From Natronococcus occultus SP4 (GTDB lineage: Archaea; Halobacteriota; Halobacteria; Halobacteriales; Natrialbaceae), in NCBI RefSeq assembly GCF_000328685.1, contig NC_019974.1, forward strand, positions 1,169,001-1,233,000: DNA of 64,000 bases, read 5' to 3'. Both the position numbers and the translations under genes were made by a program. A model generated the notes under the pieces. The model was not told where the DNA came from, did not search any database, and saw nothing but the letters and a program-made list of their open reading frames with translations. Positions 1 to 64,000 of the stretch are shown here, piece after piece. Numbering within the stretch: position 1 is the first letter of the stretch; each line of letters begins with the position of its first letter.

Positions 1-1131
1 CCTGTTCCGCCTCACCTCGGAGTTTTCGGTCCGCCAGTTCGTATGTTTCCAGAGAGTGCCATAATCCTCCTCATGGACACAGATGGCGTTCGGGACGACG
101 TTTACCTCACCATCGACGTCGTTCATCACCGCGTCGAAATAGTACATATGACCGAGACAGTCACAGCCCTCAGTCAGCGAGTTCGCCAGTCTCCCGATAT
201 TGTACTCACCAATGTCACCAGCGTTCTTCCAGTTGTGATTGGGATCCGGATCGCCGTACGGAACGTTCATTTCTGCAGCCGATGCACGGTGGATAATCGG
301 TCTGACCTCACCGTCGTCCTCGTAGCCGATATTGTAGAGAACGAGCCCTTCGCGTTTTGTCCAGCCAACACGGAGATGCCAGTTTTGCCACTCGATCTTT
401 CGCCCGTCGATCTCCCAGCTCGGACCTTCCGGTTGGTCGACGTTGTATGGCCGCAGATCGTCACGAAGATCCCGATCCTCCTCACGGTACGGTGCGTCCT
501 CGAGGTCGGAGACGACATCGTCTACCTTTGTACCCCGGTCGAGGACTTTTACGACTGCCATCTCATCGAGATCGACCCATGCATGGAGCCCGTCCAGGGG
601 TCGCGCATACCCGTTGTCTGTCTCGCTGGTTCGGATCCACGACATCGCATGGGCGAGCCGACGGTTTCGGTCGACGTTCTCGGGAACGAGATGGTGACCG
701 ACCGACCACGGATCGACGATTGCGAGGTCGAAATTCTCGACGCCTCGCTTGCTTGCAGCTTCTCGCCACTCCTCGTTGTTTTTGACCGTCTGTTCGCACT
801 CATCGAACTCTGCAAGCGTGATAGACGGTTGAACGTCAGGCCGCTCCTCTATCGAAGTGAGTTCTTCAGTGTCAAGTGAAACGACGGCTTCGTAGTTCGT
901 CTTCTCATTGCTGTCTCGAAGGATCACGAACGCTTTCCGTTCTATTTGCGTATCGTTTTTCTCGAAGTCTTTGATCTCGCGCTTCGGTGGTTCCTCGAGT
1001 ACGATCTTTATATACCGATACCCCTCATCGATTGTTTGTTCAGCTTCGAGGATTTCGCGCGCCTGATGGATCTCTTCGGCCGTCAATGGGTCGTACGGAT
1101 GATCCACCGTTGTTGTGGCTTCTGCCGTCAT
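1..1131 (-). CDS. Copper amine oxidase, 3' truncated by window edge
   Basis: Reading leftwards from the ATG at 1131, 377 codons are open and run off the window. The protein would oxidise primary amines to aldehydes, ammonia and H2O2 using copper and a topaquinone made from its own tyrosine. The visible part holds the N2/N3-like domains (about residues 15-220) and the start of the catalytic domain, with RPIIHRASAAEMNVPYGDP (277-295) and NAGDIGEYNIGRLANS, whose Asp306 fits the family's catalytic base. The topaquinone motif (N-Y-D/E) and copper histidines would lie just beyond base 1, so activity cannot be judged. No signal peptide is seen, so a cytoplasmic enzyme is inferred. The family call rests on clear motif matches. 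Confidence 0.9.
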   Translation of the reverse strand, partial: MTAEATTTVDHPYDPLTAEEIHQAREILEAEQTIDEGYRYIKIVLEEPPKREIKDFEKNDTQIERKAFVILRDSNEKTNYEAVVSLDTEELTSIEERPDVQPSITLAEFDECEQTVKNNEEWREAASKRGVENFDLAIVDPWSVGHHLVPENVDRNRRLAHAMSWIRTSETDNGYARPLDGLHAWVDLDEMAVVKVLDRGTKVDDVVSDLEDAPYREEDRDLRDDLRPYNVDQPEGPSWEIDGRKIEWQNWHLRVGWTKREGLVLYNIGYEDDGEVRPIIHRASAAEMNVPYGDPDPNHNWKNAGDIGEYNIGRLANSLTEGCDCLGHMYYFDAVMNDVDGEVNVVPNAICVHEEDYGTLWKHTNWRTENSEVRRNR

Positions 1132-1249
1132 GGTCCTTGGCACCACACACCATAATATATAGTTTTGGTACACTTCGCAGCTATGGTCCAGTCCGTTGGT
1201 AGTGAGGAGTGATACAGTGCTACTTGGAGGTCAGTCTGATACGATCTCG

Positions 1250-1685
1250 CTCCCTAGTTGCCGGCGATCGTGACAGCCCGAGCCCACGCGGCCCTACGCA
1301 ACTTCGGATCGGCGTTCTCAAACCCACAGCTCGACGACTCAGCGCTGCAATGCCCACACGTTGTCCTCGAGTGCTGCGTCTGCGTCATCCAGTAGTGGCC
1401 CTGGCCGTGATGCCATCCTCTCCGCCGTAAGCGACGGGATTTTCTCCTCGCAACCACGACCCACACACTAGCGGTAGTTTACGCTACCGAACTGGGTAGC
1501 AGGAGAGAACGACTTCCGGTCATAGCTCTACCTTGTAGCCAGAACAACTTAAAGAACGGATACTGGATGTTCGGTCTTCTCGAACGTAGAGTTGACCTCG
1601 CTCTCGGCGGCCGGAACCGAATTAGTGGACGGCAGTTGACCCCAGTGGGGGAACCCCACGGCTGTAGCCGTGTGGAGGATGTCAG
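1250..1685. mobile_element. Degenerate transposon debris with a TnpB-type terminal hairpin
   Basis: The 720-base gap between the amine oxidase and the amidase has no intact gene. On the minus strand near 1310-1400 a short frame shows a zinc-ribbon-like CGHC...CGFEN pattern. At 1654-1674 the + strand has a CCCCACGGCT-GT-AGCCGTGTGG stem followed by GGATGTC. That hairpin-plus-GGATGTC arrangement resembles the ends of haloarchaeal IS200/IS605 (IS1341-type, TnpB) elements, where it forms the 3' end of the guide RNA. No tnpB reading frame survives. Assignment is from pattern memory, not a search. Confidence 0.4.
1471..1556 (-). repeat. Copy A of an 85-base inverted duplicate (partner at 47.5 kb)
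   Basis: Read on the minus strand this stretch matches the + strand at about 47507-47591 at roughly three bases in four. The best block is AAGGTAGAGCTATGAC, and both copies contain a small CGGTAG...CTACCG hairpin. The two copies are in opposite orientation 46 kb apart. Likely a shared transposon end; its family is not recognised. Confidence 0.6.
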
Positions 1686-1854
1686 TGTTGAGACGGTCAA
1701 AGATCAGGGTCTGGACGTTCATATCAAGGCACGCTCCACTCAGACAACGGCTCGGGGATAAACACCAACCGAGGTCCAAGCACCGTGATTCCGATTCGAA
1801 GGCAACGATAACGGCCCTACGAACCGCCGGCTAACGCATCCCGAACAGCCGTAC

Positions 1855-3300
1855 TCAGACCGCAGGATACCGATCCGTCCACGGGCGGGCTCGTTCAATC
1901 GCTCCAGCGACACTCAGTATATCGGTTTCGGCAAACCGTCTCCCAACGATCTGTAGTCCGACGGGGAGGCCATCGTCGGTGAAGCCAGCAGGCACCGAGG
2001 CCGCAGGATGGCCCGTCAGGTTGAACACCCACGTCAGCATCGCGTCAGTCGGGACACCCATCACCGACTGGCCGTCGATCTCCGTCGGGTAGCCGTCAGC
2101 AAGGTGTTTGCTGTACGGTGGGACGGTGAGCGTCGGCGTCACGAGGACGTCATAGCCATCGAGGGCGTTTTCGATGCCGTCGTACGCGGCAGTTCGGGTG
2201 ACGTTCTGCAGTCGCTCGGCGGTGGCGTCGGTCCCCGCTCCGAGTGCGATCGTCGAGCGGACGGTCTCCGCGACGTCTGCCGTCTCGAAGTCGATCTCGT
2301 ACTGTTCGGCGAGTTGCTGGGCGAACGAGCTGAAAAAGACGCCAACCTGCTCGACGTACGCCATCGACAGCTCCTCGTACGGTGGGAGTGACACGTCAAC
2401 GGTATCGACGGTCGCACCAGCAGTCGCGAGGTCACCGACGGCGGCGTCGACCGTTTCACGCACCGCCGGCGCGATCGGTTGGAGGTCCAGGTTCGGGCTG
2501 TATGCGACGTCGAGATCGGCTGTCGACCGATCGGTCGCCGCCACGTAGTCCGTTTTCCGGCGAGGCACGCTGAACGGATCTCGTCCGTCCTGTCCAGCGA
2601 GGACGTCGAGAAACACGGCGACGTCCTCGGGAGTCCGAGCCATCGGACCGCCGACGAAAAACGGCGAATGCGTACTAAAGCCATCGCTCGAGACCCGCTC
2701 GGGGACGAGGCCGAACGTCGGCTTCAGACCGATGACGTTACAGCAGGCGGCGGGGACTCGGAGCGACCCGCCGATGTCCGACCCGGTTGCGAGTGGGACC
2801 GTACCGACCGCGAGTGCAGCTGCCGAGCCGCCGGAAGAGCCCCCAGCGGATCGGTCGTGGTCGAACGGTGTCGGTGTTGCGCCGACGATGCGGTTCTCCG
2901 TCTTGATGGTGTGGCCGAGGGCTGGTGTACTGGTAGTACCGACGACGATTGCGCCGGCAGCCTCCAACCGTTCGACCGCGATCGAGTCCTCGTCGGCGAC
3001 GTTGTCCGCAAGCGGTGCAAGACCCATCGTATTCCGAACGCCGGCTTTCCGGCTCCGAAGATCCTTGATCGCAACCGGGACACCGTGAAGCGGACCGAGA
3101 TCCTCGCCACGATCGGCCGCCCGGTCGGCCTCGCGAGCCCGCTCACGGGCCGAGTCCTCGAGGACCGTAATGAACGCGTTTAACTCCGCCGTCGCTTCGA
3201 TTCGTTCCAGCGCCGTTTCGACGAGATCCAGAGCGGACAGCGTGCCGGTACGCATCGCCGTTGCGAGTTCGCGGGCCGACCGTCCCCGAAGTGCTGACAT
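1855..3300 (-). CDS. Amidase-signature (GatA/AmiE-type) hydrolase
   Basis: A 481-residue amidase-signature enzyme that hydrolyses a C-N amide bond. The Lys-cisSer-Ser triad is visible: Lys79 in PVAIKD, Ser155 in AGGSSGGSA and Ser179 in GSDIGGSLRVPAA, nearly the spacing known from GatA (79/154/178). Length is normal for free-standing amidases. I chose the ATG at 3300 rather than the upstream in-frame start because a TATA-like CTTTATCT lies about 27-30 bases upstream on the coding strand, as expected for a leaderless haloarchaeal transcript, and the extra residues have no family counterpart. No gatB or gatC neighbour is present, so a tRNA amidotransferase role is unlikely. Substrate unknown. 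Confidence 0.9.
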   Translation of the reverse strand: MSALRGRSARELATAMRTGTLSALDLVETALERIEATAELNAFITVLEDSARERAREADRAADRGEDLGPLHGVPVAIKDLRSRKAGVRNTMGLAPLADNVADEDSIAVERLEAAGAIVVGTTSTPALGHTIKTENRIVGATPTPFDHDRSAGGSSGGSAAALAVGTVPLATGSDIGGSLRVPAACCNVIGLKPTFGLVPERVSSDGFSTHSPFFVGGPMARTPEDVAVFLDVLAGQDGRDPFSVPRRKTDYVAATDRSTADLDVAYSPNLDLQPIAPAVRETVDAAVGDLATAGATVDTVDVSLPPYEELSMAYVEQVGVFFSSFAQQLAEQYEIDFETADVAETVRSTIALGAGTDATAERLQNVTRTAAYDGIENALDGYDVLVTPTLTVPPYSKHLADGYPTEIDGQSVMGVPTDAMLTWVFNLTGHPAASVPAGFTDDGLPVGLQIVGRRFAETDILSVAGAIERARPWTDRYPAV

Positions 3301-3386
3301 GTGTCGGTGATATAGGAGAGAGGGAGATAAAGACTCGTGTCGGCTGCCGGTTCCGATCGGTGGTCGAAACGGACCGTTCGTGGAGT

Positions 3387-3640
3387 ACCCTCGTCGAGCA
3401 GTTCGTCCCACGTGAGCACCGTCCCGCCGTGCGCGTCGGCGAACGCGGTCGCGTCGTCACGCTCCGAGAACGGAACGGGCGTCTCTCCGCTCGGCGTTCT
3501 CGCGTCGCTTCCGTGAATGCACCACGCGTCCTCGCCGTCGGTACAAGACGGAGCCGTATCGGGTATCGGATGCCCGTCCTCGGTCAACTACACCCACCGC
3601 GGCGAGGATCCCGATTCCGAGGACGACTCCAACCAACACG
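3387..3640 (-). pseudogene. Decayed NosL-like fragment
   Basis: The minus-strand frame starting near 3587 carries AWCIHGSDAR, VPFSERDDATAF and ADAHGGTVLTWDELLD. This matches the C-terminal pattern of NosL-type copper lipoproteins (GSD...PF.d..dA.aFa..hGG.vl.fdel). Upstream, a different frame encodes a hydrophobic segment (VLVGVVLGIGILAAVGVV), and the metal-binding cysteine and methionine region is missing. The frame then runs on without a stop into the amidase start. I read this as a frameshifted, truncated remnant. Confidence 0.45.
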
Positions 3641-3777
3641 ACGTGCCGACGAGTCCGGGATACGGATCGAACTCAGGGAGTATCGTACGTACACCGTCTG
3701 GTACGTCCTTCGAATCGGGCGACCAGTGGATCAGATCGGCGCCGTTGGAAGTACGATACGTTCGGAGCCGTCGGAGA

Positions 3778-3790
3778 CTATTATAAATGG
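3778..3790 (+). promoter_or_regulatory. TATA-type promoter for the small zinc protein
   Basis: The sequence ACTATTATAAATG is a strong archaeal TATA box. It lies about 55-65 bases before the ATG at 3843, so transcription would begin near 3806-3810 and leave a leader of roughly 35 bases. Confidence 0.5.
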
Positions 3791-3842
3791 TCTCGAGTTC
3801 AATGCAGAGTCGACTTCGACGATCACGACCATAAGGGAACAA

Positions 3843-4058
3843 ATGGAAAATTCATCTGTCGGCGAGTCGACGGCCGATTCCGACGCCGACTCCGGACCGC
3901 GAAAGGTCGCGGCGATCTGTACCGCCTGCGGAAAGGCCTACGCCTCCGAGGAGCACCCCGACGGAACGGTTCGACCGATCGGTCAGCGGACGGGCTGTGA
4001 GTGTGGCGCAACTTCCTTCGAAGTCGTCGACTCGGCCGAAACTGCGTTCGACGACTGA
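3843..4058 (+). CDS. Small CPxCG-type zinc-finger-like protein
   Basis: A 71-residue acidic protein. After a Ser/Asp-rich N-terminus it has ICTACGKAY (CxxC) and GCECGATSF (CxC) about 25 residues later, enough for one zinc site. Haloarchaea encode many such tiny zinc-finger proteins, mostly of unknown function. The internal ATG at 3843 was chosen because the longer frame upstream crosses the amidase promoter region, while a good TATA box fits this start. No operon partner is evident. Molecular role unknown. Confidence 0.7.
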   Translation: MENSSVGESTADSDADSGPRKVAAICTACGKAYASEEHPDGTVRPIGQRTGCECGATSFEVVDSAETAFDD

Positions 4059-4250
4059 CGGGAAACGGAGCCCGATTTTCCGGATCGGTTCGAAACGGAG
4101 CGGCTGGCATCAGGACCCGAGGACGGAACGCGAAACAGGGGGTGTTCGATCGGCGGCGGGTGTTCGGCGAACGCCTGATGGGATACCCGGCCGGACGGGT
4201 GATCGATGGTAGCAACGGACACGGCCGAATCTTCGGCAGCGACACCGCGA

Positions 4251-4507
4251 CGGTGAACGCTGCTCGCGGCGATGAGCACGCTTGTAGGGGCAGCGCTAAC
4301 GGGGGCTGCAACAACACAGCAAGGCGGCAGCCAGGTCGAAACGAGAGGCTGCGGCGACGAGAACTGACGCCGGAGGACTGGTCGACCGGGGCGATGACCG
4401 TTCGAGCGTGTGAGAACGACAGCGGCGAGGTGACCTTCGACGTCACTGGCTCCATCTCTCCGGAGCGATACGTACAACTCCTCCCTCGAGCGAGACACTG
4501 TACGTAG
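4251..4507 (+). pseudogene. Remnant of a small secreted-protein gene
   Basis: One frame reads RR-stop-TLLAAMSTLVGAALTGAA, a Tat-like signal with a stop codon after the twin arginines. After further stops the reading continues in another frame as LTPEDWSTGAMTVRACENDSGEVTFDVTGSISPE before the stop at 4507. Together these look like a short exported protein broken by a stop and a frameshift. The rest of 4059-4787 holds nothing I can support. Confidence 0.3.
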
Positions 4508-4787
4508 CGGCGGGCCAGCAGCGAACCTGCTGGTTTGCCGGACGGATCATCGAGCTCGCGTGCTCGAGTTCCGCGCTCAATATCGGGATCACCCACCGGG
4601 GTTGATCCCGGCTTCGTCCGACGGTCGACGGCTCCCGACGCCCTCGCCGGTCCCCATCGCGTCCCAGCCCCGAGAATGCGTTGTCGTCCGCTCGATAGAA
4701 CAAGTTTTCAGCCGACTGTGTTCAGATCTTGTTGAATACACTGAACTAGATCGGCGGAGAGCCTATTGATGGAGGGTGAGTCCACAA

Positions 4788-5360
4788 ATGTCCACTACAG
4801 CCGGCGTCAGCGGGATGGGCTTTCTGACCCAGTCACCTGTGCGAATCCGTATCCTCCGGGCGCTGTACGACATAGAGGAGATCCGAAAGCGCGAGCTGAA
4901 AGATCGGTTCGATACGTCGCGGGTGACGGTCCGGCGAAACGTGAACGCACTCGAGGAGCGTGACCGAGCAGCGGTGTCTGGACGGCGTTGTGAGATCACG
5001 CCACTCGGCGAACTCGTCGTCGAGGACGTCCTCCCGGCGTCCTCGAGTGATCCGTACGCGCCAGTGAACTACCACATCGAGGCGCTGACACACGGCGAGC
5101 GAGTCCGGTGTCTGCTGCCGGCCGTCGGACTGTCGACGATGACGGTCGCACGCGACGATATTGACGCCACAGAACCGAACGACGGAACCGACAGCGAGGA
5201 TCCCGACGGTCCACCCGAGGACGACACTCCGGACGGATCGACCGACGAACCGTCGATCGGGGACGACAGGAACGGGCTTCCCGACGACGCACCCGAGGAG
5301 ACGGCGACGCCAGCCGACCCCCCGGGGCGATTCGGAGCCCGGAGAGGGGTGAGGACGTGA
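4788..5360 (+). CDS. Truncated FilR1-like winged-helix regulator with acidic tail
   Basis: A 190-residue protein. Residues 1-80 form a winged helix-turn-helix (QSPVRIRILRALYDIEEIRKRELKDRF, SRVTVRRNVNALEERD, ITPLGELVVEDVL). Residues 85-120 (DPYAPVNYHIEALTHG...LLPAVGLSTMTVARD) match the beginning of the FilR1-type sensor domain common in haloarchaeal regulators. The domain then stops and is replaced by about 65 residues of Asp/Glu/Pro/Thr-rich sequence ending RFGARRGVRT. A complete member would be about 260 residues, so this is a truncated gene that may keep DNA binding but not ligand sensing. A decayed copy of the sensor half lies at 50.7-51.2 kb. The start is the ATG of MSTTAGVSG. Confidence 0.6.
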   Translation: MSTTAGVSGMGFLTQSPVRIRILRALYDIEEIRKRELKDRFDTSRVTVRRNVNALEERDRAAVSGRRCEITPLGELVVEDVLPASSSDPYAPVNYHIEALTHGERVRCLLPAVGLSTMTVARDDIDATEPNDGTDSEDPDGPPEDDTPDGSTDEPSIGDDRNGLPDDAPEETATPADPPGRFGARRGVRT

Positions 5361-5362
5361 GC

Positions 5363-5503
5363 ATGCTCGACGTTGTCCGAGAGCTACTCGCCGATAGCGA
5401 CGTCGTGCTCTACGAGTGTCGGCGATGCGGGGCGACGTCCTCGAGGCGGATCGATGAGTGTCACCGGTGCGAGTCGGACGAGATCGTCCGATACGAGTGG
5501 TAG
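5363..5503 (+). CDS. 46-residue zinc-ribbon protein
   Basis: The short frame MLDVVRELLADSDVVLYECRRCGATSSRRIDECHRCESDEIVRYEW has two CxxC knuckles (CRRC and CHRC) 16 residues apart, a classic single zinc ribbon. The ATG starts 2 bases after the stop of the regulator, so the two are probably co-transcribed. Many haloarchaea have similarly sized zinc-ribbon proteins ending in D-E-I-x-R-Y-E. Function unknown. Confidence 0.65.
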   Translation: MLDVVRELLADSDVVLYECRRCGATSSRRIDECHRCESDEIVRYEW

Positions 5504-5547
5504 GGCGTCGTCCGCCCTTATCGACGACGAGACACAGAGACGGTCAA

Positions 5548-5889
5548 TTACGCGTCGCCCCAGTCGGGCCGTTTCCGTGGCGGCGCGAGGACGCCGATTC
5601 CGATCGCGGGCTCGGACGAGCGGTTCTCGGCGCCGTGGCGCTCCCGGCTCGGAAACCGATAACAGTCGCCGGGCGCGAGCGTTACCTCCTCGCCGCCGGC
5701 CGTCGCGACCAGTCGTCCTTCGAGCATGTAGCCGATCTGTTCGTTGTCGTGCTCGTGAACGGGAAGCTCGGCCCCGGGATCGATACGCCAGAGTTTTACG
5801 CTCGCTCGCTCGCCGATCGCGAGATCCGCGAGGTACACCCCGTCGCTAACCTCCTCGAACCCCGCCTCCTCGCTGTTCGCTTTTTCCAT
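5548..5889 (-). CDS. Single-domain cupin protein
   Basis: A 113-residue cupin with both metal motifs: motif 1 PVHEHDNEQIGYMLEGRL (H-x-H then Glu) and motif 2 PGDCYRFPSRERHG with the third His. Such small cupins act as sensors, isomerases or dioxygenases; the sequence does not say which. The ATG at 5889 (MEKANSEEAG) was preferred over an in-frame upstream start because it sits correctly behind TATA sequence at 5925-5934. It is transcribed divergently from the three-gene binding-protein cluster and shares its 90-base promoter region. Confidence 0.8.
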   Translation of the reverse strand: MEKANSEEAGFEEVSDGVYLADLAIGERASVKLWRIDPGAELPVHEHDNEQIGYMLEGRLVATAGGEEVTLAPGDCYRFPSRERHGAENRSSEPAIGIGVLAPPRKRPDWGDA

Positions 5890-5920
5890 GCTATCACACC
5901 ACGTGACATATGTCCACAAT

Positions 5921-5957
5921 CTCCCTTATAAAAGTTGATGAGAAACGTTTATTAGTG
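5921..5957. promoter_or_regulatory. Divergent promoter region, cupin / binding-protein cluster
   Basis: CTTATAAAAG (5925-5934) can serve the leftward cupin gene, and GTTTATTAG (around 5948-5955) lies 25-32 bases before the ATG at 5980, fitting a leaderless transcript for the rightward cluster. Confidence 0.5.
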
Positions 5958-5979
5958 GAGTCGTTATCATTGTGTCTGC

Positions 5980-6876
5980 ATGCCAGAGAATAACACTCTT
6001 AATCTGTTTCACCTCCCGTTCTCGTTCGTGCTCCCACAGCGGGTGGCGGTCGAGCGGGGATACTTCGAGGAGGAGGGGGTCGACGTCGACCTGATCGAGC
6101 GGGATAGACGCTCCGTCGAGATCAAGTACATTCCCGCCGAGGAGACGCTAACCGGCGACTACGAGGTCGATCTCTACCCCGTCTGCAAGTGGGAGAGTCT
6201 GAAGCGAACGTGGGGGATGGGAGACGGGAAGGTCGTCGCAAACGGGACCTTCGCCGACCAGCCCTACACCGTGTTCACCCGATCGGAGACCGCCATCGAG
6301 TCGCCGTCCGATCTGGCCGGCGTCGAGGTCGCCGTCAACCGCCGCACCGGCCAGGAGTACACCGCGATGCGAGCCCTCGAGGAACACGTCGCTCCCGAGG
6401 ACGTCCACCTCGTCCACTACGGGATGCCGACCGACCGACTGCGGGCGCTACGGGACGAGGAAGTCGACGCCGTCACGCTGCTGGATCCCCAGTCGACGCT
6501 GGCCGAGCAGCTGGGATTCGAGCCCGTCCTCGAGTTCGAGAACCACATGGGGATCGTCGGTGGCGACGCCGTCGACACCGAACTGCTCGAAGCGTACGTC
6601 GCGGCCTACACCCGCGCCGTCCGTGACATCAACGCCGATCCCGAGTCGTTCCGGGAGGAGTACCTCGAGATGCTCGAGAAGGACGCCCAGGTCGCACCCG
6701 ATCTCTTCGAGGACGTCGACATGGACGCCCTCCGAGAGCAAGTGACGGTGCCGCGCTACGAGGTGCCGGACCTGGCCGATCGTGAGGATCTCGGGACGCA
6801 GCTCGAGTGGATGAAAGAGCGCGAACTGATCGACGACGAGGCCGAGATCGACGCCATCGTCGCCTCGCTGGGGTGA
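5980..6876 (+). CDS. Cytoplasmic SsuA/THI5-fold protein, first of three
   Basis: A 298-residue protein of the nitrate/sulfonate/taurine binding-protein fold (SsuA/NMT1/THI5 type). FSFVLPQRVAVERGYFEEEGVDVDL near the N-terminus and the SPSDLAGVEVAVNRRTGQEY hinge region are typical. It has no signal peptide, lipobox or Tat motif, and no ABC permease or ATPase is nearby, so it is unlikely to be a transport receptor. Proteins of this fold also include soluble enzymes such as 4,5-dihydroxyphthalate decarboxylase and THI5-type pyrimidine synthase. The next gene starts 5 bases after its stop. Confidence 0.75.
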   Translation: MPENNTLNLFHLPFSFVLPQRVAVERGYFEEEGVDVDLIERDRRSVEIKYIPAEETLTGDYEVDLYPVCKWESLKRTWGMGDGKVVANGTFADQPYTVFTRSETAIESPSDLAGVEVAVNRRTGQEYTAMRALEEHVAPEDVHLVHYGMPTDRLRALRDEEVDAVTLLDPQSTLAEQLGFEPVLEFENHMGIVGGDAVDTELLEAYVAAYTRAVRDINADPESFREEYLEMLEKDAQVAPDLFEDVDMDALREQVTVPRYEVPDLADREDLGTQLEWMKERELIDDEAEIDAIVASLG

Positions 6877-6881
6877 TCAGG

Positions 6882-7883
6882 ATGGCGGAATCCACTACCG
6901 TCGACATCGAGAGTCAGCAGGCCGAACTCGACACCTACCACGACGAGCCGGGCGATCGACCCGTCCTGCGGGCCCGCTTCGAGCACAACGGGAGTCCACG
7001 GTACATGCTGTACACGATCAAACGGCTCGGGCTCGATCACGAGCACGGCTTTCATCTCGACGTCCAGCTCGTCTCGGATTCCCTCGAGGGTGGCGTCGAG
7101 ACCGTCGAGGCCAAACTGCAAGAGGGCGACGCCGACCTCATCGACATCGACTACATCTCGACGGCCCGCGAGCGTGCCGACGGGGCGCCAATCGTGGCGA
7201 TCCACCCGTACGGACGGACCGTCGGCGGGCTCGTCACCCCCGAGGACTCCCCGATCGAGGACCTGACCGACCTCCGGGGGCGTCGGATCGGCGTCGTTCG
7301 CCGCCTCGACAAGAACTGGATCCTCGTGCGGGCCGCCTGTCGGGAGCGCCACGGGTTCGATCCCGACGAGGAAGCGACCCCCGTCGAGGCGGGCTCGAAG
7401 GTCGAACTCACGCGGATGCTCCGGGACGGCGAGGTCGAGGGGGTCCTCCAGTTCTGGCCGATCGTCCCCGAGATCACCGAAACGGGACCCTATCGGGAGG
7501 TGTTGCCGATGGCCGAACTCGTCCAGGATCTCTCCGAGACCGATCGGAAGCTGCCGATCTCGACGTTTCTGACCAGCGAACAGTATCTCTCGGAGAACCC
7601 CGACGCAGTACGTGGATTCAAGGGTGCCTACCGGGACGCCGTCGACCGACTGACGAGCGACGACGAGCTCTGGGAGGACATCGGCGAGCGCCTGATGTAC
7701 GAGGACGACCCCGAGATCGTCCGAGCCGTCCGGGACGGCTGGCGGGAGATGGTCGTCGCCGACTGGGACGCGGAGACGATCGACGGTATGGATCGGCTGT
7801 TCGACCACCTGCTCGAGGTCGCGGGCGCCGACGCGCTCGGCGTCGATCACGTGCCGGACGACATGTTCCGGCTGGAGGTGTGA
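6882..7883 (+). CDS. Cytoplasmic binding-protein-fold protein, second of three
   Basis: A 333-residue relative of the same fold: VLRARFEHNGSPRYMLYTIKRLGLD, then EGDADLIDIDYISTARERADGAPIV, then the hinge-like DLTDLRGRRIGVVRRLDKNWI. It has clearly diverged from both neighbours. No export signal. The start MAESTTVDIESQ at 6882 was chosen because it follows the previous stop by 5 bases and the longer frame overlaps the previous gene heavily. It is separated from the third member by 3 bases, so the genes are surely one transcript and may be subunits or successive steps. Confidence 0.75.
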   Translation: MAESTTVDIESQQAELDTYHDEPGDRPVLRARFEHNGSPRYMLYTIKRLGLDHEHGFHLDVQLVSDSLEGGVETVEAKLQEGDADLIDIDYISTARERADGAPIVAIHPYGRTVGGLVTPEDSPIEDLTDLRGRRIGVVRRLDKNWILVRAACRERHGFDPDEEATPVEAGSKVELTRMLRDGEVEGVLQFWPIVPEITETGPYREVLPMAELVQDLSETDRKLPISTFLTSEQYLSENPDAVRGFKGAYRDAVDRLTSDDELWEDIGERLMYEDDPEIVRAVRDGWREMVVADWDAETIDGMDRLFDHLLEVAGADALGVDHVPDDMFRLEV

Positions 7884-7886
7884 CGG

Positions 7887-8852
7887 ATGGAGCCACTCAC
7901 CTTCCAGCTCAACTGGGAACCCAACGGGTTCCAGGCGCCGTACTTCCTCGCTCGCGAGCGGGGGTTCTACGAAGAGGAGGGGCTGGACGTCGCCTTCCTC
8001 GAGGGCCACGGCTCGCCGTTCGCCGCCGAGCAGGCGGCCAAGGGAGAGGCCGATATCGCCCTCGCCGGCGCCAGCGCCGTCCTCTCGGTACAGAGCCAGG
8101 GTCACGACCCCCTCGCCGTCGCGGCGGTGACCGCGAAGACGCCGGCGGCGATCTACACGCTCCGGGACGTGTTCGGTGAGCCCCTCGAGGAGCCCGAACA
8201 GCTGGCCGGACGCACCGTCGCTCCCTCCGCGACGAAGACCAGGATTCTGACCGCTCAGCTCCTCGAGGACGTCGGCATCCGCGAGGAGGTCGACCTGCTC
8301 GAGGTCGATCCCCACACCCACCACCGCGTCCAACATCAGGTGCTGGACGGCAGCGTCGACGCTGCCGTCGGCGTCGTCACAAACGGGTTCGAACTCGAGG
8401 ACGAACACGATCGGGTCGCCGATGAGCTGCCGATCGGGAACCACCTGCCCGTCTACGGGATGACGCTGGTCACCAACCCCGCCTTCGCCGACGAGGAGTC
8501 AGCTACCGTGAGCGCCTTCCTCCGGGCGACCGCCCGCGGCTGGGCCGAGGCGACGGCCGATCCGGAGGCTGCGATCGACGCCCTGGTCGCACGGAACGCG
8601 ACCCTCGAGCGACGACGCCGGATCGAGCGCGAGAAGTTCGAGACGGCCGCCCGGGACCTCCAGTTCAGCAGCCACCTCGAGGACGCCGGCTGGGGGAACC
8701 ACGACGGGGAACGCTGGCGACGCCTCGCGAGCGCGCTCGCCGAGACCGACCTCCTCGAGGGCGAGATCGATCCCGACGCCGCCTGGACCAACGACTACCT
8801 CGATCCGGACGCGCCAGTCGTCCGGGAGTACGCAACGCGGGTGAACACCTGA
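7887..8852 (+). CDS. Cytoplasmic SsuA/THI5-fold protein, third of three
   Basis: A 321-residue protein and the most canonical NMT1/THI5-like member: FQLNWEPNGFQAPYFLARERGFYEEEGLDV, followed by GEADIALAGASAVLSVQSQGHDPL and QLAGRTVAPSATKTRI. No signal peptide or lipobox. The LNWEPN opening is close to the LNW-x-PN found both in HMP-precursor transport receptors and in the yeast THI5 enzyme. The CCCFC-type cysteine motif of THI5 is absent (I see no cysteine), so THI5 chemistry is not predicted. It ends 2 bases before the VOC gene. Confidence 0.75.
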   Translation: MEPLTFQLNWEPNGFQAPYFLARERGFYEEEGLDVAFLEGHGSPFAAEQAAKGEADIALAGASAVLSVQSQGHDPLAVAAVTAKTPAAIYTLRDVFGEPLEEPEQLAGRTVAPSATKTRILTAQLLEDVGIREEVDLLEVDPHTHHRVQHQVLDGSVDAAVGVVTNGFELEDEHDRVADELPIGNHLPVYGMTLVTNPAFADEESATVSAFLRATARGWAEATADPEAAIDALVARNATLERRRRIEREKFETAARDLQFSSHLEDAGWGNHDGERWRRLASALAETDLLEGEIDPDAAWTNDYLDPDAPVVREYATRVNT

Positions 8853-8854
8853 CG

Positions 8855-9283
8855 ATGGACGCCGTCGATCACATCAACGTCGACGTCGACGACCTCGAGA
8901 CGGCGTACCCGTTCTACCGCGACGTCCTCGAACTATCGGTTCGGCGACCGCCCGAGGAGTTCCACGGCGAGCACGCGATGTTTACGGTCGGCGACACCGT
9001 CCTGACCCTCGTCGAGACGGGACGGGCCGACGGCTGGGCGTCCTCGGACCTCGAACACCCGCTGGACAAGGCCCACCTCGCGTTCGAGACCGATCGGGCG
9101 AGCTACGAGGAGTACGTCGACGAGCTCGACGGCCAGTTCCCGAACCAGGGGCCCTACGACTGGGACGAGTTCGAGGGGTTTTACTTCCTGGACCCGGACG
9201 GAAATCTGCTCGAAGTGATTACCTACGACCCGCCGGACGGCGAACGCGATCGGCCGTTGCTTACCCACGACGATGTCGCTTGA
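8855..9283 (+). CDS. VOC (glyoxalase/bleomycin-resistance) family protein
   Basis: A 142-residue single-chain protein with two beta-alpha-beta-beta-beta halves: VDHINVDVDDLETAYPFYRDVLEL at the start and FEGFYFLDPDGNLLEVITYDP near the end. His6 and Glu131 or so are in the usual metal-ligand positions. VOC proteins are isomerases, lyases or extradiol dioxygenases. It begins 2 bases after the third binding-protein-fold gene and is the last gene of that operon, which supports a catabolic or modifying pathway rather than transport. Confidence 0.8.
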   Translation: MDAVDHINVDVDDLETAYPFYRDVLELSVRRPPEEFHGEHAMFTVGDTVLTLVETGRADGWASSDLEHPLDKAHLAFETDRASYEEYVDELDGQFPNQGPYDWDEFEGFYFLDPDGNLLEVITYDPPDGERDRPLLTHDDVA

Positions 9284-9429
9284 ATGCCGGGCGAACGGCC
9301 GGAGCACGTGGCTCGTACGTCGACGAGGCGTGTCGGAACGGGGACGACGGGTGTTCGAGGACGGCCTGCACCTTCCGTTCGGAACGAGCGATCGGGGATC
9401 CCAAGGTCACGCGGTCTGATAGGGGCCGT

Positions 9430-10047
9430 ATGACCGACGACCGCAGTCGCTGGAACGAGAAGTACGGCGATCCGGAGTTCGAGCTGCCCGAGGACCCGAT
9501 TCCCGAGCTCGAACACTGGATCGAGACGCTGCCGGACGGCCGCGCGCTCGACGTCGCGACCGGGACCGGTCGCAACGCGCTCTATCTCGCCGAGCGCGGG
9601 TACGACGTCGAGGCGGTTGACGTCTCCGACGAAGCTCTCGAGCTGGCACGGGACCGAGCCACGAAGCGGGGCGTCGACGTCGACTGGATCCGCACAGATC
9701 TCCAAGAGTTTGAGTGTGAACGCGGTGCCTACGATGTGATCACGGTGAGTTTCTTCGCCGCGCTCGAGCACCTGCCGGAGCTCAAAGAGGCGCTCGCGCC
9801 AGGCGGGGTCCTGGTGTACGAACACCACCTGCGTTCGGCCGACGACGTCGAGATCGGACCCTCGAGCGATCGCTACCGGTACCGCTCGAACGACCTCCTC
9901 CGGTCGTGTCTCGATCTGACGATCCTGCACTACGAGGAGCGCGTTCGCACCGTCACTGACGGCACCGCAGCGGTCGTGACGATGCTCGCGCGAAACTCGA
10001 GCGGCGGAACGCAGTCGTACCCCGATCTCACAGAACGGCGCGACTGA
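9430..10047 (+). CDS. Class I SAM-dependent methyltransferase
   Basis: A 205-residue protein. The glycine-rich SAM motif DGRALDVATGTGRNALYLAERGYDVEAVDVS (about residues 40-68) is clear, followed by the acidic loop DWIRTDLQEF and DVITVSFFAALEHLPELKEALAPGGVLVYEHH, resembling the TehB/UbiE-like small methyltransferase group. The start MTDDRSRWNEKYGDPEF is typical of that group and was preferred to a longer frame overlapping the VOC gene. It lies 146 bases after the VOC gene, so it may be separately transcribed. Substrate unknown. Confidence 0.85.
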   Translation: MTDDRSRWNEKYGDPEFELPEDPIPELEHWIETLPDGRALDVATGTGRNALYLAERGYDVEAVDVSDEALELARDRATKRGVDVDWIRTDLQEFECERGAYDVITVSFFAALEHLPELKEALAPGGVLVYEHHLRSADDVEIGPSSDRYRYRSNDLLRSCLDLTILHYEERVRTVTDGTAAVVTMLARNSSGGTQSYPDLTERRD

Positions 10048-10120
10048 CCGTCACGACGAACGGCCCGGCGTTCTCGTCCGATTCGGATGCGGTAGAGAGA
10101 TGTGCCAGACACACAGCGGA

Positions 10121-10172
10121 GAGTCTTAGATAAGAACCTTAGATGAGAGTGTTAGATGAGAGTATCAGATAG
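10121..10172 (+). repeat. Four 13-bp tandem repeats upstream of parA
   Basis: Four head-to-tail 13-mers: GAGTCTTAGATAA, GAACCTTAGATGA, GAGTGTTAGATGA, GAGTATCAGATAG (consensus GAGTCTTAGATGA). The exact 13-base period and position upstream of parA suggest a centromere-like partition site or iterons. A second cluster is at 10326-10351. Confidence 0.75.
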
Positions 10173-10325
10173 GTGCCCCAGAGAAATATCTTGGAAAGGA
10201 AACATGGATGGTGGCAATGTAAGCTACCAGGGCGCGCTAGCCGAAGACTCACCAGTTCTACCGGGAAACGGTGCAAGCGTCGCCAATAGAGACGGGGAAT
10301 CAGCGTCGCAACCAAATTCGGGTAA

Positions 10326-10351
10326 GAGCCTTAGATAAGAGTCTTAGATAA
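10326..10351 (+). repeat. Two further 13-bp repeats, nearer parA
   Basis: GAGCCTTAGATAA and GAGTCTTAGATAA in tandem, same consensus and orientation as the four copies 153 bases upstream. They lie 84 bases before the ATG of parA, so partition-protein binding here could also repress the par promoter. The intervening 153 bases show no gene I would support. Confidence 0.75.
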
Positions 10352-10435
10352 GATCACCACCTGCGTAACGTACCTGTCAATCATAGACTAGTTGTCTGAC
10401 GTACTTTCATAGCTATGGAGTGTCTCCGAGAGAGT

Positions 10436-11311
10436 ATGCTGTCGTATACGGTTTACTCCGAGGCAGGGGGCGTCGGAAAGTCCTCGCTGGCGGCGAACCT
10501 CGCCGTCGCGCACGCTCGAGCCGGACTCGAGGTGCTGGTCGTTCCACTGGACCCCCAGGATGGCGATCTCAGTCGACTGCTCGGAGTCGATGAAGGGCGA
10601 TCGGATCAAGACGTCGACAACCTCGTTCGTCACCTCGTCGATAGCGGGAAGGGATCGTTCGACGAACTGGTTCGATCCGCCGAGGACGTCGACGTCGTCC
10701 CGGAGCACAACATGCTCTCGGATCTCTCGAATCACCTCGCCCGCGAACAGCGGAAAGCCGAGGAGCTCGGCGACGCGTACAACATCTACGCGCAGCTCCA
10801 GCGGGTGCTCCGGGAGGGAGACGTTGCCGACGAGTACGACGTCCTGATCTGTGATCCGCCGGCGACCGAGTCCGATCACCTCTACAACGCGATCTACGCG
10901 ACCCGAAACCTCGTGCTTCCCGTCGAGCCGAGCGCGAAGGGGCGGGCCTCGGTCGACGGCCTCGAAGAACTCGCGAGCAACTTCGCCGACCAGATGGGAA
11001 TCGAGGTCGGCGTACTGGCAGCCGTGCCCAACGGGTTCAAACGGACGAACGATCAGGCGGAGCTGATCGAGGAGATCGAGTTCCCCACTCCGGAGATCAT
11101 TCCCGACCGGACCTCGCTGATGGAGGGCTGTTGGAAACAGCAGTGTTCGGCGTTCGAATTCGTCCGCGAGCATCGTGACCGTCGCCGCGAGTACGAACTC
11201 GAGACGCTCGCACAGTTCGATCGGCTCGCCCGCTACCTGGAGGTCCAGGCCGGGATCGACGCGCCTAACCCGCCGGAGCCGGGTGCGCTCGAGGAGGTGC
11301 CGACGGCATGA
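10436..11311 (+). CDS. parA: ParA-family partition ATPase
   Basis: A 291-residue P-loop ATPase of the ParA/MinD/Soj class that partitions DNA. The deviant Walker A is YSEAGGVGKSSLAANLA (residues 7-23), where the usual signature lysine before GG is replaced by Ala, a form I associate with haloarchaeal plasmid ParA proteins. The second motif is VLVVPLDPQDGDL and Walker B-like DVLICDPPATES. The start MLSYTVYSEAGG at 10436 places the P-loop at the usual distance; an ATG 21 bases earlier is possible. Its stop overlaps the next start by 4 bases (ATGA), giving a two-gene par operon behind the 13-bp repeats. Confidence 0.9.
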   Translation: MLSYTVYSEAGGVGKSSLAANLAVAHARAGLEVLVVPLDPQDGDLSRLLGVDEGRSDQDVDNLVRHLVDSGKGSFDELVRSAEDVDVVPEHNMLSDLSNHLAREQRKAEELGDAYNIYAQLQRVLREGDVADEYDVLICDPPATESDHLYNAIYATRNLVLPVEPSAKGRASVDGLEELASNFADQMGIEVGVLAAVPNGFKRTNDQAELIEEIEFPTPEIIPDRTSLMEGCWKQQCSAFEFVREHRDRRREYELETLAQFDRLARYLEVQAGIDAPNPPEPGALEEVPTA

Positions 11312-11778
11312 GTGGGTTCAAAAGCGGCGCGAGCAGCGACGATCCGTTCGGTACCGAGACGGAACCGGAGGACGGAAAGGAAGCGGACGAATCGACCGAC
11401 GCCCAAGCCGAGGCCGGACCGTCCTCTGAAGACGACACGAAGCCGTCGACGTCGGACTCGGGGACGGAGTTAGAATCACGATCGACCGCGGACAGCGAGT
11501 CGCACACCGACGACGGAGGAGGGGCCGCGCCGGCAAACGGCGGACTGCCCTGGATCTACAGTCGGGACAGCATCTCCGACGACCGCCCGAAGACGGTTCA
11601 GCTCCACCTCCAGGAGTCGACCCTCGATCACCAGCGCGAGACCCGCCGGAGTCTCGAGAGCGAACTCGGCGAGTCGGTCAAGAAAGCCGACCTCCGGGAG
11701 GCTGCACTCCTCGTGGGTATGACCCGAACCGACGAGGTCGCGGACGTCCTGCGCGAGTGGGGGTACGACTTCGGGTGA
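11308..11778 (+). CDS. Candidate ParB-like partner of ParA
   Basis: A 156-residue protein. Residues 1-80 are an acidic, Ser/Asp/Glu-rich disordered tail; residues 80-156 (WIYSRDSISDDRPKTVQLHLQESTLDHQRETRRSLESEL...TDEVADVLREWGYDFG) form a compact predicted helical C-terminal domain with a strand-like TVQLHL at its start, reminiscent of small ribbon-helix-helix partition proteins. No classic ParB nuclease or HTH motif is seen. The call rests mainly on the ATGA-coupled position after parA and the upstream tandem repeats. Confidence 0.55.
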   Translation: MSGFKSGASSDDPFGTETEPEDGKEADESTDAQAEAGPSSEDDTKPSTSDSGTELESRSTADSESHTDDGGGAAPANGGLPWIYSRDSISDDRPKTVQLHLQESTLDHQRETRRSLESELGESVKKADLREAALLVGMTRTDEVADVLREWGYDFG

Positions 11779-12285
11779 GAGCACGATCGTCGGAGGTCCC
11801 GATTCCGAAGCGGTCGAACCCCGAGACAGAAAGGATCGAGAAGCGTTCTATCTGATCAGAAGGAGATCGGCCCTCGGAACGATACACCGTATGATGCGAT
11901 ATGGAACCGTCACGAGTTCGACCCACAAACGCTTTGATGGTGAGGTCTGCGACGGTTAGGTAGCGAAGAGTTGGCACAGTCTCCGCGTTTGTATCCGCTT
12001 CTCCCCGTGTCTATTCGATCTTTGTCACAGCTATCTTGTTCTCTTCCAGCAATACCAGGACCGGTCGTTTCCGTAAAGGCGTCATCCATCTCGGACACTC
12101 CTCCACAGCGTTCAAAAACGCGGTATCATGGCTTCGATAGCTCTTTGATTCTCCGGGTTTAGGTATGAGTCCGATCGTCACCCGCTCTGTGGAGGTCACT
12201 CTGAACCGACACCAATTGGGGTCGCCGCATTGAATTGGGATTTATGCGCAATACTTTTATGGTGGCGCCACCAAGTCAGTCTTGT
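11779..12285. other. Intergenic region without a supportable gene
   Basis: About 500 bases between the par operon and the VKOR-like gene. Short open frames exist on the minus strand around 11910-12199 but have no recognisable domain or promoter. The only feature I would support is a TATA-like ACTTTTATGG at about 12253-12262, 24-33 bases before the VKOR ATG. Confidence 0.4.
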
Positions 12286-12921
12286 ATGTCGACCGAAATA
12301 CAAAGCCCCGTAGCGTTCGACTACGAATGGGAGTACTCGCCACGAGTAACCACTCTGTTCGGTCTTTTCGCGTTCGTTGCTGTCCTTGGCTGGTTAGTGA
12401 CAGTCGCCCTCACGGCCATTCATCTGTTCGCGATCCCAGCAATACCACCGGACGCGCCGGTCCAGGGAAGTATCGAGGTAATCACCAGTCCGTGGGCATA
12501 CGTCCTCGGAATCCCGCTCGCGACCCTCGGTGGATTCTACTACCTGACGACGATCGGGTTCGCACTCTGGTGGTTCGATACCCGACACCCGCTGCTCATC
12601 AAAATCCTGACGCCGATTACGGCGAGCGGCGTCGTGTTCTCGGCGTACTTCGTCTACCTGCAGCTGGGCGTCATCGGCGAGATCTGCCCGTTCTGCATGA
12701 TGTCCGCAGCGGCGACGGTCATCCTGTTCGCTCTCGAGTTGCTGATCCTGCAAAAGAGCACGACGCCGTCGCTGTCGAGCATGGGTAGCGACCTCGGGCG
12801 CGTCCTCGGGGGAACGAACTACGCCGTCGTCCTCCTCCCGATCCTCATGGGGCTGGTCACGATCGCGGCCCTGTTCATGGTGCCGTTGCTGCCGCTCCCG
12901 GAGGTAGTTCCGTTCGCCTGA
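12286..12921 (+). CDS. VKOR-family membrane protein retaining only the CPFC pair
   Basis: A 211-residue integral membrane protein with five or so hydrophobic helices. The vitamin K epoxide reductase fold is indicated by VITSPWAYVLGIPLATLG (63-82, with the conserved Ser-Pro) and GVIGEICPFCMMSAAA (129-143), the active-site CxxC (Cys134, Cys137) that reduces quinone and oxidises thiols. Standard members have a second cysteine pair in the loop before the SPW segment; this protein has no other cysteine. The start MSTEIQS sits behind a TATA box at the leaderless distance. Electron transfer to a separate thioredoxin-like partner is therefore doubtful or direct. Confidence 0.75.
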   Translation: MSTEIQSPVAFDYEWEYSPRVTTLFGLFAFVAVLGWLVTVALTAIHLFAIPAIPPDAPVQGSIEVITSPWAYVLGIPLATLGGFYYLTTIGFALWWFDTRHPLLIKILTPITASGVVFSAYFVYLQLGVIGEICPFCMMSAAATVILFALELLILQKSTTPSLSSMGSDLGRVLGGTNYAVVLLPILMGLVTIAALFMVPLLPLPEVVPFA

Positions 12922-13130
12922 ATTTCCTTGCTATTCGGGATCGTTGTCTCGTCGAGACGGCGTGTACCGTCGGTAGTGGATTCGAAGTACTGAGAGTGAG
13001 TGAGTTTCGAAACGCCGAAAGAGAGGTCCGATCCGCGACGACACCGTTCGTCCTCGTTTCGGTACGAGAGGACTCGGATCGTACGCCGGAATTCTGTCGC
13101 AAGCGGACGAGATTCCGACGGTTCGGTCGA

Positions 13131-13433
13131 ACACACCTCGTTTCCGGTGAAATGAAGTCTACCTATTGAGCGCCTGAATCCAATAAAGATTGGTGTCAGA
13201 TCGAGTTTCACCGGAATTCCGGTGTGTCCGACCGAAGTGTGTCGGACTAAGCGAGACACTGTCTTTCCGGTGGAAATCGGGGCGAGTGGGGAGGAACCAG
13301 CAGTAGAACAGCTGTGTTCGTCGATTACGCGAGCAAAGATTCAGAGGAGATCTAACGCCATCCCTGGAACCGTACGGACGGGAGAGATACACCACGTTTC
13401 CGGTGAACGACCCACACCACGTTTCCGGTGAAT
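13131..13433. repeat. Origin-box cluster downstream of orc1/cdc6
   Basis: Five copies related to ACACCACGTTTCCGGTGAA: 13131-13153, 13203-13227 (reverse orientation, with a CCGGAATTCCGG core), 13256-13277 (diverged, TTTCCGGTGGAAAT), 13387-13407 and 13413-13433. The last two are near-identical and 26 bases apart. They match the boxes at 14.7-15.15 kb and are probably Orc1/Cdc6 binding sites (ORBs). The region 12922-13497 holds no gene. Confidence 0.75.
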
Positions 13434-13497
13434 CAGGCGCCTTTCGTCGCAGAAACGGCCGGACCACTTACTTCCGAACGGAACGGCAGTTCGAGAA

Positions 13498-14712
13498 CTA
13501 CTCAACCGTGTCCTCGAGGACGTTTTTGACCACTTCGGGGTCCTCGAGGAGGGTGTGTTCGGTGTAGCTTCCTTCGGCGCTCCCACCGCTGTGGCGCGTC
13601 TGTTCGAGAATATCGAGAAACGCGTGCTCTTTGAGCAGATCGCGAACGCGACGAAGCGAGAGGGCGTCGGTTCCCTCCTGACGACAGATCTGTTCGTAGA
13701 CGTCGTAGATGCGCGTCGTTCTGAACCCGCTGTTCTCGACGCCGCCGTCCTCGCGTTGCTGGTCGAGCGAGAGCACTGTCAGCGCCTGGAGGACGTACCG
13801 CGAATGGGGCGTCGAACCTCGGATGAGTTCGCGGAACCGATCGATCTCAGCGCGCTCGCGCGCCTGGACGACGAACTCCTCGCGAACCGTTTCCGTCCCT
13901 CGCGTCTGTGCGATCTCGCCGGCGTATCGAAGGATGTCGATCGCCTTGCGTGCGTCGCCGTGTTCGCGGGCCGCCAGCGCTGCGGCCCGCGGGATCACCG
14001 CGTCCTGGAGGACGCCCTTGCGGAACGCGTCGCTGCGTGCGGTCATGATCTTGTTGAGCTGACTCGCGTTGTACGGCGGGAAGACGAACTCACGCTCACA
14101 GAGGCTCGATTTGACCCGTTCGTCCATCCGATCCTTGTATTTGATCTTGTTACTGATCCCCATGACGCCGATCTTGCAATCGGTTACCTTTCCCGCCTCG
14201 CCGGCCCGGGAGAGTTGCATCAGGATTGCGTCGTCCTCGAGTTTGTCGATCTCGTCGAGGATAATGAGCGCGACGTCGTACTCCTCGTTGAGCAGACGCC
14301 AGAGTCGCTTGTAGTAGGTCGCGGTGCTGATTCCCTTGTCTGGAATGTAGATATCGGTCTCCTCAGTGTTGACCGAGCTTGCGATCGTCTGGACGGCTTG
14401 GGTCTCGGTAGTGTCCTGTGCGCAGTCGACGTACGCGAAGACCGCGTTGATGTCCTCTTCCTCCGCGGTTTCGACGAGCCGTCTGGAGATATACTTCGCA
14501 CAGAGGGACTTTCCGGTACCGGTCTTTCCATAGATCAACACGTTGCTCGGGCTCTGGCCGAAGATTGCAGGATTGACGGCGTTGGCGAGGTGACTGATCT
14601 CCTCGTCCCGCCCGACGATCCGGCCCTCGTCCGGAAGGTGGCTGATTTCGAGGAGTTCCTTGTTCGTGAAGATCGGATCCTCCCGGACGAACAGATCATC
14701 GGACTCCGGCAT
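13498..14712 (-). CDS. orc1/cdc6: Orc1/Cdc6-family replication initiator
   Basis: A 404-residue AAA+ initiator that binds origin boxes and loads MCM helicase. Walker A is GKTGTGKS (62-69), Walker B LIILDEID (149-156), the sensor region GVMGISNKIKYKDRMDERVKSSL follows, and a C-terminal winged helix spans roughly residues 290-404 (TTRIYDVYEQICRQEGTDALSLRRVRDLLKEHAFLD). The start MPESDDLFVREDPIF is the family's usual N-terminus; the longer open frame upstream reads through the origin boxes and is not coding. Origin boxes on both sides argue that this protein serves this origin. Confidence 0.93.
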   Translation of the reverse strand: MPESDDLFVREDPIFTNKELLEISHLPDEGRIVGRDEEISHLANAVNPAIFGQSPSNVLIYGKTGTGKSLCAKYISRRLVETAEEEDINAVFAYVDCAQDTTETQAVQTIASSVNTEETDIYIPDKGISTATYYKRLWRLLNEEYDVALIILDEIDKLEDDAILMQLSRAGEAGKVTDCKIGVMGISNKIKYKDRMDERVKSSLCEREFVFPPYNASQLNKIMTARSDAFRKGVLQDAVIPRAAALAAREHGDARKAIDILRYAGEIAQTRGTETVREEFVVQARERAEIDRFRELIRGSTPHSRYVLQALTVLSLDQQREDGGVENSGFRTTRIYDVYEQICRQEGTDALSLRRVRDLLKEHAFLDILEQTRHSGGSAEGSYTEHTLLEDPEVVKNVLEDTVE

Positions 14713-14720
14713 TGATTCAG

Positions 14721-15149
14721 ACACCGTGTTTCCGGTGAATCGACTTGAGGGTTTCGGCGTACGGAGTCTTCCGGCCGCACACACACACCACGTTTCCGGT
14801 GAAATCGGCTCCGAAGGTGGGTGGGGTGGAGAAGAAACGGGGGTTGTCACGAGCACCGATCCAGATATACGAGGAAAGAACCTGAGGCGCAGGTGAATTC
14901 GAGGAGATGATCTAAACGTGAGAGACGGTGAATTCGGCTCGAAGCGACGGCTCTTCCAGTGACCAAGGTCACTCCTTTTAGAACGTGATCTAAGCAATGG
15001 ACTTTATGCACTACTACCTAATAAAACCACTAGAAGTACGGATAGAGATGTCTATAATATACAACAGAAATCTCCTGGTAATCGTCGCCAAATACGTCCT
15101 CGACCCCCTCCTTCTCAACCCGTTTCACCGGAAACGCGGTGTGTGTGTG
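14721..15149. other. Putative replication origin: inverted ORBs around an AT-rich stretch
   Basis: Two boxes in one orientation lie at 14721-14740 (ACACCGTGTTTCCGGTGAAT) and 14783-14805, and one in the opposite orientation at 15121-15149 (GTTTCACCGGAAACGCGGTG). Between them about 14985-15075 is AT-rich relative to its surroundings and would serve as the duplex-unwinding element. Inverted ORBs flanking an AT-rich element next to orc1/cdc6 is the standard haloarchaeal origin layout. Confidence 0.78.
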
Positions 15150-15199
15150 CGAACCCGATCTCCCTTCTTTCGGGTCCTCTCTTTGACCCGACTTTCATG

Positions 15200-15361
15200 C
15201 TACTGACTGTACTGACTGCAACGTGTTACTGACGGCAACGTCTCTCAAACGCAGAGGTCTCTTGAGCACGCAGTACAGAATCAAATTGAACTGTCGTGAT
15301 ATTTGCAACTTTTGACCACTCGCGAGAAGTCGTTGATCTTTGACCGCTCACGAGAAGCCGT
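15200..15361 (+). repeat. Short direct repeats on the outer side of the origin
   Basis: TACTGAC occurs three times at about 15200-15233, twice followed closely by GCAACGT. A 23-base unit (TTTGACCACTCGCGAGAAGT start) is present at 15311-15333 and, with four mismatches or fewer, at 15339-15361. Function unknown; position suggests auxiliary initiator sites. Confidence 0.5.
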
Positions 15362-15418
15362 ACTATTCGTCGTGAGTTTCCCTGCCCCGACTCATTCAGT
15401 CGCGAACTCAATTTTCAG

Positions 15419-15745
15419 TCACGGGTTCGCTTCGACGAGCTCCGCCTCGCCGTAGGTCTCGTCAACGGTCGTGACGCGGACCGTCGCCTCGATCGCCGCG
15501 ATATCAGCCTCGAGAAAGAGTACGAATCCGTCCTCGGTCTTACAGACGAGCGTCCCGTCGGCCTTCTCGTCGACGATATCGACGGTCACCTCGTCGCCAG
15601 GTTCGGGTTTTCCGCCGAGGGGTTCTCCGCATCGCCAACACTCGGCGTCGTACTCCGCGGACCCTTCGGGCGCGTTACTCGCCCCGCATCGGGGTGCGTC
15701 GCACTTGATGAACGAATCGTGTTGTCCCGGTTGATATCGTCCCAC
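15419..15745 (-). CDS. Zinc-ribbon plus TRAM-like small protein
   Basis: About 108 residues from the GTG at 15745. An N-terminal zinc ribbon (IKCDAPRCGAS then ECWRCGEPL) is followed by a small beta-barrel-like segment GDEVTVDIVDEKADGTLVCKTEDGFVLFL...RVTTVDETYGEAELVE that resembles TRAM/OB nucleic-acid-binding domains. The GTG start is preferred to the ATG at 15820 because a TATA-like TTTTGAGAG lies about 26 bases upstream and VGRYQPGQHDSF is a plausible N-terminus. RNA or nucleic-acid binding is inferred only. Confidence 0.65.
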   Translation of the reverse strand: MGRYQPGQHDSFIKCDAPRCGASNAPEGSAEYDAECWRCGEPLGGKPEPGDEVTVDIVDEKADGTLVCKTEDGFVLFLEADIAAIEATVRVTTVDETYGEAELVEANP

Positions 15746-15870
15746 ACCGCCATCGTCGCTACCGTCTCTCAAAAGCGTGCCGCTCGCTTGCTCCACTGGA
15801 ATCGCACGGCACCGACGCAATTCGGCTGCGTTCCGTTCGTTCGCCTTCGTTCGGAGCGTCCATTGGATCG

Positions 15871-17397
15871 CTACCGTGTCGCCACTGAATCGCTATCGTG
15901 CCCGAGGACTCGCCCCAACGCAGCCCGTCGTTCCCAGATCGGCTGCATATCGCGACGCGTTCGGCGGTAGTGGTCGTACAGCTCGTCGTACGTTGCTGCG
16001 ACGTCTCCATCGGGTCTATAACGCTGCGCTATTTCCCCGAGTCGAGAGTCGGCTTGCTCGAGGGAGGGTTCGATTTCGAGCCCAACCGCGAGCAGCGTCG
16101 CTGCACCCTTCGCTGCGGGATACTCCGCTTCGGGGACGAGTAACTCGACCCCAAGGCAGTCCGTGAGCAGATCACACCAGAACGACGAACGGCTTCCGCC
16201 GCCGGTGAGAAACACCCGGTTCGGCGCTTCAGGGAGGTGTTCGAGACAGTCTCGAACCGCGAGACTGAGCCCCTCGTAGACGCTGCGGACGACGTGGGAA
16301 CGATCGTGTCCCGGCTCCAGTCCGACGAATCCGGCGCGAGCGGTCGGATCGGTAAACGGTCCTCGCTCCCCGGTCGAACTGAGATAGGGGAGAAAGAGCA
16401 CCCCTTCCGAACCCGCGGGTGCCGACGCGGCGATCGGTTCGAGGACCTCGATCTCGTCGTCTTCGAGGATCTCCTCGCACACCCACTCGAGGCTCGGTGT
16501 CCCCGCATTCGAGCCGATCGCGGTCGTCCACCGGTCCCCGATTCCGAACGCCATCCCGATCCCGCGGTCACCAACCCCGGGAGACTCAGTGATCGTCTGG
16601 GTGAACAGCGACGTGCCAAGCGAGACCACTCCGTCGCCCGGTTCGACCGCACCGGCACCGACTGCCGAAGCGGCGACGTCGATAGCTCCAGCCACTACGG
16701 GCGTCCCTTCGGGAAGTCCCGTCCTTGAGGCGGCGTCGCCCGCTACCGTACCAACGACGTCTGTTCCCGACCGGATCTCGGGAACGAGGACGCGGTGCTC
16801 CGAAATACTCGCACTCTCGAACACCGTCGGGTTGAACTGTCGGGTCTCGCGATCGAGAAACGGCACCGTGGCTTCGGTGTAGTCGGTCCCCTGGACACCG
16901 GTTAGCTCGGCGACCAGCCAGTCCTTACACGAGAACGCGGTCGTCGCCCGTTCGAGCGCCTCCGGTTCGTGCTCGTCGAGCCACGCGAGGACGGGAAGTG
17001 TCATCCCAGGGTAGACGGGAGATCCGCACGCGCTGACCAGCGCGTCCATCGTGCCGTCGTTTTGCCACGCCTCGATAATGGGGGCAGCTCGACTGTCCGA
17101 CCACAGCACGGCGTTTCGTACCGGCTCCCCGTCGCCGTCGATCAGCCAGCAGCCGTCGCCCTGTCCCGTGACGCCAATTCCAGCGATCTCGACGTCCTCG
17201 TCGAGCGCCGCAACCACCCGCTCGATCGTGTCGGCGACACGGTTCCATACTCCTCTCATCTCTTGTTCCGCCCATCCGGGTTCAGGATGGGTAACCGATT
17301 GCGTCTCCGTCGCAGCCGCGAGGACGTCACCGTCGGTGTCGTATGCGACGGTCGTGACGGCGGACGTCCCGGCGTCGATTCCCAACAGCGCTCTCAT
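15871..17397 (-). CDS. FGGY-family carbohydrate kinase (LyxK/EryA-like)
   Basis: A 508-residue sugar kinase that phosphorylates a sugar or polyol with ATP. The phosphate loop LLGIDAGTSAVTTVAYD, the IAGIGVTGQGDGCWLID segment, the AIDVAASAVGAG region carrying the catalytic Asp, and the adenosine loop VFLTGGGSRSSFWCDLL are all present. The Q-G-D-G-x-W signature is shared with L-xylulose and erythritol kinases rather than glycerol kinase. Two paralogues occur at 51.6-53.1 and 60.3-61.8 kb; this one stands alone and is GC-richer. A TATA-like TTCAATAG precedes the start. Confidence 0.88.
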   Translation of the reverse strand: MRALLGIDAGTSAVTTVAYDTDGDVLAAATETQSVTHPEPGWAEQEMRGVWNRVADTIERVVAALDEDVEIAGIGVTGQGDGCWLIDGDGEPVRNAVLWSDSRAAPIIEAWQNDGTMDALVSACGSPVYPGMTLPVLAWLDEHEPEALERATTAFSCKDWLVAELTGVQGTDYTEATVPFLDRETRQFNPTVFESASISEHRVLVPEIRSGTDVVGTVAGDAASRTGLPEGTPVVAGAIDVAASAVGAGAVEPGDGVVSLGTSLFTQTITESPGVGDRGIGMAFGIGDRWTTAIGSNAGTPSLEWVCEEILEDDEIEVLEPIAASAPAGSEGVLFLPYLSSTGERGPFTDPTARAGFVGLEPGHDRSHVVRSVYEGLSLAVRDCLEHLPEAPNRVFLTGGGSRSSFWCDLLTDCLGVELLVPEAEYPAAKGAATLLAVGLEIEPSLEQADSRLGEIAQRYRPDGDVAATYDELYDHYRRTRRDMQPIWERRAALGRVLGHDSDSVATR

Positions 17398-17594
17398 GGA
17401 TTCGTCGACGGCCGGGCGACTATTGAATTCCTCCGGTTGATCGGAGCGCTCAACTACATAACCGTGCTATCGAGTGTTTTCCGTCCGGTTTGTGGCCGTT
17501 TCGGCGCTGATAGATAGCTCACCGTTCGGCTCTGTCTCGGATGCGGACCACTCCCAGCGCTTAACCTTCTCGGGCGACTCTCTCTACTCGACCG

Positions 17595-18560
17595 ATGAAA
17601 CGTCCGACCCGCCAGAAACAACGCGACGAGCAAACGAAGAACAACGAGACTGAGCAGGAGGGCGTTCGGGCGTGTCCCGAGTGCGAGTCGACGGCGCTCG
17701 TTCGAAGCTCGGACGGCAGCGAAGTGAGCTGCGAGGACTGCGGCCTCATCCTCGAGGAGGAGGGAATCGATCACGGTCCGGAATGGCGCGCGTTCAACCA
17801 GTCGGAACGGGACAGCAAATCCCGCGTCGGGGCGCCGACGACCCAGACGATGCACGACAAGGGATTGACGACGACGATCGACTGGAAGAACAAAGACGCG
17901 TACGGACGTTCGCTGTCCTCGGAGAAGCGCAGCCAGATGAGCCGGCTCCGAAAGTGGCAGGAACGAATCCGAACGAAAGACGCCGGCGAACGCAATCTCC
18001 AGTTCGCGCTCTCCGAGACCGATCGGATGGCCTCGGCACTGGGTGTCCCGCGTTCGGTGCGGGAGGTGGCAAGCGTCCTCTATCGCCGCGCGCTCGACGA
18101 GGACCTCATCCGGGGTCGATCGATCGAGGGCGTCGCCACGAGCACGCTGTACGCGGCCTGTCGTATGGAAGGAATCCCGCGATCGCTCGACGAGGTTGCG
18201 GCGGTCTCGCGGGTCGATCGGATGGAGATCGGACGGACGTACCGCTACATCTCCCAGGAGCTCGGTCTCGAGATGGAGCCGGTCGATCCAAAGAAGTACG
18301 TTCCGCGGTTCTGTTCCGAACTCGACCTTCCGGAGGAGGTCCAGCTCAAAGCGAACGAGATCATTACCACGACTGCCGAGCAGGGGATGCTCTCGGGGAA
18401 ATCGCCGACCGGATACGCCGCGGCCGCGATCTACGCGAGCGCGTTGCTGTGTAACGAGAAGAAGACCCAGCGGGAGGTCGCCGACGTCGCGCAGGTGACC
18501 GAAGTCACGATCCGCAACCGTTACCAGGAACAGATTAGCGCGATGGGGATCCACGACTAG
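17595..18560 (+). CDS. tfb: Transcription initiation factor IIB (TFB)
   Basis: A 321-residue TFB that bridges TBP-bound promoter DNA and RNA polymerase. N-terminal zinc ribbon RACPECESTALV...VSCEDCGLIL (residues 24-55), B-finger region EWRAFNQSERDSKSRVGAP, then two cyclin repeats (about 125-215 and 220-315; ASVLYRRALDEDLIRGRSIEGVATSTLYAACR and the second TGYAAAAIYASALLCNEKKTQREVADVAQVTEVTIRNRY). Length is normal. Haloarchaea carry several TFBs, some on secondary replicons, so this may direct a promoter subset. Confidence 0.95.
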   Translation: MKRPTRQKQRDEQTKNNETEQEGVRACPECESTALVRSSDGSEVSCEDCGLILEEEGIDHGPEWRAFNQSERDSKSRVGAPTTQTMHDKGLTTTIDWKNKDAYGRSLSSEKRSQMSRLRKWQERIRTKDAGERNLQFALSETDRMASALGVPRSVREVASVLYRRALDEDLIRGRSIEGVATSTLYAACRMEGIPRSLDEVAAVSRVDRMEIGRTYRYISQELGLEMEPVDPKKYVPRFCSELDLPEEVQLKANEIITTTAEQGMLSGKSPTGYAAAAIYASALLCNEKKTQREVADVAQVTEVTIRNRYQEQISAMGIHD

Positions 18561-18631
18561 CGGCTCGGCCGACTTTACCTCATCTAAACCGGGCCCCACC
18601 ACGGATGTACGCGAATCGGTAGCCCTGTCCG

Positions 18632-18896
18632 TCAGAGCACGAGGAGCGTCACACCGAGGACCGCCAGTACGGCAGCGACGAGTCGGATACGGAAGTAGCG
18701 CTCGCCGAGCAATACGCCGCCGAGGACGACGGCGACGACCAGTTTCGGGACGTCTGCCCTGATCCGGTCGGCGGGTTCCGAACCGCGCTCGGGAGCAGTA
18801 CGATCGCAACTCCGGACAGAAGCATCGGTACCCAGAGCGTTTCCGGGATCGCGAACTCCTGTAAGGAAACGCGTTTCCCGAGGTCGCTAACTGTTT
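18632..18896 (-). pseudogene. C-terminal remnant of an EamA/DMT transporter
   Basis: One minus frame reads EFAIPETLWVPMLLSGVAIVLLPSAVRNP, and after a frameshift another reads DVPKLVVAVVLGGVLLGERYF then RIRLVAAVLAVLGVTLLVL before the stop at 18634. Together these are the last helices of a drug/metabolite transporter. The 5' part is missing; the break coincides with a TnpB-type transposon end at 18898, so insertion and decay are likely. Confidence 0.6.
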
Positions 18897-18897
18897 G

Positions 18898-19198
18898 ACA
18901 TCCTCCTCCGCGTTCACGCGGAGGAATCCTGAGCGCTGGAGATTTCAGGTTTGCAGTCTCACCGAACCCCAGTACGGTGAGAATCCGTGTGGGGTTCACG
19001 GACTGTGGCGGGTGGGACTGCTGGGAGTGCCAGGCCCCCGATACTCCTACCCTCCGTCGTGTTCAGACTCCCGGAGTTGTTTTCGCCTCGCGGGAGTCCG
19101 GCAGACTTCAACGGACTCAGAGTTACTTTCGTCGGGCGTACACCAGCCAACTCCGCGACCGATTCTGTGAGAATCGGGTGGTCATCGACTAGTTCCAA
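18898..19198 (-). mobile_element. 3' end of a TnpB/IS1341-type element with guide-RNA hairpin
   Basis: At the left edge TGACATCCTCC-TCCGCG-TTCA-CGCGGA-GGAATCC forms a strong stem, the pattern seen at the 3' ends of haloarchaeal tnpB elements where it also encodes the reRNA/omegaRNA 3' end. The minus frame to its right (18959-19198) is compatible with a diverged TnpB C-terminal tail but has no RuvC or zinc motif. No transposase core remains, so this is a remnant. Orientation implies the guide would be complementary to DNA left of 18898, inside the transporter remnant. Confidence 0.45.
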
Positions 19199-19581
19199 TT
19201 ACTGTCTGATTGCTTGGGACGGACAGGCCGCCATTGTAGGACTGGAGGGAATCGGTCCATTCCCAGCTGATTCCTACCCATACGTAGGATTGATTCCCAG
19301 TTGTCGGATTCGTCTCCTTGTATCTCTGATAACGCTCTCAGACGAACGCTGCGATGATCGCAAACCCCAGACCGGATCTATCGCTTGAGCAGAGGACTCC
19401 CCGGATTAGTAACCACTCGATAGCCAGCAATATTGAAACATCTATACGTAAACATGTATGATAAGGTATGAGAAAATTCGAGTCATATTTCGGCTACCAG
19501 ACCTTTAGCTCCGGATCAACTCAGAAAGATAGTATTTTATGACTGTATTAGTATTGTTACTATGCTCAATCTAGATCAACG
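19199..19581. other. Intergenic, no gene supported
   Basis: No coding signal seen. The last 150 bases before the deacetylase are AT-rich and include TATTTTATGAC near 19530-19540, a possible TATA box giving a leader of roughly 20-25 bases. Confidence 0.35.
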
Positions 19582-20919
19582 ATGACAGAGAAACCAAACA
19601 CGCGACGACGCTTTCTTGCACTGTCAGGATCGGCAACGCTTGCAGGACTTGCCGGCTGCACCGACCGACTCGACTTGGACGCGTCCGAGGACGACGAGAC
19701 CGGATCGTCGAACGAACCGCGCTCCGAAAACGACGAACAGGGCGAGACCAACAGCTACGAGCCGCCGACGCTGACAGTCGAAACTGAGTACGACAGCCGC
19801 GAGGAGTTCCGCCAGCCCGGGGAGTCGTTCGACGACTTCGAGGACCTCGACGTCTGGGAGACGATCGAGGGAACTGCGGAGCCCGACGAGGACACGGTCT
19901 TCGACGGCAGCCAGAGTCTCAAACTCACTGCCGAGGACGGGGAGAACGTCATCGTCGAGCGGTCGATCGAGACGGCGGACCTGACTGACTACGAGCTTTC
20001 CCTCGCTGTTCGCACCTCGACCCCGTCGAACGTGGCGATCGATATCCGTCTCGTCGACATCTACGGCGGGTACGCCCACCACCAGCTCCGGAGCGTCACC
20101 TACCGCACGCCGGATATCGGTTGGTTCCGGACGAACCCGGGCGTCTTCGAGGAGAGCACGACGCCGCTCGAGCGGGACGTCGTCGACGAGATCCAGCTCA
20201 TCGTCTACAACACCGGTGACGCGGAGGTGTGGGTCGACGATCTCCGTCTTCACGAAAAACCCGAGAAGGGGTACGTGGTGCTTTGCTGGGACGACGGCTT
20301 CGCGGATTTCTACGACACCGCGAGCCCGCTGCACGACGCGTACGGCGTCAACGCGGTTCAGGCTGCCGTCAGACAGTGGACGCGCGGGCAACGCGACGGG
20401 GTTATGACTACTCAGCAGCTCCTGGAACGCCAGGAGGCTGGCGACCAGATCGTCGCACACGGCACCCATACCCACCTCGCGGAGATGGATCCGGAGTCAC
20501 TCGAGGATAGCCTCCGACGGGACAAAAACTGGGCCGTCCAGAACGAGTTCGAGGGCGGTCACTACATCGTCTACCCGCACAACAGCTTCGACCAAACTGT
20601 ACTGGACGTCGTCTCCGACTACTACTACGCGGGCGGATTCAACCAGTCGGGCGACGTCAACCTCACCGGCGTCCACGGGTTCGATCCACTCGTTCTGCCA
20701 CGCACGATCGGCCACGACCTCGATATCTCGATGCGGTGTGTCGACCTCGCCGCCCGACACCGTCAGTGTTCGATCCTGAACTTCCATGCCTTCGATCTGG
20801 ACAATACCCTCGACGAGAACGAGTACGAACGACTGCTCGAGCACATCGAGAGCAAGGGTGACGATCTCGAGGTGATCGACTTCGACGACCTCTGGACGAT
20901 GCGACGAAACGGTCACTAA
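19582..20919 (+). CDS. Tat lipoprotein polysaccharide deacetylase
   Basis: A 445-residue exported protein. Residues 1-26 form a Tat signal with RRRFLALSG and lipobox LAGC, so it should be anchored outside the membrane. A low-complexity acidic linker follows, then a jelly-roll, carbohydrate-binding-like domain (about 75-230, EDLDVWETIEGTAEP...VWVDDLRLHE). The C-terminal NodB-type deacetylase domain has VLCWDDGFADFYDTA (metal-binding Asp pair) and QIVAHGTHTHLAEM, which supplies the HxxxH-like histidines. It probably removes acetyl groups from a cell-surface or exogenous polysaccharide. It stands alone. Confidence 0.88.
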   Translation: MTEKPNTRRRFLALSGSATLAGLAGCTDRLDLDASEDDETGSSNEPRSENDEQGETNSYEPPTLTVETEYDSREEFRQPGESFDDFEDLDVWETIEGTAEPDEDTVFDGSQSLKLTAEDGENVIVERSIETADLTDYELSLAVRTSTPSNVAIDIRLVDIYGGYAHHQLRSVTYRTPDIGWFRTNPGVFEESTTPLERDVVDEIQLIVYNTGDAEVWVDDLRLHEKPEKGYVVLCWDDGFADFYDTASPLHDAYGVNAVQAAVRQWTRGQRDGVMTTQQLLERQEAGDQIVAHGTHTHLAEMDPESLEDSLRRDKNWAVQNEFEGGHYIVYPHNSFDQTVLDVVSDYYYAGGFNQSGDVNLTGVHGFDPLVLPRTIGHDLDISMRCVDLAARHRQCSILNFHAFDLDNTLDENEYERLLEHIESKGDDLEVIDFDDLWTMRRNGH

Positions 20920-20989
20920 TCGGGGACAATCCGGATCGCTCTCACTAGTGGCACGGTTTAACAACCCACGAAACGTACTACCGGTCGGC

Positions 20990-21211
20990 ATGAGTCCCGA
21001 CCAAACCCCCCCGTCGGCCGAAAACGAACTCAGAAACAAGGAAGAAACCGAGATCCCGATTGGCGAACCCCCCGAGCCCGACCGGCGCGGTCACAACATG
21101 TGGCGCTGTGGCGAGTGCGGGGAGATGGGCCGGTTTAGCGAGACTCTTCCCGACGAGTGTCCCGCCTGCGAGAGTCCGAAGGAGGAACTGTTCTACTGGG
21201 AAGAGGATTAA
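20990..21211 (+). CDS. Rubredoxin-like zinc-ribbon protein
   Basis: A 73-residue acidic protein with NMWRCGECGEMGRF and PDECPACESPKEELFYWEED, two CxxC pairs 18 residues apart, as in rubredoxin-type knuckles. It binds zinc or iron. The start MSPDQTPPSAEN has a TATA-like GGTTTA about 30 bases upstream; the upstream in-frame residues include that promoter. Likely monocistronic, function unknown. Confidence 0.8.
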   Translation: MSPDQTPPSAENELRNKEETEIPIGEPPEPDRRGHNMWRCGECGEMGRFSETLPDECPACESPKEELFYWEED

Positions 21212-21313
21212 TCGCCCTCCCCGTTCGATCCGTCGCGTCCGCTCGAGGAACTCGGTCCGACTCTCGATGCATCCGCGATGGTCGTTCCGGTCGGTGCCGT
21301 CCGACCGCAGACG

Positions 21314-22153
21314 TCATTCGGTACGGAACCGGATCGAAATCCCGTCAGGGCCTTCGACCTCGAATCCTTTCTCCTTCGTTTCGACCGCGATTCCCCGCTC
21401 TCCGAGTCCTCGTCGAGCTGTCTCGAGTGCCGTTTCGTCGGGGAGGACGAACTCGAACCACGCTACTCCCCGACCCTCGGCCGGTCGCGATCGTCCGTTC
21501 CAGACGTTGACGCCGAGATGGTGGTGGTAGTCACCCGCGGCGAGAAACAACGCTTCCGGGACCGCCGTCTGGACGACCAGTCCGAGTGTGTCAACGTAGA
21601 ACCTGCGGGCCGTCTCGAGGTTGGTCGTCTCGAGGTGAACGTGACCGACGACCGTTCCGGCGGGGACGCTCGCGGCACCGTCCGATCGCGCTTCGATTGC
21701 CCCGAGATCGAGAGGTCCCGTTCCGATCCGTACCGTCCCGTCGTTTCGTCGGGGCCACTCAGCTCGCGGTCGATCGGTGTAGATCTCGACGCCGTTGTCC
21801 TCCGGATCGGTCAGGTACAGGGCCTCGCTCACGTGGTGGTCCGAGGCTCCATCCAGTTGCCACCGATCGCGAACCCGCTCGAGCGCTGCACCCAGCGCGG
21901 TCCGTGAAGGAACTTTGAACGCATTGTGGAACAGTCCGGCGCAGTTCCGTCCTCGCGGCGCCGCGTCCTCGTCCGAAACGAGGACGAGTAGCGTGGTTTC
22001 GCCGTCGCCGAGCTCGGTCGTCGTCTCGTCGCGAGTCAGAACCTCGAGACCGACGACGTCCCGGTAGAACTCGGTCGTGTCGTCGAGGTCGGCCACGACC
22101 AGTGCGGTGCGGCCGATCCGTGCGGTGTCGGGTAGGGTGGGTTGAGTCGCCAT
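21314..22153 (-). CDS. CatE-like catechol 2,3-dioxygenase (VOC family)
   Basis: A 279-residue protein with two VOC modules. Module 1 begins IGRTALVVADLDDTTEFYRDVVGLEV and contains LFHNAF; module 2 begins GTVVGHVHLETTNLETARRFYVDTLGLVVQ, with AAGDYHHHLGVNVW. Histidines at the start of module 2 and in HHHLG fit the extradiol dioxygenase ligands, and length fits the CatE group, which opens aromatic rings next to a catechol. No other aromatic catabolism genes adjoin it. Last gene before the compositional shift. Confidence 0.85.
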   Translation of the reverse strand: MATQPTLPDTARIGRTALVVADLDDTTEFYRDVVGLEVLTRDETTTELGDGETTLLVLVSDEDAAPRGRNCAGLFHNAFKVPSRTALGAALERVRDRWQLDGASDHHVSEALYLTDPEDNGVEIYTDRPRAEWPRRNDGTVRIGTGPLDLGAIEARSDGAASVPAGTVVGHVHLETTNLETARRFYVDTLGLVVQTAVPEALFLAAGDYHHHLGVNVWNGRSRPAEGRGVAWFEFVLPDETALETARRGLGERGIAVETKEKGFEVEGPDGISIRFRTE

Positions 22154-23240
22154 GTGGTTGATAGTAGCTAGTTGTTAGGTGCTATGTACCTTGGCTGATC
22201 GGCACATAATGACGGAGTTGAGCAAAGAGCATTCTCTCGACGTCGGTGTTACTTTCGGCCTCGATAACCGTCGAACGACGCTACGGCCGTCGAGAACTCC
22301 CTATCGCGAGTTTTCGGATGACGGACGTAGGCGTGGGCTCGATGGACACTAATACGAGCGGTGGTCTCGTTGGTTCGAACCGTTCTACACAGCAGTATGC
22401 GTAGCTTTGTACTGCTTTCGGCGGCCCAGAGTCGTCACTTCTAGGATAGCTCCGTACTGATAAAATCTCGATCCTATATTTTGAATGATATGATGGTGCG
22501 GGATTCTGTGTTCTCGTAACGAATCGGAGCTCCTGGTCGTGGAGTACAGCTTTAAAACATTGAAAGAGATTCCGCTCCCGGCTCGAATGAGGCTCGAACT
22601 GGAGGAAATCGATGGTTTCTGGTTCAGGAGGTGACTCCTGGTAGCGCCGATATACGAGTCTGATCACTGTTTCATCGACTGCGACGTGATGGCTGCTGTC
22701 CGTTCGTCAGCCGTCGGTCGGTTTTCTGTACTACTATGACCAGCGTACCTGTCTTACATCTAAATAATATGACATGTAGAAATGAGAGATTTAGACGGTG
22801 CTGGATACTCATGTCGGCCTTTATAACTATATGTATTATTTACAAAGTCTATTCGATTTAGTCCCACACTATTTACTTCTTTTTCGGTAGCGCTACCTGA
22901 CAGAGTCACTGTTTTCCCGAAACTTCGCTGCTAATCGGCGTTTCGATCGTGAGTTGGTGTTCGTGAACCGGTTCTTTCCGGGAGAGCGGGGAACGTATAT
23001 CGAGAGCAGGGACTCGTTCGGTGAAACACCACTATCCGATCGCTGGTGATATTCTATATCGCTTTATTTGATTCATGATGATTCCACATGCCCATTCGCT
23101 CTATATTGTGTATTTTGGTTGTCGAGAGCGGGACAACTAATTACATGATAGTTTTTAGTGAGTGTCATGAGTAGCAAATCGTACGAAAATGACACTCTTA
23201 GAATTACCACGGGCCGGTGGGAACGGGCTGCTCGAGGCGA
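22154..23240. other. Gene-poor boundary region
   Basis: About 1.1 kb without a gene I can support. A 128-codon minus frame (22281-22667) is open but matches nothing I recognise. From about 22730 onward the DNA is visibly AT-richer than the left third of the window. The region ends in a broken integrase, so it probably marks the edge of an integrated element. Confidence 0.4.
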
Positions 23241-23938
23241 TCTCGCGTGGGTAGCGAGCAGATCCAGTGGTCGCACAAATCTTTCGAGGAACTCCGCGAG
23301 TTCTGGAACACCGAGATCGAACTCGAGCTGCAACGTGCTGGCCACGACCTCGAGAAGAAGCCCTCCTACCAAGACCTACTCGACGTCGGCTACGGCGGAC
23401 TCACCTACACGCTCCGAGAGCACCATGTGATGACTCTCTCAGAGTTTCTCGAGTCTGTGGGCTATGTAGAGGGATCTGAGGAGGGCTATCCATGGGGAAT
23501 TGCTAACGAAACCACTATTGAGGAACTCGAGTCGTTCTCCGAACGCTCGAGCGCCGACAAGGACTTGCTGACACCACAGTTGCAACGAAACGCTCACGGC
23601 TTGCGACCTACGCGCAGCTGTACGACGAGCTCCACGGCCAGGCCAACCTCGTGGACCGGGTTGTCGACACCGCCGAACGGGCTGCCGAAATTCGACGTCT
23701 CCTCACAGTGTTTGATGAACTCGACGCCGATCTCGGAACTGACGCCTCGAAGCAACGGTATCTGAGCGACGTCAACCAGTTCTACAGTTATCTCGAGCAC
23801 CGGGCGATCGCCGCTTTCAACCCGGCCTCGAGAATTAGTGAAGAATACAACTGGAACCGTGAGGAGAAAGACAACCAGCCGCTCTCGAACGAGGACGTCC
23901 GGCGGCTATACGGGGCTGCCGAGAGTCCTGAGAAATGA
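23241..23938 (+). pseudogene. Truncated, frameshifted tyrosine-recombinase integrase
   Basis: The first frame (WSHKSFEELREFWNTEIELEL...HHVMTLSEFLESVGY...ETTIEELESF) matches the N-terminal part of haloarchaeal XerC/D-like integrases. Near 23565 one base is missing, and the reading continues in another frame as ADTTVATKRSRLATYAQLYDELHGQANLVDRV...ASRISEEYNWNREEKDNQPLSNEDVRRLYGAAESPEK, stopping at 23936-23938. This is the SAM-like core-binding domain; the catalytic domain with R-H-x-x-R and Tyr is absent. It cannot recombine DNA. Confidence 0.75.
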
Positions 23939-24074
23939 GTTAGCATGAATGGGGTTAGCAGCTAGTTGTGAAAAATGTTGGAGATCGAACACCGACCGAT
24001 TGAGAACTTCGTGTGCTACTATAACAATATGTCGTCCGTTTCTATGTTGGTCTCTCGAACCGATCAGCTCCCTC

Positions 24075-24905
24075 TCAGTCGGTGTTCCAGACCTGTTTCG
24101 GCATTGGTAGTCCTTCCCAGAGATCTGGTTCCAACGGCTCGTCAATATCAATCTTGAGTTCGTTTTCGAGAATCCATTCGAGTTGACGAACATGCTGGCC
24201 GGCATGCCAAGTAGTCCGCTCAAGGAATTCGTGCTTTGTCGGTTCACCCCAGAATACGTCCGCTGTCTCGCTCCAGTCACACATCTGGCCCGGATCTTCG
24301 AACCAATCGTCCAGCCGGCCTTGTACAGACTGACCGTACGTCGACAGAGCGACTTTCGAGTAGTGATCCCAACAGTGCTCCATTCGGGGAACGCTGTCCA
24401 TCGAGACACCTGCCTCGTGCATAAGGAAAACATCGGTAAGCGAAAAAATATGCTGGACGAGATCAGCGTAACTACGTGGCCGGTTCGGAATGTGGGTCTT
24501 GAGCTCGCTCTCGGGTAGTTGTTCGAGATACTGGTGAGTAGTGTTCAATAGGATGTCGAGTCGACGACGGAGTTCCTCAACCGGCAATGGTTCGGCATCA
24601 TACTCGATGCCAACGAGATTTGCAATCTTCTTGAGGTCCTTACCGTCAGCCCACTCATCACCGCGTTTAACGACTGGCACATGTTCCGGGAGTCCGAGTT
24701 CAGCCATTTCGTCGATGATTTCTGGATCGACGCCTCGTACTCCGATAGCGGCTTCGTCGGCGGGATCGGAGGTCGTATTGTCCCCCTGAACGACGTTGTG
24801 GGACACGAACGATACGTCGTTGCGTTCGAGAAACTCTTTGACACGGAGACAGCTGGTACAGCCAGTTGCCCAGTAGAGGTGGATTTCAGACTCGGTCACA
24901 GTCAT
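24075..24905 (-). CDS. Glutaredoxin-DinB fusion protein
   Basis: A 276-residue two-domain protein. Residues 1-100 are glutaredoxin-like with the redox pair at WATGCTSCLRVKEFL (Cys16, Cys19) and HVPVVKRGDEWADG. Residues 105-276 are a DinB-type four-helix bundle with three candidate metal ligands: His152 in LVQHIFSL and His234/His238 in TWHAGQHVRQ. DinB proteins include thiol-dependent transferases, so a thiol-transfer or detoxification role using the haloarchaeal thiol gamma-glutamylcysteine is a reasonable inference. The ATG at 24905 (MTVTESEIHLYW) is chosen because the upstream extension is outside both domains. Confidence 0.8.
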   Translation of the reverse strand: MTVTESEIHLYWATGCTSCLRVKEFLERNDVSFVSHNVVQGDNTTSDPADEAAIGVRGVDPEIIDEMAELGLPEHVPVVKRGDEWADGKDLKKIANLVGIEYDAEPLPVEELRRRLDILLNTTHQYLEQLPESELKTHIPNRPRSYADLVQHIFSLTDVFLMHEAGVSMDSVPRMEHCWDHYSKVALSTYGQSVQGRLDDWFEDPGQMCDWSETADVFWGEPTKHEFLERTTWHAGQHVRQLEWILENELKIDIDEPLEPDLWEGLPMPKQVWNTD

Positions 24906-25030
24906 ACGGTGACAAACCGTTTCACAGTAAGTAAACCTATTCAAGATAATTTGATACGTCACAGCGCATCTACTCGGTTTACATCAAGTAACTCCGATTT
25001 AGAGGAGACGGTGAAACGGTGAGATAAATA

Positions 25031-26038
25031 TCAGTATTCGTCGATATTCGTCCCTACTGAACAGACGTATTCACCACTTGCGACTTGTGGAAGACGCCGG
25101 CACCGCCAGAAAATACCGCTTTCGTCCGCGACGACCTCTTCTTTTGGAGCACCAAACAAGTCTGTGACGGTAAACAGCGTTTCCCTGCGAGAGACTCGCT
25201 GTCCAAGTTCCTTCTCGAATTGAACGAGGCCGCCCGCAGGTGCACTATAGTAGTGCATGTCGTTCGCTCGCACCTGTGGTTTCGTTTCCGACTGACCTGT
25301 GAGAAAGTCATATGTTTGAAGAACATTGAAGACACCCTCGACACCCACCCGAATGCTCTCTTTATCCCAGCCTACTGCACCACCGAGTTCGGGATCAATT
25401 GTCGGAATCCCGTCGTTCGGTGCGACTCGTGCTAACTGACCACGGGGACCCTTCTTGTCCATGATATGCCCGCATCCGAAAGCCCTTGCAAGTTTAAGAC
25501 ACTGATCATGAAGCCGATGTTTCGAGCCACAGCGGACGCGCGTTTCGTGGACCATCTTGCTTGTCGATGCTTGGTGGAGGTCAAGAATGAGGTCTGCGTT
25601 AGAAGCGATGTCGTAGGTAGCGTAAGCGATGCGTTCGCTCGAGCTTCCGGCTTCGTTACCTCTATATGCTCTATTGATCTTAGTATCATCAATTGGATTC
25701 CGGTGTTCGGCCACCTGAAAGCCATAGTAGTTAACGATCCCAACGATCATTATTGCGCCCGAGAGTTTGCTGGGATCGAGTTGCGGGACAAGCTGGTGGA
25801 CTACTCCAACACCGTTGAGTTCGTCACCGTCACTCGCCGCCTGAATATACAATGTTTTCCCGCTTTCCGTGCCGTTAATCACGACGACCGGGAGCTCAAC
25901 GGGGCTCCCGTCTCGAGCTTCTCCAACGCAGAGCGTTCCCACATCGATTTCGCCCGGATTTGCCTTCGCGGTCCCTACTTGTTTCCTATCAGTGACACTA
26001 CTCCTTGAAAACCTCTGGGTTCGCGAGGTATTCCTCAT
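25031..26038 (-). CDS. Succinylglutamate desuccinylase/aspartoacylase-family hydrolase
   Basis: About 335 residues of an M14-like zinc hydrolase of the AstE/AspA family: PVELPVVVINGTESGKTLYIQAASDGDELNGVG, then NPIDDTKINRAYRGN, NADLILDLHQAS and PTIDPELGGAVGW, with a C-terminal barrel (YYSAPAGGLVQFEKELGQRV) typical of the COG3608 group. The first zinc motif is SDGDE where most members have HGDE, so a ligand may be altered. The start is uncertain: ATG 26038 overlaps the end of the upstream dehydrogenase by 41 bases; an internal GTG is possible. Probably hydrolyses an N-acyl amino acid or amide in the carboxylate pathway. Confidence 0.75.
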   Translation of the reverse strand: MRNTSRTQRFSRSSVTDRKQVGTAKANPGEIDVGTLCVGEARDGSPVELPVVVINGTESGKTLYIQAASDGDELNGVGVVHQLVPQLDPSKLSGAIMIVGIVNYYGFQVAEHRNPIDDTKINRAYRGNEAGSSSERIAYATYDIASNADLILDLHQASTSKMVHETRVRCGSKHRLHDQCLKLARAFGCGHIMDKKGPRGQLARVAPNDGIPTIDPELGGAVGWDKESIRVGVEGVFNVLQTYDFLTGQSETKPQVRANDMHYYSAPAGGLVQFEKELGQRVSRRETLFTVTDLFGAPKEEVVADESGIFWRCRRLPQVASGEYVCSVGTNIDEY

Positions 26039-26956
26039 CAACTGATTGGCCTTCGAGCACTCGGCGGACATTTCGAGCAGTTGCCACAAGCATCCGTTCA
26101 CGCGTTTGGACAGTCGCCCCCGCGAGATGTGGTGTCGCAACCACATTCTCATGGTTCAGGATCGAGGAGGCCGGATCTGGCGGCTCTTCGTGAAGACGTC
26201 TAGTACAGCGCCACCAATCGCGTTGGTCTCAAGAGCGTTTTGGAGAGCTACCCAATCGATTACGGCGCCCCGAGAGGTGTTCACCAGCAATACGTTATCG
26301 TCGAGTAGTTCGAACGCGTCATCGTCGATCATGCCCTCCGTCTCCTCAGTCAAGCGAACGTGAAGACTAACGATATCGGTGTTGGAGAGTAATTCCTTGA
26401 GCGACACCCGCGTTCCGTTAATGTTATTAATGCGCTCCTGAGAGACATACGGATCCGCGACGAGGAAGTCAACGTCAAACGGTTTGAGCCGCCGCGCTGT
26501 CTCGTATCCGGCGGCACCAAGTCCGACAATACCGACCGTCTTGCCGCGCAGTTCGGTTCCCCACCAAGCTTCTGAGCGCCAGCCGCCGTCAAGGAGGTGG
26601 TTTTCAGCGGCGTGGAATCGCCGCGCGAGACTCACGATCGCACCTACCGTGAACTCCGCGACGGCGACGCCGTTCATTCCTGGCGTGTGGAGAACTGCGA
26701 TGTCGTGTTCGGTCGCAGCATCGATATTAATGTTATCGATTCCTGATCCGGCCTTACCGATCGCCCGGAGATTTGGTGTGGTGTTGAACAACTCTTCCGT
26801 ATAGTCGTTCTCAGAGTGGACGAAGAGTCCATCAGCGCCCCCGACTCGCTCTTTCAGTTCGGGCGGAGAATATCGTTGCTTCGGTTCTCGCTGTACTGAA
26901 AGATCTCCAAATTCATCGATAACACGATCAACTGATCGAAATGCTACGACGTTCAT
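25998..26956 (-). pseudogene. D-2-hydroxyacid dehydrogenase, C-terminally frameshifted
   Basis: The main frame (26956-26156) gives an N-terminal substrate domain, Rossmann motif VGIVGLGAAG, LVNTSRGAVIDW and then GGAVLDVF followed by an out-of-frame tail. One base is missing near 26197: the other frame continues EEPPDPASSILNHENVVATPHLAGATVQTRERMLVATARNVRRV to a stop at 25998-26000. That recovered part contains the catalytic His in TPHLAG. As sequenced the enzyme loses its catalytic His and C-terminal helices. It would oxidise or reduce a 2-hydroxy acid with NAD(P). Either true decay or a sequencing error. Confidence 0.85.
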
Positions 26957-27041
26957 ATACCCTAATCATCGAATACAAGAATTAATGTTTTGGTCGACTC
27001 GCCGGATCCGCCTGAACCGATTCCGTCCGCCGAACCGGTAA

Positions 27042-28388
27042 TTATTCGATGTAGCTGACGAATTTATCGAGTTCCGTGTCCTCGAGATTCTGAATCGCGG
27101 TGTCCAGTGCCTCTGCATCTGATTCCGAGAGACGGGATTCAGCACACTCGTAGAACTTCCGGTCGAGACGCTGTTCTTCGATTGGATTGTTCGGGCTACC
27201 TGGTGCGTATCGGATCTCCTCGCGGAGTTCCGTTCCATCGGTCTTTGTCACCCGAACGACTGCGCCATATCCTGCAAACTCGTCGCCGAATAGGTTTGAC
27301 TCGAATGCGCGGGAGACCTTCTGGATCGTCTCCTGCGTTTCGGGTTGCTGCACATATTCATCAGTGAATTCGTGAATTCCGGCTCGACCCTCTCGGAGGA
27401 TCGAGGCCAGACAGAATTCGATGGAGAACTTCGCCTGCAGTGCGTCGTTAGGCTGTTTATGATGGAGCATCTCTGAGGCAGCCTCTTCAAGCGTGACAAC
27501 GACGGACTCGACGTTTACAGGCTCAAGGTCGTGTTCTCGAGTGAGGTTACGCATCGCGTCCATTGCAGCATGGGTGATGACACCAGAGGGATACGGTTTG
27601 AAGCCGATATCGAGGACACCCCATTCCTCGAAGAGATCTTCAGTGATCTCTTCGGGGTCGTAGCTGTCGTCGATTGTCATCACGCGATTGTAGCCGATGT
27701 CTCCCTCGAAAATTTCCGAATCGGCGGTGAATCCGTTCTGTGCGAGTAACACCGCACGGACACCCATCTCAGCCGCGTGACCAGCATGGAGGGGCTTTGT
27801 CATCGTCCCGAAATTCTTCTTCAGTGCCGAAGAGAGAGAGGCAACGATCCCAAATGCGGTCGAAACCTCCTCCGCATCGAGATCCTGTATCGATGCAGCG
27901 GCGCCGGCGGCTCCAAAGGAACCGGCCGTTCCCGTGCTGTGCCAGCCGTTCTGGTAATGCTCCGGATACGTACTGTGGCCGACTCGATACGCGACTTCAC
28001 AGCCAGCGACGTATCCGGTCAGCAACTTTGTCGTCGAAGCGTTAACTTCCTCTGCCGCCGCTAGCGCTGCAGCGAATACGGGGGATGTCGGGTGAATAAC
28101 AATAGACTCAAACGTATCATCGTAGTCGATGGCGTGACCGAACGCGCCATTTGCAAGTGCTGCAGCAGGCGCAGACTTCGCGTCGCGGTGAAACACCGTT
28201 GCGTCACCGTCTCCGTACTGTGTATCAATGTAGTTGTAGATCGTGTCGCCAACCTCGTGGTGGGAGCCGTATAGTGCAACGCCAATATAATCTCGAATTG
28301 CGGTCTTTGCGTGCTCAGTCGCTTCCGACGGAATATCGTCATACGTAATCGTCTCTACGTATTCAGCTAGCTCTTGGGTTTCTCCCAT
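27042..28388 (-). CDS. MmgE/PrpD-family protein
   Basis: A 448-residue protein of the 2-methylcitrate dehydratase family, which also includes cis-aconitate decarboxylase and iminodisuccinate epimerase. Typical segments: AKTAIRDYIGVALYGS, NGAFGHAIDYDDTF, HSTGTAGSFGAAGAAA, MTKPLHAGHAAEMGVRAVLLA and DIGFKPYPSGVITHAA. Full length. The ATG at 28388 (MGETQELAEYV) follows a short AT-rich CATACTATAT. It heads the group prpD-like, dehydrogenase, desuccinylase-like on the minus strand, and the 385-base region upstream carries four palindromic operator-like sites. Dicarboxylate or tricarboxylate turnover is inferred. Confidence 0.88.
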   Translation of the reverse strand: MGETQELAEYVETITYDDIPSEATEHAKTAIRDYIGVALYGSHHEVGDTIYNYIDTQYGDGDATVFHRDAKSAPAAALANGAFGHAIDYDDTFESIVIHPTSPVFAAALAAAEEVNASTTKLLTGYVAGCEVAYRVGHSTYPEHYQNGWHSTGTAGSFGAAGAAASIQDLDAEEVSTAFGIVASLSSALKKNFGTMTKPLHAGHAAEMGVRAVLLAQNGFTADSEIFEGDIGYNRVMTIDDSYDPEEITEDLFEEWGVLDIGFKPYPSGVITHAAMDAMRNLTREHDLEPVNVESVVVTLEEAASEMLHHKQPNDALQAKFSIEFCLASILREGRAGIHEFTDEYVQQPETQETIQKVSRAFESNLFGDEFAGYGAVVRVTKTDGTELREEIRYAPGSPNNPIEEQRLDRKFYECAESRLSESDAEALDTAIQNLEDTELDKFVSYIE

Positions 28389-28527
28389 ATATAGTATGAT
28401 TTGGATGGGGGGACTTAGATATTGCGGTAAGATTACCACCAGGATGGTCGCTGAACCGAGTGCCCGAATTCAGAATGGGTGCTGCCGAGAGCCACCCATT
28501 CAGGCTTCCTGATCTTTGCATTGGCAC

Positions 28528-28544
28528 GTTCGTCTATAACGAAC
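28528..28544. promoter_or_regulatory. Palindrome type 1, site near prpD-like gene
   Basis: GTTCGT-CTATA-ACGAAC, a perfect 6-5-6 inverted repeat 140 bases upstream of the prpD-like start. The same palindrome covers the iclR start codon, so this is a candidate operator for that IclR protein. Confidence 0.65.
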
Positions 28545-28586
28545 AACGTTTGCTTTTGTTGAGGTCAGTAATTGGGCACCTATCAT

Positions 28587-28606
28587 TTACATTAGTACTG
28601 TTGTAA
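28587..28606. promoter_or_regulatory. Palindrome type 2, distal copy
   Basis: TTACATTAGTACTGTTGTAA, a near-perfect 20-base palindrome (consensus TTACAA-N8-TTGTAA with AGTACT core), lying between the two type 1 sites. A second unknown regulator is implied. Confidence 0.55.
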
Positions 28607-28662
28607 GTTAATTCTTATATATCTTATATTCTATTCTATAATCTAGATACGCTAGGGTTGGT

Positions 28663-28682
28663 TTACAAAAGTACATTTGTAT
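28663..28682. promoter_or_regulatory. Palindrome type 2, second copy
   Basis: TTACAAAAGTACATTTGTAT, 76 bases from the previous type 2 site, the same AGTAC-centred core. A perfect copy occurs at 44681-44700 in the decayed duplicate locus. Confidence 0.55.
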
Positions 28683-28752
28683 AGAAGTCGGGTTCTGGGG
28701 TAGCACTACACGTTAACAGTGGATACTCCCTGCACGATAGTTGAGAGCGTGT

Positions 28753-28769
28753 GTTCGTTCGTTACGAAC
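28753..28769. promoter_or_regulatory. Palindrome type 1, site beside uspA
   Basis: GTTCGT-TCGTT-ACGAAC, perfect 6-5-6 inverted repeat a few bases beyond the uspA stop codon. Together with 28528-28544 it brackets the type 2 sites. Confidence 0.65.
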
Positions 28770-28772
28770 GAA

Positions 28773-29192
28773 TCAAGAGGTGCTTTCGGTGCGAACGGTT
28801 ACGACTGTCGACTCAACGTTCAACAACAGTGACTGGGTAATACTCCCAAAAACCGCCTTGCCAATCGGAGAGCGTTTCCGACCGCCGACGACAAGATATC
28901 GTGCTTCGGTCTCCTCAGTGTAGTTCTGGATCTCTCCTGCTGGCGAGCCAATCCGACCGACGGGTGTAAACTCCTTTGTTTCTAACGACGCGATGTCTGC
29001 CGCGATATCCCGAGCAACCTCGAGAGTAGGACGCGAACCAGGTTCGTCTGCCGCCGCTCCCTCCTCAAGGCTGTCTCGATCCAGTACGTGAATGACGTGC
29101 AGTTCATCATTAAACGCGTCTGCGAGAGCTGCTCCTTCCGCAATCACTCGACGGTCGCGTTCTGTGTCTTCTACAGCGGTAACAATCGTCAT
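28773..29192 (-). CDS. UspA-type universal stress protein
   Basis: A 139-residue nucleotide-binding protein. TIVTAVEDTERDRRVIAEGAALADAF is the usual first strand and helix, and VVGGRKRSPIGKAVFGSITQSLLLNV matches the ATP-binding G-2X-G-9X-G-S/T motif. UspA proteins commonly accompany transporters in haloarchaea. The ATG at 29192 is preferred to GTG/TTG codons just upstream. It lies 42 bases after iclR and is probably co-transcribed with it. Confidence 0.88.
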   Translation of the reverse strand: MTIVTAVEDTERDRRVIAEGAALADAFNDELHVIHVLDRDSLEEGAAADEPGSRPTLEVARDIAADIASLETKEFTPVGRIGSPAGEIQNYTEETEARYLVVGGRKRSPIGKAVFGSITQSLLLNVESTVVTVRTESTS

Positions 29193-29234
29193 CACCAATT
29201 ATATCTCATCCGTCCCTAAAAAGCCTACTGCCAT

Positions 29235-29999
29235 TCAAGAGTACTCAATCTTGATTTCGAGTTCGTTCGCCGTTCCAAGGAGAGTGTTCGGGAGTTCCTC
29301 CTGAAACCAGTCTTTCTCCATCCGGTGGCGGGGGCCAGAGACGCTGAATGCCCCGACCACTTCTCCGTTTGCGACGACCGGGACAGCGATTGCCCAGAGT
29401 CCAGATATTGACTCTTGTTTGTTGATGCTATAGCCGCGCTCGCGAGTTGCCTCCAGTTCGTCAAACAGTTCATCGGTATCTGTAATTGTCTGATCGGTCT
29501 CCTGAGGAAGTCCCCACCGGTCGATAATCTTCTCGATGCGCTCCCGGTCCATTCGGGAGAGAATTGCTTTTCCGCCTGCACTAGAGTGGAGATAGCGAAG
29601 TTCGCCACTCTGTCGATTTGCCTGTACGGCTCGCTCCCCAGCAGCGGTATATAGGTAGATTGCCCGCCCATGTTCTTCGATAAAAAACTGTGCGCGCTCG
29701 TTAGTGGTTTCCGCGAGCTGCTCGACCATCTGTTTGGCCAGGCCGCTCCACTCACGTCGCTGTCTCGCGTACTCACCGATCGTCAGGAACTTCAAACCGA
29801 CGTGGTACTCCCCGTTCTCTTTGATTACGTATCCATTGTTGTATAGCGTCGACAACTGTTGGTGGACCGTGCTCTTCGCGAGATCGAGTTCTGTAGCGAT
29901 TTCGGTTACTTGAGCACCGTCCTGCTTCATGAGGACGTCCACTATCTGAAACATATTTGTGATAGTTCTAATCTCCCGCGACGGCGTTTGTTCGTTCAT
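29235..29999 (-). CDS. IclR-family transcriptional regulator
   Basis: A 254-residue repressor/activator. Winged helix at residues 10-70 (MFQIVDVLMKQDGAQVTEIATELDLAKSTVHQQLSTLYNNGYV), then the IclR effector domain (85-250) with SAGGKAILSRM, RERGYSINKQESISGLWAIAVPV and VVGAFSVSGP. The ATG at 29999 lies inside a perfect palindrome (29990-30006), so the protein probably represses itself. Sites with the same palindrome upstream of the prpD-like gene suggest it controls the island. A decayed paralogue occurs at 44.8-45.6 kb. Confidence 0.92.
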   Translation of the reverse strand: MNEQTPSREIRTITNMFQIVDVLMKQDGAQVTEIATELDLAKSTVHQQLSTLYNNGYVIKENGEYHVGLKFLTIGEYARQRREWSGLAKQMVEQLAETTNERAQFFIEEHGRAIYLYTAAGERAVQANRQSGELRYLHSSAGGKAILSRMDRERIEKIIDRWGLPQETDQTITDTDELFDELEATRERGYSINKQESISGLWAIAVPVVANGEVVGAFSVSGPRHRMEKDWFQEELPNTLLGTANELEIKIEYS

Positions 30000-30006
30000 A
30001 ACGAAC
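29990..30006. promoter_or_regulatory. Palindrome type 1 spanning the iclR start codon
   Basis: GTTCGT-TCATA-ACGAAC; the start codon (CAT on this strand, 29997-29999) is in the spacer. Binding here would block initiation, fitting autoregulation by the IclR protein. Confidence 0.7.
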
Positions 30007-30133
30007 CGTAGTGGCTGGACACTCTTGAAGGTTATTCTGTTTGCGGTCACATTGGATCGAATACTATTGAGTTGGAAACTGAATCGACAAAAAGCGAGCT
30101 TTATGACTGACACGCAATGTCGGTGAATCCGAA

Positions 30134-31339
30134 CTACCGAAGGAATACGAGTAATACAGCGCCGATTAGGATAATTCCGGCAATTGAGAGAAACGCTGCC
30201 ACAAACCCCGCATCATCGGAGATGTACCCAACGATTGCTGGGGAGAGTGCCCCGACACCGGTCATACCCGTCCTGATCATCCCAAATGCACTGCCGCCGA
30301 CGTTTTCGGGAATGACGTCCATCAGATAGGAGTCGCGGACAGGGCGAAACCCGTGGAATCCGATCCCTGCAAGTACCGTTATCGCCACCAGCGTGAGAAG
30401 GGAGTCAACGATGATTAGAGAGAGAATTGCCACGAACATCAGCGCAAATAGTGCGAACGCGACGGAGATGCTGTCCCGTCGGTCGCTGATGTCGCCGGTC
30501 GCAGTCTGACTAATGCTCGCAATAAAGAGTATGCTATAGAGTATACTGGCGACACCACTCGACACCCCCTTCTCTGAGGTCAGGAATAGTGGAAAAAATG
30601 CAGACAGTGCATTCCATGAGAAGGTGAACGCCATTGCTACCGCCACGAAAATGAGTAGTCGACGATTTCTGAACACCGTTCGAAAAGTCTTGAAGATTGA
30701 CTCGTTTGAGTCGGTTGACGATTCCTCGTCGGTTATAACGCCGCTGGTTCGAAGTTCAGAATCCCGTCGTACAGTCACGTAAAACAACCACCCTAATACC
30801 AATGAGACGACTGCCCCGAGCACGAAGACGTTTTGCCACACAAAGAAGCTCATCAGCGCGACAACGGCTAACGGTGCTAACATTCCGCCAAACTGGCCGA
30901 CCGTATCCATAAATCCTAGCGCAAGTCCGGTCCGTTCTTTATATCGCTTCGAGAGCAATGGAATTGCGACGGTCTTGTGAGGGCCCGTTCCGAGACCGAT
31001 CAATACGGCACCAGCGAGTATCAAGAGAAACGATTGGCCTGTCGCGACGAGTGCCGCTGCACCGGAAAAGACCACTGCCCCGCCGATGATGACACGTGGC
31101 TCGCCAATCCGGTCGCCAAGAACGCCGGCTGGAAACTGCATGCATGCGTATCCGATCATCAGTGCTGTGAACAACATACCGGTTTCCGTGTTCGAAACAC
31201 CATACGTCTCTTGAAAAGTCTCGAACAGCGGCGGAAAGACAAACCGAAGAAACTGGACCATGAACCAGAGCAGCGAAACGATTACCACGACGTTGTAGAC
31301 CCGAGCAGTGTCCACTACTGCCGAGAGTCTCTTTTCCAT
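30134..31339 (-). CDS. MFS transporter, island copy 1
   Basis: A 401-residue carrier with about 12 hydrophobic segments. The MFS loop signature is GVLGDRIGEPRVIIGG between helices 2 and 3, and a central hydrophilic loop (SELRTSGVITDEESSTDSNESIF) separates the halves. Likely exchanges or imports an organic acid used by the adjacent enzymes. The ATG at 31339 (MEKRLSAVVDTARVYN) has TATA-like TTACAATATC about 25 bases upstream. Diverges from the SDR gene. Confidence 0.87.
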   Translation of the reverse strand: MEKRLSAVVDTARVYNVVVIVSLLWFMVQFLRFVFPPLFETFQETYGVSNTETGMLFTALMIGYACMQFPAGVLGDRIGEPRVIIGGAVVFSGAAALVATGQSFLLILAGAVLIGLGTGPHKTVAIPLLSKRYKERTGLALGFMDTVGQFGGMLAPLAVVALMSFFVWQNVFVLGAVVSLVLGWLFYVTVRRDSELRTSGVITDEESSTDSNESIFKTFRTVFRNRRLLIFVAVAMAFTFSWNALSAFFPLFLTSEKGVSSGVASILYSILFIASISQTATGDISDRRDSISVAFALFALMFVAILSLIIVDSLLTLVAITVLAGIGFHGFRPVRDSYLMDVIPENVGGSAFGMIRTGMTGVGALSPAIVGYISDDAGFVAAFLSIAGIILIGAVLLVFLR

Positions 31340-31486
31340 TGCGTGATATCTGCCAGATATTGTAATGATGGTTGTGGATCCGGATACATCCTCCGTTATC
31401 AGATTTGGCCATTTTAATATTGAAGACGCAACATCGAACCGCCACCGCCAGAGGTATACTCTAGCAGTATGTATCCGCACCTGTTG

Positions 31487-32284
31487 ATGAACCTCGAGTT
31501 AACCGACAGAACAGCAATCGTCGCAGCATCGAGTAGCGGACTCGGATACGCATCTGCACGTCGTCTCCTCGAGGAGGGAGCGAATGTTGCAATCTGCTCG
31601 CGGTCGAGTGACCGGGTCGAGTCTGCGGCAGAACAACTAGCCGACGAAACTAACGTCAGTTCGAATCGAATTTTGCCAGCGGTGTGTGATATCACTGAAC
31701 GGGATGATATCGAGGACTTCGTCGAAACGACAGTCGAGACGTTCGGTTCGCTGGATATCCAGGTGAACAATCATGGCGGTCCACCAGCCGTAACCTTCGA
31801 CGAGGCGACCGAAGAGCAGTGGGAAAAGTCACACGAGGGGGTGATCTCGAGCAACCGCTGGATGGCGCAAGCGGCGTTACCCTATCTTCAGAAGAGCAAC
31901 ATTGGTTCGCTCCTTGTTGTCACCAGTGCGTCTGCTCGTGAGTCTCCAAAAAATCATGCGATCTCGAACGTATACCGCCTTGGCCTCTATGGGTTAGTAA
32001 AGACAATTTCACGCGAGTATGGTCCCGAAGTACGAGCAAACGCGATTACACCTCGGTTTGTGATGACAGATCGGATCGAGTACAAAATCAAGCGACGGGC
32101 CGACCACCGGGAAATTTCCGAGGAAGAGGCACTACAGAGTCGCGTCGAGGAAGTCTCGCTTGACCGACCTGGTGATCCTGAAGAGTTTGCGGACGCTGTC
32201 GCATATCTTGCCTCCCCGCGCGCGAGTTACGTGACCGGTGAGATTCTGAGCGTCGATGGGGGCTGGAGCCGGTTCGTGCTGTAG
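31487..32284 (+). CDS. SDR-family NAD(P)-dependent oxidoreductase
   Basis: A 265-residue short-chain dehydrogenase. Cofactor motif is AIVAASSSGLGYASAR (a variant of TGxxxGxG), NNHGG is the structural Asn motif, and the catalytic Ser in VVTSASARES with YGLVK supplies the Tyr-x-x-x-Lys. The C-terminal YVTGEILSVDGGWS is standard. I start at MNLELTDRTA (31487), which sits about 30 bases after TATACT at 31452-31457; an ATG six codons earlier is possible. Next to an enolase-superfamily gene 53 bases downstream, so a hydroxyacid or sugar-acid dehydrogenase role is inferred. Confidence 0.87.
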   Translation: MNLELTDRTAIVAASSSGLGYASARRLLEEGANVAICSRSSDRVESAAEQLADETNVSSNRILPAVCDITERDDIEDFVETTVETFGSLDIQVNNHGGPPAVTFDEATEEQWEKSHEGVISSNRWMAQAALPYLQKSNIGSLLVVTSASARESPKNHAISNVYRLGLYGLVKTISREYGPEVRANAITPRFVMTDRIEYKIKRRADHREISEEEALQSRVEEVSLDRPGDPEEFADAVAYLASPRASYVTGEILSVDGGWSRFVL

Positions 32285-32336
32285 CATCCCAAACCGATAT
32301 TTATATTACGGGCACTGTTCAGTATCCACATGCACT

Positions 32337-33422
32337 ATGGAAGTCACCGATATTGAGACAGCCGTACTTGGTAGTGCTGTCGACGCTGCGTCGCTTCCTG
32401 CGCAGGTCGGCGCACGGGAACTCGAGATTAGCTCCGTCGTTGTGAGAATTCACACCGACGAGGGAATCACCGGTCTAGGTGAATCGTTTTACCGATCGGA
32501 GGAAAACAACCACTTCCTCGCGGAGTCTATCGAAGCAATGGGTCGGCATGTCATTGGGAAAGATCCCCGTGACATCAAGGCAATCTGGCACGAACTCTAT
32601 CTGCACGTCAAACGCGCCGGTGCCTACGGTGCATTAAGTGCGATCGACGAGGCACTGTGGGATATTGCCGGCAAGAACGCCGGTCTTCCCGTCTACCAGT
32701 TGCTCGGCGGCCAGACCAGTGAAGTCAACGCGTACGCAACGTTCCCTGCTGATAAGACAGCGGACGAACTGACCGAATACGCTGAGTGGCTCTCGGCCAA
32801 AGGGTTCGAAGCGATGAAGATCGGTGCTGGGTTCGGAATTGAGGAGGATCGAAACCGAATCAAGACGATCATGGATGAGATCCCGGATGATTTCGGACTG
32901 GCAATCGATGCGAACACATCCTACAACGTTACGGATGCACGCGCCGTTGCAGAGACCGGGAGCGAATACGAGATTGAGTGGTTTGAAGAACCCATAGCAC
33001 ATACAGACATTCAAGGGCAGGCGGAGCTAAACAAGTCCGTCGAAGTACCCATCTCGGGATATCAGACACACACTCCCCACTATCCCGCTCTTGACCACCT
33101 GAAAGCCAACGCCCTTGACATCTATCAGCCGTCACTCGACTATGTTGGCGGAATCACCGGTGCGACACGTGTTGCCTCGCTTGTCGAAGCGTTCAACAAA
33201 GAAATGGTCCCCCACGCGCTTGGACCGGCAATCAATTACGCCGCGAGCCTTCACGTTGCGGCGGCGAGCCGCCAGTGTGAACTTATTGAGTTTGCAGTTC
33301 TCGACGACGATGTCGACGATCCTGGACGCTACATTGCCGGCCCATACGTTGAAAATCAGGACGCGATTACGTGCAGGATGGTGGACGAATCGATCCACCG
33401 AGTGAACCGGGCCTCGGCGTAA
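32337..33422 (+). CDS. Mandelate racemase/muconate lactonising-type enzyme, tail frameshifted
   Basis: A 361-residue enolase-superfamily enzyme: lid domain TDEGITGLGESFY, then barrel residues EAMKIGAG (acid/base Lys), LAIDANTSYN (metal Asp), EWFEEPI (metal Glu) and MVPHALGPAIN (His). It abstracts a proton next to a carboxylate. Near 33370 the frame changes: the open frame ends RMVDESIHRVNRASA, but the other frame reads GGRIDPPSEPGLGVTIDEDTFEEYRID to a stop at 33461-33463, which is the family's usual tail. One base appears to be missing, so the last 28 or so residues are wrong; function may survive or not. TATA-like TATTTATATTA precedes the start. Confidence 0.82.
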   Translation: MEVTDIETAVLGSAVDAASLPAQVGARELEISSVVVRIHTDEGITGLGESFYRSEENNHFLAESIEAMGRHVIGKDPRDIKAIWHELYLHVKRAGAYGALSAIDEALWDIAGKNAGLPVYQLLGGQTSEVNAYATFPADKTADELTEYAEWLSAKGFEAMKIGAGFGIEEDRNRIKTIMDEIPDDFGLAIDANTSYNVTDARAVAETGSEYEIEWFEEPIAHTDIQGQAELNKSVEVPISGYQTHTPHYPALDHLKANALDIYQPSLDYVGGITGATRVASLVEAFNKEMVPHALGPAINYAASLHVAAASRQCELIEFAVLDDDVDDPGRYIAGPYVENQDAITCRMVDESIHRVNRASA

Positions 33423-33463
33423 CTATCGACGAAGACACCTTCGAGGAGTACCGCATCGACTAA

Positions 33464-33682
33464 CGGCTGCCACCTTTTACTCCTGTTTCTTTCGTCGGGT
33501 TAACTGAAACTGCACTGGCTATTGTTGTGCGATTATGGGAGCTGGTTTATTGTCCAACTAATATTTACAAATATAGAAAAATAAAATATTTTATACTTAT
33601 TATCAATATTTAAGTGGCATACATCTGTGATCATATAAATAGTTAATTATAAATGCGTGTTCTTCTAACCATGTATTGAGTT
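33464..33682. other. AT-rich intergenic region before tctC-like gene
   Basis: No gene seen. Strongly AT-rich; TTAATTATAAATG around 33640-33655 is a likely TATA box for the transporter operon, giving a short leader before the ATG at 33683. Confidence 0.45.
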
Positions 33683-34714
33683 ATGAAGCCACAGGGACGC
33701 CGAGACTTCATGAAAGTTGCAACTGGTAGCGTAATCGGATCTTCGTTGCTCGCAGGGTGTTTAGGAGACAACGGTGCTGGAGACTACCCCCCCTCGACAA
33801 TGACCTTCGTTAACGCGTATTCCGAAGGAGGCGGTGTGGACACCAATATGAGAGAAATCCAGCCATACCTGGAGGAGGAACTCGACACCAATTTCGATAT
33901 CGAGTACCGCGACGGTGCCGGGACCCGTGTCGCCGCAAATACCGTCGCTCAAGAACCCGAACTGCACTCGATCGGCGGAACCCTCTCGCCGGCAACACCT
34001 GCTGCAGTCGCGATTGATGAATACGAGGGTGATGAACTGGAATTTACACTGGATGATATCCGTCCAGTCGGCACGATTTCAGAAGAGGCAGCGGTCATTC
34101 GTGTCCGGGAAGATGAAGATCGATTCACAACGATCGAAGAACTTGTTGAGTATGGCGAAGATAATCCCGGTGAACTTACTGTCGGCTCTTCTGGACCGAC
34201 TAATCGAAATGTGCTCTCAGTCATTCAGCTAATGGAAGAGACTGATGCTGAATTCCAGATTGTTCCGTACGACGGCGGTGGTCCGACTGAGACGGCTCTC
34301 CTTCAGGAGGAAATTGATGTCGCTGCTCGATCCGTCTATAATAGCGCGGACGTCAATGATGAGACATTGTGTCTCACAATTTACGCCGAGGAGAACCCCG
34401 AACCGGACCTTACGGACGATGCTCCGCCAGTCAACGATGCGCTTGGTACGGACATCGATTATGATCCCTCCAACGGGATCCAGTTCTACTTCGTATCCGC
34501 AGACGCTGCTGATGAGTATCCCGACCGGTTCGATACGGTTGTTGATGCACTTGAAGCCGCTATGCAGAATGATGAGTACATTGAAGACCTAGAAGAGATC
34601 GGTGAGGAAGACAAGGTCTTCCACAACGGTCCGGATGAGACAGAAGAGATTCTGGAAAATGCATATGAAACATACGTCGAATTTGCACCGATGTTCGACG
34701 AATATGTGCAGTAA
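33683..34714 (+). CDS. TctC-type tripartite carboxylate receptor (system 1)
   Basis: A 343-residue Tat lipoprotein: GRRDFMKVATGSVIGSSLLAGC provides the twin-arginine and lipobox. The mature part is a Bug/TctC receptor that captures a carboxylate outside the cell: TMTFVNAYSEGGGVDTNMREIQPYLEEEL near the start, IEYRDGAGTRVAANTVAQ, and LTVGSSGPTNRN. It heads a tctC-tctB-tctA set in the usual order. The ligand is unknown. Confidence 0.87.
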   Translation: MKPQGRRDFMKVATGSVIGSSLLAGCLGDNGAGDYPPSTMTFVNAYSEGGGVDTNMREIQPYLEEELDTNFDIEYRDGAGTRVAANTVAQEPELHSIGGTLSPATPAAVAIDEYEGDELEFTLDDIRPVGTISEEAAVIRVREDEDRFTTIEELVEYGEDNPGELTVGSSGPTNRNVLSVIQLMEETDAEFQIVPYDGGGPTETALLQEEIDVAARSVYNSADVNDETLCLTIYAEENPEPDLTDDAPPVNDALGTDIDYDPSNGIQFYFVSADAADEYPDRFDTVVDALEAAMQNDEYIEDLEEIGEEDKVFHNGPDETEEILENAYETYVEFAPMFDEYVQ

Positions 34715-34811
34715 TGATTTGGAACTCTGATCGTATCGTTTACCCCTCGTTTCCGAATCAACTCCGTGTATTGGATTTCGAAGGCTTAAACAGCACGGGT
34801 GACAGGAAGAT

Positions 34812-35333
34812 ATGGCGATGACTCAATCAGAGGAAGATGAAGCGGCTGAGGAGGAGTCTGCACCATCGACAGCGTTCGTTGCACTTGTTCGACTGGCCTT
34901 TCCGACTGCAGTACTGCTTCTGGCAGTGCTCTACGTTGAGAACACCTATGGACGGATCGGTACTGATAACCTCTACTACCCATACTTCATCGTCGCGATG
35001 ATATTCCTGTTTGTTATCTCAGTATACGTTAGCGAAATCAAACATCTCTATAATCACGGCGCGGAGGACGAATTCATCGAGAGTCTTAAGAAATCTTATT
35101 CAGAGTGGAAACGTTCCATTGGCTTCGTCATTGCTGGCGCCGCGTATTTATCGATGATCAACGTACTCGGATTCTTCATCTCCTCGTTCCTGGGGATGAT
35201 TGTAATCATGCTGATCGGTGGTCTTCGTGACCCGAAAATGATCGTCGGGGGTACCATTACGACGCTAGTGCTCGTATATGTACTATTCATAACCATTATG
35301 GGAATGAATCCACCAGAAGGTATGTTGATATGA
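34812..35333 (+). CDS. TctB-type small membrane subunit (system 1)
   Basis: A 173-residue protein with four hydrophobic helices (about 24-42, 54-73, 105-145 as two, 148-165) after an acidic N-terminal tail. Size, topology and position between TctC and TctA identify it as the poorly conserved small subunit of the tripartite carboxylate transporter. Preceded by AGGAAG-like sequence near the start. Confidence 0.8.
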   Translation: MAMTQSEEDEAAEEESAPSTAFVALVRLAFPTAVLLLAVLYVENTYGRIGTDNLYYPYFIVAMIFLFVISVYVSEIKHLYNHGAEDEFIESLKKSYSEWKRSIGFVIAGAAYLSMINVLGFFISSFLGMIVIMLIGGLRDPKMIVGGTITTLVLVYVLFITIMGMNPPEGMLI

Positions 35334-35418
35334 GGAAAGCAACCTATCCACAGTACTACTTCGACTGAACAATGCAACAACAAGAAAATCACCCTATCAA
35401 GATTGACGGTGAGTCACA

Positions 35419-36930
35419 ATGGCAATAGAGCACATCCCAGAGGCATTAGGCGTGCTGTTGACGGTCGAGAATATCGCGTTCATCTGTATCGGTGTGATGT
35501 TTGGAATGTTGGCCGGGTCCATCCCTGGATTTACTGGGACAAATACGGTCGCGATCGCGCTGCCGTTTACACTCGGAATGACCGCCGAAATTGCGCTGGT
35601 GTTCCTAGCAGCGATCTATATTGGAGCAAGCTATGGTGGTGCGATTCCGGCTGTTCTGATCAACACGCCAGGTACGGCTGGTGCGACCGCGACGGTGCTT
35701 GACGCTTACCCAATGTCCCAGAAAGGACAGGCATCGAAAGCTCTCGGAATATCGATCTTGGCTAGTGTCATCGGTGGATTCTTTGCCGCCTTCATTGTCC
35801 TCCTACTCTTGGGTCCGATCGGTGACTTCGCGTTCATGTTCACGAACCGTGAAATTTTCGTCCTCGGATTATTTGGGCTCGCAGCCGTTGCCGTAGCGAT
35901 CGGGGACAACTTCAGAAAAGGGTTAGTCTCCGGTTTCGCGGGACTATTGATCGCCGCGATGCCTGTTGACCCGACGACAGGACAGCGACGACTCGATTTC
36001 GGGTTCTTCGAACTGTATGATGAAGTTCCATTCGTTCCGGTTGTCGTTGGACTGTTCGCAATTTCCGAGCTATTCTATCTCATCAACAAGAAAGCAATCA
36101 GCGAAGATACGGAACTCGATACCTCGTATGGACAGATTATTGATGGGTTTAAATACGTGATTTCGAAGCCTATTGACCTCGCACGAGCGATGATCATCGG
36201 CCTCAGTATCGGATCAATGCCGGGTGCCGGGACTTCCGTAGCTAATTTCGTCAGCTGGGGGACGGCGAAGTCAATGTCCGATAAACCTGAACAGTTTGGT
36301 GAGGGTAATCCCGAAGGTGTGATCGCCTCAGAGGGTTCTAACAGCGCAGTCACGGCCGGGTCGCTCGTTCCCACGATCGCTCTTGGTATCCCTGGAAGTG
36401 GGACGACTGCAGTTATGCTCGCTGCCCTCCTCCTTCACGGTGTACGACCCGGGCCTGAGTTCATGCAGGACTTCGCGCTTGAGGCTAATATTATCATCCT
36501 CTCGCTGTTCATTGCGAATATAGTCTTGCTTATATTTGCATTCGCCGTCTCGAAGTATCTTGTTCGGATCGTCACGATGCCTGCGAACGTTATTGTGCCA
36601 GCGATACTGGTACTCACTGTTATCGGGGCATATGCAATGCGTAGTAGTGTTTTCGACATTTGGCTAATGTTCCTCTTCGGAATCATCGGGTTCGTAATGC
36701 GTGAGAACAACTACTCGCTCATCCCGTTAATCCTGGGTGTCATTCTCGGTCCGATCATTGAGGGTGCTTTCCTCCGCAGCATGTTGGTCAGTGGCAACGA
36801 TCCAACGTACTTCTTCGGCAGCGGGCTTGCGATCGCACTCTGGATCGCGCTTGTACTGACCTTCGTGAGCAGACCGCTGTACAACATTGTTCGAGGCATT
36901 GTTGAATCTCGAACCAATCTACTCAACTGA
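35419..36930 (+). CDS. TctA-type large membrane subunit (system 1)
   Basis: A 503-residue polytopic membrane protein. The family's repeated glycine-rich motifs are evident: GMLAGSIPGFTGTNTVAIALPFTLGM near the N-terminus, YGGAIPAVLINTPGTAGATATVLDAYPM, and GSMPGAGTSVANFVSWGTAKSMS plus GSLVPTIALGIPGSGTTAVML in the middle. About 11 helices. Couples Na+ or H+ flow to uptake of the carboxylate delivered by TctC. Confidence 0.92.
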   Translation: MAIEHIPEALGVLLTVENIAFICIGVMFGMLAGSIPGFTGTNTVAIALPFTLGMTAEIALVFLAAIYIGASYGGAIPAVLINTPGTAGATATVLDAYPMSQKGQASKALGISILASVIGGFFAAFIVLLLLGPIGDFAFMFTNREIFVLGLFGLAAVAVAIGDNFRKGLVSGFAGLLIAAMPVDPTTGQRRLDFGFFELYDEVPFVPVVVGLFAISELFYLINKKAISEDTELDTSYGQIIDGFKYVISKPIDLARAMIIGLSIGSMPGAGTSVANFVSWGTAKSMSDKPEQFGEGNPEGVIASEGSNSAVTAGSLVPTIALGIPGSGTTAVMLAALLLHGVRPGPEFMQDFALEANIIILSLFIANIVLLIFAFAVSKYLVRIVTMPANVIVPAILVLTVIGAYAMRSSVFDIWLMFLFGIIGFVMRENNYSLIPLILGVILGPIIEGAFLRSMLVSGNDPTYFFGSGLAIALWIALVLTFVSRPLYNIVRGIVESRTNLLN

Positions 36931-37025
36931 CTTCTGATGCTCTCAGCTAAAATCATCAATATTTATTATAGGGAGACTAGTACTGGTCTTAGGAAAATCT
37001 AATAGTACTCAGATAAAAGTGGACA

Positions 37026-37205
37026 ATGACAAATAATATAGAAACTCAGATCGCGGTAAACGCGTTCACCGGAGTGTTCCTGCTTTTAGCTGGAATAGCG
37101 ACTTTTTTTATGGAGGAAAACATAGTAGCAGCATCGATTATCGTCCTTGTTGCAATCTTTTTCCTTACGCGTGCATTTGCCCAGCGACGAATGATATCAG
37201 AATGA
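37026..37205 (+). CDS. 59-residue two-helix membrane protein
   Basis: MTNNIETQIAVNAFTGVFLL begins a short protein with two hydrophobic stretches (about 14-28 and 33-48) and a basic end (RAFAQRRMISE). It follows tctA by 95 bases on the same strand, so it may be an accessory of the transporter, but I recognise no family. Coding status is supported only by continuous frame and plausible membrane topology. Confidence 0.4.
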   Translation: MTNNIETQIAVNAFTGVFLLLAGIATFFMEENIVAASIIVLVAIFFLTRAFAQRRMISE

Positions 37206-37397
37206 GTAATCTAACCGAAAAGGACGGTTAGATAAATTCGCTAAAGCGATTATATATCGGTAGCTACTTTTCCTCGTATGTAGAATATTTATGTGATGAA
37301 GAATAGGAAAGGGAGTGCAGGGATGTTATCGTTCGAAGTTGGTATGTATATACCGATACCGATGAATTTGATATTTAAATAAAACTTCTAGAAAATA

Positions 37398-38705
37398 ATG
37401 TTCGGACTGAGACGTCAAGAGCTACTTTTCGCAGCGATCATTTCATCTGTACATGCCGTTCAACATATCTTCTACCGCCTTGTCCCTCCCCTGATACCTG
37501 TTCTTGCCGTTGATATTGATGCACCGCTTTGGCAGCTCGGTCTGCTTGTAAGTATCTACATGTTCGTTGGAGGTCTCTTTCAGGCCCCATTCGGTATCCT
37601 TGCAGACCGCGTTAATCGACAATACATTGCTAGCGCTTCGATCAGTGCAATGGCGACCGGATACGTAATTTTCTCACTCTCACCGATATTTGGGGCAAGT
37701 CTCCCCCCGATCGAATTGTTTGGCGACGTGTTTACCGGTCCATTTCAACTCATGGCGCTAGCAATGATTGTCGCCGGAATCGGATACAGTGGAATCCATC
37801 CAGTCGGCTATCCATTAATCACAGCTAATGTCTCGTCGGATAGCAAAGGAAAAGTACTTGGAATGTGGGGAAGTGCGTCCAAAATTGGTGACGCTCTCGC
37901 TCCAATCCTTATTGGTGTATTTATTTTATTGTTTTCCTGGGAATTAATTCTCCTGAGTATTGCTGTGCTAGGGTATGGATACGCTATCTGGCTGTTTGTC
38001 TACCTCTCCAACTCGCAGTTTGATACTCAACCGCCAAGAGCCAACAAAACCGACTCGAGTGATGGGATTGTGAGTGAACTTTCTCGAGCCGACTCGCGCC
38101 AGTTTTTGTTTCCAGTCGCGATACTGCTTGCCTTCTTTTTTGCGATCCTGTTCGCAGGAAATGGATTGCTGGCATTTGCGCCAGTATTTGTTACGGACGT
38201 ATATGGTATTTCGCTCTCAATAGTCGGCATTTCTCTTCAGACAGAGTCGGTCGCAAACTTCTACTTCGCACTTCTATTGCTTAGTGCCACAGTATCGCAG
38301 CTTGCAACCGGTACCTTCGCAGATTGGTTTGATCACCGGACTGTAATCGTCATACTTTTAACCATCGCGACAATTTGCTTCGTGACATTAGCATTTTTCA
38401 CCTTATCACCAGTTCTGCTTGCGATCGTCTTCGTTGTTCTCGGTGGTAGTCTATATGGCCTCAATCCAGTGCGTGATGCCCTTATTAGTAACGTCTCACC
38501 GGCGGACTATGAAGGACGAACATTTGGATATGTTTACACTGTCGCACTTATCGGTAGTTCGGCGTTTCCGGCGGCAATTGGATATATGGGTGATATAGTC
38601 GGGATTCAATTGAGCTTCATCTTCCTAGCAGTTGGAACCTTGCTCGGACTTGTAGCTATTCTCCCATTATATAGTACGAAAATATACAAGAAGGGGAACC
38701 AGTAA
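37398..38705 (+). CDS. MFS transporter, island copy 2
   Basis: A 435-residue carrier with about 12 helices; loop motif GILADRVNRQYIASAS after helix 2, and a central hydrophilic linker FDTQPPRANKTDSSDGIV. It resembles the other MFS protein of the island in the GIGYSGIHPVGYPLI / GLNPVRDALISNV pattern, which suggests related substrates. Preceded by a GGTATGTATATACC partial palindrome at about 37340 that may be regulatory. Convergent with tctA of system 2. Confidence 0.85.
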   Translation: MFGLRRQELLFAAIISSVHAVQHIFYRLVPPLIPVLAVDIDAPLWQLGLLVSIYMFVGGLFQAPFGILADRVNRQYIASASISAMATGYVIFSLSPIFGASLPPIELFGDVFTGPFQLMALAMIVAGIGYSGIHPVGYPLITANVSSDSKGKVLGMWGSASKIGDALAPILIGVFILLFSWELILLSIAVLGYGYAIWLFVYLSNSQFDTQPPRANKTDSSDGIVSELSRADSRQFLFPVAILLAFFFAILFAGNGLLAFAPVFVTDVYGISLSIVGISLQTESVANFYFALLLLSATVSQLATGTFADWFDHRTVIVILLTIATICFVTLAFFTLSPVLLAIVFVVLGGSLYGLNPVRDALISNVSPADYEGRTFGYVYTVALIGSSAFPAAIGYMGDIVGIQLSFIFLAVGTLLGLVAILPLYSTKIYKKGNQ

Positions 38706-38907
38706 TTATAATAAAAAGTAGTATGGAATATAAAATGATGCCCACGGCACTGCTAGATTGAGGTTGAACTGAACGGAGTTTTTGAACAAAGTTGGAAGAT
38801 GCTGTTCGAAGAACTCCAAGTGGACATAACGGGTTCTTCTAATGAGGTGTTTTGGATATTCCTTGGGAATCGAATTAGAGATGGTTTTGAACGGAAATAA
38901 TGTCCGG

Positions 38908-40425
38908 CTATTCCTCAGAGAGGTTTTGATCCATCGCTTCGTCCCCATCCTCTTCTGCAGAGTGGAGGTACTCCTTCAGTATCGGACCAAGGAGGACAAG
39001 AAGAGTCAGTATCACAAGCAAGAGTGAGAGTGGTCGGGTAACGAAAATAAGCCAGTTATCTTCGAGCTGAAGCGACCGAAAGAGGTTTTCTTCCGCGATA
39101 GGTCCGAGAACTGCCCCTAAGATGAATGCAATAATCGAATAATTGTGACGGACCATGTAGTATCCCATGATCCCAAACGCGAGGATTGCGGCTACGTCGA
39201 ACCAGTTCCGGTTCAGCGTGAATGCGCCCAGAACCGACAGCACGATTACGATTGGAATGATAATACTCGAGTCGATCTGCGTGATTAGACTGAACCGCGT
39301 GATCAGCAGTAATCCGACTGCCAGAATAAGGAGGTTGCCAATAAAGATAGCGATGAAAAAGGAGTAGGTGACATGGAGTTGACTGGCGAACATGTCCGGT
39401 CCGGGACGGAGACCGTGAAGAATGAGTCCGCCGAGTAACACGGCAGTCGATCCGCTCCCGGGGATACCGAACGCTATCGTCGGGACCAAAGAGCCGCTCA
39501 CAGTTGGATTGTTTGCACTCTCGGTGGCGATCACTCCACGGAGATCACCGTCCCCGAACTTCCCATCGGTGTATGTTCGTACCGCTTCAGCATACGAGAC
39601 GAACGTTGAGGTTGTAGCGCCGGCACCCGGGATCATGCCGATAAATAAGCCGAGCAATCCCGATTTCGTTGTAAGGACTGGATGATCAATAACAGACTTT
39701 ACGCCTGTTTTGATGTTACCAGTAACGGTAACGTTGCTGCCGGCTATTTGCTGCTGCTGGGACAACTTGATCATCTCTGCAACAGCGAACAGCCCGATCA
39801 GAATCGCTATGAAATCAATACCATCGTATAGTCCCATCTGGTCGAAGGTAAACCGAGGAGTAGGGGTCATAATCGCGAGCCCAACTGTCGATATCATGAA
39901 GCCGAAAGCGCCGGCCACGATCCCCTTGATCGGCGCACCTTTAGTAACGACTGTGATCAGGGCGATGCCAAGCACGGCGACGAGAAAGTATTCGGGGGAG
40001 CCGAATGATCGAACGATCGGAATGAGAACCGGCGTTAGAACGATAACAACGAGTGCTCCGAGGAATCCCATCAGTGCCGATGCCGTCGCGGAAATCGCGA
40101 GCGCATCCTTTGCGCGTCCGGCCTTCGTAAGCGGGTACCCGTCGAGCGTCGTAGCGGCGTTACCTGCGTCTCCAGGCGCATTGATGAGGATTGACGCGAT
40201 GCTTCCGCCGTACATACCACCGCTGTAAATGCCGATCAGAAATATAATTGCATTGTGAGGTTCCATACCAACCGTGAGTGGGAGTAACATCGCCATTCCG
40301 ATCGGTGCTCCAACCCCCGGAATTGACCCAATAATAATCCCTAACAGGACGCCAAAAAAGACCAGTCCGATTGTCGGCCAGGCAAATACGAGTTCGATAC
40401 CGGAGAAAAACGCGTCGAGAGCCAT
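38908..40425 (-). CDS. TctA-type large membrane subunit (system 2)
   Basis: A 505-residue polytopic protein with LLGIIIGSIPGVGAPIGMAMLLPLTVGM, YGGSIASILINAPGDAGNAATTLDGYPL, IGMIPGAGATTSTFVSYAEA and GSLVPTIAFGIPGSGSTAVLL. It is clearly related to the large subunit at 35.4-36.9 kb but only moderately similar, so it is a second system rather than a recent duplication. Last gene of a tctC-tctB-tctA operon reading leftwards; its start directly abuts the tctB stop. Confidence 0.92.
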   Translation of the reverse strand: MALDAFFSGIELVFAWPTIGLVFFGVLLGIIIGSIPGVGAPIGMAMLLPLTVGMEPHNAIIFLIGIYSGGMYGGSIASILINAPGDAGNAATTLDGYPLTKAGRAKDALAISATASALMGFLGALVVIVLTPVLIPIVRSFGSPEYFLVAVLGIALITVVTKGAPIKGIVAGAFGFMISTVGLAIMTPTPRFTFDQMGLYDGIDFIAILIGLFAVAEMIKLSQQQQIAGSNVTVTGNIKTGVKSVIDHPVLTTKSGLLGLFIGMIPGAGATTSTFVSYAEAVRTYTDGKFGDGDLRGVIATESANNPTVSGSLVPTIAFGIPGSGSTAVLLGGLILHGLRPGPDMFASQLHVTYSFFIAIFIGNLLILAVGLLLITRFSLITQIDSSIIIPIVIVLSVLGAFTLNRNWFDVAAILAFGIMGYYMVRHNYSIIAFILGAVLGPIAEENLFRSLQLEDNWLIFVTRPLSLLLVILTLLVLLGPILKEYLHSAEEDGDEAMDQNLSEE

Positions 40426-40980
40426 TTAGATTCCACCTCTGTTCAAGATTTCACCTTGGTCAAACGGAATATTAGCCAGTTCCATGAATAGGAATACAAA
40501 CAGAAGCGAAATAACGCCCACGAGGAGTGCGATCCGAAGAGATTGCTTAAACCAGAGTGTGTAGAGGACAACAAATAGTGGTGCAACAAATAACAAGCCA
40601 ACGACGTATCCGCTCAAAATGAAGGCACTCGTGAGCAGTATCGTGAAGGCTTTACTGCTAATGCTCACGCCGAATTCGTCGGCCAGGGTTTGTTTCTCCG
40701 AGGCGTTCCGAATCTCCTCGCTGGCGTTGGCTTCCTTGTCATATTCTCCGGAGCTATCCGTGATATTAACGTCTGTATTGACAAGCATCTCCAGTGGGCC
40801 AGGAAGCCGGTCCCCCAATAAAATGAGCGCCGATCCGACGACGACGATTCCACCCATTAGCTGTGGGAAGAGGGCGGCTTCTGTCGCGTAATTCTCCACC
40901 CAGGGAATTAGTAAAAATATTGATCCAACCATCAACATCATGAATACCAACATATCTTCGGAGTCTGTGTTACCTATCAT
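40426..40980 (-). CDS. TctB-type small membrane subunit (system 2)
   Basis: A 184-residue protein with four predicted helices (roughly 8-25, 38-50, 110-140, 145-170) and a central charged loop. Position between the receptor and the large subunit identifies it. It begins 27 bases after tctC and its stop touches the tctA start, implying translational coupling. Confidence 0.8.
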   Translation of the reverse strand: MIGNTDSEDMLVFMMLMVGSIFLLIPWVENYATEAALFPQLMGGIVVVGSALILLGDRLPGPLEMLVNTDVNITDSSGEYDKEANASEEIRNASEKQTLADEFGVSISSKAFTILLTSAFILSGYVVGLLFVAPLFVVLYTLWFKQSLRIALLVGVISLLFVFLFMELANIPFDQGEILNRGGI

Positions 40981-41007
40981 AGTAAAACTGTGGTGGCCCG
41001 TACCTGA

Positions 41008-42018
41008 TTATCCTTCGTACTCCTCGACAAGTTCGACGACGTTATGATTTTCGTACTCCTCAAAGATTTCTTCGAAGTGTTCTCCTGTGGCGTCAATTCC
41101 CTCGTACATCAAGGCGTTACCTGTTTCTTCTTCCCATTCCTCTGCCTCGTCCGTCTCAAGTGCGTTCTCCATTTCTTCCGCCAACGTTTCGCGGACATCT
41201 TGCGGCGTCTCCGGCGGGGTGAACAGCGTTCGGTTGATGCCGTTTACCCAATCGTAATCTGGATAGCCTTCGTCTTCGACAGTCGGCGTGTCGGGAAATG
41301 TCGGACTCCCGTCTGTGTGTAGCGTAACGAGCGGGTAGACGTCGCCTGCTTCGACTGCAGAGAGCGCACCGGCATCCGAGCTGATCCCACACGGAACCTC
41401 ACCGGACGCGACTGCTTCGTTGATCGCGGCGGAGCCGTCGTAACTGATCAGTTCCTCCCATTGCCAGTCGTATTCGTCGTCTTCATGAGCAAGGAGCGTG
41501 AAGATGTGCGGCGGCGAACCAGGCGACATCACGCCGACGTTCGACCACTCACCTGTTTCGTATCGCTCAAGGAGATCATCCAGTGATTGGATTTCTTCCT
41601 CGTACTCGGCGTCGACGACGAGGACGCGCGCCGAGAAACCGAATTGACAGACCGGCTCTAGGTCGCGCTGATCAATGCCGGGATCTTCCATCATCTGGAC
41701 GCCGACTTCCGTTGGCGGATCAATCCCGATCGTAGTGTGTCCGTCAGGCTCCGAATTCAGAACCTCCGAAATTGCGTTCATTCCGCCCGCCCCCGAGATG
41801 TTTTCGATAGAGAGCTCGGCGTCCAATTCATCTGCGAGGAGCGGCATAACACCTCGAGCGTAAGTGTCGTTCCCCCCGCCCGGGTCATAAGGAGAGACGT
41901 GTGTGATCGTTTCAGTTGGGAACTCTCCGTCGTCCTCGCTACCTAGACATCCGGCAATACCAGTTGCTGCACCACTAGCAAGAATTGCTAGCAATCCTCG
42001 TCTGCCTGTCTCTAACAT
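41008..42018 (-). CDS. TctC-type tripartite carboxylate receptor (system 2)
   Basis: A 336-residue Tat lipoprotein: TGRRGLLAILASGAATGIAGC. The mature receptor has ETITHVSPYDPGGGNDTYARGVMPLLADEL, IENISGAGGMNAISEVLN and SNVGVMSPGSPPHIFTLLAHED, typical Bug/TctC landmarks. The ATG at 42018 (MLETGRRG) was preferred to one five codons earlier. AT-rich ACTTATAACTTTATAC upstream may hold the promoter. Confidence 0.87.
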   Translation of the reverse strand: MLETGRRGLLAILASGAATGIAGCLGSEDDGEFPTETITHVSPYDPGGGNDTYARGVMPLLADELDAELSIENISGAGGMNAISEVLNSEPDGHTTIGIDPPTEVGVQMMEDPGIDQRDLEPVCQFGFSARVLVVDAEYEEEIQSLDDLLERYETGEWSNVGVMSPGSPPHIFTLLAHEDDEYDWQWEELISYDGSAAINEAVASGEVPCGISSDAGALSAVEAGDVYPLVTLHTDGSPTFPDTPTVEDEGYPDYDWVNGINRTLFTPPETPQDVRETLAEEMENALETDEAEEWEEETGNALMYEGIDATGEHFEEIFEEYENHNVVELVEEYEG

Positions 42019-42090
42019 AGACACCAAACTCAACTTCGTCCTAACACTTATAACTTTATACTTTAGATTTGTTCTTTACGCTAATATTGT

Positions 42091-42112
42091 ATGATAAAAT
42101 ATTTATTATCAT
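42091..42112. promoter_or_regulatory. Inverted repeat between amidase and tctC (system 2)
   Basis: ATGATAA-AATATTTA-TTATCAT, a 7-8-7 inverted repeat, 73 bases upstream of the tctC start and 43 bases past the amidase stop. It could be an operator for the transporter or part of the amidase transcript end. Confidence 0.4.
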
Positions 42113-42154
42113 GAGCTACGCCCTGAGAGTGTCGAGAAATGGGGCGACCAGCGC

Positions 42155-43663
42155 CTAGCGGATCACGTCGAGAACGCGTTTCGATATGCTGAGCAACTGC
42201 TTTTCGCTGAACGCGCTTCCCATGAGCTGCATTCCGACGGGAACGCCCTGTACTCGTCCGTTTGGTACCGTGATCGCCGGAAGTTTCGTTACGTTCGCCG
42301 GATGAGTGTTTCGAGCGTAATTATACCCGGGATCGGTTGCCTCGGAGAGGCGTGGGGCAATTATCGGTAACGTCGGCAGGAGAAACACGTCAACCTCTTT
42401 GAGCGCCGCTTCAAACTGGTCACACAATTGCTCTCGTGCTTTCTGAGCGTACATATACAGACCCCCGTGTTCATTATTGACAAGATGTGCACCAGCTAAT
42501 AACCGGGCGCGATAATACCAATTCACTTGCTGTCCGAATGCTTGAGATCGAGCAGCAAAGGCCTGCTGATAGGACGGATCAACGTTGCCTAAACGCCGAT
42601 AGTCTGCAGCTGCGTCACGCCAGTGTGCAGCAAGTTCCGCATAACTGAGAGCGTATTTAATTGGACCGGATAATTCAAAATCTTTTATGGAAATACGACT
42701 AATCTCGGCTCCATTATCGCTTAGCCGGTCGATTGCAGCTTCTGTCTGATGGACGATTCCGGACATTACCTCCTGTTCTGCTGTACCATGACCAAGTCCT
42801 TCCTTAATTACACCGATTGTCGTGTCCTCTAACGATACTGCGTTATTTAATGCCTCTACGTACCCGCCTACTTGATACTCTGGTTTCGCTGCGGCCACCA
42901 TGCTTGCAGCGTCATCTGGATCCCGGCCGGCTATCGCCTCAAGCAGGGCGGCGCACTCTTCAACCGTCTTTGCCATCGTTGCAACATGGTCGAGGGTGTA
43001 TGAGTTTTCGATAATGCCCGAAGTCGGAACGAGCCCGTACGTGGGTTTTAATCCAATTATTCCACAGTGTGCAGCTGGCATTCGACCAGAACCACCGGTA
43101 TCGGCGGCCAGTGAGACGTCAACCTCGCCAGTGGAGACGGTAATTGCGCTCCCACCAGACGATCCGCCTGGAATTCGCTCTGGGTCATCAGGATGTGTCA
43201 TTTGCCCGTTGTTCGATATGGCTCGTGCGCCAGCACCAAACTCATCAAGGTTCGTTTTGGCCGTTATCGATGCACCTGCTCGTCGTACACGTTTGATAAC
43301 AGTTGCATCAGTCTGGGGAATATATCCCTGCAACGCCGCCGACCCAGCTTCCATTGGGATCCCCGCGACGGAGATGTTGTCCTTTACGCTAACGGAGAGG
43401 TCCTCAAGCAAGCCATTGTGATCAGCAGTTGGAGGGACCTCACACCGCGTAATAATGCTATTATGCGAATTATCGGTGGCGGTTTTCCATGTTCGTTCAC
43501 CAACCGTTTCCTCACTTTCCCTCTCAACAAACGATTTGACTTCCGCTAATCCCTCTAAATTACTGTTCACTTGGTCTCGAATATTGCTCAGTTCGTGATC
43601 CGATACACTGATTCCGAACTGATCCGCAAGCTTTCGTACCTCTTCGGTAGATAACTCACTCAT
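42155..43663 (-). CDS. Amidase-signature hydrolase, island copy
   Basis: A 502-residue amidase. Lys94 (SVSVKDNIS), cis-Ser168 and nucleophile Ser192 (PGGSSGGSA...AADTGGSGRMPAAHC) form the catalytic triad with the normal 24-residue spacing. It has about 60 extra N-terminal residues relative to the GatA core, as in free-standing amidases. Being next to a carboxylate transporter, it may release a carboxylate from an amide. The ATG at 43663 (MSELSTEEVRKLADQ) was chosen; upstream AT-rich GGTATATACC may hold the TATA box. Confidence 0.9.
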   Translation of the reverse strand: MSELSTEEVRKLADQFGISVSDHELSNIRDQVNSNLEGLAEVKSFVERESEETVGERTWKTATDNSHNSIITRCEVPPTADHNGLLEDLSVSVKDNISVAGIPMEAGSAALQGYIPQTDATVIKRVRRAGASITAKTNLDEFGAGARAISNNGQMTHPDDPERIPGGSSGGSAITVSTGEVDVSLAADTGGSGRMPAAHCGIIGLKPTYGLVPTSGIIENSYTLDHVATMAKTVEECAALLEAIAGRDPDDAASMVAAAKPEYQVGGYVEALNNAVSLEDTTIGVIKEGLGHGTAEQEVMSGIVHQTEAAIDRLSDNGAEISRISIKDFELSGPIKYALSYAELAAHWRDAAADYRRLGNVDPSYQQAFAARSQAFGQQVNWYYRARLLAGAHLVNNEHGGLYMYAQKAREQLCDQFEAALKEVDVFLLPTLPIIAPRLSEATDPGYNYARNTHPANVTKLPAITVPNGRVQGVPVGMQLMGSAFSEKQLLSISKRVLDVIR

Positions 43664-43784
43664 CCTTCGAATAAATAGTATATCAATTGGTATATACCTT
43701 TTGTTCAAGCAAGTGACAAATATATAGAGCTGATCGTCGAGAACCAAACCAGGATAGGAAAGTACTATTTGACCCCTTCATGGC

Positions 43785-44280
43785 GTGGCTATTCGAGAAG
43801 ATTTGCTACGCACTCTGAATCGACTTAGGACCCGTGGAATGTTCCGAGCAGTCACGAGCATTCGCTTGCGCGTCTCAACCGTTGTGTCTGCGAGGAGCAG
43901 CGTCGAGACTACGTTATCCCCGTTGAGGATCAGATTATTCGATTCAATGTTTCCTCGTGAAAGACGTCCAGCGCAGTCTCGTCGATCGAATCCGTCTCGA
44001 CCGCTCGTCGGAGCTCCACCGGGTCAAAACAGTTCCACGAGCGGGAACTGAGTGGCGTCGATCTCGTTGATTTGCTCGTCCGAGATGTATAGATCGATGA
44101 CGAGGAGATCGACGACGCCGACAGTCTTATTTCGCAACTCGGTTCCCTACTGCGCCTCGACCCGCCAGTCCCCTCAAGCAGATGATCCTCTGGGGCGTGG
44201 AACCTGCGGGCCAGACCCACGATCCCGCTGACAGTAAATTCGGTGACGGCACCGTCGTTTATCCGGGACTATACAGCACT
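43785..44280 (-). pseudogene. Decayed 2-hydroxyacid dehydrogenase (duplicate locus)
   Basis: Minus-strand pieces in several frames match the dehydrogenase at 26 kb: VGLARRFHAPEDHLLEG near 44200, ELRRAVETDSIDETALDVFHEE near 43990-44010, and NLILNGDNVVSTLLLADTTVETRKRMLVTARNIPRVL near 43820-43940. Stops and frameshifts separate them. The retained DVFHEE suggests that the other copy lost its base at exactly that point. Confidence 0.7.
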
Positions 44281-44284
44281 TTCC

Positions 44285-44465
44285 CAGTATTCGTCACAGA
44301 TATTGTCGATAGTCCATGCACCCAAAAGCAGTTTCATCGACGTCGTGATCTAATTCGTACAACGCGACACTGGCGAATCCCGAATCGGTGTTTTTGCGTG
44401 GTCGATTTCTTCGTCAGGAACGTTAGAGTACGTCGTGGACGCTTCATACTCAAATAATTCCTGTG
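44285..44465 (-). pseudogene. N-terminal remnant of an MmgE/PrpD gene (duplicate locus)
   Basis: The minus strand reads YEASTTYSNVPDEEIDHAKTPIRDS and then, in a shifted frame, HDVDETAFGCMDYRQY. This aligns with YVETITYDDIPSEATEHAKTAIRDY...HHEVGDTIYNYID of the intact protein at 28 kb. Only the first 60 or so codons remain; the body of the gene has been deleted. Confidence 0.6.
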
Positions 44466-44615
44466 CTTCACCCGTTTATCATCGAACTTCATGAAAAACC
44501 TTAGCTATCTGGTTGCAGCGCGTCTGTACCTTCGATAATTCGCCGGAATATCCACTGATCGTGACACGGTTGCGGTCGTCCTGATCAACCTCGGTCAGGC
44601 TAGTTCCCCGATCTT

Positions 44616-44632
44616 GTTCGTCTATGACGAAC
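44616..44632. promoter_or_regulatory. Palindrome type 1 in the duplicate locus
   Basis: GTTCGT-CTATG-ACGAAC, a 6-5-6 inverted repeat in the position equivalent to the site at 28528-28544. Confidence 0.6.
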
Positions 44633-44680
44633 CTATATCCAACATGCTTTATCGAAAGCTGGATGATCACTGCCACTGAT

Positions 44681-44700
44681 TTACAATAGTACTTTTGTAA
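44681..44700. promoter_or_regulatory. Palindrome type 2 in the duplicate locus
   Basis: TTACAATAGTACTTTTGTAA, the best copy of the type 2 palindrome, positioned between the two type 1 sites exactly as in the intact locus. Confidence 0.6.
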
Positions 44701-44780
44701 CATATGCCGACATACCCCCGGCAACTAATACTTATTAGCCATCTCTTAAACTAATCACACATCACATTCTGAAATCGAGT

Positions 44781-44797
44781 GTTCGTTCGCTACGAAC
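44781..44797. promoter_or_regulatory. Palindrome type 1, second site in the duplicate locus
   Basis: GTTCGT-TCGCT-ACGAAC, equivalent to 28753-28769. Conservation of both half-sites beside decayed genes suggests either recent decay or continued binding. Confidence 0.6.
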
Positions 44798-44799
44798 CG

Positions 44800-45607
44800 A
44801 ATCCATCACTCGCCGTCAATCGACTGACCGGTAACACCCAATTATCGCCGTTTGATAACTTCTTCTCTCGTCTGACGCGACACTTCTTATTATTGGAAGC
44901 TAGTATGATTTCCCTCCAACAGTTGCAAACACTCAATTTGTCCCGAGTTCGTTTGCCATTCTGGGCAGGTGATTGGGAATTCCTCGTAGAATCAGTCCGC
45001 CTCTATTCGGCATCGAGGGGAGACACCGCACACGCCGACAACTTCATTATTCGAGATGATTGGCGTCCTGATCGCCCAGAAATCCGATCTCGATTCTTGC
45101 TTGTATCTACGCTCGCGGGTATCTTCTAGTTCAGCTAATAGTTTGTCGCGATTGGTGATCCTCTCCTCGGTTTCCGCTGATAGCCCTCATTGGTCGATGA
45201 CTTCCTTGATTCGCTCACTTTACTGTTTTGGCTTTCACGGCGCCTTCGCCGGTAGCCACATACAAATAGATTGCTCGGCCCCGCTCCTTGATGAAGAACT
45301 GTATACGTCCGTCGGTCCTCTCCGCGAACTATAACTATTTGTTTGGCTACTCCGTTCCATTCGTGCCGCTGTCTCACGTACTCGCCTATGATGAGGAACT
45401 TCAAGCTGACGTGGTACCCGCCGTAGGACGTACTGCTCGTTGTACCTGATTGTCCACTACTGGTGCAGCGTACTCTTCGCAAAACCAAGCTCGATGGCAA
45501 TCTCTACTATCTGCGAACCGTCGCGGTTTATGAGGGCCTCGGGAATTCGGAAGATGGTGTTGAGGGTTCGGATTCCTTGAGCAGACGAGCGTTCGTTCAT
45601 AACAAAT
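44800..45607 (-). pseudogene. Decayed IclR regulator (duplicate locus)
   Basis: Fragments match the IclR protein at 29.2-30 kb: GGYHVSLKFLIIGEYVRQRHEWNGVAKQ (45330-45420), a piece equivalent to the HTH around 45430-45590, and shifted frames of the effector domain towards 45130. Multiple frameshifts make it non-functional. At its former start, GTTCGT-TCATA-ACAAAT (45591-45607) is a degraded form of the autoregulatory palindrome. Confidence 0.65.
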
Positions 45608-45699
45608 GTCTGTGTGGCGGTGCCTCTCAATCTTCCCTTGTTATTTTCATATCTCTACTAATTTGTTAACTGGTAGCTATAGTAGCGCTATAGTAGTCT

Positions 45700-46102
45700 T
45701 TAGAAATAATTACTCACTTTTGGTACAGAGATTTGATCAAGAGCTGTATCGATCGTTGTTGTGGGGTCGTTGAGTGAGTCAAAGAAGCGGTTGCTAAGTG
45801 CCGCTTGGAGTTGTCTCCAGCACTCTTCGACAGGATTTAGTTCTGGCGAGTACGCTGGTAATGTCACGAAGGCGAGGTCGTCACGGGCCGCCAGGTCCGT
45901 GACGGCCGACGCCTGAAAATACGGCGCTCCATCCAGCACGATAAGCAGATTATATTTAAGCTCTTTTCATAATGCAAGGATGAAATGTTCTGCGTGTTCG
46001 ACGGTGACGTACTCTTCGAACCGAGCGAAAAAGCGATCACCGAGGACGGTGATTGCTTTTTCTTGGTTTGAAAAGTCGTAACTGGTAGGAATAGCAAATA
46101 TT
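45700..46102 (-). pseudogene. IS630-family transposase, 3' half
   Basis: The C-terminal DDE_3-type sequence IVLDGAPYFQASAVTDLAA...FVTLPAYSPELNPVEECWRQLQAAL is unmistakable IS630. Just upstream the frame reads DFSNQEKAITVLGDRFFARFEEYVTVEHAEHFILAL followed by a TGA in place of a likely Trp codon. The 5' part is cut off by the IS6-like element whose terminal repeat begins at 46103. Confidence 0.8.
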
Positions 46103-46847
46103 GGCACTGTCTAGTTCTGCACCTCCTCGATCGGCGTCTTTCCGTCGAGAGCTTGGTGCGGTCTCTGGCGGTTGTAGTAGTGCATGAATTGTTCAAACCA
46201 TTCGTATGCACTCGCCCGACTGCCCACCCACGAGTTATGGAAGCGGTCGATGCGCACTTTGAGGGTGTGAAACCACTTTTCGATGAGGTTTCGCTCGGTA
46301 TAGTTGACCCGACCGCTTAACCCTAATCGAGCAAGGGCAGTCCGATAGCCGAATTGATCGACGAGAAATACGGTGTCGGAGAGATCGTATTTCTCGTTAA
46401 GTCGATGCAGAAACGCAGCTGCCGGATCGGTTCCGTGCCGACCAAACAACGCGACATCGAGAATCAGCTTCGTTTCGGTGTCTATTGCAGCGTACAGCCA
46501 AGACCACTCGCCATTGATCTTGACAGCGGTCTCGTCAATCGCGACCCGCTTCGGCTGCGCCTCAGGCGGGTCGCACCCGCTGTCAGCCAGCCGATGTACC
46601 CAGTTCCAGACCGCTCCGTGAGAGCGTTCAACGCCTAATTCAGCGAGAATCGTTGTTGTCTCCCGAAGTGAACAACCGGTCTGATGAAGGCGGACGGCGA
46701 ACGCCCTGACGGGCGTCGCCGTCCGCTCGTTCTCCCAAGATTCTTCTAAATCCGCGTCGTAGCTCTCGCTGAGCAGGTTTGCGAGCATCCTAACCAATTC
46801 ACTCAACGACCTGCTCGTTTCTCAAACTGGCTCAACTAGACAGTGCC
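46103..46847 (-). mobile_element. IS6-family insertion sequence
   Basis: A 745-base element bounded by perfect 14-base terminal inverted repeats GGCACTGTCTAGTT (46103-46116) and AACTAGACAGTGCC (46834-46847), enclosing a single intact transposase. The eight bases outside each end (CAAATATT left, TACAGAGA right) do not match, so no target duplication is visible. The element therefore probably sits at a deletion or recombination junction. Confidence 0.85.
46111..46806 (-). CDS. IS6-family DDE transposase
   Basis: A 231-residue transposase. An N-terminal helix-turn-helix-like part (VRAFAVRLHQTGCSLRETTTILAELGVERSHGAVWNWVHRL) precedes the catalytic core: Asp91 in VAIDETAVKINGEWSWLYAAID, Asp150 in VFLVDQFGYRTAL, and a Glu in ERNLIEKWFHTLKVRID (Glu176 most likely). 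The frame is intact, so the element may be active. The stop lies 8 bases inside the left end. Confidence 0.9.
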   Translation of the reverse strand: MSELVRMLANLLSESYDADLEESWENERTATPVRAFAVRLHQTGCSLRETTTILAELGVERSHGAVWNWVHRLADSGCDPPEAQPKRVAIDETAVKINGEWSWLYAAIDTETKLILDVALFGRHGTDPAAAFLHRLNEKYDLSDTVFLVDQFGYRTALARLGLSGRVNYTERNLIEKWFHTLKVRIDRFHNSWVGSRASAYEWFEQFMHYYNRQRPHQALDGKTPIEEVQN

Positions 46848-47079
46848 TACAGAGATAAAACATTCGTAATGTTATTTGATTGGTAGGGTATATGATCGGA
46901 TATTTACCAGTATAATCTAATTTGAGGTCTAAGTTATAATCGCCCTTAGACGAGTTCCCTATCTACTCAGAAAGCTCCTCTCCCGCTGCTCGAAGACATT
47001 CGATGCGACTACGTTATGCGAATAGGTAAGCTACGGACCAAATCTATAGCCCCCTCATCCCGCGGTGAGTAGAACGTGT

Positions 47080-47197
47080 TCCCGAAGGAGGAATGCCTAT
47101 GGGATCTCGAGGGACTGTTCGACACTCCCGTGGTCACGCGCGAGAATCGATTCGGCGGCATCGACGAGTTGGTCGAAGTTCGTCCAGACGAGGCAAT
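47080..47197 (-). repeat. Gene fragment duplicated at 50.57-50.69 kb
   Basis: The minus strand encodes LVWTNFDQLVDAAESILARDHGSVEQSLEIP before stopping. The same peptide, with few changes, is at 50571-50690. Both look like the N-terminal portion of a haloarchaeal protein of unknown function. The surrounding 46848-47500 holds no intact gene. Confidence 0.55.
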
Positions 47198-47506
47198 CAA
47201 CTTGGCGCTGCAAACGACTGCAGCACGATTAGATGGTTATCTCCCTATCATCGATATGCCGCTACAGAGCGTTTCACCCCAAGATCGCGTCTGTGGCGAT
47301 GTTTCCACCTTCTCCCCCACCCCACTTTCACAACAGCTAAAATACAGTGTAGTTCAATTTCCCCGGTGGCCTCCCTATACGACAGGGCCGTGTCTCTGGA
47401 TGGTACATGGGTGCTATGGCCAGTGCTCAAGATACCCTATACAGGGACACCAGTAGAGTGGGCTGCAGGAACGGAAAACGATCAAGAACAGACTACGATC
47501 GCTTTA

Positions 47507-47591
47507 TTCTTTAAGTGGTTCTGACCACAAGGTAGAGCTATGACGGGAGGTCGTTCTCGCATAATTCTCAACTCGGTAGCGTAGACTACCG
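47507..47591 (+). repeat. Copy B of the 85-base inverted duplicate
   Basis: Matches the minus strand of 1471-1556, including AAGGTAGAGCTATGAC and the CGGTAG...CTACCG hairpin. Immediately upstream a short frame ends ...TIALFFKWF, partly shared with copy A (PFFKLF), suggesting that the repeat begins at the 3' end of an unidentified transposon gene. Confidence 0.6.
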
Positions 47592-47723
47592 TTATTCTGT
47601 CAAAGCTGGAGCTACTACTGGGTGGAACAGACGATAGCGGACGACGTGCTCATCACGTCGTTGAGCCGATCGGGTTATGAGTTTGAGAACGTCGATCCAG
47701 AGCTGAGTCGGGTCGCGTGTAAT

Positions 47724-49376
47724 CTACGACTCGTCTCTGTAAATCTCGACCTCCCCGGACTGATTGTCGTTATCTTGGACGCTGATACTCCAAGTCGAAC
47801 CGTCTCCAGAGATCGCTCCAATAGCCGGACCGATATCGTATGAATTCTCCCAGATAAGGTTACCACTGTCGACAACGGCTATCTCGCCGTTGCCTCGATC
47901 TGCAACGAGCACACGGTCTCCGTTGTCGCTGACGCTTACATCCTCAGCACCCCAGAAACCAAGCGATGCTGTCCATTGTTCATCGCCGGTTTCAGCGTCA
48001 ACAGCGTGGAGGGTTCCATCCCCTTCTGACGTGACAATCGTGCTGCCATCCGACGAGAGGTAGACCCAGCCACCATACGAATCAGTTTCCCAGACGACGT
48101 TGCCCTCGAGATCAAGAACGATCGTCTTGCCATCGTCAGTTCCGGCGACAACCAACTCACGCTCGCTGTCGATGTTGACCGAAATCACATCTTCGTCAGT
48201 TTCGTGAGTCCATTGCTCGGCGCCAGTGCTGTCGTAGAGTTTGACGCCAGCGGATCCATAGCGCTCGATATCATCACCTGAATAACGACCGGCACCGACA
48301 GCCACGTAGTCTCCCTCATCTGTGATAGCAACAGTCTGTCCGACAGATTCGCTCAGGTCTGTTTCCCACTGGATCTCACCATTCGCTGAAGCAGCAACAG
48401 TGCCGGGACCAGTGATTGGTGAGGAAACAGACGCAATCGTTGTCCCATCTGCAGTGGCATCGAGATCCCATAATTCGGGGTGCTGGAGAGCCGGCCCGTC
48501 GTCCTCGGTTAGGTCGAGTGAGCCGTACATATCAGCATCCATCCAGCCAACGGTACCTGTGGTTCCGTCTTCAGATACTTGGAGATGAGAGACACTGCGG
48601 TCAGCTCCGAGATTGATGACGTCGCCGTCTCTCTGCTCGTCGTATACCATTACGTTCCCGTCACCGAATCCGAAGAGGACGGTCTCACCGTCGGGTGAGA
48701 GGCCTGTAACGAGGCCAGAGGTGCTATATGTCTCGCTAGCCCGCTGCTCGATGCCCGAACTCGAGTCGTCATCAGAACTGTCGTCGGCTTCTGTGGGTTC
48801 CGACTCGAGTGTGATAGTCACTTCATCATCGCTTTCGATCGTCACATCTGTACTTCCGCTTTCGTAGCCGTCGGACTCAGCATTGACTGTAATCGATCCG
48901 CCTTCTGTCTCGAACGTTGCTTGGCCGTCCTCGTTCGTCTGCTGATCGTCACGAGTGTCGAAGATTATCGCATCGTCATGGACGAACTCTACATCGGCAT
49001 TTTCGATCGGGTCGCTATTCTCATCGACGACCGTCACAACGACGGTATAGTCGCCTGACTCTTCGCCACTGGCTTCAGCGCTATCTGCCGAGGATTGTGT
49101 CTCTTCACCCCCACCACCAGCCATGAGCAGACCCCAGATTACGAGTCCATACACACCTGCAACGGCACCTGCTTTCACTCCACCGCCGGCGGCTATCCCT
49201 GGTAGTGCTGTTAGCTTATTAGCTGTTCCCCGCCAATTCGTGCCGACGATGATGCCAAGCACGATCGGGAAGAAGACAAGCGCAAATAATCCCAAGATTA
49301 GGTACCCACTCCCCACTGCGACATTTCTCCCGGTTTTGTTCGGCTTCATGCCCGGGATACTATCCGCGATTTCCAT
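47724..49376 (-). CDS. Membrane-anchored beta-propeller protein
   Basis: A 550-residue protein. Two hydrophobic helices lie near the N-terminus (about 22-46 and 66-87). A Ser/Glu-rich stretch leads to a carboxypeptidase-regulatory/PEGA-like beta-sandwich (108-190, DYTVVVTVVDENSDPIENADVEF...). After an acidic Ser linker, residues 205-550 form repeated PQQ/WD-like blades, for example GAEQWTHETDEDVISVNIDS, GNVVWETDSYGGWVYLSSDG and GDEQWTASLGFWGAEDVSVSD. The repeats suggest an outward-facing sensor or protein-binding scaffold. No enzymatic motif is seen. Flanked by gene debris, so context gives no role. Confidence 0.75.
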   Translation of the reverse strand: MEIADSIPGMKPNKTGRNVAVGSGYLILGLFALVFFPIVLGIIVGTNWRGTANKLTALPGIAAGGGVKAGAVAGVYGLVIWGLLMAGGGGEETQSSADSAEASGEESGDYTVVVTVVDENSDPIENADVEFVHDDAIIFDTRDDQQTNEDGQATFETEGGSITVNAESDGYESGSTDVTIESDDEVTITLESEPTEADDSSDDDSSSGIEQRASETYSTSGLVTGLSPDGETVLFGFGDGNVMVYDEQRDGDVINLGADRSVSHLQVSEDGTTGTVGWMDADMYGSLDLTEDDGPALQHPELWDLDATADGTTIASVSSPITGPGTVAASANGEIQWETDLSESVGQTVAITDEGDYVAVGAGRYSGDDIERYGSAGVKLYDSTGAEQWTHETDEDVISVNIDSERELVVAGTDDGKTIVLDLEGNVVWETDSYGGWVYLSSDGSTIVTSEGDGTLHAVDAETGDEQWTASLGFWGAEDVSVSDNGDRVLVADRGNGEIAVVDSGNLIWENSYDIGPAIGAISGDGSTWSISVQDNDNQSGEVEIYRDES

Positions 49377-49506
49377 ACGCTGATACTAGTGCGGCAGATG
49401 ATAAGATTGCTGGAAAGAAAGTCACCTCTGATAGTGAGAGATATGGTATCCATTTGGCTGAGCGGCTGCGGAAACGACTACCTTACCAGACTGGGTCCTG
49501 CAGGTA

Positions 49507-49791
49507 TCAGAGCACCTCCGCCAGTGGACTTCCAACGGGCTCGCCGTCGCCTCGAAGCCGCAGGCCGTTGCGGCGGTCTTTATGGTCGGTACCGGATGTC
49601 CGATACTGGAGGACCTCAAGCGCGCGATCACGTTTCCGCTCGAGTTCGTCGACAACCTCCGTCGGGATGTCGCCGGCGCTTTCGAGGAGTGTTTCGAGCT
49701 GGTGCTTGCGGTCGAGTGCCGCGTTCGCGGAGATCGGGTCGGGTTCGTAGCCGGCGACGGCGTCAGCGACGTCCTCGTGAGTGCGCCGCAT
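49507..49791 (-). CDS. Small helical protein of unknown function
   Basis: A 94-codon frame, MRRTHEDVADAVAGYEPDPIS and onward, rich in charged residues and predicted helix (ALDRKHQLETLLESAGDIPTEVVDELERKRDRALEVLQYR). It overlaps the end of the upstream frame by 29 bases, as in translationally coupled pairs. I do not recognise the family. It could be a fragment. Confidence 0.35.
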   Translation of the reverse strand: MRRTHEDVADAVAGYEPDPISANAALDRKHQLETLLESAGDIPTEVVDELERKRDRALEVLQYRTSGTDHKDRRNGLRLRGDGEPVGSPLAEVL

Positions 49792-50233
49792 TAGCTCTCA
49801 CGCCCCCGAAACGACAGCCGTCCCGGTGACTGACGGTGCTTCGACCGATCGACTCGAGCGCCTCACGACCACAGTCGCGGCACTTGTGGTATCGCTCTCC
49901 GGTTGGCTCTCCATACTTGTCGAACTCTGGGAACGGACCGTCCCACGGATCGGCCTCGCCGTCCTCGAGAATCTCGGCGTCAGTAGCAGCCTTGCGAACG
50001 GTGAGTCCGCCGTCGATCGCGGCCACACGCTCGCTCGAGGTGTCCTCGGTCTCGTCAGTATCGACGGTCCCGACATGCTCACCAAGGTCCGGGTCGACAT
50101 CGATTCCGGCGTCGGTCGGGATCGGACGAATGCCCTTGGTGATATTGGAGGAAGGCGACAGTTCGGTCTGATTTGGACGCTGTCTTGTCGTTCTGGACCG
50201 GTTCCCCGATCGCAAATCCGTGCCCGACGACAA
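49763..50233 (-). CDS. Zinc-finger-like protein of unknown function, start uncertain
   Basis: Residues with coding character run from ITKGIRPIPTDAGIDVDPDLGEHV to the C-terminus, which has GERYHKCRDCGREALESIGRSTVSHRDGC, a CxxC followed by H and C that could bind one zinc. Proteins like this occur in haloarchaeal plasmid or element DNA in my recollection. The first 30 codons look non-coding and another frame upstream also looks protein-like, so the 5' end may be frameshifted. Confidence 0.4.
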   Translation of the reverse strand: MSSGTDLRSGNRSRTTRQRPNQTELSPSSNITKGIRPIPTDAGIDVDPDLGEHVGTVDTDETEDTSSERVAAIDGGLTVRKAATDAEILEDGEADPWDGPFPEFDKYGEPTGERYHKCRDCGREALESIGRSTVSHRDGCRFGGVRANAAHSRGRR

Positions 50234-50315
50234 GGAACGGGACCTTCTGCTCGCTTCCTAGTAATCTGCGCTCTTGAGACGTGACGATCCCGTCTTCGAG
50301 TTGACGGTGCTAAGT

Positions 50316-50690
50316 CTATGATATCTGTAGTGCTTCTTCGATTAGTTCGATGCTCTCGACTGTACTGGTGATCGCTGGGACAGCTGGTTTGATCTCACCA
50401 CCGGTGTAGAAGGCGAGATAGTTAGATGGTTTGAACGAGTGACTCAGCTGGCAGAAGTACAGACCGTCGGTAGTGCATTCGGTCCAGACTTTGCGAGCGG
50501 CAACGACGAGGACGCGATCGTCGCGATCACTCACGAGATCTTCCTCGTAGAGGAAGCGAACGAGTTCTCGAAGGAGGAATGCCTCTCGTTCGGTGGGGAT
50601 CTCGAGCGATTGTTCGGCGCTGCCGTGGTCTCGTGCTAAGATCGATTCAGCGGCATCGACGAATTTGTCGAAGTTCGTCTAGACGAGGCG
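50316..50690 (-). pseudogene. N-terminal piece of an unidentified haloarchaeal protein
   Basis: The minus strand reads TNFDKFVDAAESILARDHGSAEQSLEIPTEREAFLLRELVRFLYEEDLVSDRDDRVLVV...KVWTECTTDGLYFCQLSHSFKPSNYLAFYTGGEIKPAVPAITSTVESIELIEEAL, with a TAG just before TNFDK where the other copy (47.1 kb) has a Trp codon. The protein seems to be cut short at 50316. Family not recognised; the long uninterrupted part shows it was recently a gene. Confidence 0.5.
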
Positions 50691-51170
50691 GTCGTCGACC
50701 GGCTCCGATCGCTCATCGAGCGGTTCCCGGAATCTGAACTCGAATTCGATCTGCGCGCGCTCGCGGATGTGATGATCGGCATCTCAGAGTCGGCCGATCC
50801 GTAGGCGCCGGTGAACCGCCATATCGAACACATGGAGACCGCGGATCGGTTCCGAACGCTGCTCCCGGCGGTAGATCTCCCGGCGATGACAGTCGCTCGC
50901 GACTGTGTCGTCGAGGCGGACAGCCAGCACGAGATCGTCGTGAGAAAGCGCCTCGCGCGGACGGTCTTGGACCGCCGGGGCTACCGCAAACTGGTCGAGG
51001 AGATGCTCGCGTCGGGCAACTGTGAGCTGTCCGTCTCTGAGCGAGAGATCTCCCCCGAGGCGGTTCACGAGAATAAGTCTGTGATGAGTCGAGAAACCAA
51101 ATGTACGGCGTGTCGACCGGTTCTCGGTGAGATGCGGCTGGAGTGGTTTGAGGGCCGACCCAGCAGTTAG
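50680..51170 (+). pseudogene. FilR1-type sensor domain remnant
   Basis: The frame reads LIERFPESELEFDLRALADVMIGISESADP, then a TAG, then APVNRHIEHMETADRFRTLLPAVDLPAMTVARDCVVEADSQHEIVVRKRLARTVLDRRGYRKLVEEMLASGNCELSVSEREI and an unrelated tail. This is the middle (sensor) domain of a FilR1-like regulator without its winged helix. The region after the nonsense codon is closely related to residues 85-115 of the truncated regulator at 4.8 kb. Confidence 0.6.
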
Positions 51171-51273
51171 CTGTGCTTGGTTTGTAGAATACTATATTTA
51201 ATATAGCACTCATTCCACCGGGTTGATTTCACACACAGTGCATAGTACCCCTCCCCTCACAGCAACTAGCCAC

Positions 51274-51543
51274 TCACAATTTTCGTTTGAGGACCTGTGC
51301 TAGCTGCTCCTCGATTTCAGTGGCCTGCAGGATCTTGATCTCGCTCTCGGCTTGCTCCTCGAGCGAGGCTGTCTCTCTTTTGAGATCCTGCACAACGAGT
51401 AGGCCGTTCCAACCCGAGCCGAAGTACCCCTCTGTATCGCGTCCAAAGACGTACTCCTTGTTGAGACGCAAGAAGGCGAGATACTCGAGCGTCTCCTTGA
51501 TCCCGCGCCGAATCGTGTCCTCGTTGGCGCTGTTTTTGAAGCT
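51274..51543 (-). pseudogene. 3' end of a truncated unidentified gene at the sugar-regulon boundary
   Basis: The minus frame reads VSFKNSANEDTIRRGIKETLEYLAFLRLNKEYVFGRDTEGYFGSGWNGLLVVQDLKRE...ILQATEIEEQLAQVLKRKL-stop. It has no start; the frame is cut near 51543, directly beside the stop of the FGGY kinase at 51559. The SFKNS segment could be a worn E-x-K nuclease motif, but that is speculative. The abrupt cut marks where the sugar genes were joined to older DNA. Confidence 0.5.
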
Positions 51544-51558
51544 GACTAGTAGTATAGG

Positions 51559-53082
51559 TTATTCACTGGATAGAGACTCCCAATTAGATACCATGGAAGC
51601 TCGTTGCTGCCATGGTTTTTCCAGAGCAGCTGTTATTTCAGTATATGTCTCATAGAGAGCATCATATTGATGTGTATGACCGGAATTAGGGCGATAGATC
51701 TTGTCTATTCCAATCATTTCGCTAGCTGCAATTTCAATATTTTCATAGAACCCATTAGCAGTCGCAGCTAATATTGCAGCTCCCTTTGCACCCATTTCTA
51801 TTCCTGCTGGTATGATAACTTCTGTATTAAGACAATCTGCGAATGTTTCACACAGCAGGGTTGATCGTGCCCCACCACCACATAACCTTATTTGATTTGT
51901 CTTATCGGGTAGCTTTTCAGAACAATCCCGTAGTGATAGTGAGAGACCTTCATAGACAGCTCTTAGAAGATGAGAGCGATCATGAGATGGATTCAGACCA
52001 GTAAACCCAGCTCTTGCATTTGGGTCAACGAACGGTGCTTTCTCACCGGCAGTACTTAGATACGGATGATAGATTACCCCTTCGGACCCAATAGGTGCGG
52101 AGCGAGCGAGTGATTCGACGGTTTCGAAGGATTCACCTCCTGCGATTGTTTTACGTACCCAATCGAGATTTGGCGTACCAGTCATTGCTCCCATTGCCCG
52201 AAGGCCCATTCCATTAATACCAAGTGCGAGTGTATATCCAACTGGTGGAGGACTTTTGTTCGGGGATTGGAGAATGTTCTGTATCTGAAGGGTCGTTCCG
52301 GCAACTACAGAACAATCTCCTGGTGTGAGTGCGCCACTTCCGAAGGCTGAAGCAGCAACATCAACGACACCGGTGACCACTGGTGTCCCCTCTGGAAGTT
52401 CTGTCTTCGCTGCTGCACTGGGTGTTACTTTTCCTGCGATCGCAGTCGGTGATTTGATCGATGGTAAAAGGTCTTCAAGAGATGGTAGAGTGATACCTTT
52501 CGGTAGTTTGGAAACAAACTCCTCAGTAACCGGATCATAGTTAATAAGTGATAATTCGGTTGGTTCACTTGCTAGCTCACCGGTCAGATTATATCGGATC
52601 CAGTCTTTGCATCCCAGTAAGGTATTAGCTGTTTTGAGCGTCTCCGGTTCATTATTTTCAATCCACTTTAATATCGGAAGAGCCAATCCAGAGAAGACAC
52701 CGTAGCCAAATCGCTCAAATAAGTCATCATATATGTTATTCTTCCTCCAGTTATTGACTATATCTGACGCTCTTCCGTCGTTCCAAATGATTGCGTTTCG
52801 AACTGGACTTCCTTCCTCGTCGACAAGCCAACATCCCCCTCCCTGTCCAGTCACAGCAACTGCGGCGATTTTACTACTTTCTGGAATTGACCTAACTGTT
52901 TCTTTGATCGTTTCAGTTGTATGTGCCCATAACAAATCCATATCTTGCTCGGCCCAATCTGGATTTGGTTTTGTAACGGGATTCTCTCGAGAGCTATGGA
53001 CAAGTTCTGTCCCATCAGTTTCGAAAGCTGCTGTTTTGATAGCGGTTGTGCCAGCATCGATACCTATTAAAATATCACTCAT
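51559..53082 (-). CDS. FGGY-family carbohydrate kinase, sugar regulon copy 1
   Basis: A 507-residue kinase with ILIGIDAGTTAIKTAAFETDG, IAAVAVTGQGGGCWLVDEEGSPVRNAIIWNDGR, GVVDVAASAFGSGAL (catalytic Asp region) and IRLCGGGARSTLLCETFADCL. It shares the Q-G-x-G-C-W signature with the kinases at 15.9 and 60.3 kb, closest to L-xylulose/erythritol-type kinases. Last gene of the leftward operon after the tandem aldolase, 35 bases downstream of it. Predicted to phosphorylate a ketose or polyol that the aldolase then splits. The start MSDILIGIDAG was preferred to one four codons earlier. Confidence 0.88.
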   Translation of the reverse strand: MSDILIGIDAGTTAIKTAAFETDGTELVHSSRENPVTKPNPDWAEQDMDLLWAHTTETIKETVRSIPESSKIAAVAVTGQGGGCWLVDEEGSPVRNAIIWNDGRASDIVNNWRKNNIYDDLFERFGYGVFSGLALPILKWIENNEPETLKTANTLLGCKDWIRYNLTGELASEPTELSLINYDPVTEEFVSKLPKGITLPSLEDLLPSIKSPTAIAGKVTPSAAAKTELPEGTPVVTGVVDVAASAFGSGALTPGDCSVVAGTTLQIQNILQSPNKSPPPVGYTLALGINGMGLRAMGAMTGTPNLDWVRKTIAGGESFETVESLARSAPIGSEGVIYHPYLSTAGEKAPFVDPNARAGFTGLNPSHDRSHLLRAVYEGLSLSLRDCSEKLPDKTNQIRLCGGGARSTLLCETFADCLNTEVIIPAGIEMGAKGAAILAATANGFYENIEIAASEMIGIDKIYRPNSGHTHQYDALYETYTEITAALEKPWQQRASMVSNWESLSSE

Positions 53083-53116
53083 TTCTGGATGCACGAAAAA
53101 TCTCGAGGGTTCTTAT

Positions 53117-54445
53117 TTAGCTCTGCTGACCGTAATCCGCGAATCGCTCGGTGAGAGTTTTGATCTCTGTATCCGCGAGAATCTTCGGCTCACCGACACT
53201 GCGGGCTTGATAGTGGATACGGGCACAGTATTCAGTCATCAACGCTATCTCATATGCTTCTTCGACCGACTCACCAATAGTGATTACACCATGGTTCCCA
53301 AGTAGACAAGCGCCATATTCGTCTCCGAGAGCTTCAACAGCCAGCTCACCAAGAGCCTCAGTTGCTGGCGTTTCGTAAGCGGTCACAGGTACTTGATCGC
53401 CAGCGAATGCGATTAGGTAGTGCGATGCTTCGATTGGTTCTTGGAGGCTAGCAAATGTGCTCGCATACGGAGAGTGAGTGTGAACAACTCCGCCTACGTC
53501 CTCACGTGCACGATAAATTGCAGTATGCATCGGTGATTCGCTCGAGGCCGGTAGCTTGCCTGCAACTTGCTCACCCTGAAGATCGACCAGGGGTACTGTT
53601 TCGGGTGTGATTTCTTCGTAAGGTACACCCGAGGGATTTATCGCGACCTCCTCACCGTTTCGCGAACTAACGTTTCCACCTGTTCCTTTCGTTAAACCAT
53701 CTTCGAGCATTTGTCGTCCAAGCTCGCTGACGGCTGCTCGTTCGGCTTGGAGAGCGTCGCCAACTGGAACTTCAGTAGCTTCGTCTTGGCTATCGGTGTG
53801 TTCTCCATAGTGCTCAAATATCTCGATCAATTCGGTTACAGCCTCGTTAGATAGGATCTCTGGCTCACCTACTGAGATCGCTTGATAGTGTATTTGCGCA
53901 CAATATTCGACCATCATCGCGACCTCGTAGGCCTCATCAACGGTCTCACCGACTGCAAGTACACCGTGATTTTCGAGCAGACAGGCATTGTATTCTTCGC
54001 CAAGTGTTTCTAGGGCCGCTGTGGCTAACTCGGCAGTTCCATATGTTTCGTAAGGAGCTACCGGTACCTCATCACCGATAAACGCGATAAGATAGTGCGA
54101 AGCCGGAATTGGTTCGCCCATGCTTGCAAATGTACTCGCATAAGGTGAATGAGTATGAACTACTCCACCGACATCTGGCCGTTCACGGATCACGTCAGTA
54201 TGCATCCGGAACTCACTCGAGGGCTTGGATTCACCCGCAATATGATCCCCTTCAAGATCAACAACAGGGACATCTTCAGGCTCAATCTCGTCGTAAGGCA
54301 CTCCAGATGGACTAATTGCGACGTGATTTCCGTTGCGCACACTGATGTTTCCGCCAGTTCCCAGTGTGAGTCCGTCTTTGAGCATTCGCTGTCCAAATTC
54401 ACTGATCTTCGTTCGCTCCGTATCGAGTTTCGCTTCTGGTGTCAT
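53117..54445 (-). CDS. Tandem-duplicated class II aldolase (FucA/AraD fold x2)
   Basis: A 442-residue protein made of two full class II aldolase/adducin domains joined by a short acidic linker (about 213-232). Domain 1 has Glu78, His97, His99 and His160; domain 2 has Glu303, His322, His324 and His385. Both sets keep the spacing of E. coli FucA (E73, H92, H94, H155), so both zinc sites look complete. Shared segments include GVVHTHSPYASTFAS, ASHYLIAF and GNHGV/ENHGV. Normal members are single-domain, about 215 residues, and tetrameric. Expected to cleave a phosphorylated ketose or act on a related acid. Start at MTPEAKLDTERTK. Confidence 0.88.
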   Translation of the reverse strand: MTPEAKLDTERTKISEFGQRMLKDGLTLGTGGNISVRNGNHVAISPSGVPYDEIEPEDVPVVDLEGDHIAGESKPSSEFRMHTDVIRERPDVGGVVHTHSPYASTFASMGEPIPASHYLIAFIGDEVPVAPYETYGTAELATAALETLGEEYNACLLENHGVLAVGETVDEAYEVAMMVEYCAQIHYQAISVGEPEILSNEAVTELIEIFEHYGEHTDSQDEATEVPVGDALQAERAAVSELGRQMLEDGLTKGTGGNVSSRNGEEVAINPSGVPYEEITPETVPLVDLQGEQVAGKLPASSESPMHTAIYRAREDVGGVVHTHSPYASTFASLQEPIEASHYLIAFAGDQVPVTAYETPATEALGELAVEALGDEYGACLLGNHGVITIGESVEEAYEIALMTEYCARIHYQARSVGEPKILADTEIKTLTERFADYGQQS

Positions 54446-54517
54446 GAGTTGTGGATTATGGTCGCGTTCTTGTGTTATGGTTTGACGGTACAGTCTTCCA
54501 GTCAATATTGGATTTTC

Positions 54518-55696
54518 TTACATCTTTGGAGCTGTTACACCAAAATCATGAAATGCATCTGGACCGGTTCCTTTTGATTTGAGGGTTTGGCCGTTTGAGT
54601 CGAATAAGTGAAGGTCAGATGGATCAAACGTGACTATCACCTCCTCTCCTGGAGAAGGATGGAAGGTAGGATCAGCACGAGCGACCCAGTTTTCGTCCCC
54701 TAACCGAATCGTGAGGAAATTGTCACTGCCCATTGGTTCGACGACGTCAACAATCGCACGGATCGTGTGACCAGTGTCTATGTCACGTTCGTCAGTAACC
54801 TGTAGATCTTCTGGCCGGATACCTACCGTAACCGATGTCTCTGGGTCGAGGTCTGTCCGTTCAACGATTAACTCATTGAGTTCGTAAGTCAACTGATCTC
54901 CACCTTTAGCAGTATCGAGTAGCTTTGGGGATTCCGTGTTCGTTACTGTCGCCTCTATGAAGTTCATCCGTGGCGAACCGATGAACCCTGCAACAAACTG
55001 GTTTGCTGGGTGATCGTAAACTTCGTTTGGTGATCCGACCTGCTGGAGATTACCATGATTCATCACAGCGATACGATCCGCCATTGTCATTGCCTCTGCC
55101 TGGTCGTGTGTGACATAGATCGACGTCACGTCCAGATCACGTTGGAGTCGAGTGATTTCTGTCCGCATATGAGTTCGGAGTTTTGCGTCAAGATTCGACA
55201 ATGGTTCGTCGAACAGAAATACTGCCGGCTCACGAACAATTGAGCGCCCGAGAGCAACTCTTTGTTGCTGGCCACCGGATAGCTCAGCTGGAGTATCTTC
55301 AAGCAACTCTTCAATGTCCATCATTTCAGCGACTTCTTCGACTCGTTCTGCGATTTCGGATTTCGAGAGATCGCTTGAATACTTTAGCCCGAAACCGATA
55401 TTCTCTCGGACGGTCATATGCGGATACAGCGCATAGTTTTGGAATACCATTGCAATGTCTCGATCTTTCGGCGCATCATCGTTGACGATACGTCCGCCGA
55501 TCGAGATGGTACCCTCGCTTATATCTTCGAGACCTCCAACCATCCGCAACGTTGTTGACTTCCCACAGCCGGACGGTCCTACGAGCACGAGGAACTCCCC
55601 ATCTTCGATCTCAAGATTCAGATCCTCGACGGCTACGATACGCTCACCTCTTGGATCATACACTTTTGTGACGTCCTCAAGTGTAACTTGAGCCAT
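54518..55696 (-). CDS. ABC sugar transporter ATPase (MalK/UgpC type)
   Basis: A 392-residue ATPase that energises sugar import. Walker A GPSGCGKST (39-47), Q-loop MVFQNYALYPHMTV, signature LSGGQQQRVALGRS, Walker B VFLFDEPLSNLDA and switch His in YVTHDQAEA are intact. Residues 235-390 form the regulatory TOBE/MRP-like domain (IGSPRMNFIEATV, VGIRPEDL). Its ATG overlaps the stop of the dehydrogenase gene by one base (TAATG), so the two are translationally coupled within the operon. Confidence 0.93.
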   Translation of the reverse strand: MAQVTLEDVTKVYDPRGERIVAVEDLNLEIEDGEFLVLVGPSGCGKSTTLRMVGGLEDISEGTISIGGRIVNDDAPKDRDIAMVFQNYALYPHMTVRENIGFGLKYSSDLSKSEIAERVEEVAEMMDIEELLEDTPAELSGGQQQRVALGRSIVREPAVFLFDEPLSNLDAKLRTHMRTEITRLQRDLDVTSIYVTHDQAEAMTMADRIAVMNHGNLQQVGSPNEVYDHPANQFVAGFIGSPRMNFIEATVTNTESPKLLDTAKGGDQLTYELNELIVERTDLDPETSVTVGIRPEDLQVTDERDIDTGHTIRAIVDVVEPMGSDNFLTIRLGDENWVARADPTFHPSPGEEVIVTFDPSDLHLFDSNGQTLKSKGTGPDAFHDFGVTAPKM

Positions 55697-56766
55697 TAGT
55701 CATCACCTCTCAATTCCGGTAGTTGAAGTACCGAATCGTCGGCAATGTGCTTTGGTTCCTCACCTTCGAAAATGGCCTCAATATCGTCGACTATCATTGT
55801 TGAGTGCCGGTTGATCACTTCCTCTGCTGCGCCAGCGAGGTGTGGCGTCGTAACGACATTTTCCAATTCGAGTAGCACGTGATCTTCTGGAAGAGGTTCC
55901 TCATCGTAGACGTCGAGTGCAGCACCTCGAAGATTGTCAGACTTAAGTTGCTGGATCAGTGCATCCTGATCGATGATAGCACCTCGGGCTGTATTGATGA
56001 AGAAGGCAGTTTCCTTCATCAGAGCGAACTCGTCGGACCCGATCAGTCCGCGGGTTGCATCCGTCACTGGGACGTGAACAGTAACAAAATCAGACTGTTC
56101 ACAGAGCTCATCGAGATCGACCTTGGTAACGTCATCAGGCATCTCCTCTTGCGGGATGAATGGATCCATTGCGAGGATGTCGACGCCGAATCCTCGTACA
56201 CGTTTTCCCACTTCTCGACCAATATCACCGAATCCGACGATACCGACTGTCTTGCCCTCGAGTTCGGGGCCCTTTAGCTCGGCGTACGGTGATCCCTTCG
56301 CGACCCCCCAAGTAACGTCTTCCCGTTCACCGCCAGAAGCTGAATCGGTGACTGGCTCCCCTGTATAGGTGCCAGTATGGAGGAGATGATGTCCATGGGA
56401 AATATGACGCGCAACATCGATCATGAGTCCAATGGTGAAGTCAGCTACGCTGACAGCGTTGCGTCCTGGGGCATAGAGAACTGGTATGTTACGCTCGGAG
56501 GCAGCTGAGATATCCACGTTGGCGTCTGGACCACCACGTGGGCACGCGATAAGCTCCAGTTGTTCTGCAGCATCGAGGACTTTTTCCGAGACTCCCTCGA
56601 ATCCGACGATTAACACGTCTACGTCCTCTATTGCCTCTATTAGTTCTGACTCGGAAAGTCGTTCGTCACGCTCGGCAATGGGCTGATAGTCGACCTCCAG
56701 ACCGAGGTCCTCTTTGAGTCGCCGTCTGTTCTCCTTATCTACGTTCGCGGTTACGAGTGCTTTCAT
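55696..56766 (-). CDS. D-2-hydroxyacid dehydrogenase, sugar regulon
   Basis: A 356-residue NAD-dependent dehydrogenase of the phosphoglycerate dehydrogenase group. The Rossmann motif is GKTVGIVGFGDIGREVG, followed by LMKETAFFINTARGAIIDQDAL and the catalytic His in VVTTPHLAGAAEEV. Substrate domain has IACPRGGPDANVD and VLYAPGRNAVSVADFTIGLM. Intact, unlike the paralogue at 26 kb. Sitting between transporter permease and ATPase genes, it probably interconverts a 2-hydroxy and 2-oxo acid in the same pathway. Confidence 0.9.
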   Translation of the reverse strand: MKALVTANVDKENRRRLKEDLGLEVDYQPIAERDERLSESELIEAIEDVDVLIVGFEGVSEKVLDAAEQLELIACPRGGPDANVDISAASERNIPVLYAPGRNAVSVADFTIGLMIDVARHISHGHHLLHTGTYTGEPVTDSASGGEREDVTWGVAKGSPYAELKGPELEGKTVGIVGFGDIGREVGKRVRGFGVDILAMDPFIPQEEMPDDVTKVDLDELCEQSDFVTVHVPVTDATRGLIGSDEFALMKETAFFINTARGAIIDQDALIQQLKSDNLRGAALDVYDEEPLPEDHVLLELENVVTTPHLAGAAEEVINRHSTMIVDDIEAIFEGEEPKHIADDSVLQLPELRGDD

Positions 56767-56851
56767 GAGTGGTAATCTGTAGTATTGTTTGTCTGATCGG
56801 TGCTCTCAACGCATCCAGGGATTGTTGGACAGGATCCTTGCAGACTGGTTA

Positions 56852-57724
56852 TCACTCCTTGACCGCCCCCATTGTCATTCCTTCGACCAAGTAATCTCTG
56901 ATCAGAAGGCTGATGATAATCACCGGGAGTACGGTTACGGTACCCGCTGCACCAAGCATTCCCCAATTGATTGATGTGTAACCGAGTGCGTTCTGAATCT
57001 CGAGAGGTGCAGTACGTACTCCTCCATCCAGTAGTACTAATGCAAGCTGGAAGTCATTCCACGAGAAGATCAGCCCGATGAACGCCGCTGCAGCGACACC
57101 CGGCATAATGAGCGGTAGCACTACTGCACGGAATGCCTCGATTCGGTTACATCCGTCAACCATTGCTGATTCTTCGAGTGATTCCGGTACTTCATCGATG
57201 AATCCCTTGATTATCCAGATCATCAGTGGTAATGTCAACAGGAAATGGACGATAATCAGTCCAAGTCGTCCTCCTGTAAGCCCAATTCTCGTATAGAACA
57301 CATATAAAGGTACGAGAAGGGCTAGCGGAGGAATCATCCGGGTTGAGAGAATATAGAAGCTGAAGTGGTGCGCTGCTGGGACATCGAGCCTTGAGAGACT
57401 GTACGCTGCTGGGACAGCTAGTAGCAAGCTCACTGAGACAACGGTTACCGAAACAATAGCGCTGTTCAGCAGGTAGCTATGGAATTCACCATCAAGGAAC
57501 AAGTCTTGGTAGTGCGCGAATGTGATTTCGACAGGAACCAGTTCCACCTCGACGATCGAATCGTGGGTCTTGAATCCCGTTATAACCATCCAGTAGATCG
57601 GGAATAGCATCCAGATACTAACGATGAGCCCGATCATGTACTTGACTGCTAGTTTGGCTACCGCAACCGGGTCAGCCGTCAACCGTTCGAACGCACCGGC
57701 TAACCGTCCACTTTGGATACTCAT
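56852..57724 (-). CDS. ABC sugar permease (MalG type)
   Basis: A 290-residue membrane protein with six helices. The cytoplasmic EAA loop that contacts the ATPase is ESLEESAMVDGCNRIEAFRAVVLPLIMPG. A long N-terminal periplasm-facing loop (KTHDSIVEVELVPVEITFAHYQDLF) is usual for CUT1 permeases. It overlaps the MalF-type gene by 4 bases. An 85-base gap separates it from the dehydrogenase gene. Confidence 0.9.
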   Translation of the reverse strand: MSIQSGRLAGAFERLTADPVAVAKLAVKYMIGLIVSIWMLFPIYWMVITGFKTHDSIVEVELVPVEITFAHYQDLFLDGEFHSYLLNSAIVSVTVVSVSLLLAVPAAYSLSRLDVPAAHHFSFYILSTRMIPPLALLVPLYVFYTRIGLTGGRLGLIIVHFLLTLPLMIWIIKGFIDEVPESLEESAMVDGCNRIEAFRAVVLPLIMPGVAAAAFIGLIFSWNDFQLALVLLDGGVRTAPLEIQNALGYTSINWGMLGAAGTVTVLPVIIISLLIRDYLVEGMTMGAVKE

Positions 57725-58647
57725 TGGATGTCCACCACCTTGAATAGGCTCATTGTCACCGCAATTGTGATGACCAGCAGGATGATTCCGACTGTTGCTG
57801 CTGCTCCGCCATCGAGATTAACGAACGCAAGGCGGTAGACGAACACGTTGAGGATCTCAGTAGCAGTACCAGGACCTCCTTCAGTTACTAACCAGATGTA
57901 ATCGAAGGTCCGGAAACTCTCCATCAGTCGGAAGACGGCAGCGATTGCAACGAAGTATTTGATCTGTGGTAGAGTGATATGCCAGAAGATAGCCCACGAA
58001 GGTGCACCGTCAACGCGGGCCGCTTCGTAGAGTTGCTGGGGTACTGAGAGCAATCCTGCGAAGACGATCAACACAACGAGGGGCGTCCATTGCCAGGTGT
58101 CGATCATCAGAATCGTGAACATCGCCATACCACTACTCGATGTCCAAGCAGGAGCGGAGAACCCGAGTGACTCAATCATCACGTTGAGAATTCCGACCTG
58201 CCCGTCGAGCATCATCCTCCAGACTAACCCGGTTGCAACCGGTGTCATAACCATTGGAATGATGAAAATCGTCCGGACGATCGGACGCCAGGTCTCAGTC
58301 AGGGACTTCAGATAGACTGCAAGCGCAATGCCAAGTACTAGTTGGAACGTTACGCCACCACCCGTGAAGATCACCGTACGCCAGAGTGAATTTTGGAATC
58401 GGTCACTGCTTAGGATCTCTACGTACTGGCTCACCCCAACCCAATTATGATCGGGAGCTGCGAACGGCCAGTCGTGCGCACTCATCCAGATGCCCTGCAG
58501 AAACGGATACAGGGTCAAGAACGCGAGCAAAGCAACGGATGGGAGTAGAAAGACCCACTTTAGCAGATCCTTGCTGATGTCGAGTCGGTTTAGCAGTGGC
58601 TCCCGACTGGACGTCTCGGATTTAGCTGCTTTTTGCTCGTGGCTCAT
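57721..58647 (-). CDS. ABC sugar permease (MalF type)
   Basis: A 308-residue membrane protein with six predicted helices and the EAA loop LYEAARVDGAPSWAIFWHITLPQIKYF. The first helix (WVFLLPSVALLAFLTLYPFLQGIWMS) is typical. Forms the translocation channel with the MalG-type partner whose start overlaps its stop; starts 27 bases after the binding-protein gene. Confidence 0.9.
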   Translation of the reverse strand: MSHEQKAAKSETSSREPLLNRLDISKDLLKWVFLLPSVALLAFLTLYPFLQGIWMSAHDWPFAAPDHNWVGVSQYVEILSSDRFQNSLWRTVIFTGGGVTFQLVLGIALAVYLKSLTETWRPIVRTIFIIPMVMTPVATGLVWRMMLDGQVGILNVMIESLGFSAPAWTSSSGMAMFTILMIDTWQWTPLVVLIVFAGLLSVPQQLYEAARVDGAPSWAIFWHITLPQIKYFVAIAAVFRLMESFRTFDYIWLVTEGGPGTATEILNVFVYRLAFVNLDGGAAATVGIILLVITIAVTMSLFKVVDIQ

Positions 58648-58674
58648 TTGACTGGACTTATGTGAAACTGTATG

Positions 58675-60123
58675 TCACTCAATGTACTCCTCTGGGATAT
58701 CTTGGGCATACTCGGTTATTTCGGAGGCAGCTGATGATAGCGCCTCTTCTGGACTACTCTCTCCAGTAACAGCGGAGTTCATCGCAAGGGCAGCCTCGGA
58801 CATGATATCCATGTTCTGTGGTGTATCAAGCGGTACTGCTGGCGGATTGGATGGGACCATATCTAATCCCTGAGTATGGGCTTCGACCCAAGAGTCCTTG
58901 ATTCCGTGTTCCTCCCACTCGTCTTGATCGAACACGTATCCTTCACGCGCCCAGCCGTAACTCTCTGCACCTTCCCATGCCCTGATCGATGACAGTAGAT
59001 TTGCTTCTCGACTGATCGAGAACTGAATGAACAACCAAGCAGCCTCAGGATTCCTACTGTATTCACTGATCCCGAGAGACCAAGTCCATGGTGCAGCGAT
59101 CTGTTCGCCGTCTGGGCCAGGAAGTGGGGGGATCCATTCCGTCCGTTCAAGTTGTTCGTCGTCCCAGACACCAATCGCACTTGGTGTATGGAGAGCCATC
59201 GCAACATCGCCCTCGCCCATAGCTAGGTTCGAGCGATACCAGTCGAAGTTGCCGATATCATCCGGTCCGTAGCTCATCAACTCCGAAAAGACCTCAAGTG
59301 ATTCAACCCCTTCTTCGGAATCAAGACGGGCTTCTCTCTCTTCGTAGTCAATCCACTCGGCACCGTAGGACCGAAACATGGTCGCCCAGTTCGCTGTGGA
59401 GAGCGGATCAGTACTTGCTCGTGATGCAATTCCCATCCGATCGGTCTCGTCGGATTCATCGATCGTTCGGGCCGCTTCTACTAATTCTTCGTAGGTCTCT
59501 GGTGGATCGATTCCGAGTTCATCGAACGTTGGTTCGTCGTAGGCAATGGCACCATAAGCCTCCACGCCGAACGGCATACCGACCAGAGCCTCTTCTTCTC
59601 CGTATGTTAGTGAATCGATGATCCCATCAGAGAAATCATCCATCGCGAACCATTCTTGGTCGGTCAGTTCGGGGTCCTCAAGATATTCGTTGAGGTCTTT
59701 CACCCACTCTCCATGGTAGTAATCCGCACTGGGCCAGAGACCAGTGAAGAAACCATCGAAGTTTCCACTTTGGTTCTCGAGGTCAAGAACGACACGCTGC
59801 CAGAGTTCATCTTCGGGAAAAGTCTGGAACTCAAGATCCATCCCAGTGAGTTCCTCGAAGTGCGGGATGAAGTTCTCCATCAGATCAGTGAAGGCATGTT
59901 CGTTCATCCCGAAGACAAGCGTCTCTCCCTCAAATTGCTGCCAATCGATGTCGGCTTCTTCTGCATGGGAGACAAGACGATCCCCCCATTCATCAATTGA
60001 ATCTTGATCGTCTTCATCACCAGCATCGTCGGCAATGCAACCTGCCAAGCCGATGGTCGTTGATGCGCCAACTGCTTTTAGCATATTCCGTCGGTTCATA
60101 TTTCTTCCATTTTCTCTGGACAT
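58675..60123 (-). CDS. Extracellular sugar-binding lipoprotein (family 1)
   Basis: A 482-residue solute-binding protein. NRRNMLKAVGASTTIGLAGC supplies a Tat-like twin arginine and a lipobox cysteine, followed by an acidic linker. Mature sequence has FEELTGMDLEFQTFPEDELWQRVVLDLEN, DGIIDSLTYGEEEALVGMPFGVEAYGAIAYDEPTFDELGIDPPETYEELVEAA, hallmarks of CUT1 (maltose/oligosaccharide type) binding proteins. First gene of the leftward operon; a 17-base perfect palindrome lies 38 bases before its start. Confidence 0.92.
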   Translation of the reverse strand: MSRENGRNMNRRNMLKAVGASTTIGLAGCIADDAGDEDDQDSIDEWGDRLVSHAEEADIDWQQFEGETLVFGMNEHAFTDLMENFIPHFEELTGMDLEFQTFPEDELWQRVVLDLENQSGNFDGFFTGLWPSADYYHGEWVKDLNEYLEDPELTDQEWFAMDDFSDGIIDSLTYGEEEALVGMPFGVEAYGAIAYDEPTFDELGIDPPETYEELVEAARTIDESDETDRMGIASRASTDPLSTANWATMFRSYGAEWIDYEEREARLDSEEGVESLEVFSELMSYGPDDIGNFDWYRSNLAMGEGDVAMALHTPSAIGVWDDEQLERTEWIPPLPGPDGEQIAAPWTWSLGISEYSRNPEAAWLFIQFSISREANLLSSIRAWEGAESYGWAREGYVFDQDEWEEHGIKDSWVEAHTQGLDMVPSNPPAVPLDTPQNMDIMSEAALAMNSAVTGESSPEEALSSAASEITEYAQDIPEEYIE

Positions 60124-60160
60124 TCTACCACCTTTGGTCGGTACAGGATGACATACTATC

Positions 60161-60177
60161 AGCTACTGGCAGTAGCT
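60161..60177. promoter_or_regulatory. Perfect 17-base palindrome before the sugar-binding-protein gene
   Basis: AGCTACTG-G-CAGTAGCT, with weaker symmetry continuing outward (GACATAC...GTCATATG). Located between the divergent sugar operons, so a candidate binding site for their regulator, for example the IclR protein at 63.3 kb. Confidence 0.5.
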
Positions 60178-60282
60178 GTCATATGCTCCCTGTGAGCGTC
60201 CACCATCCTCTTTCGTATCTATCTATAATAATTCTTCGGTAGGTAGATCGCGATATACTGACATTCTTTAAACATAGGTAAC

Positions 60283-60290
60283 TTTTATAA
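60283..60290 (+). promoter_or_regulatory. TATA box for the rightward sugar genes
   Basis: TTTTATAA lies 24-31 bases before the ATG at 60314, the leaderless spacing, and is the reason for choosing that start over the TTG at 60299. Confidence 0.6.
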
Positions 60291-60313
60291 AGGATTGTTT
60301 GCAATGTCATGGC

Positions 60314-61828
60314 ATGGAAGAGGTACTCATAGGTGTTGATGCCGGAACGACGAATATCAAATCAATTGCCATGGATCCAAGTGGCAGCCAACTCTATGTC
60401 GCGTCTCGCGAGAACCCAGTACAGACACCGGCTGAAAGATGGATCGAACAAGATATGGAGACAACCTGGCGCCTGACTGCGGAGACCATCCGAGAAGTGG
60501 TTGAGCAAATACCTGACTCACGACCGATTTTGGGTGTTGGAATCACTGCTCAGGGTGATGGGTGTTGGTTGATCGATGAGAACGGCGAGCCAGCTCGAGA
60601 CGCTATTCTTTGGTCAGATGGTCGTTCATCAGAGATCATCGAAGAATGGATCGAATCGGGCACAGCTGCGTCCGTTACTGATATCTGTGGTAGTGATCTC
60701 TTTCCGGGATCGACTCTCTCGATCCTAGCTTGGCTTGCTGAACAAGAACCGAACGTCCTAGACCGGGCTGACACTATTTTCTATTGCAAGGATTGGCTTA
60801 AGTACAGGCTCACAGGAACGCGAACAAGCGACCCAAGCGATATGTCGATGCCGTTCCTCGATATCGAAAGCGGAACTTACGCAAAAGATGTCTTTGAGAT
60901 GGGCGGGGTTGGTGATCTAGAAGCCTTACTTCCGCGGATCGCAAACCCAAGTGAAATTGTTGGTACGGTCACAGAGCCAGCAGCTAAGACGACGGGGTTA
61001 CCAACCGGAACACCCGTCGTCTCGGGTGCACTCGATATTGTCGCCTGTGCTTATGGTAGCGGAGCAGTAGAACCAGGGGATAGTTCCTCAGTTGTCGGTA
61101 CCACCTCTTTGAACCAGACGATACTTGAGGACCCGCCTCTTGATACGGACGGAACTGGCTTCTCGTTCGCTCTTGGAAATGGACAGTACTCACGGGCTTT
61201 AGCGAGTATGGCCGGAACACCCAATCTGGACTGGGCCTTTGAGGAGTTTACTGATAACGAAAAATATCAAGACGTCATTCCACGGTTAGAAGAGATCCCG
61301 ATTGGATCTGAAGGAGTTTGCTACCATCCTTATCTCAGCGTATCCGGAGAACGAAGTCCATTTCTCAAGACAAACGCTAGGGCAAGTTTCCTTGGACTTT
61401 CTCCTGATCACACGAACGATCATCTTCTCCGTGCAGTCTATGAGGGAGTTACGCTCGCGATGCGTGATTGTTATGAGCATATGCCGGGGGATCCTGACCG
61501 GATTCTAATGAGTGGTGGTGGTGCTCGGTCTGATTTCTGGTGTCAACTCTTTGCCGACTGTCTTGACACCCAAATCGCGGTTCCTAAGGGTGATGAGTAC
61601 GGCGCAAAAGGGGCTGCACTGCTCGCTGGTGTAGGAAGCGACATCTACGAAGATCTTGAATCAGCTGTTCGGAAAACAACGAAAATTGAACGCACCTATG
61701 AGCCAGTCCCCGAAAACACCCAGCAATACAATATCTGGTATGACCACTTTCGATCCAGCTATGAGTCGCTCTTCGATGTCTGGGATGATCGCAGTCGCTC
61801 GATGACGGAACTTGAGCGTTGTCGGTGA
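60314..61828 (+). CDS. FGGY-family carbohydrate kinase, sugar regulon copy 2
   Basis: A 504-residue kinase: VLIGVDAGTTNIKSIAMDPSG, ILGVGITAQGDGCWLIDENGEPARDAILWSDGR, GALDIVACAYGSGAV and ILMSGGGARSDFWCQLFADCL. The AQGDGCW segment is nearer to LyxK/EryA than that of copy 1. Two diverged kinases in one regulon suggest two phosphorylation steps or two substrates. Divergent from the ABC operon; followed 151 bases later by the dehydratase. Confidence 0.88.
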   Translation: MEEVLIGVDAGTTNIKSIAMDPSGSQLYVASRENPVQTPAERWIEQDMETTWRLTAETIREVVEQIPDSRPILGVGITAQGDGCWLIDENGEPARDAILWSDGRSSEIIEEWIESGTAASVTDICGSDLFPGSTLSILAWLAEQEPNVLDRADTIFYCKDWLKYRLTGTRTSDPSDMSMPFLDIESGTYAKDVFEMGGVGDLEALLPRIANPSEIVGTVTEPAAKTTGLPTGTPVVSGALDIVACAYGSGAVEPGDSSSVVGTTSLNQTILEDPPLDTDGTGFSFALGNGQYSRALASMAGTPNLDWAFEEFTDNEKYQDVIPRLEEIPIGSEGVCYHPYLSVSGERSPFLKTNARASFLGLSPDHTNDHLLRAVYEGVTLAMRDCYEHMPGDPDRILMSGGGARSDFWCQLFADCLDTQIAVPKGDEYGAKGAALLAGVGSDIYEDLESAVRKTTKIERTYEPVPENTQQYNIWYDHFRSSYESLFDVWDDRSRSMTELERCR

Positions 61829-61979
61829 CCACCTTCTCCATCCATAAGTGATATATTGGGTAGCTGTAGACGGAGAAATTGTTGGAAGATCCACTAGAAG
61901 ACGGACTAACATACTAAGTTATTCCCATTGACCACGAGATAGAACAACACACAAGTCTCTCGGGTTTGTATCTCGTCGC

Positions 61980-63131
61980 ATGCACGTCACTGGATACGAA
62001 CTCTACGAAGTTCCCCCTCGTTGGGTCTTTCTCAAGATCGAAACTAGTACTGGCCTCATAGGGTGGGGAGAACCAGTTGTTGAAGGCTATGCAAAGACTA
62101 CGATGGCTGCTGTTGAAGAGCTTATAGACAACTATCTAATCGGGAAAGATCCGCTCGAAATCGAACGTCACTGGCAAGCAATGTACCGTGGGCGCCACTT
62201 CCGAGGAGGGCCTATTTTAATGAGTGCTATTTCTGGTATCGATCAGGCACTCTGGGACATCAAGGGGAAACACTATAACGCACCGATTTATGACCTCCTC
62301 GGGGGACGAGCTCGGGATCGGATCAAGGTATACGATTGGATTGGTGGAGAAACTCCCTCCGAGATACGGTCTTCTGCGGCTGATGCTATCGAAAATGGCT
62401 ATACAATACTGAAGATGGCTGCAGTCTCTCAGATGAATTGGATTGATTCACCAGAAGTCGTCGAGGTCGCTCGTCAACGCCTTGCTGCCGTGCGCGATGA
62501 AGTCGGTCCGGGTGTCGATATTGCCGTCGATTTCCGTGGCCGAGTAAGAAAAGCGATGACAAAATGGCTCGCATCAGAGCTGGATCCATATGATCCGATG
62601 CTCTATGAAGAGCCATTGCTACCGGAGCATTTCGATATGTTGGCAGAGGTCAGAAACTACACGAAGACACCACTGGCATCGGGTGAACGGCTGTACTCTC
62701 GGTGGGATTTCAAGCAGTTGCTCGAGAGAGATCTTGTCGATGTTATTCAACCAGACCCTTCTCACGCGGGGGGTATTACCGAAACGAAAAAGATCGCCAA
62801 TGCTGCAGAAGCAGTCGATGTCGGCGTTGCTCTGCATTGCCCACTAGGCCCAATCGCGTTTGCTACTGGCATTCAACTCGATACAGCGATTCCGAATGCG
62901 TTTGCTCAAGCCCAGTATCTCGAAGTTCACGAGCCAACTGACAACGATCTTCTAAATTACCTTCGTGATCCAACCGTATTTGGATTCGAGAACGGCTACG
63001 TCACACCCTTGGAGGAACCTGGGCTTGGTATCGAAATCGATGAAGAATATGTCCAAGAGCAGAGTGAACTACAAATAAACTGGCAAACGCCGATCTGGTA
63101 TCACGAAGACGGAAGTGTCGGTGAATGGTAG
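61980..63131 (+). CDS. DgoD-like sugar-acid dehydratase (enolase superfamily)
   Basis: A 383-residue enzyme resembling D-galactonate dehydratase, which removes water from an aldonic acid to give a 2-keto-3-deoxy acid. Landmarks: PPRWVFLKIETSTGLIGWGEPVVEGYA, GRHFRGGPILMSAISGIDQALWDIKGK, Asp in IAVDFRGRV, Glu in LYEEPLLPEHFD, Glu in LASGERLYSRWDF, and His in ALHCPLGPIAFA. The C-terminal TPIWYHEDGSVGEW is also characteristic. The exact sugar acid is not determined. Intact. Confidence 0.88.
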   Translation: MHVTGYELYEVPPRWVFLKIETSTGLIGWGEPVVEGYAKTTMAAVEELIDNYLIGKDPLEIERHWQAMYRGRHFRGGPILMSAISGIDQALWDIKGKHYNAPIYDLLGGRARDRIKVYDWIGGETPSEIRSSAADAIENGYTILKMAAVSQMNWIDSPEVVEVARQRLAAVRDEVGPGVDIAVDFRGRVRKAMTKWLASELDPYDPMLYEEPLLPEHFDMLAEVRNYTKTPLASGERLYSRWDFKQLLERDLVDVIQPDPSHAGGITETKKIANAAEAVDVGVALHCPLGPIAFATGIQLDTAIPNAFAQAQYLEVHEPTDNDLLNYLRDPTVFGFENGYVTPLEEPGLGIEIDEEYVQEQSELQINWQTPIWYHEDGSVGEW

Positions 63132-63279
63132 TCTAAAATCCGACCATATTCTATTTCAATCTTATTTTAGATGAAATCAAGCTGATAGCCATGAGCTGAT
63201 GAGAAGACTATACTATATCGGAGTGAAATTTTTCGGAATCGGGGAACATTTTTAGGGGTACGAATTGTGTGGTGACTAT

Positions 63280-64000
63280 ATGAGACACACCACCGAACCA
63301 CCCAAGAAGGACACTCCGGTGAAAGCAACGGCCACCAGTCTTCAATTGTTAGAGGTACTAATGGAGCTGGAGGGAGCGACCATCTCAGAACTCGATGATC
63401 ACGTAGATCTCTCGAAGAGTACCATCCACAATCACCTCGAAACACTCGAGATTCTCGGGTTTATCGTGAAAGATGGATGGGTGTACCGAGTCAGCCAGCA
63501 AACTTCAAAACTAGGAGCACATGCAAGAAGGCAAAATCCCCTATTTGAACACGGACGAGACGAAGTTCGTCGGCTTGCTAAGGTGTCCGGTCTCGTCGCG
63601 AACATCGTTGTACTAGAGAACAACCACGCGATCTGTGTCTATACTGCAACCGGCAAGCAGGATCACGACGAAGTGGTCTACGTTGGCGAAAAGTTGCCAC
63701 TCCATTGCACTGCAGCTGGGAAAGCACTACTATCGACATTCGACGAGGAGGAAGCCGAGGCACTACTTGACCAGATCGATTATCCAGAGTACACGGATAA
63801 CACGCTAACCTCGATGGATTCATTACTCGATGAACTTCAGTCCATTCGCTCGAAGGGCCTCGCTTTTGATAGACAAGAATGGAAGCCAAACCTTCGGTCA
63901 ATTGGAACAGCGCTTACTGGACCAGAAGATGAATTATTGGGCGCTATCTCGGTCATAAGCAATGCACAGTCTATGACGGGAAAGCGATTCCAACAGGATG
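63280..64000 (+). CDS. IclR-family regulator, truncated by window edge
   Basis: The first 240 residues are visible. Winged helix at about 18-70 (SLQLLEVLMELEGATISELDDHVDLSKSTIHNHLETLEILGFIV), then the effector domain with VVYVGEKLPLHCTAAGKALLSTF, IRSKGLAFDRQEWKPNLRSIGTAL and LLGAISVIS. The ATG at 63280 has a TATA-like TTTTTAGGGG about 27 bases upstream. Probably controls the adjacent sugar regulon; only loosely related to the IclR at 29 kb. Confidence 0.9.
   Translation, partial: MRHTTEPPKKDTPVKATATSLQLLEVLMELEGATISELDDHVDLSKSTIHNHLETLEILGFIVKDGWVYRVSQQTSKLGAHARRQNPLFEHGRDEVRRLAKVSGLVANIVVLENNHAICVYTATGKQDHDEVVYVGEKLPLHCTAAGKALLSTFDEEEAEALLDQIDYPEYTDNTLTSMDSLLDELQSIRSKGLAFDRQEWKPNLRSIGTALTGPEDELLGAISVISNAQSMTGKRFQQD

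Follow-up and report, generated by a model that had tools for sequence, protein, structure and literature searches.

The cupin, the three signal-less proteins of solute-binding fold (here named A, B and C) and the VOC protein encoded side by side in Natronococcus occultus SP4 are supported by our analysis as a real, conserved and co-inherited cytoplasmic five-gene unit, which is almost certainly linked in function to a quinoprotein alcohol dehydrogenase. Judged from its sequence and its predicted structure, protein B is a PqqT-type protein, and A, B and C, together with the cupin and the VOC protein, may well handle imported PQQ in the cytoplasm and deliver it to a cytoplasmic quinoprotein.

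The window, which is the whole 64-kb stretch of DNA analysed, contains the genes for A (5980..6876, 298 aa, NMT1/SsuA fold with a CKWES motif), B (6882..7883, 333 aa) and C (7887..8852, 321 aa) on the plus strand, each with a Pfam NMT1/THI5-like match, and these are followed on the same strand by the VOC gene (8855..9283, 142 aa, glyoxalase/FosA-type fold). The gaps of 5 (A-B), 3 (B-C) and 2 bases (C-VOC) confirm the tight packing of three binding-protein-fold genes described in an earlier note on this DNA, and its identification of the cupin and VOC partners is borne out by Pfam matches to Cupin_2 and Glyoxalase. The cupin gene (5548..5889, minus strand, 113 aa, ATG at 5889 with an upstream TTG at 5919) diverges from A across a 90 bp promoter region (5890..5979) with TATA-like boxes in opposite directions, TTATAAAA and TTTATTAG, the latter ~28 nt upstream of the start of A; such boxes are also present in related loci, and the A transcript is probably leaderless. 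Invariant residues in the orthologues of the cupin (H45-x-H47, E50/Q51 and H85) and of the VOC protein (H6, H74 and E120, a metal-type triad) predict that both are metalloproteins. A gene for a TehB-like class I SAM methyltransferase (9430..10047, plus strand) is loosely linked to the block and adjoins the VOC gene in Natronococcus only.

None of the A, B and C orthologues (27, 27 and 10 sequences, respectively) has a Tat motif, a lipobox or a signal-like hydrophobic stretch, in agreement with the earlier note, and the same check did find signals in the lipoprotein SBP that belongs to the linked importer (described below) and in a bacterial PqqT. In a structural alignment with an SsuA precursor, the first residue of A falls at residue 25, so a signal has not simply been overlooked. 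A, B and C therefore lack the defining features of the SBPs of ABC importers, which are exported and encoded with a permease and an ATPase, and the idea that binding-protein folds are used here outside their usual extracytoplasmic role is upheld. No permease or ATPase gene was seen around A-B-C within the 64-kb window, and the statement that ABC genes are absent nearby holds to this extent; it fails for several other genera, where an ABC importer with its own lipobox SBP abuts the block.

Gene order around A-B-C is well conserved. Other Natronococcus loci encode A, B and C proteins that are 91-97% identical to those of SP4, and cupin, A, B, C and VOC genes were all present in every one of 12 relatives, with A/B/C spacings of 1-13 bases (one of 68) or 4-base overlaps, and with the VOC gene immediately after C in 11 of these and 2.4 kb away in the remaining one. 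When protein A was searched against 84,980 species genomes, 35 loci were obtained, all from haloarchaea or archaeal MAGs. Across these loci and the 12 relatives, the order of the cupin, A and B genes was intact wherever contig coverage allowed it to be followed, C was found in nearly all, as was a VOC gene either adjacent or at most a few kb away; many of the 35 loci in which it does not follow C have it beside the cupin gene instead, one has no detectable C and one has two B genes. The five genes were thus found to co-occur with conserved order, as the earlier note had proposed should be checked. Protein A (E<=1e-100) is carried by 40 of 292 sampled Halobacteria genomes, from at least four families. 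In Halalkalicoccus-type loci the genes between C and VOC were considered as pathway clues and set aside, as they are of the Na+/Ca2+ and Na+/H+ exchanger types. A role in anti-phage defence was rejected after PADLOC matched none of the three proteins. Plasmid tblastn searches showed that A-like and B-like genes exist in bacteria, but the four bacterial regions inspected all lacked the complete A-B-C trio.

The ligand of the block is best approached through protein B. A phmmer search of the PDB with B returned PqqT (9b1u, E=2e-27) with no comparable rival, and its only strong solved relatives were 9b1u, 9b1v and 9ooz, which are PqqT with PQQ, PqqT with PQQ and Gd(III), and the Y161W variant (PMC12828617 and entry titles). 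The AlphaFold2 model of B (mean pLDDT 84.6) gave PqqT with PQQ as its three best PDB matches in Foldseek (E 9e-22, TM 0.91 on the target, next match 5e-13), VIA-align gave a Z of 34 for PqqT versus 23.6 for the next chain, and the rmsd to PqqT was 2.2-2.3 Å. As residue numbers in 9b1u run 27 above those in 9ooz, Lys142 of PqqT corresponds to the lysine of LDKNW, which is K144 in B; this lysine and the F191-W192 pair (Y161-W162 of PqqT in 9ooz numbering) are invariant in 27 B orthologues. The K142D mutation of PqqT is one that tunes metal binding (PMC12828617). Compared with PqqT of Methylorubrum extorquens, which is periplasmic, B shows homology over its whole length, the same fold and the shared motifs PY[GS]xxVGGL, LDK[NS]W (K142) and [FY]W, but it is only ~25% identical, lacks a signal peptide, and its gene shares a three-gene operon for cytoplasmic proteins with those of A and C. 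Like B, the PqqT relatives in Sinorhizobium and Sagittula cluster with a quinoprotein: they adjoin xoxF-type genes, have a signal-like N-terminus, are accompanied by permease or ATPase genes, and have PY[GS]xxVGGL, LDK[NS]W and FW in common with B. We predict that B probably binds a PQQ-type ligand. The earlier view that the block matches no known system had missed this resemblance, with PqqT in complex with PQQ being the top PDB match.

A candidate recipient for such a ligand is encoded close to the block in other haloarchaea. Annotated haloarchaeal plasmids carry 'PQQ-binding-like beta-propeller' proteins near it, which are full homologues of quinoprotein alcohol dehydrogenases (PF01011; PedH, XoxF and ExaA types in the PDB), and about 20 block loci have a quinoprotein gene within ~12 kb. 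The SP4 gene (C1:1710026-1711543) is ~0.54 Mb from the block, and its product matches TIGR03075 with an E-value of 1e-108, although its score of 364 bits (class maximum 413) is below the curated cut-off of 480. All the residues for PQQ and metal that we compared are retained: E104, C151-C152, R157, E219, W261, N279, D322 and D324 correspond to E55, C104-C105, R110, E172, W238, N256, D299 and D301 of XoxF, and the linked quinoprotein thus keeps a lanthanide-type DYD site, the D-x-D pair serving as a lanthanide marker (PMC11996626). With XoxF/PedH-type enzymes it shares the vicinal Cys pair, the Glu, the Asn, the catalytic Asp and the extra Asp of DxD, and it differs from them in being signal-less, in falling below the TIGR03075 cut-off and in always being paired with a ~300-aa protein outside recognised families. 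Its 21 close homologues all have a hydrophilic, RR-free N-terminus without a signal, so export is not expected. A vicinal disulfide is unusual in a cytoplasmic protein. Quinoproteins have been described as rare in archaeal genomes, and the haloarchaeal protein differs in type from those of marine Thaumarchaea, most of which have signal peptides or membrane spans and lack the Cys-Cys motif (PMC7300363).

Among the 292 Halobacteria genomes, a quinoprotein (E<=1e-60) was present in 38 of the 40 with the block versus 11 of the 252 others (p=3e-35, where this and the other Fisher p-values given here overstate the case, since the genomes are related and not independent samples). In SP4, an importer island lies beside the quinoprotein gene and encodes the ~300-aa protein, a lipobox SBP, two permeases, an ATPase and an HTH-NMT1 regulator, while in Natribaculum and Natronococcus AD-5 the quinoprotein, the ~300-aa protein, the block and the importer form a single island. 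The importer ATPase (E<=1e-90) was found in 31 genomes, all of which (31/31) have the quinoprotein (p=2e-29) and 21 of which have the block. The 49 quinoprotein genomes comprised 21 with both block and importer, 17 with the block only, 10 with the importer only and one with neither (p=0.04, suggestive); because only the top candidates in each genome were scored for the importer, the block-only count may be inflated. The 10 importer-bearing quinoprotein genomes without A-B-C indicate that the quinoprotein can do without the block.

Profile searches detected no PqqE over its cut-off in any of the 292 Halobacteria genomes, and no PqqB or PqqC over cut-off in 32 genomes with quinoprotein and block. 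In the positive control, pSymB of S. meliloti, PqqC (429 bits) and PqqE (608 bits) scored well above their cut-offs, which validates the search for these two proteins. The lack of recognised PQQ synthesis genes in block-bearing haloarchaea suggests that PQQ is imported, yet it could also mean that A-B-C, the cupin and the VOC protein are themselves enzymes that stand in for PqqABCDE, making or finishing the quinoprotein cofactor from a precursor that is either imported or internal. The presence of either the importer or A-B-C in 48 of 49 quinoprotein genomes, as if there were two routes to one supply, the metal-type residues of the cupin and VOC proteins, the invariant Cys of A and the existence of enzymes with this fold, such as DszB and MqnD, would all be in keeping with cofactor synthesis. 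Conversely, the block contains no peptide precursor or radical-SAM partner, B looks like a binder and not an enzyme, and the uncertainty of the block-only count weakens the argument from two routes, and we consider this explanation unlikely. The more specific form in which the five proteins constitute a hitherto unknown enzymatic pathway for making or remodelling a PQQ-type cofactor without PqqABCDE, in the service of cytoplasmic lanthanide/PQQ alcohol oxidation, is rather more doubtful.

On the side of the cupin gene, the block is neighboured by genes for AOR (Halomarina, Halalkalicoccus and others), the large subunit of a Mo-hydroxylase (Halococcus) or ALDH (Haloterrigena), which would fit oxidation of an alcohol to an aldehyde and then an acid, with the second step performed by different enzymes. 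The SP4 genome has four AOR-family genes, none of them in the block of the window. A 554-aa ORF of the importer island was considered as a further AOR and discarded, since Pfam assigns it to DUF7343/DUF7345. The Mo-hydroxylase, AOR and ALDH genes that lie against the block in different genera might alternatively mean, in line with the earlier note, that A, B and C are enzymes or subunits of a cytoplasmic catabolic or biosynthetic pathway for an aromatic or nitrogenous substrate, with the quinoprotein and AOR/ALDH carrying out the alcohol and aldehyde oxidation of the same pathway. DszB, MqnA/MqnD and 4,5-dihydroxyphthalate decarboxylase (9jp7) provide precedents for a cytoplasmic enzyme with the binding-protein fold, but their similarity to A-B-C is at the generic fold level only, and no enzyme of the fold comes nearly as close to B as PqqT does. 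Moreover, neither a ring-attacking oxygenase nor a CoA ligase was noticed repeatedly at the block loci, and the aldehyde oxidiser changes between loci whereas A-B-C remain constant, which makes such a pathway fairly improbable and less likely than PQQ handling.

Proteins A and C gave no specific sequence relationship to PqqT. The AlphaFold model of A (pLDDT 91.5) has the generic SsuA/ThiY/THI5 fold, and Cys69 and Trp71 within the CKWES motif are invariant in its orthologues, so that an enzymatic role for A is possible on the strength of these residues. Homologues of A in bacteria (Geminicoccaceae, Mesorhizobium) and a paralogue in Halococcus are likewise signal-less and keep the Cys-x-Trp, which makes A part of a cytoplasmic family that is wider than the block. 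The lipobox SBP of the linked importer shares 37% identity with C, and the sensor domain of the importer's HTH regulator shares 30%. An hhalign comparison set K117 of C opposite K144 of B, but at a probability (15.7%) too low to be given weight. The earlier proposal of a free-standing three-enzyme pathway without a transporter is not supported by these results, as the SP4 genome has an ABC importer that is linked to the quinoprotein and related to C through both its SBP and its regulator, and B is PqqT-type. The HTH-NMT1 regulator uses the fold as a sensor, and A, B and C could by analogy have a sensory or regulatory role for the island in the cytoplasm, acting as ligand-binding partners in a circuit for transcription or enzyme control; they have no DNA-binding or other output domain recognised by Pfam, however, and three sensors in one operon with a cupin and a VOC protein would be odd, and we regard this role as very unlikely.

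Among solved structures, C is closest to ThiY (3ix1), a thiamin-bound protein (4nmy) and THI5, from which C, or the whole set, might be supposed to serve in THI5/ThiY-type synthesis or salvage of HMP/thiamine precursors. C shares the fold and general sequence family of ThiY and the THI5 HMP-P synthase, but the catalytic residues of THI5 are absent (K62 and H66 are replaced by A60 and A64) and there is no CCCFC iron motif. ThiC, which C could have replaced, is not correlated with the block (27/40 block genomes versus 151/252 others, p=0.39), and thi genes were not seen beside it. A role as THI5/HMP synthase or as substitute for ThiC was rejected on these grounds; it is less likely than PQQ handling, and a thiamine-precursor function in general is largely refuted and highly improbable.

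The co-inheritance of the block with quinoprotein and importer, and the likeness of B to PqqT, make intracellular handling of PQQ the most likely function of A-B-C. We propose that PQQ or a close relative would enter from the environment via the linked ABC importer, and that B, together with A and C of the same fold, would bind and protect the cofactor in the cytoplasm and hand it over to the signal-less quinoprotein alcohol dehydrogenase with its lanthanide-type DYD site. The quinoprotein would then oxidise alcohols to aldehydes, which may be removed by the neighbouring AOR, Mo-hydroxylase or ALDH, while the cupin and VOC proteins might keep or restore the redox or chemical state of the cofactor. 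We infer from the gene associations and similarities described above that PQQ is the ligand, in which direction it is transferred and what A, C, the cupin and the VOC protein do. Two block genomes without a detected quinoprotein argue against PQQ delivery, and so do the quinoprotein genomes that have the importer but not A-B-C, the TIGR03075 scores below the cut-off, the vicinal disulfide and the lack of a specific PqqT relationship for A and C; as the importer SBP resembles C and not B, the ligand of the importer could be other than PQQ.

PqqT and XoxF are already known as kinds of protein, and what appears new here is the occurrence of signal-less versions of both together in one archaeal system; this combination, with two further binding-protein-fold partners, was not found described in the open-access papers searched. 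We know of no PQQ enzyme that works inside the cell. If our reading is true, there would be a cytoplasmic PQQ economy in haloarchaea, PQQ enzymes being otherwise known as periplasmic (PMC12124388), and these organisms would offer a new place to seek lanthanide-dependent enzymes. The solute-binding fold would gain a new use as an intracellular cofactor carrier, and opaque annotations as 'ABC transporter substrate-binding protein' would acquire a testable role.

In the same genome as the window, the signal-less PQQ alcohol dehydrogenase homologue (the quinoprotein) of locus L038 is flanked by a protein of approximately 300 aa (L038:5686-6588, minus strand), which also adjoins quinoproteins in related loci. 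The copy from the quinoprotein locus L096 gave no matches when searched against Pfam and NCBIfam, and in the plasmid search all matches to this protein came from haloarchaea. A second lineage of haloarchaeal quinoproteins, found at loci L104 and L105, is longer (636–651 aa) and likewise signal-less, with the WDYD motif retained and the vicinal Cys motif absent, and even this divergent type is accompanied by the ~300-aa protein, which is a candidate electron acceptor or maturation partner of the quinoprotein.

Other genes found repeatedly near the quinoprotein (L096, L099, L087 and others) encode a CDC48-type AAA ATPase, a 2Fe-2S ferredoxin, a coiled-coil-like protein, an SCO4226-like (DUF4242) protein and a SAM methyltransferase. 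The ABC importer of L038 is linked to a one-component regulator (L038:10421-11692, minus strand) with a sensor domain of the NMT1/SBP fold, and we read its N-terminal region as HTH-like.

Within the window, the G+C content drops from approximately 0.63 to approximately 0.50 in positions 22001-64000, a stretch that may represent an integrated element or may have had a different history; a tRNA search of the window found none.

In the Haloplanus ruber block (L079), matches to the PqqT-type protein B form a tandem pair. Bacterial and haloarchaeal relatives of protein A (L090:11959-12870, L092:11956-12870 and L091:11992-12909) are signal-less and retain the Cys-x-Trp motif, and constitute an uncharacterised, predicted cytoplasmic SBP-fold family.

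Follow-up and report, generated by a model that had tools for sequence, protein, structure and literature searches.

The nearest solved relative of the second domain of the protein reported here is DrdA, the 5-deoxyribulose-1-phosphate aldolase of Bacillus thuringiensis (6btd, 6btg; 46% identity by Foldseek), an enzyme marked by its own substrate, a preference for Mn and a gene clustered with those of the DrdK kinase and the DrdI isomerase. It is also the best PDB sequence match of our whole chain (205.6 bits), from which it differs in being, according to the passages on it in PMC6079011, a one-domain enzyme that forms a tetramer of identical chains. FucA, solved from Escherichia coli (1fua) and Streptococcus pneumoniae (4c24), is likewise a single-domain homotetramer, and excerpts of two studies agree with the premise of the preliminary description of this locus that active sites in the family lie between subunits: Phe131 belongs to a subunit's own pocket and Tyr113', Val202' and Phe206' are the neighbour's (PMC11274987), and the acid-base pair is formed by Tyr113' and Glu73 (PMC11841055). 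The latter source, in the part that concerns the related dioxygenase POD, puts its active site in a cleft shared with the neighbouring subunit, and passages of PMC12599920 describe C-terminal helices of the class II aldolase fold that touch the adjacent protomer. Closer in habitat, the haloarchaeal ribulose-1-phosphate aldolase (NF053831; Halxa_2272, in excerpts of PMC9700705) shares both the fold and the domain of life with our protein but is single-domain; the same excerpts list an uncharacterised, distinct FucA* in Haloarcula, Haloplanus and Halohasta, possibly the same group as the aldolase described below. For a fused enzyme the best parallel is the monomeric glyoxalase I of yeast and Plasmodium falciparum, a dimer-type enzyme joined into one chain with two non-identical active sites (PMC5412262, in part), although its fold is unrelated, its symmetry is two-fold rather than four-fold, and the passages on it mention no exchange of tails. 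A search of the open-licence PMC literature, partly with narrow terms, returned no report of class II aldolases in tandem or fused form.

The window analysed here, 64,000 nucleotides of the Natronococcus occultus SP4 genome (4.31 Mb, 3 contigs), carries such a gene on its minus strand at 53117-54445, where a single open reading frame of 442 codons from ATG runs without an internal stop (counted from an alternative TTG start at 54505, the product would be 462 residues long). Unlike FucA, the 442-residue chain holds two domains: Pfam finds two Aldolase_II (PF00596) stretches that together score 373.1 bits against a cut-off of 22.2, which places the protein in the superfamily, and a profile search of the genome gives the two domains separate scores of 195.5 and 183.3 bits, in the same frame and free of stops. 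The first domain, D1 (residues 7-217; 53795-54427, minus strand), is of an aromatic-core subfamily and is followed by an acidic linker of 14 residues (218-231; 53753-53794, minus strand) and by the second domain, D2 (residues 232-442; 53120-53752, minus strand), of a proline-core subfamily. The two align without gaps, with 133 of 211 residues identical (63%) and 63.5% nucleotide identity. The Glu and three His of the superfamily (E73, H92, H94 and H155 in FucA numbering) are present in both halves, at residues 78, 97, 99 and 160 of D1 and 303, 322, 324 and 385 of D2. The reading frame, Pfam and the alignment thus confirm the earlier claim of two complete domains in one chain, each with a Glu and three His and offset by exactly 225 residues.

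Only 57 of the 133 residues identical between D1 and D2 use the same codon, which, with the low DNA identity, indicates that the pair is old and not the product of assembly collapse. That outcome, a separate gene pair collapsed into one frame by assembly or annotation, was the one named beforehand as fatal to the claim; it now has practically no probability, since continuous, stop-free, full-length homologues of 65-68% identity occur in five other genomes, another lies on a Halomarina plasmid, and the halves are only 63.5% alike in DNA; nothing was found in favour of a collapse. One other aldolase of the family is encoded in this genome, a single-domain protein (L003) that scores 368.3 bits to NF053831 (cut-off 300).

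Assignment to a characterised enzyme is less simple. Scored alone, D1 and D2 stay below every NCBIfam equivalog cut-off reported: 239.6 and 219.6 bits for FucA (cut-off 264), 226.0 and 212.9 for the ribulose-1-phosphate aldolase NF053831 (300), and 96.8 and 92.5 for the 3-oxo-tetronate 4-phosphate decarboxylase OtnC (NF043034; 250). The methylthioribulose-1-phosphate dehydratase MtnB (TIGR03328; 137.05) gives 91.9 for D1 and no match to D2 at E <= 1e-25. The whole chain scores 454.1 for FucA, 427.0 for NF053831 and 173 for TIGR03328, above the cut-offs because two domains are summed, each of which fails alone. Membership of the FucA, ribulose-1-phosphate aldolase and OtnC equivalogs was rejected on the per-half scores, and the family therefore does not fix the substrate. 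Another double, at the Halohasta locus (L063:7974-9317), passes single-domain equivalog cut-offs through the same whole-protein summing.

An AF2 model of D2 alone (pLDDT 84.4) superposes on DrdA 6btd with Z 30.1 and an rmsd of 1.8 over 189 aligned residues, and on FucA 1fua with Z 26.2 and an rmsd of 3.3 over 197, so that the FucA-like fold is supported by a model for D2 and by sequence for D1. Confidence in the tail helix of this model is low (about 45-63), which would be natural if that helix packs against a neighbour missing from the prediction. Prediction of the full chain from six alignment rows gave a pLDDT of 44.1 and a pTM of 0.38, too low to inform on domain packing. Both halves share with FucA the catalytic Glu, the three His, Tyr113, the phosphate residues and the tail Phe/Tyr.

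The preliminary description had proposed looking for other double-domain members, and intact ones were found in other haloarchaea, in two types. Type A doubles, built like the protein of the window, are present at full length in five of the 391 genomes of the class that were searched (G364, G385, G186, G333, G287; 65-68% identity) and on a Halomarina megaplasmid (L091:9058-10395), which makes seven with the window. Type B doubles, with two aromatic-type halves, occur in five haloarchaea, Halohasta litorea and Haloferax massiliensis among them. In addition, a draft genome (G818; 87% complete) holds on a 4.4-kb contig (contig 145, 275-1771; L110/L121) a mixed double in reversed order, with the proline core first. 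Because the genome sets overlap between searches, counts are stated per taxonomic family: doubles were found in 1 of 125 genomes of the window's own family (PF00596 search), in 10 of 170 of a second (five type A, five type B), in 2 of 146 of a third (Halomarina, its plasmid record and G776 being the same organism and counted once, and G818), and in none of 18 and none of 26 genomes of two more. Among the 40 plasmid records listed of 695 matched by tblastn, that of Halomarina was the one with a double; two scans of viral contigs gave no relatives, and a phylum-wide search of 392 genomes gave, among the matches listed, one outside the order, to a single-domain protein (G575, E <= 1e-30). In Halohasta litorea, the strand opposite the type B double encodes a separate D1-type single (L063:9723-10421) about 0.4 kb away.

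The two halves do not descend from one recent duplication. In a tree of the cores (61 of 85 domains, with ribulose-1-phosphate-type and long-branch rows excluded), the type A D1 domains fall into one clade (97/90) together with the two halves of type B and with single-domain proteins from Natrialba and elsewhere, and the D2 domains into another (98/92) with other single-domain enzymes; a tree of 67 domains splits them as well. Since each half groups with its own singles, type A is a fusion of two paralogous subfamilies, which corrects the initial view of an enzyme duplicated within one polypeptide. A recent internal duplication is excluded by these separate clades and by the few shared codons. 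Judging from the same trees, type B is two copies of the D1 subfamily joined. One or two origins may account for all the mixed doubles.

The halves have nevertheless been in contact, since they exchange DNA: identical runs of 134 bp in the Halomarina double, a sign of recent gene conversion inside the gene as far as sequence can tell, and of 62 bp in that of G364. Judging from the ratio of dN to dS, which we read only from the two close pairs with unsaturated synonymous sites and which is low in both halves (0.010/0.142, 0.017/0.221, 0.021/0.235 and 0.026/0.394), purifying selection is acting on D1 and D2 alike. When FucA positions are mapped through PDB alignments to the E. coli enzyme, Asn29, Gly44, Ser71, Ser72, Glu73, His92, His94, Tyr113, His155, Phe206 and Tyr209 are invariant across the 24 halves that make up the 12 doubles of types A and B, and position 43 is Ser or Thr in all of them (Thr for Ser in one). 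Such conservation bears on the idea that catalysis has been lost from one half, probably D2, which would serve a structural or regulatory role only. What recommends this idea is that D2 has no aromatic residue at position 131; yet its metal, acid-base and phosphate residues are all kept in seven of seven type A doubles, it is under purifying selection, and a D2-type protein is the only such aldolase in the complete gene cluster of another haloarchaeon (G304), and we regard a dead half as highly improbable.

Thirteen columns distinguish D1 from D2 in all seven type A doubles, among them FucA positions 75 (Arg or Pro) and 131, which is Tyr in D1 (Tyr135; 54041-54043, minus strand) and Pro in D2 (Pro360; 53366-53368, minus strand). 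Four of the 13 fall in the C-terminal tail, and here the two subfamilies prove to be exchanged between the halves. We compared position 131 with FucA position 205, the residue directly before the tail Phe, in 78 single-domain homologues (domains were made unique beforehand; 104 were kept and one incomplete copy was set aside). All 62 singles whose residue 131 is Tyr, Phe or His show Lys, Arg, Gln or Ala at 205, and of the 16 that have Pro at 131, 13 show Ile, Leu, Met or Val (the others being Gly, Gly and Tyr). This coupling draws on few independent events, since the proline cores form one clade. A first comparison (85 domains, 61 singles) had shown no exceptions, and the enlarged set brought the three among proline cores. 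The aromatic residue is paired with Lys also in alignments of DrdA 6btd, 4c24 and FucA 7x78, and DrdA thus differs from our protein in joining an aromatic residue at 131 to a Lys before the tail Phe.

In the type A doubles, this pairing is inverted. Position 205 is hydrophobic behind the aromatic D1 cores (7/7) and Arg behind the proline D2 cores (7/7); in the window, the tail of D1 (residues 200-217; 53795-53848, minus strand) is of the proline-core type with Ile209 at this position, and that of D2 (residues 425-442; 53120-53173, minus strand) is of the aromatic-core type with Arg434. The reversed double of G818 has its tails exchanged in the same sense. Aromatic cores of mixed fusions thus bear the hydrophobic tail of the proline type and proline cores the basic one, so that in eight of eight mixed doubles the 131/205 pairing is broken within the half and restored across the halves (16 of 16 halves each). 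Type B doubles, with aromatic cores, have Arg at 205 in 10 of 10 halves; their first tails also run into a linker and yet keep the Arg, and position in the chain is therefore not the cause of the exchange. Profile scores give the same picture, with cores that match their own subfamily in 14 of 14 type A halves and tails that match the other subfamily in six of seven D1 and seven of seven D2 halves (the exception is D1 of L035, at +3.3, and D1 of L091 is weak, at -1.6).

How the exchange arose is a separate matter from why it lasted. In both halves the sliding profile scores switch sign nowhere but around residues 163-190, as a single crossover predicts. If a D1 gene recombined once with a circular or tandem copy of a D2 gene, at a point just ahead of the tail, the order core1-tail2-linker-core2-tail1 would follow automatically and in one step, an origin that requires no selection. 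The exchanged tails might then be a mere scar of one homologous crossover at fusion, with nothing depending on the match, and the DNA exchange between halves shows that recombination within the gene does occur. The same exchange makes persistence harder to explain neutrally: conversion has restored the tails in none of the eight mixed doubles, the identical run of Halomarina sits between the two discriminating sites and covers neither, and the double of reversed order follows the same rule. We consider a functionless scar unlikely.

The exchanged tails suggest instead that each half completes the active site of the other. If the tail helix acts on the neighbour, as in known structures, and if the domains alternate as D1-D2-D1-D2, each pocket receives the tail that matches it. 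This pattern fits the pseudo-tetramer with active sites of two kinds that the preliminary description had envisaged, and is the best support for it, though indirect and drawn from few independent evolutionary events. The reading we favour, and hold to be rather probable, is thus of a working two-domain aldolase that releases DHAP, in which paralogous haloarchaeal metal-dependent enzymes of FucA/DrdA type were joined in one chain, with tails that match across an alternating ring. Two chains would probably form one pseudo-four-fold ring with two types of site. In the first, metal, phosphate pocket and Tyr135 would come from D1 and the catalytic Tyr and tail helix from D2; in the second, metal, phosphate pocket and Pro360 would be supplied by D2 and the Tyr and tail by D1. 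The tails would have been exchanged at or after the gene fusion, leaving the pockets with their matching tails, now on the other half.

The gene neighbourhood points to a role in sugar catabolism. An FGGY sugar kinase (51559-53094) lies directly downstream of the aldolase on the minus strand, and the operon continues on the other side, on the same strand, with a CUT1-type sugar ABC transporter and a dehydrogenase: a UgpC/MalK-type ATPase (54518-55696), a D-2-hydroxyacid dehydrogenase (55696-56766), two sugar ABC permeases (56852-57724 and 57721-58647) and a sugar-binding protein (58675-60123). Divergent from these, on the plus strand, are a second FGGY kinase (60299-61828) and an enzyme of the galactonate dehydratase family (61980-63131; 567 bits, cut-off 311), both conserved beside the aldolase. 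Across 24 neighbourhoods, compared by blastp to nine proteins of the window with Pfam and NCBIfam searches on some neighbours, the second kinase family recurs in 16, the dehydratase family in 16 and the 2-hydroxyacid dehydrogenase in 14. Upstream of the cluster is an IS6-family transposase (46111-46806; 196.4 bits). Elsewhere in the window, 47724-49376 encodes a protein of 550 residues that combines an Ig/carboxypeptidase-regulatory-like part with a PQQ-type beta-propeller. The cluster itself (51559-63131) has a GC3 of 0.33-0.55 against 0.81 in the open reading frame at 19582-20919, a difference that hints at foreign or plasmid-like DNA.

In this conserved cluster, the place of the aldolase is taken by a single D1-type protein (in Natrialba, G018, for example), by a single D2-type protein (G304), by type A doubles (the window, G364, G385, G287 and Halomarina) or by type B doubles. 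The fusion most likely does the same job as the singles, cleavage of a ketose-1-phosphate to DHAP and an aldehyde, and in the window the neighbouring FGGY kinase would supply the ketose-1-phosphate. A simple kinase-aldolase route leaves both the dehydrogenase and the galactonate-dehydratase-like enzyme unaccounted for. The double of G186 lies instead between a rhamnulokinase-family FGGY kinase (316.8 bits) and a lactaldehyde-dehydrogenase-like enzyme (400.3), both below the equivalog cut-offs, a setting as expected for a deoxyketose-1-phosphate aldolase. Beside the D1-type singles, at L065:10512-14936, there is a set of genes for an FAD-dependent oxidoreductase, an FAD-binding protein, an iron-sulfur protein and an HbpS-like protein, and related genes are found near type B doubles. 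The first three of these resemble GlpABC.

Four D2-type singles (L075-L078) adjoin, unlike the D1-type singles, an acid-sugar kinase family with PF07005 and PF17042, of which the one member scored (L076:8080-9465) gives 457 bits to the 3-oxo-isoapionate kinase OiaK (cut-off 700). This kinase hints at other substrates for the D2 subfamily, suggesting an archaeal acid-sugar pathway, and with the fixed differences at FucA positions 131 and 75 (F131A being a known FucA mutant) it lends some weight to a bifunctional enzyme whose halves cleave different substrates and whose fusion merely equalizes their amounts. However, G018 and G304 have one aldolase match each at E <= 1e-20, and D1-type or D2-type alone therefore seems enough for the same cluster; a bifunctional enzyme would moreover leave the tails unexplained, although it is compatible with the alternating ring. 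We rate it as possible, if doubtful.

Overall, the gene is a real, old and conserved fusion and a variant of a known enzyme family, and what makes it interesting is the tail exchange together with the proposed heteromeric active sites, which can be tested. It also marks an annotation trap, in which summed domains lead to fusions being named FucA or ribulose-1-phosphate aldolase when neither half supports the name. More tentatively, and as a proposal that could well fail, heteromeric aldolases may have arisen in haloarchaea by fusion of paralogues, the exchanged tails being a natural test of the idea, with pocket and tail co-evolving across the interface to give one ring two composite sites of different aldehyde preference that stay distinct despite gene conversion. 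If the alternating ring is true, these proteins would be a natural heteromeric form of a family otherwise studied as homotetramers, and would offer a sequence handle on how the tail residue relates to the neighbour's pocket, useful for engineering DHAP aldolases in sugar synthesis.
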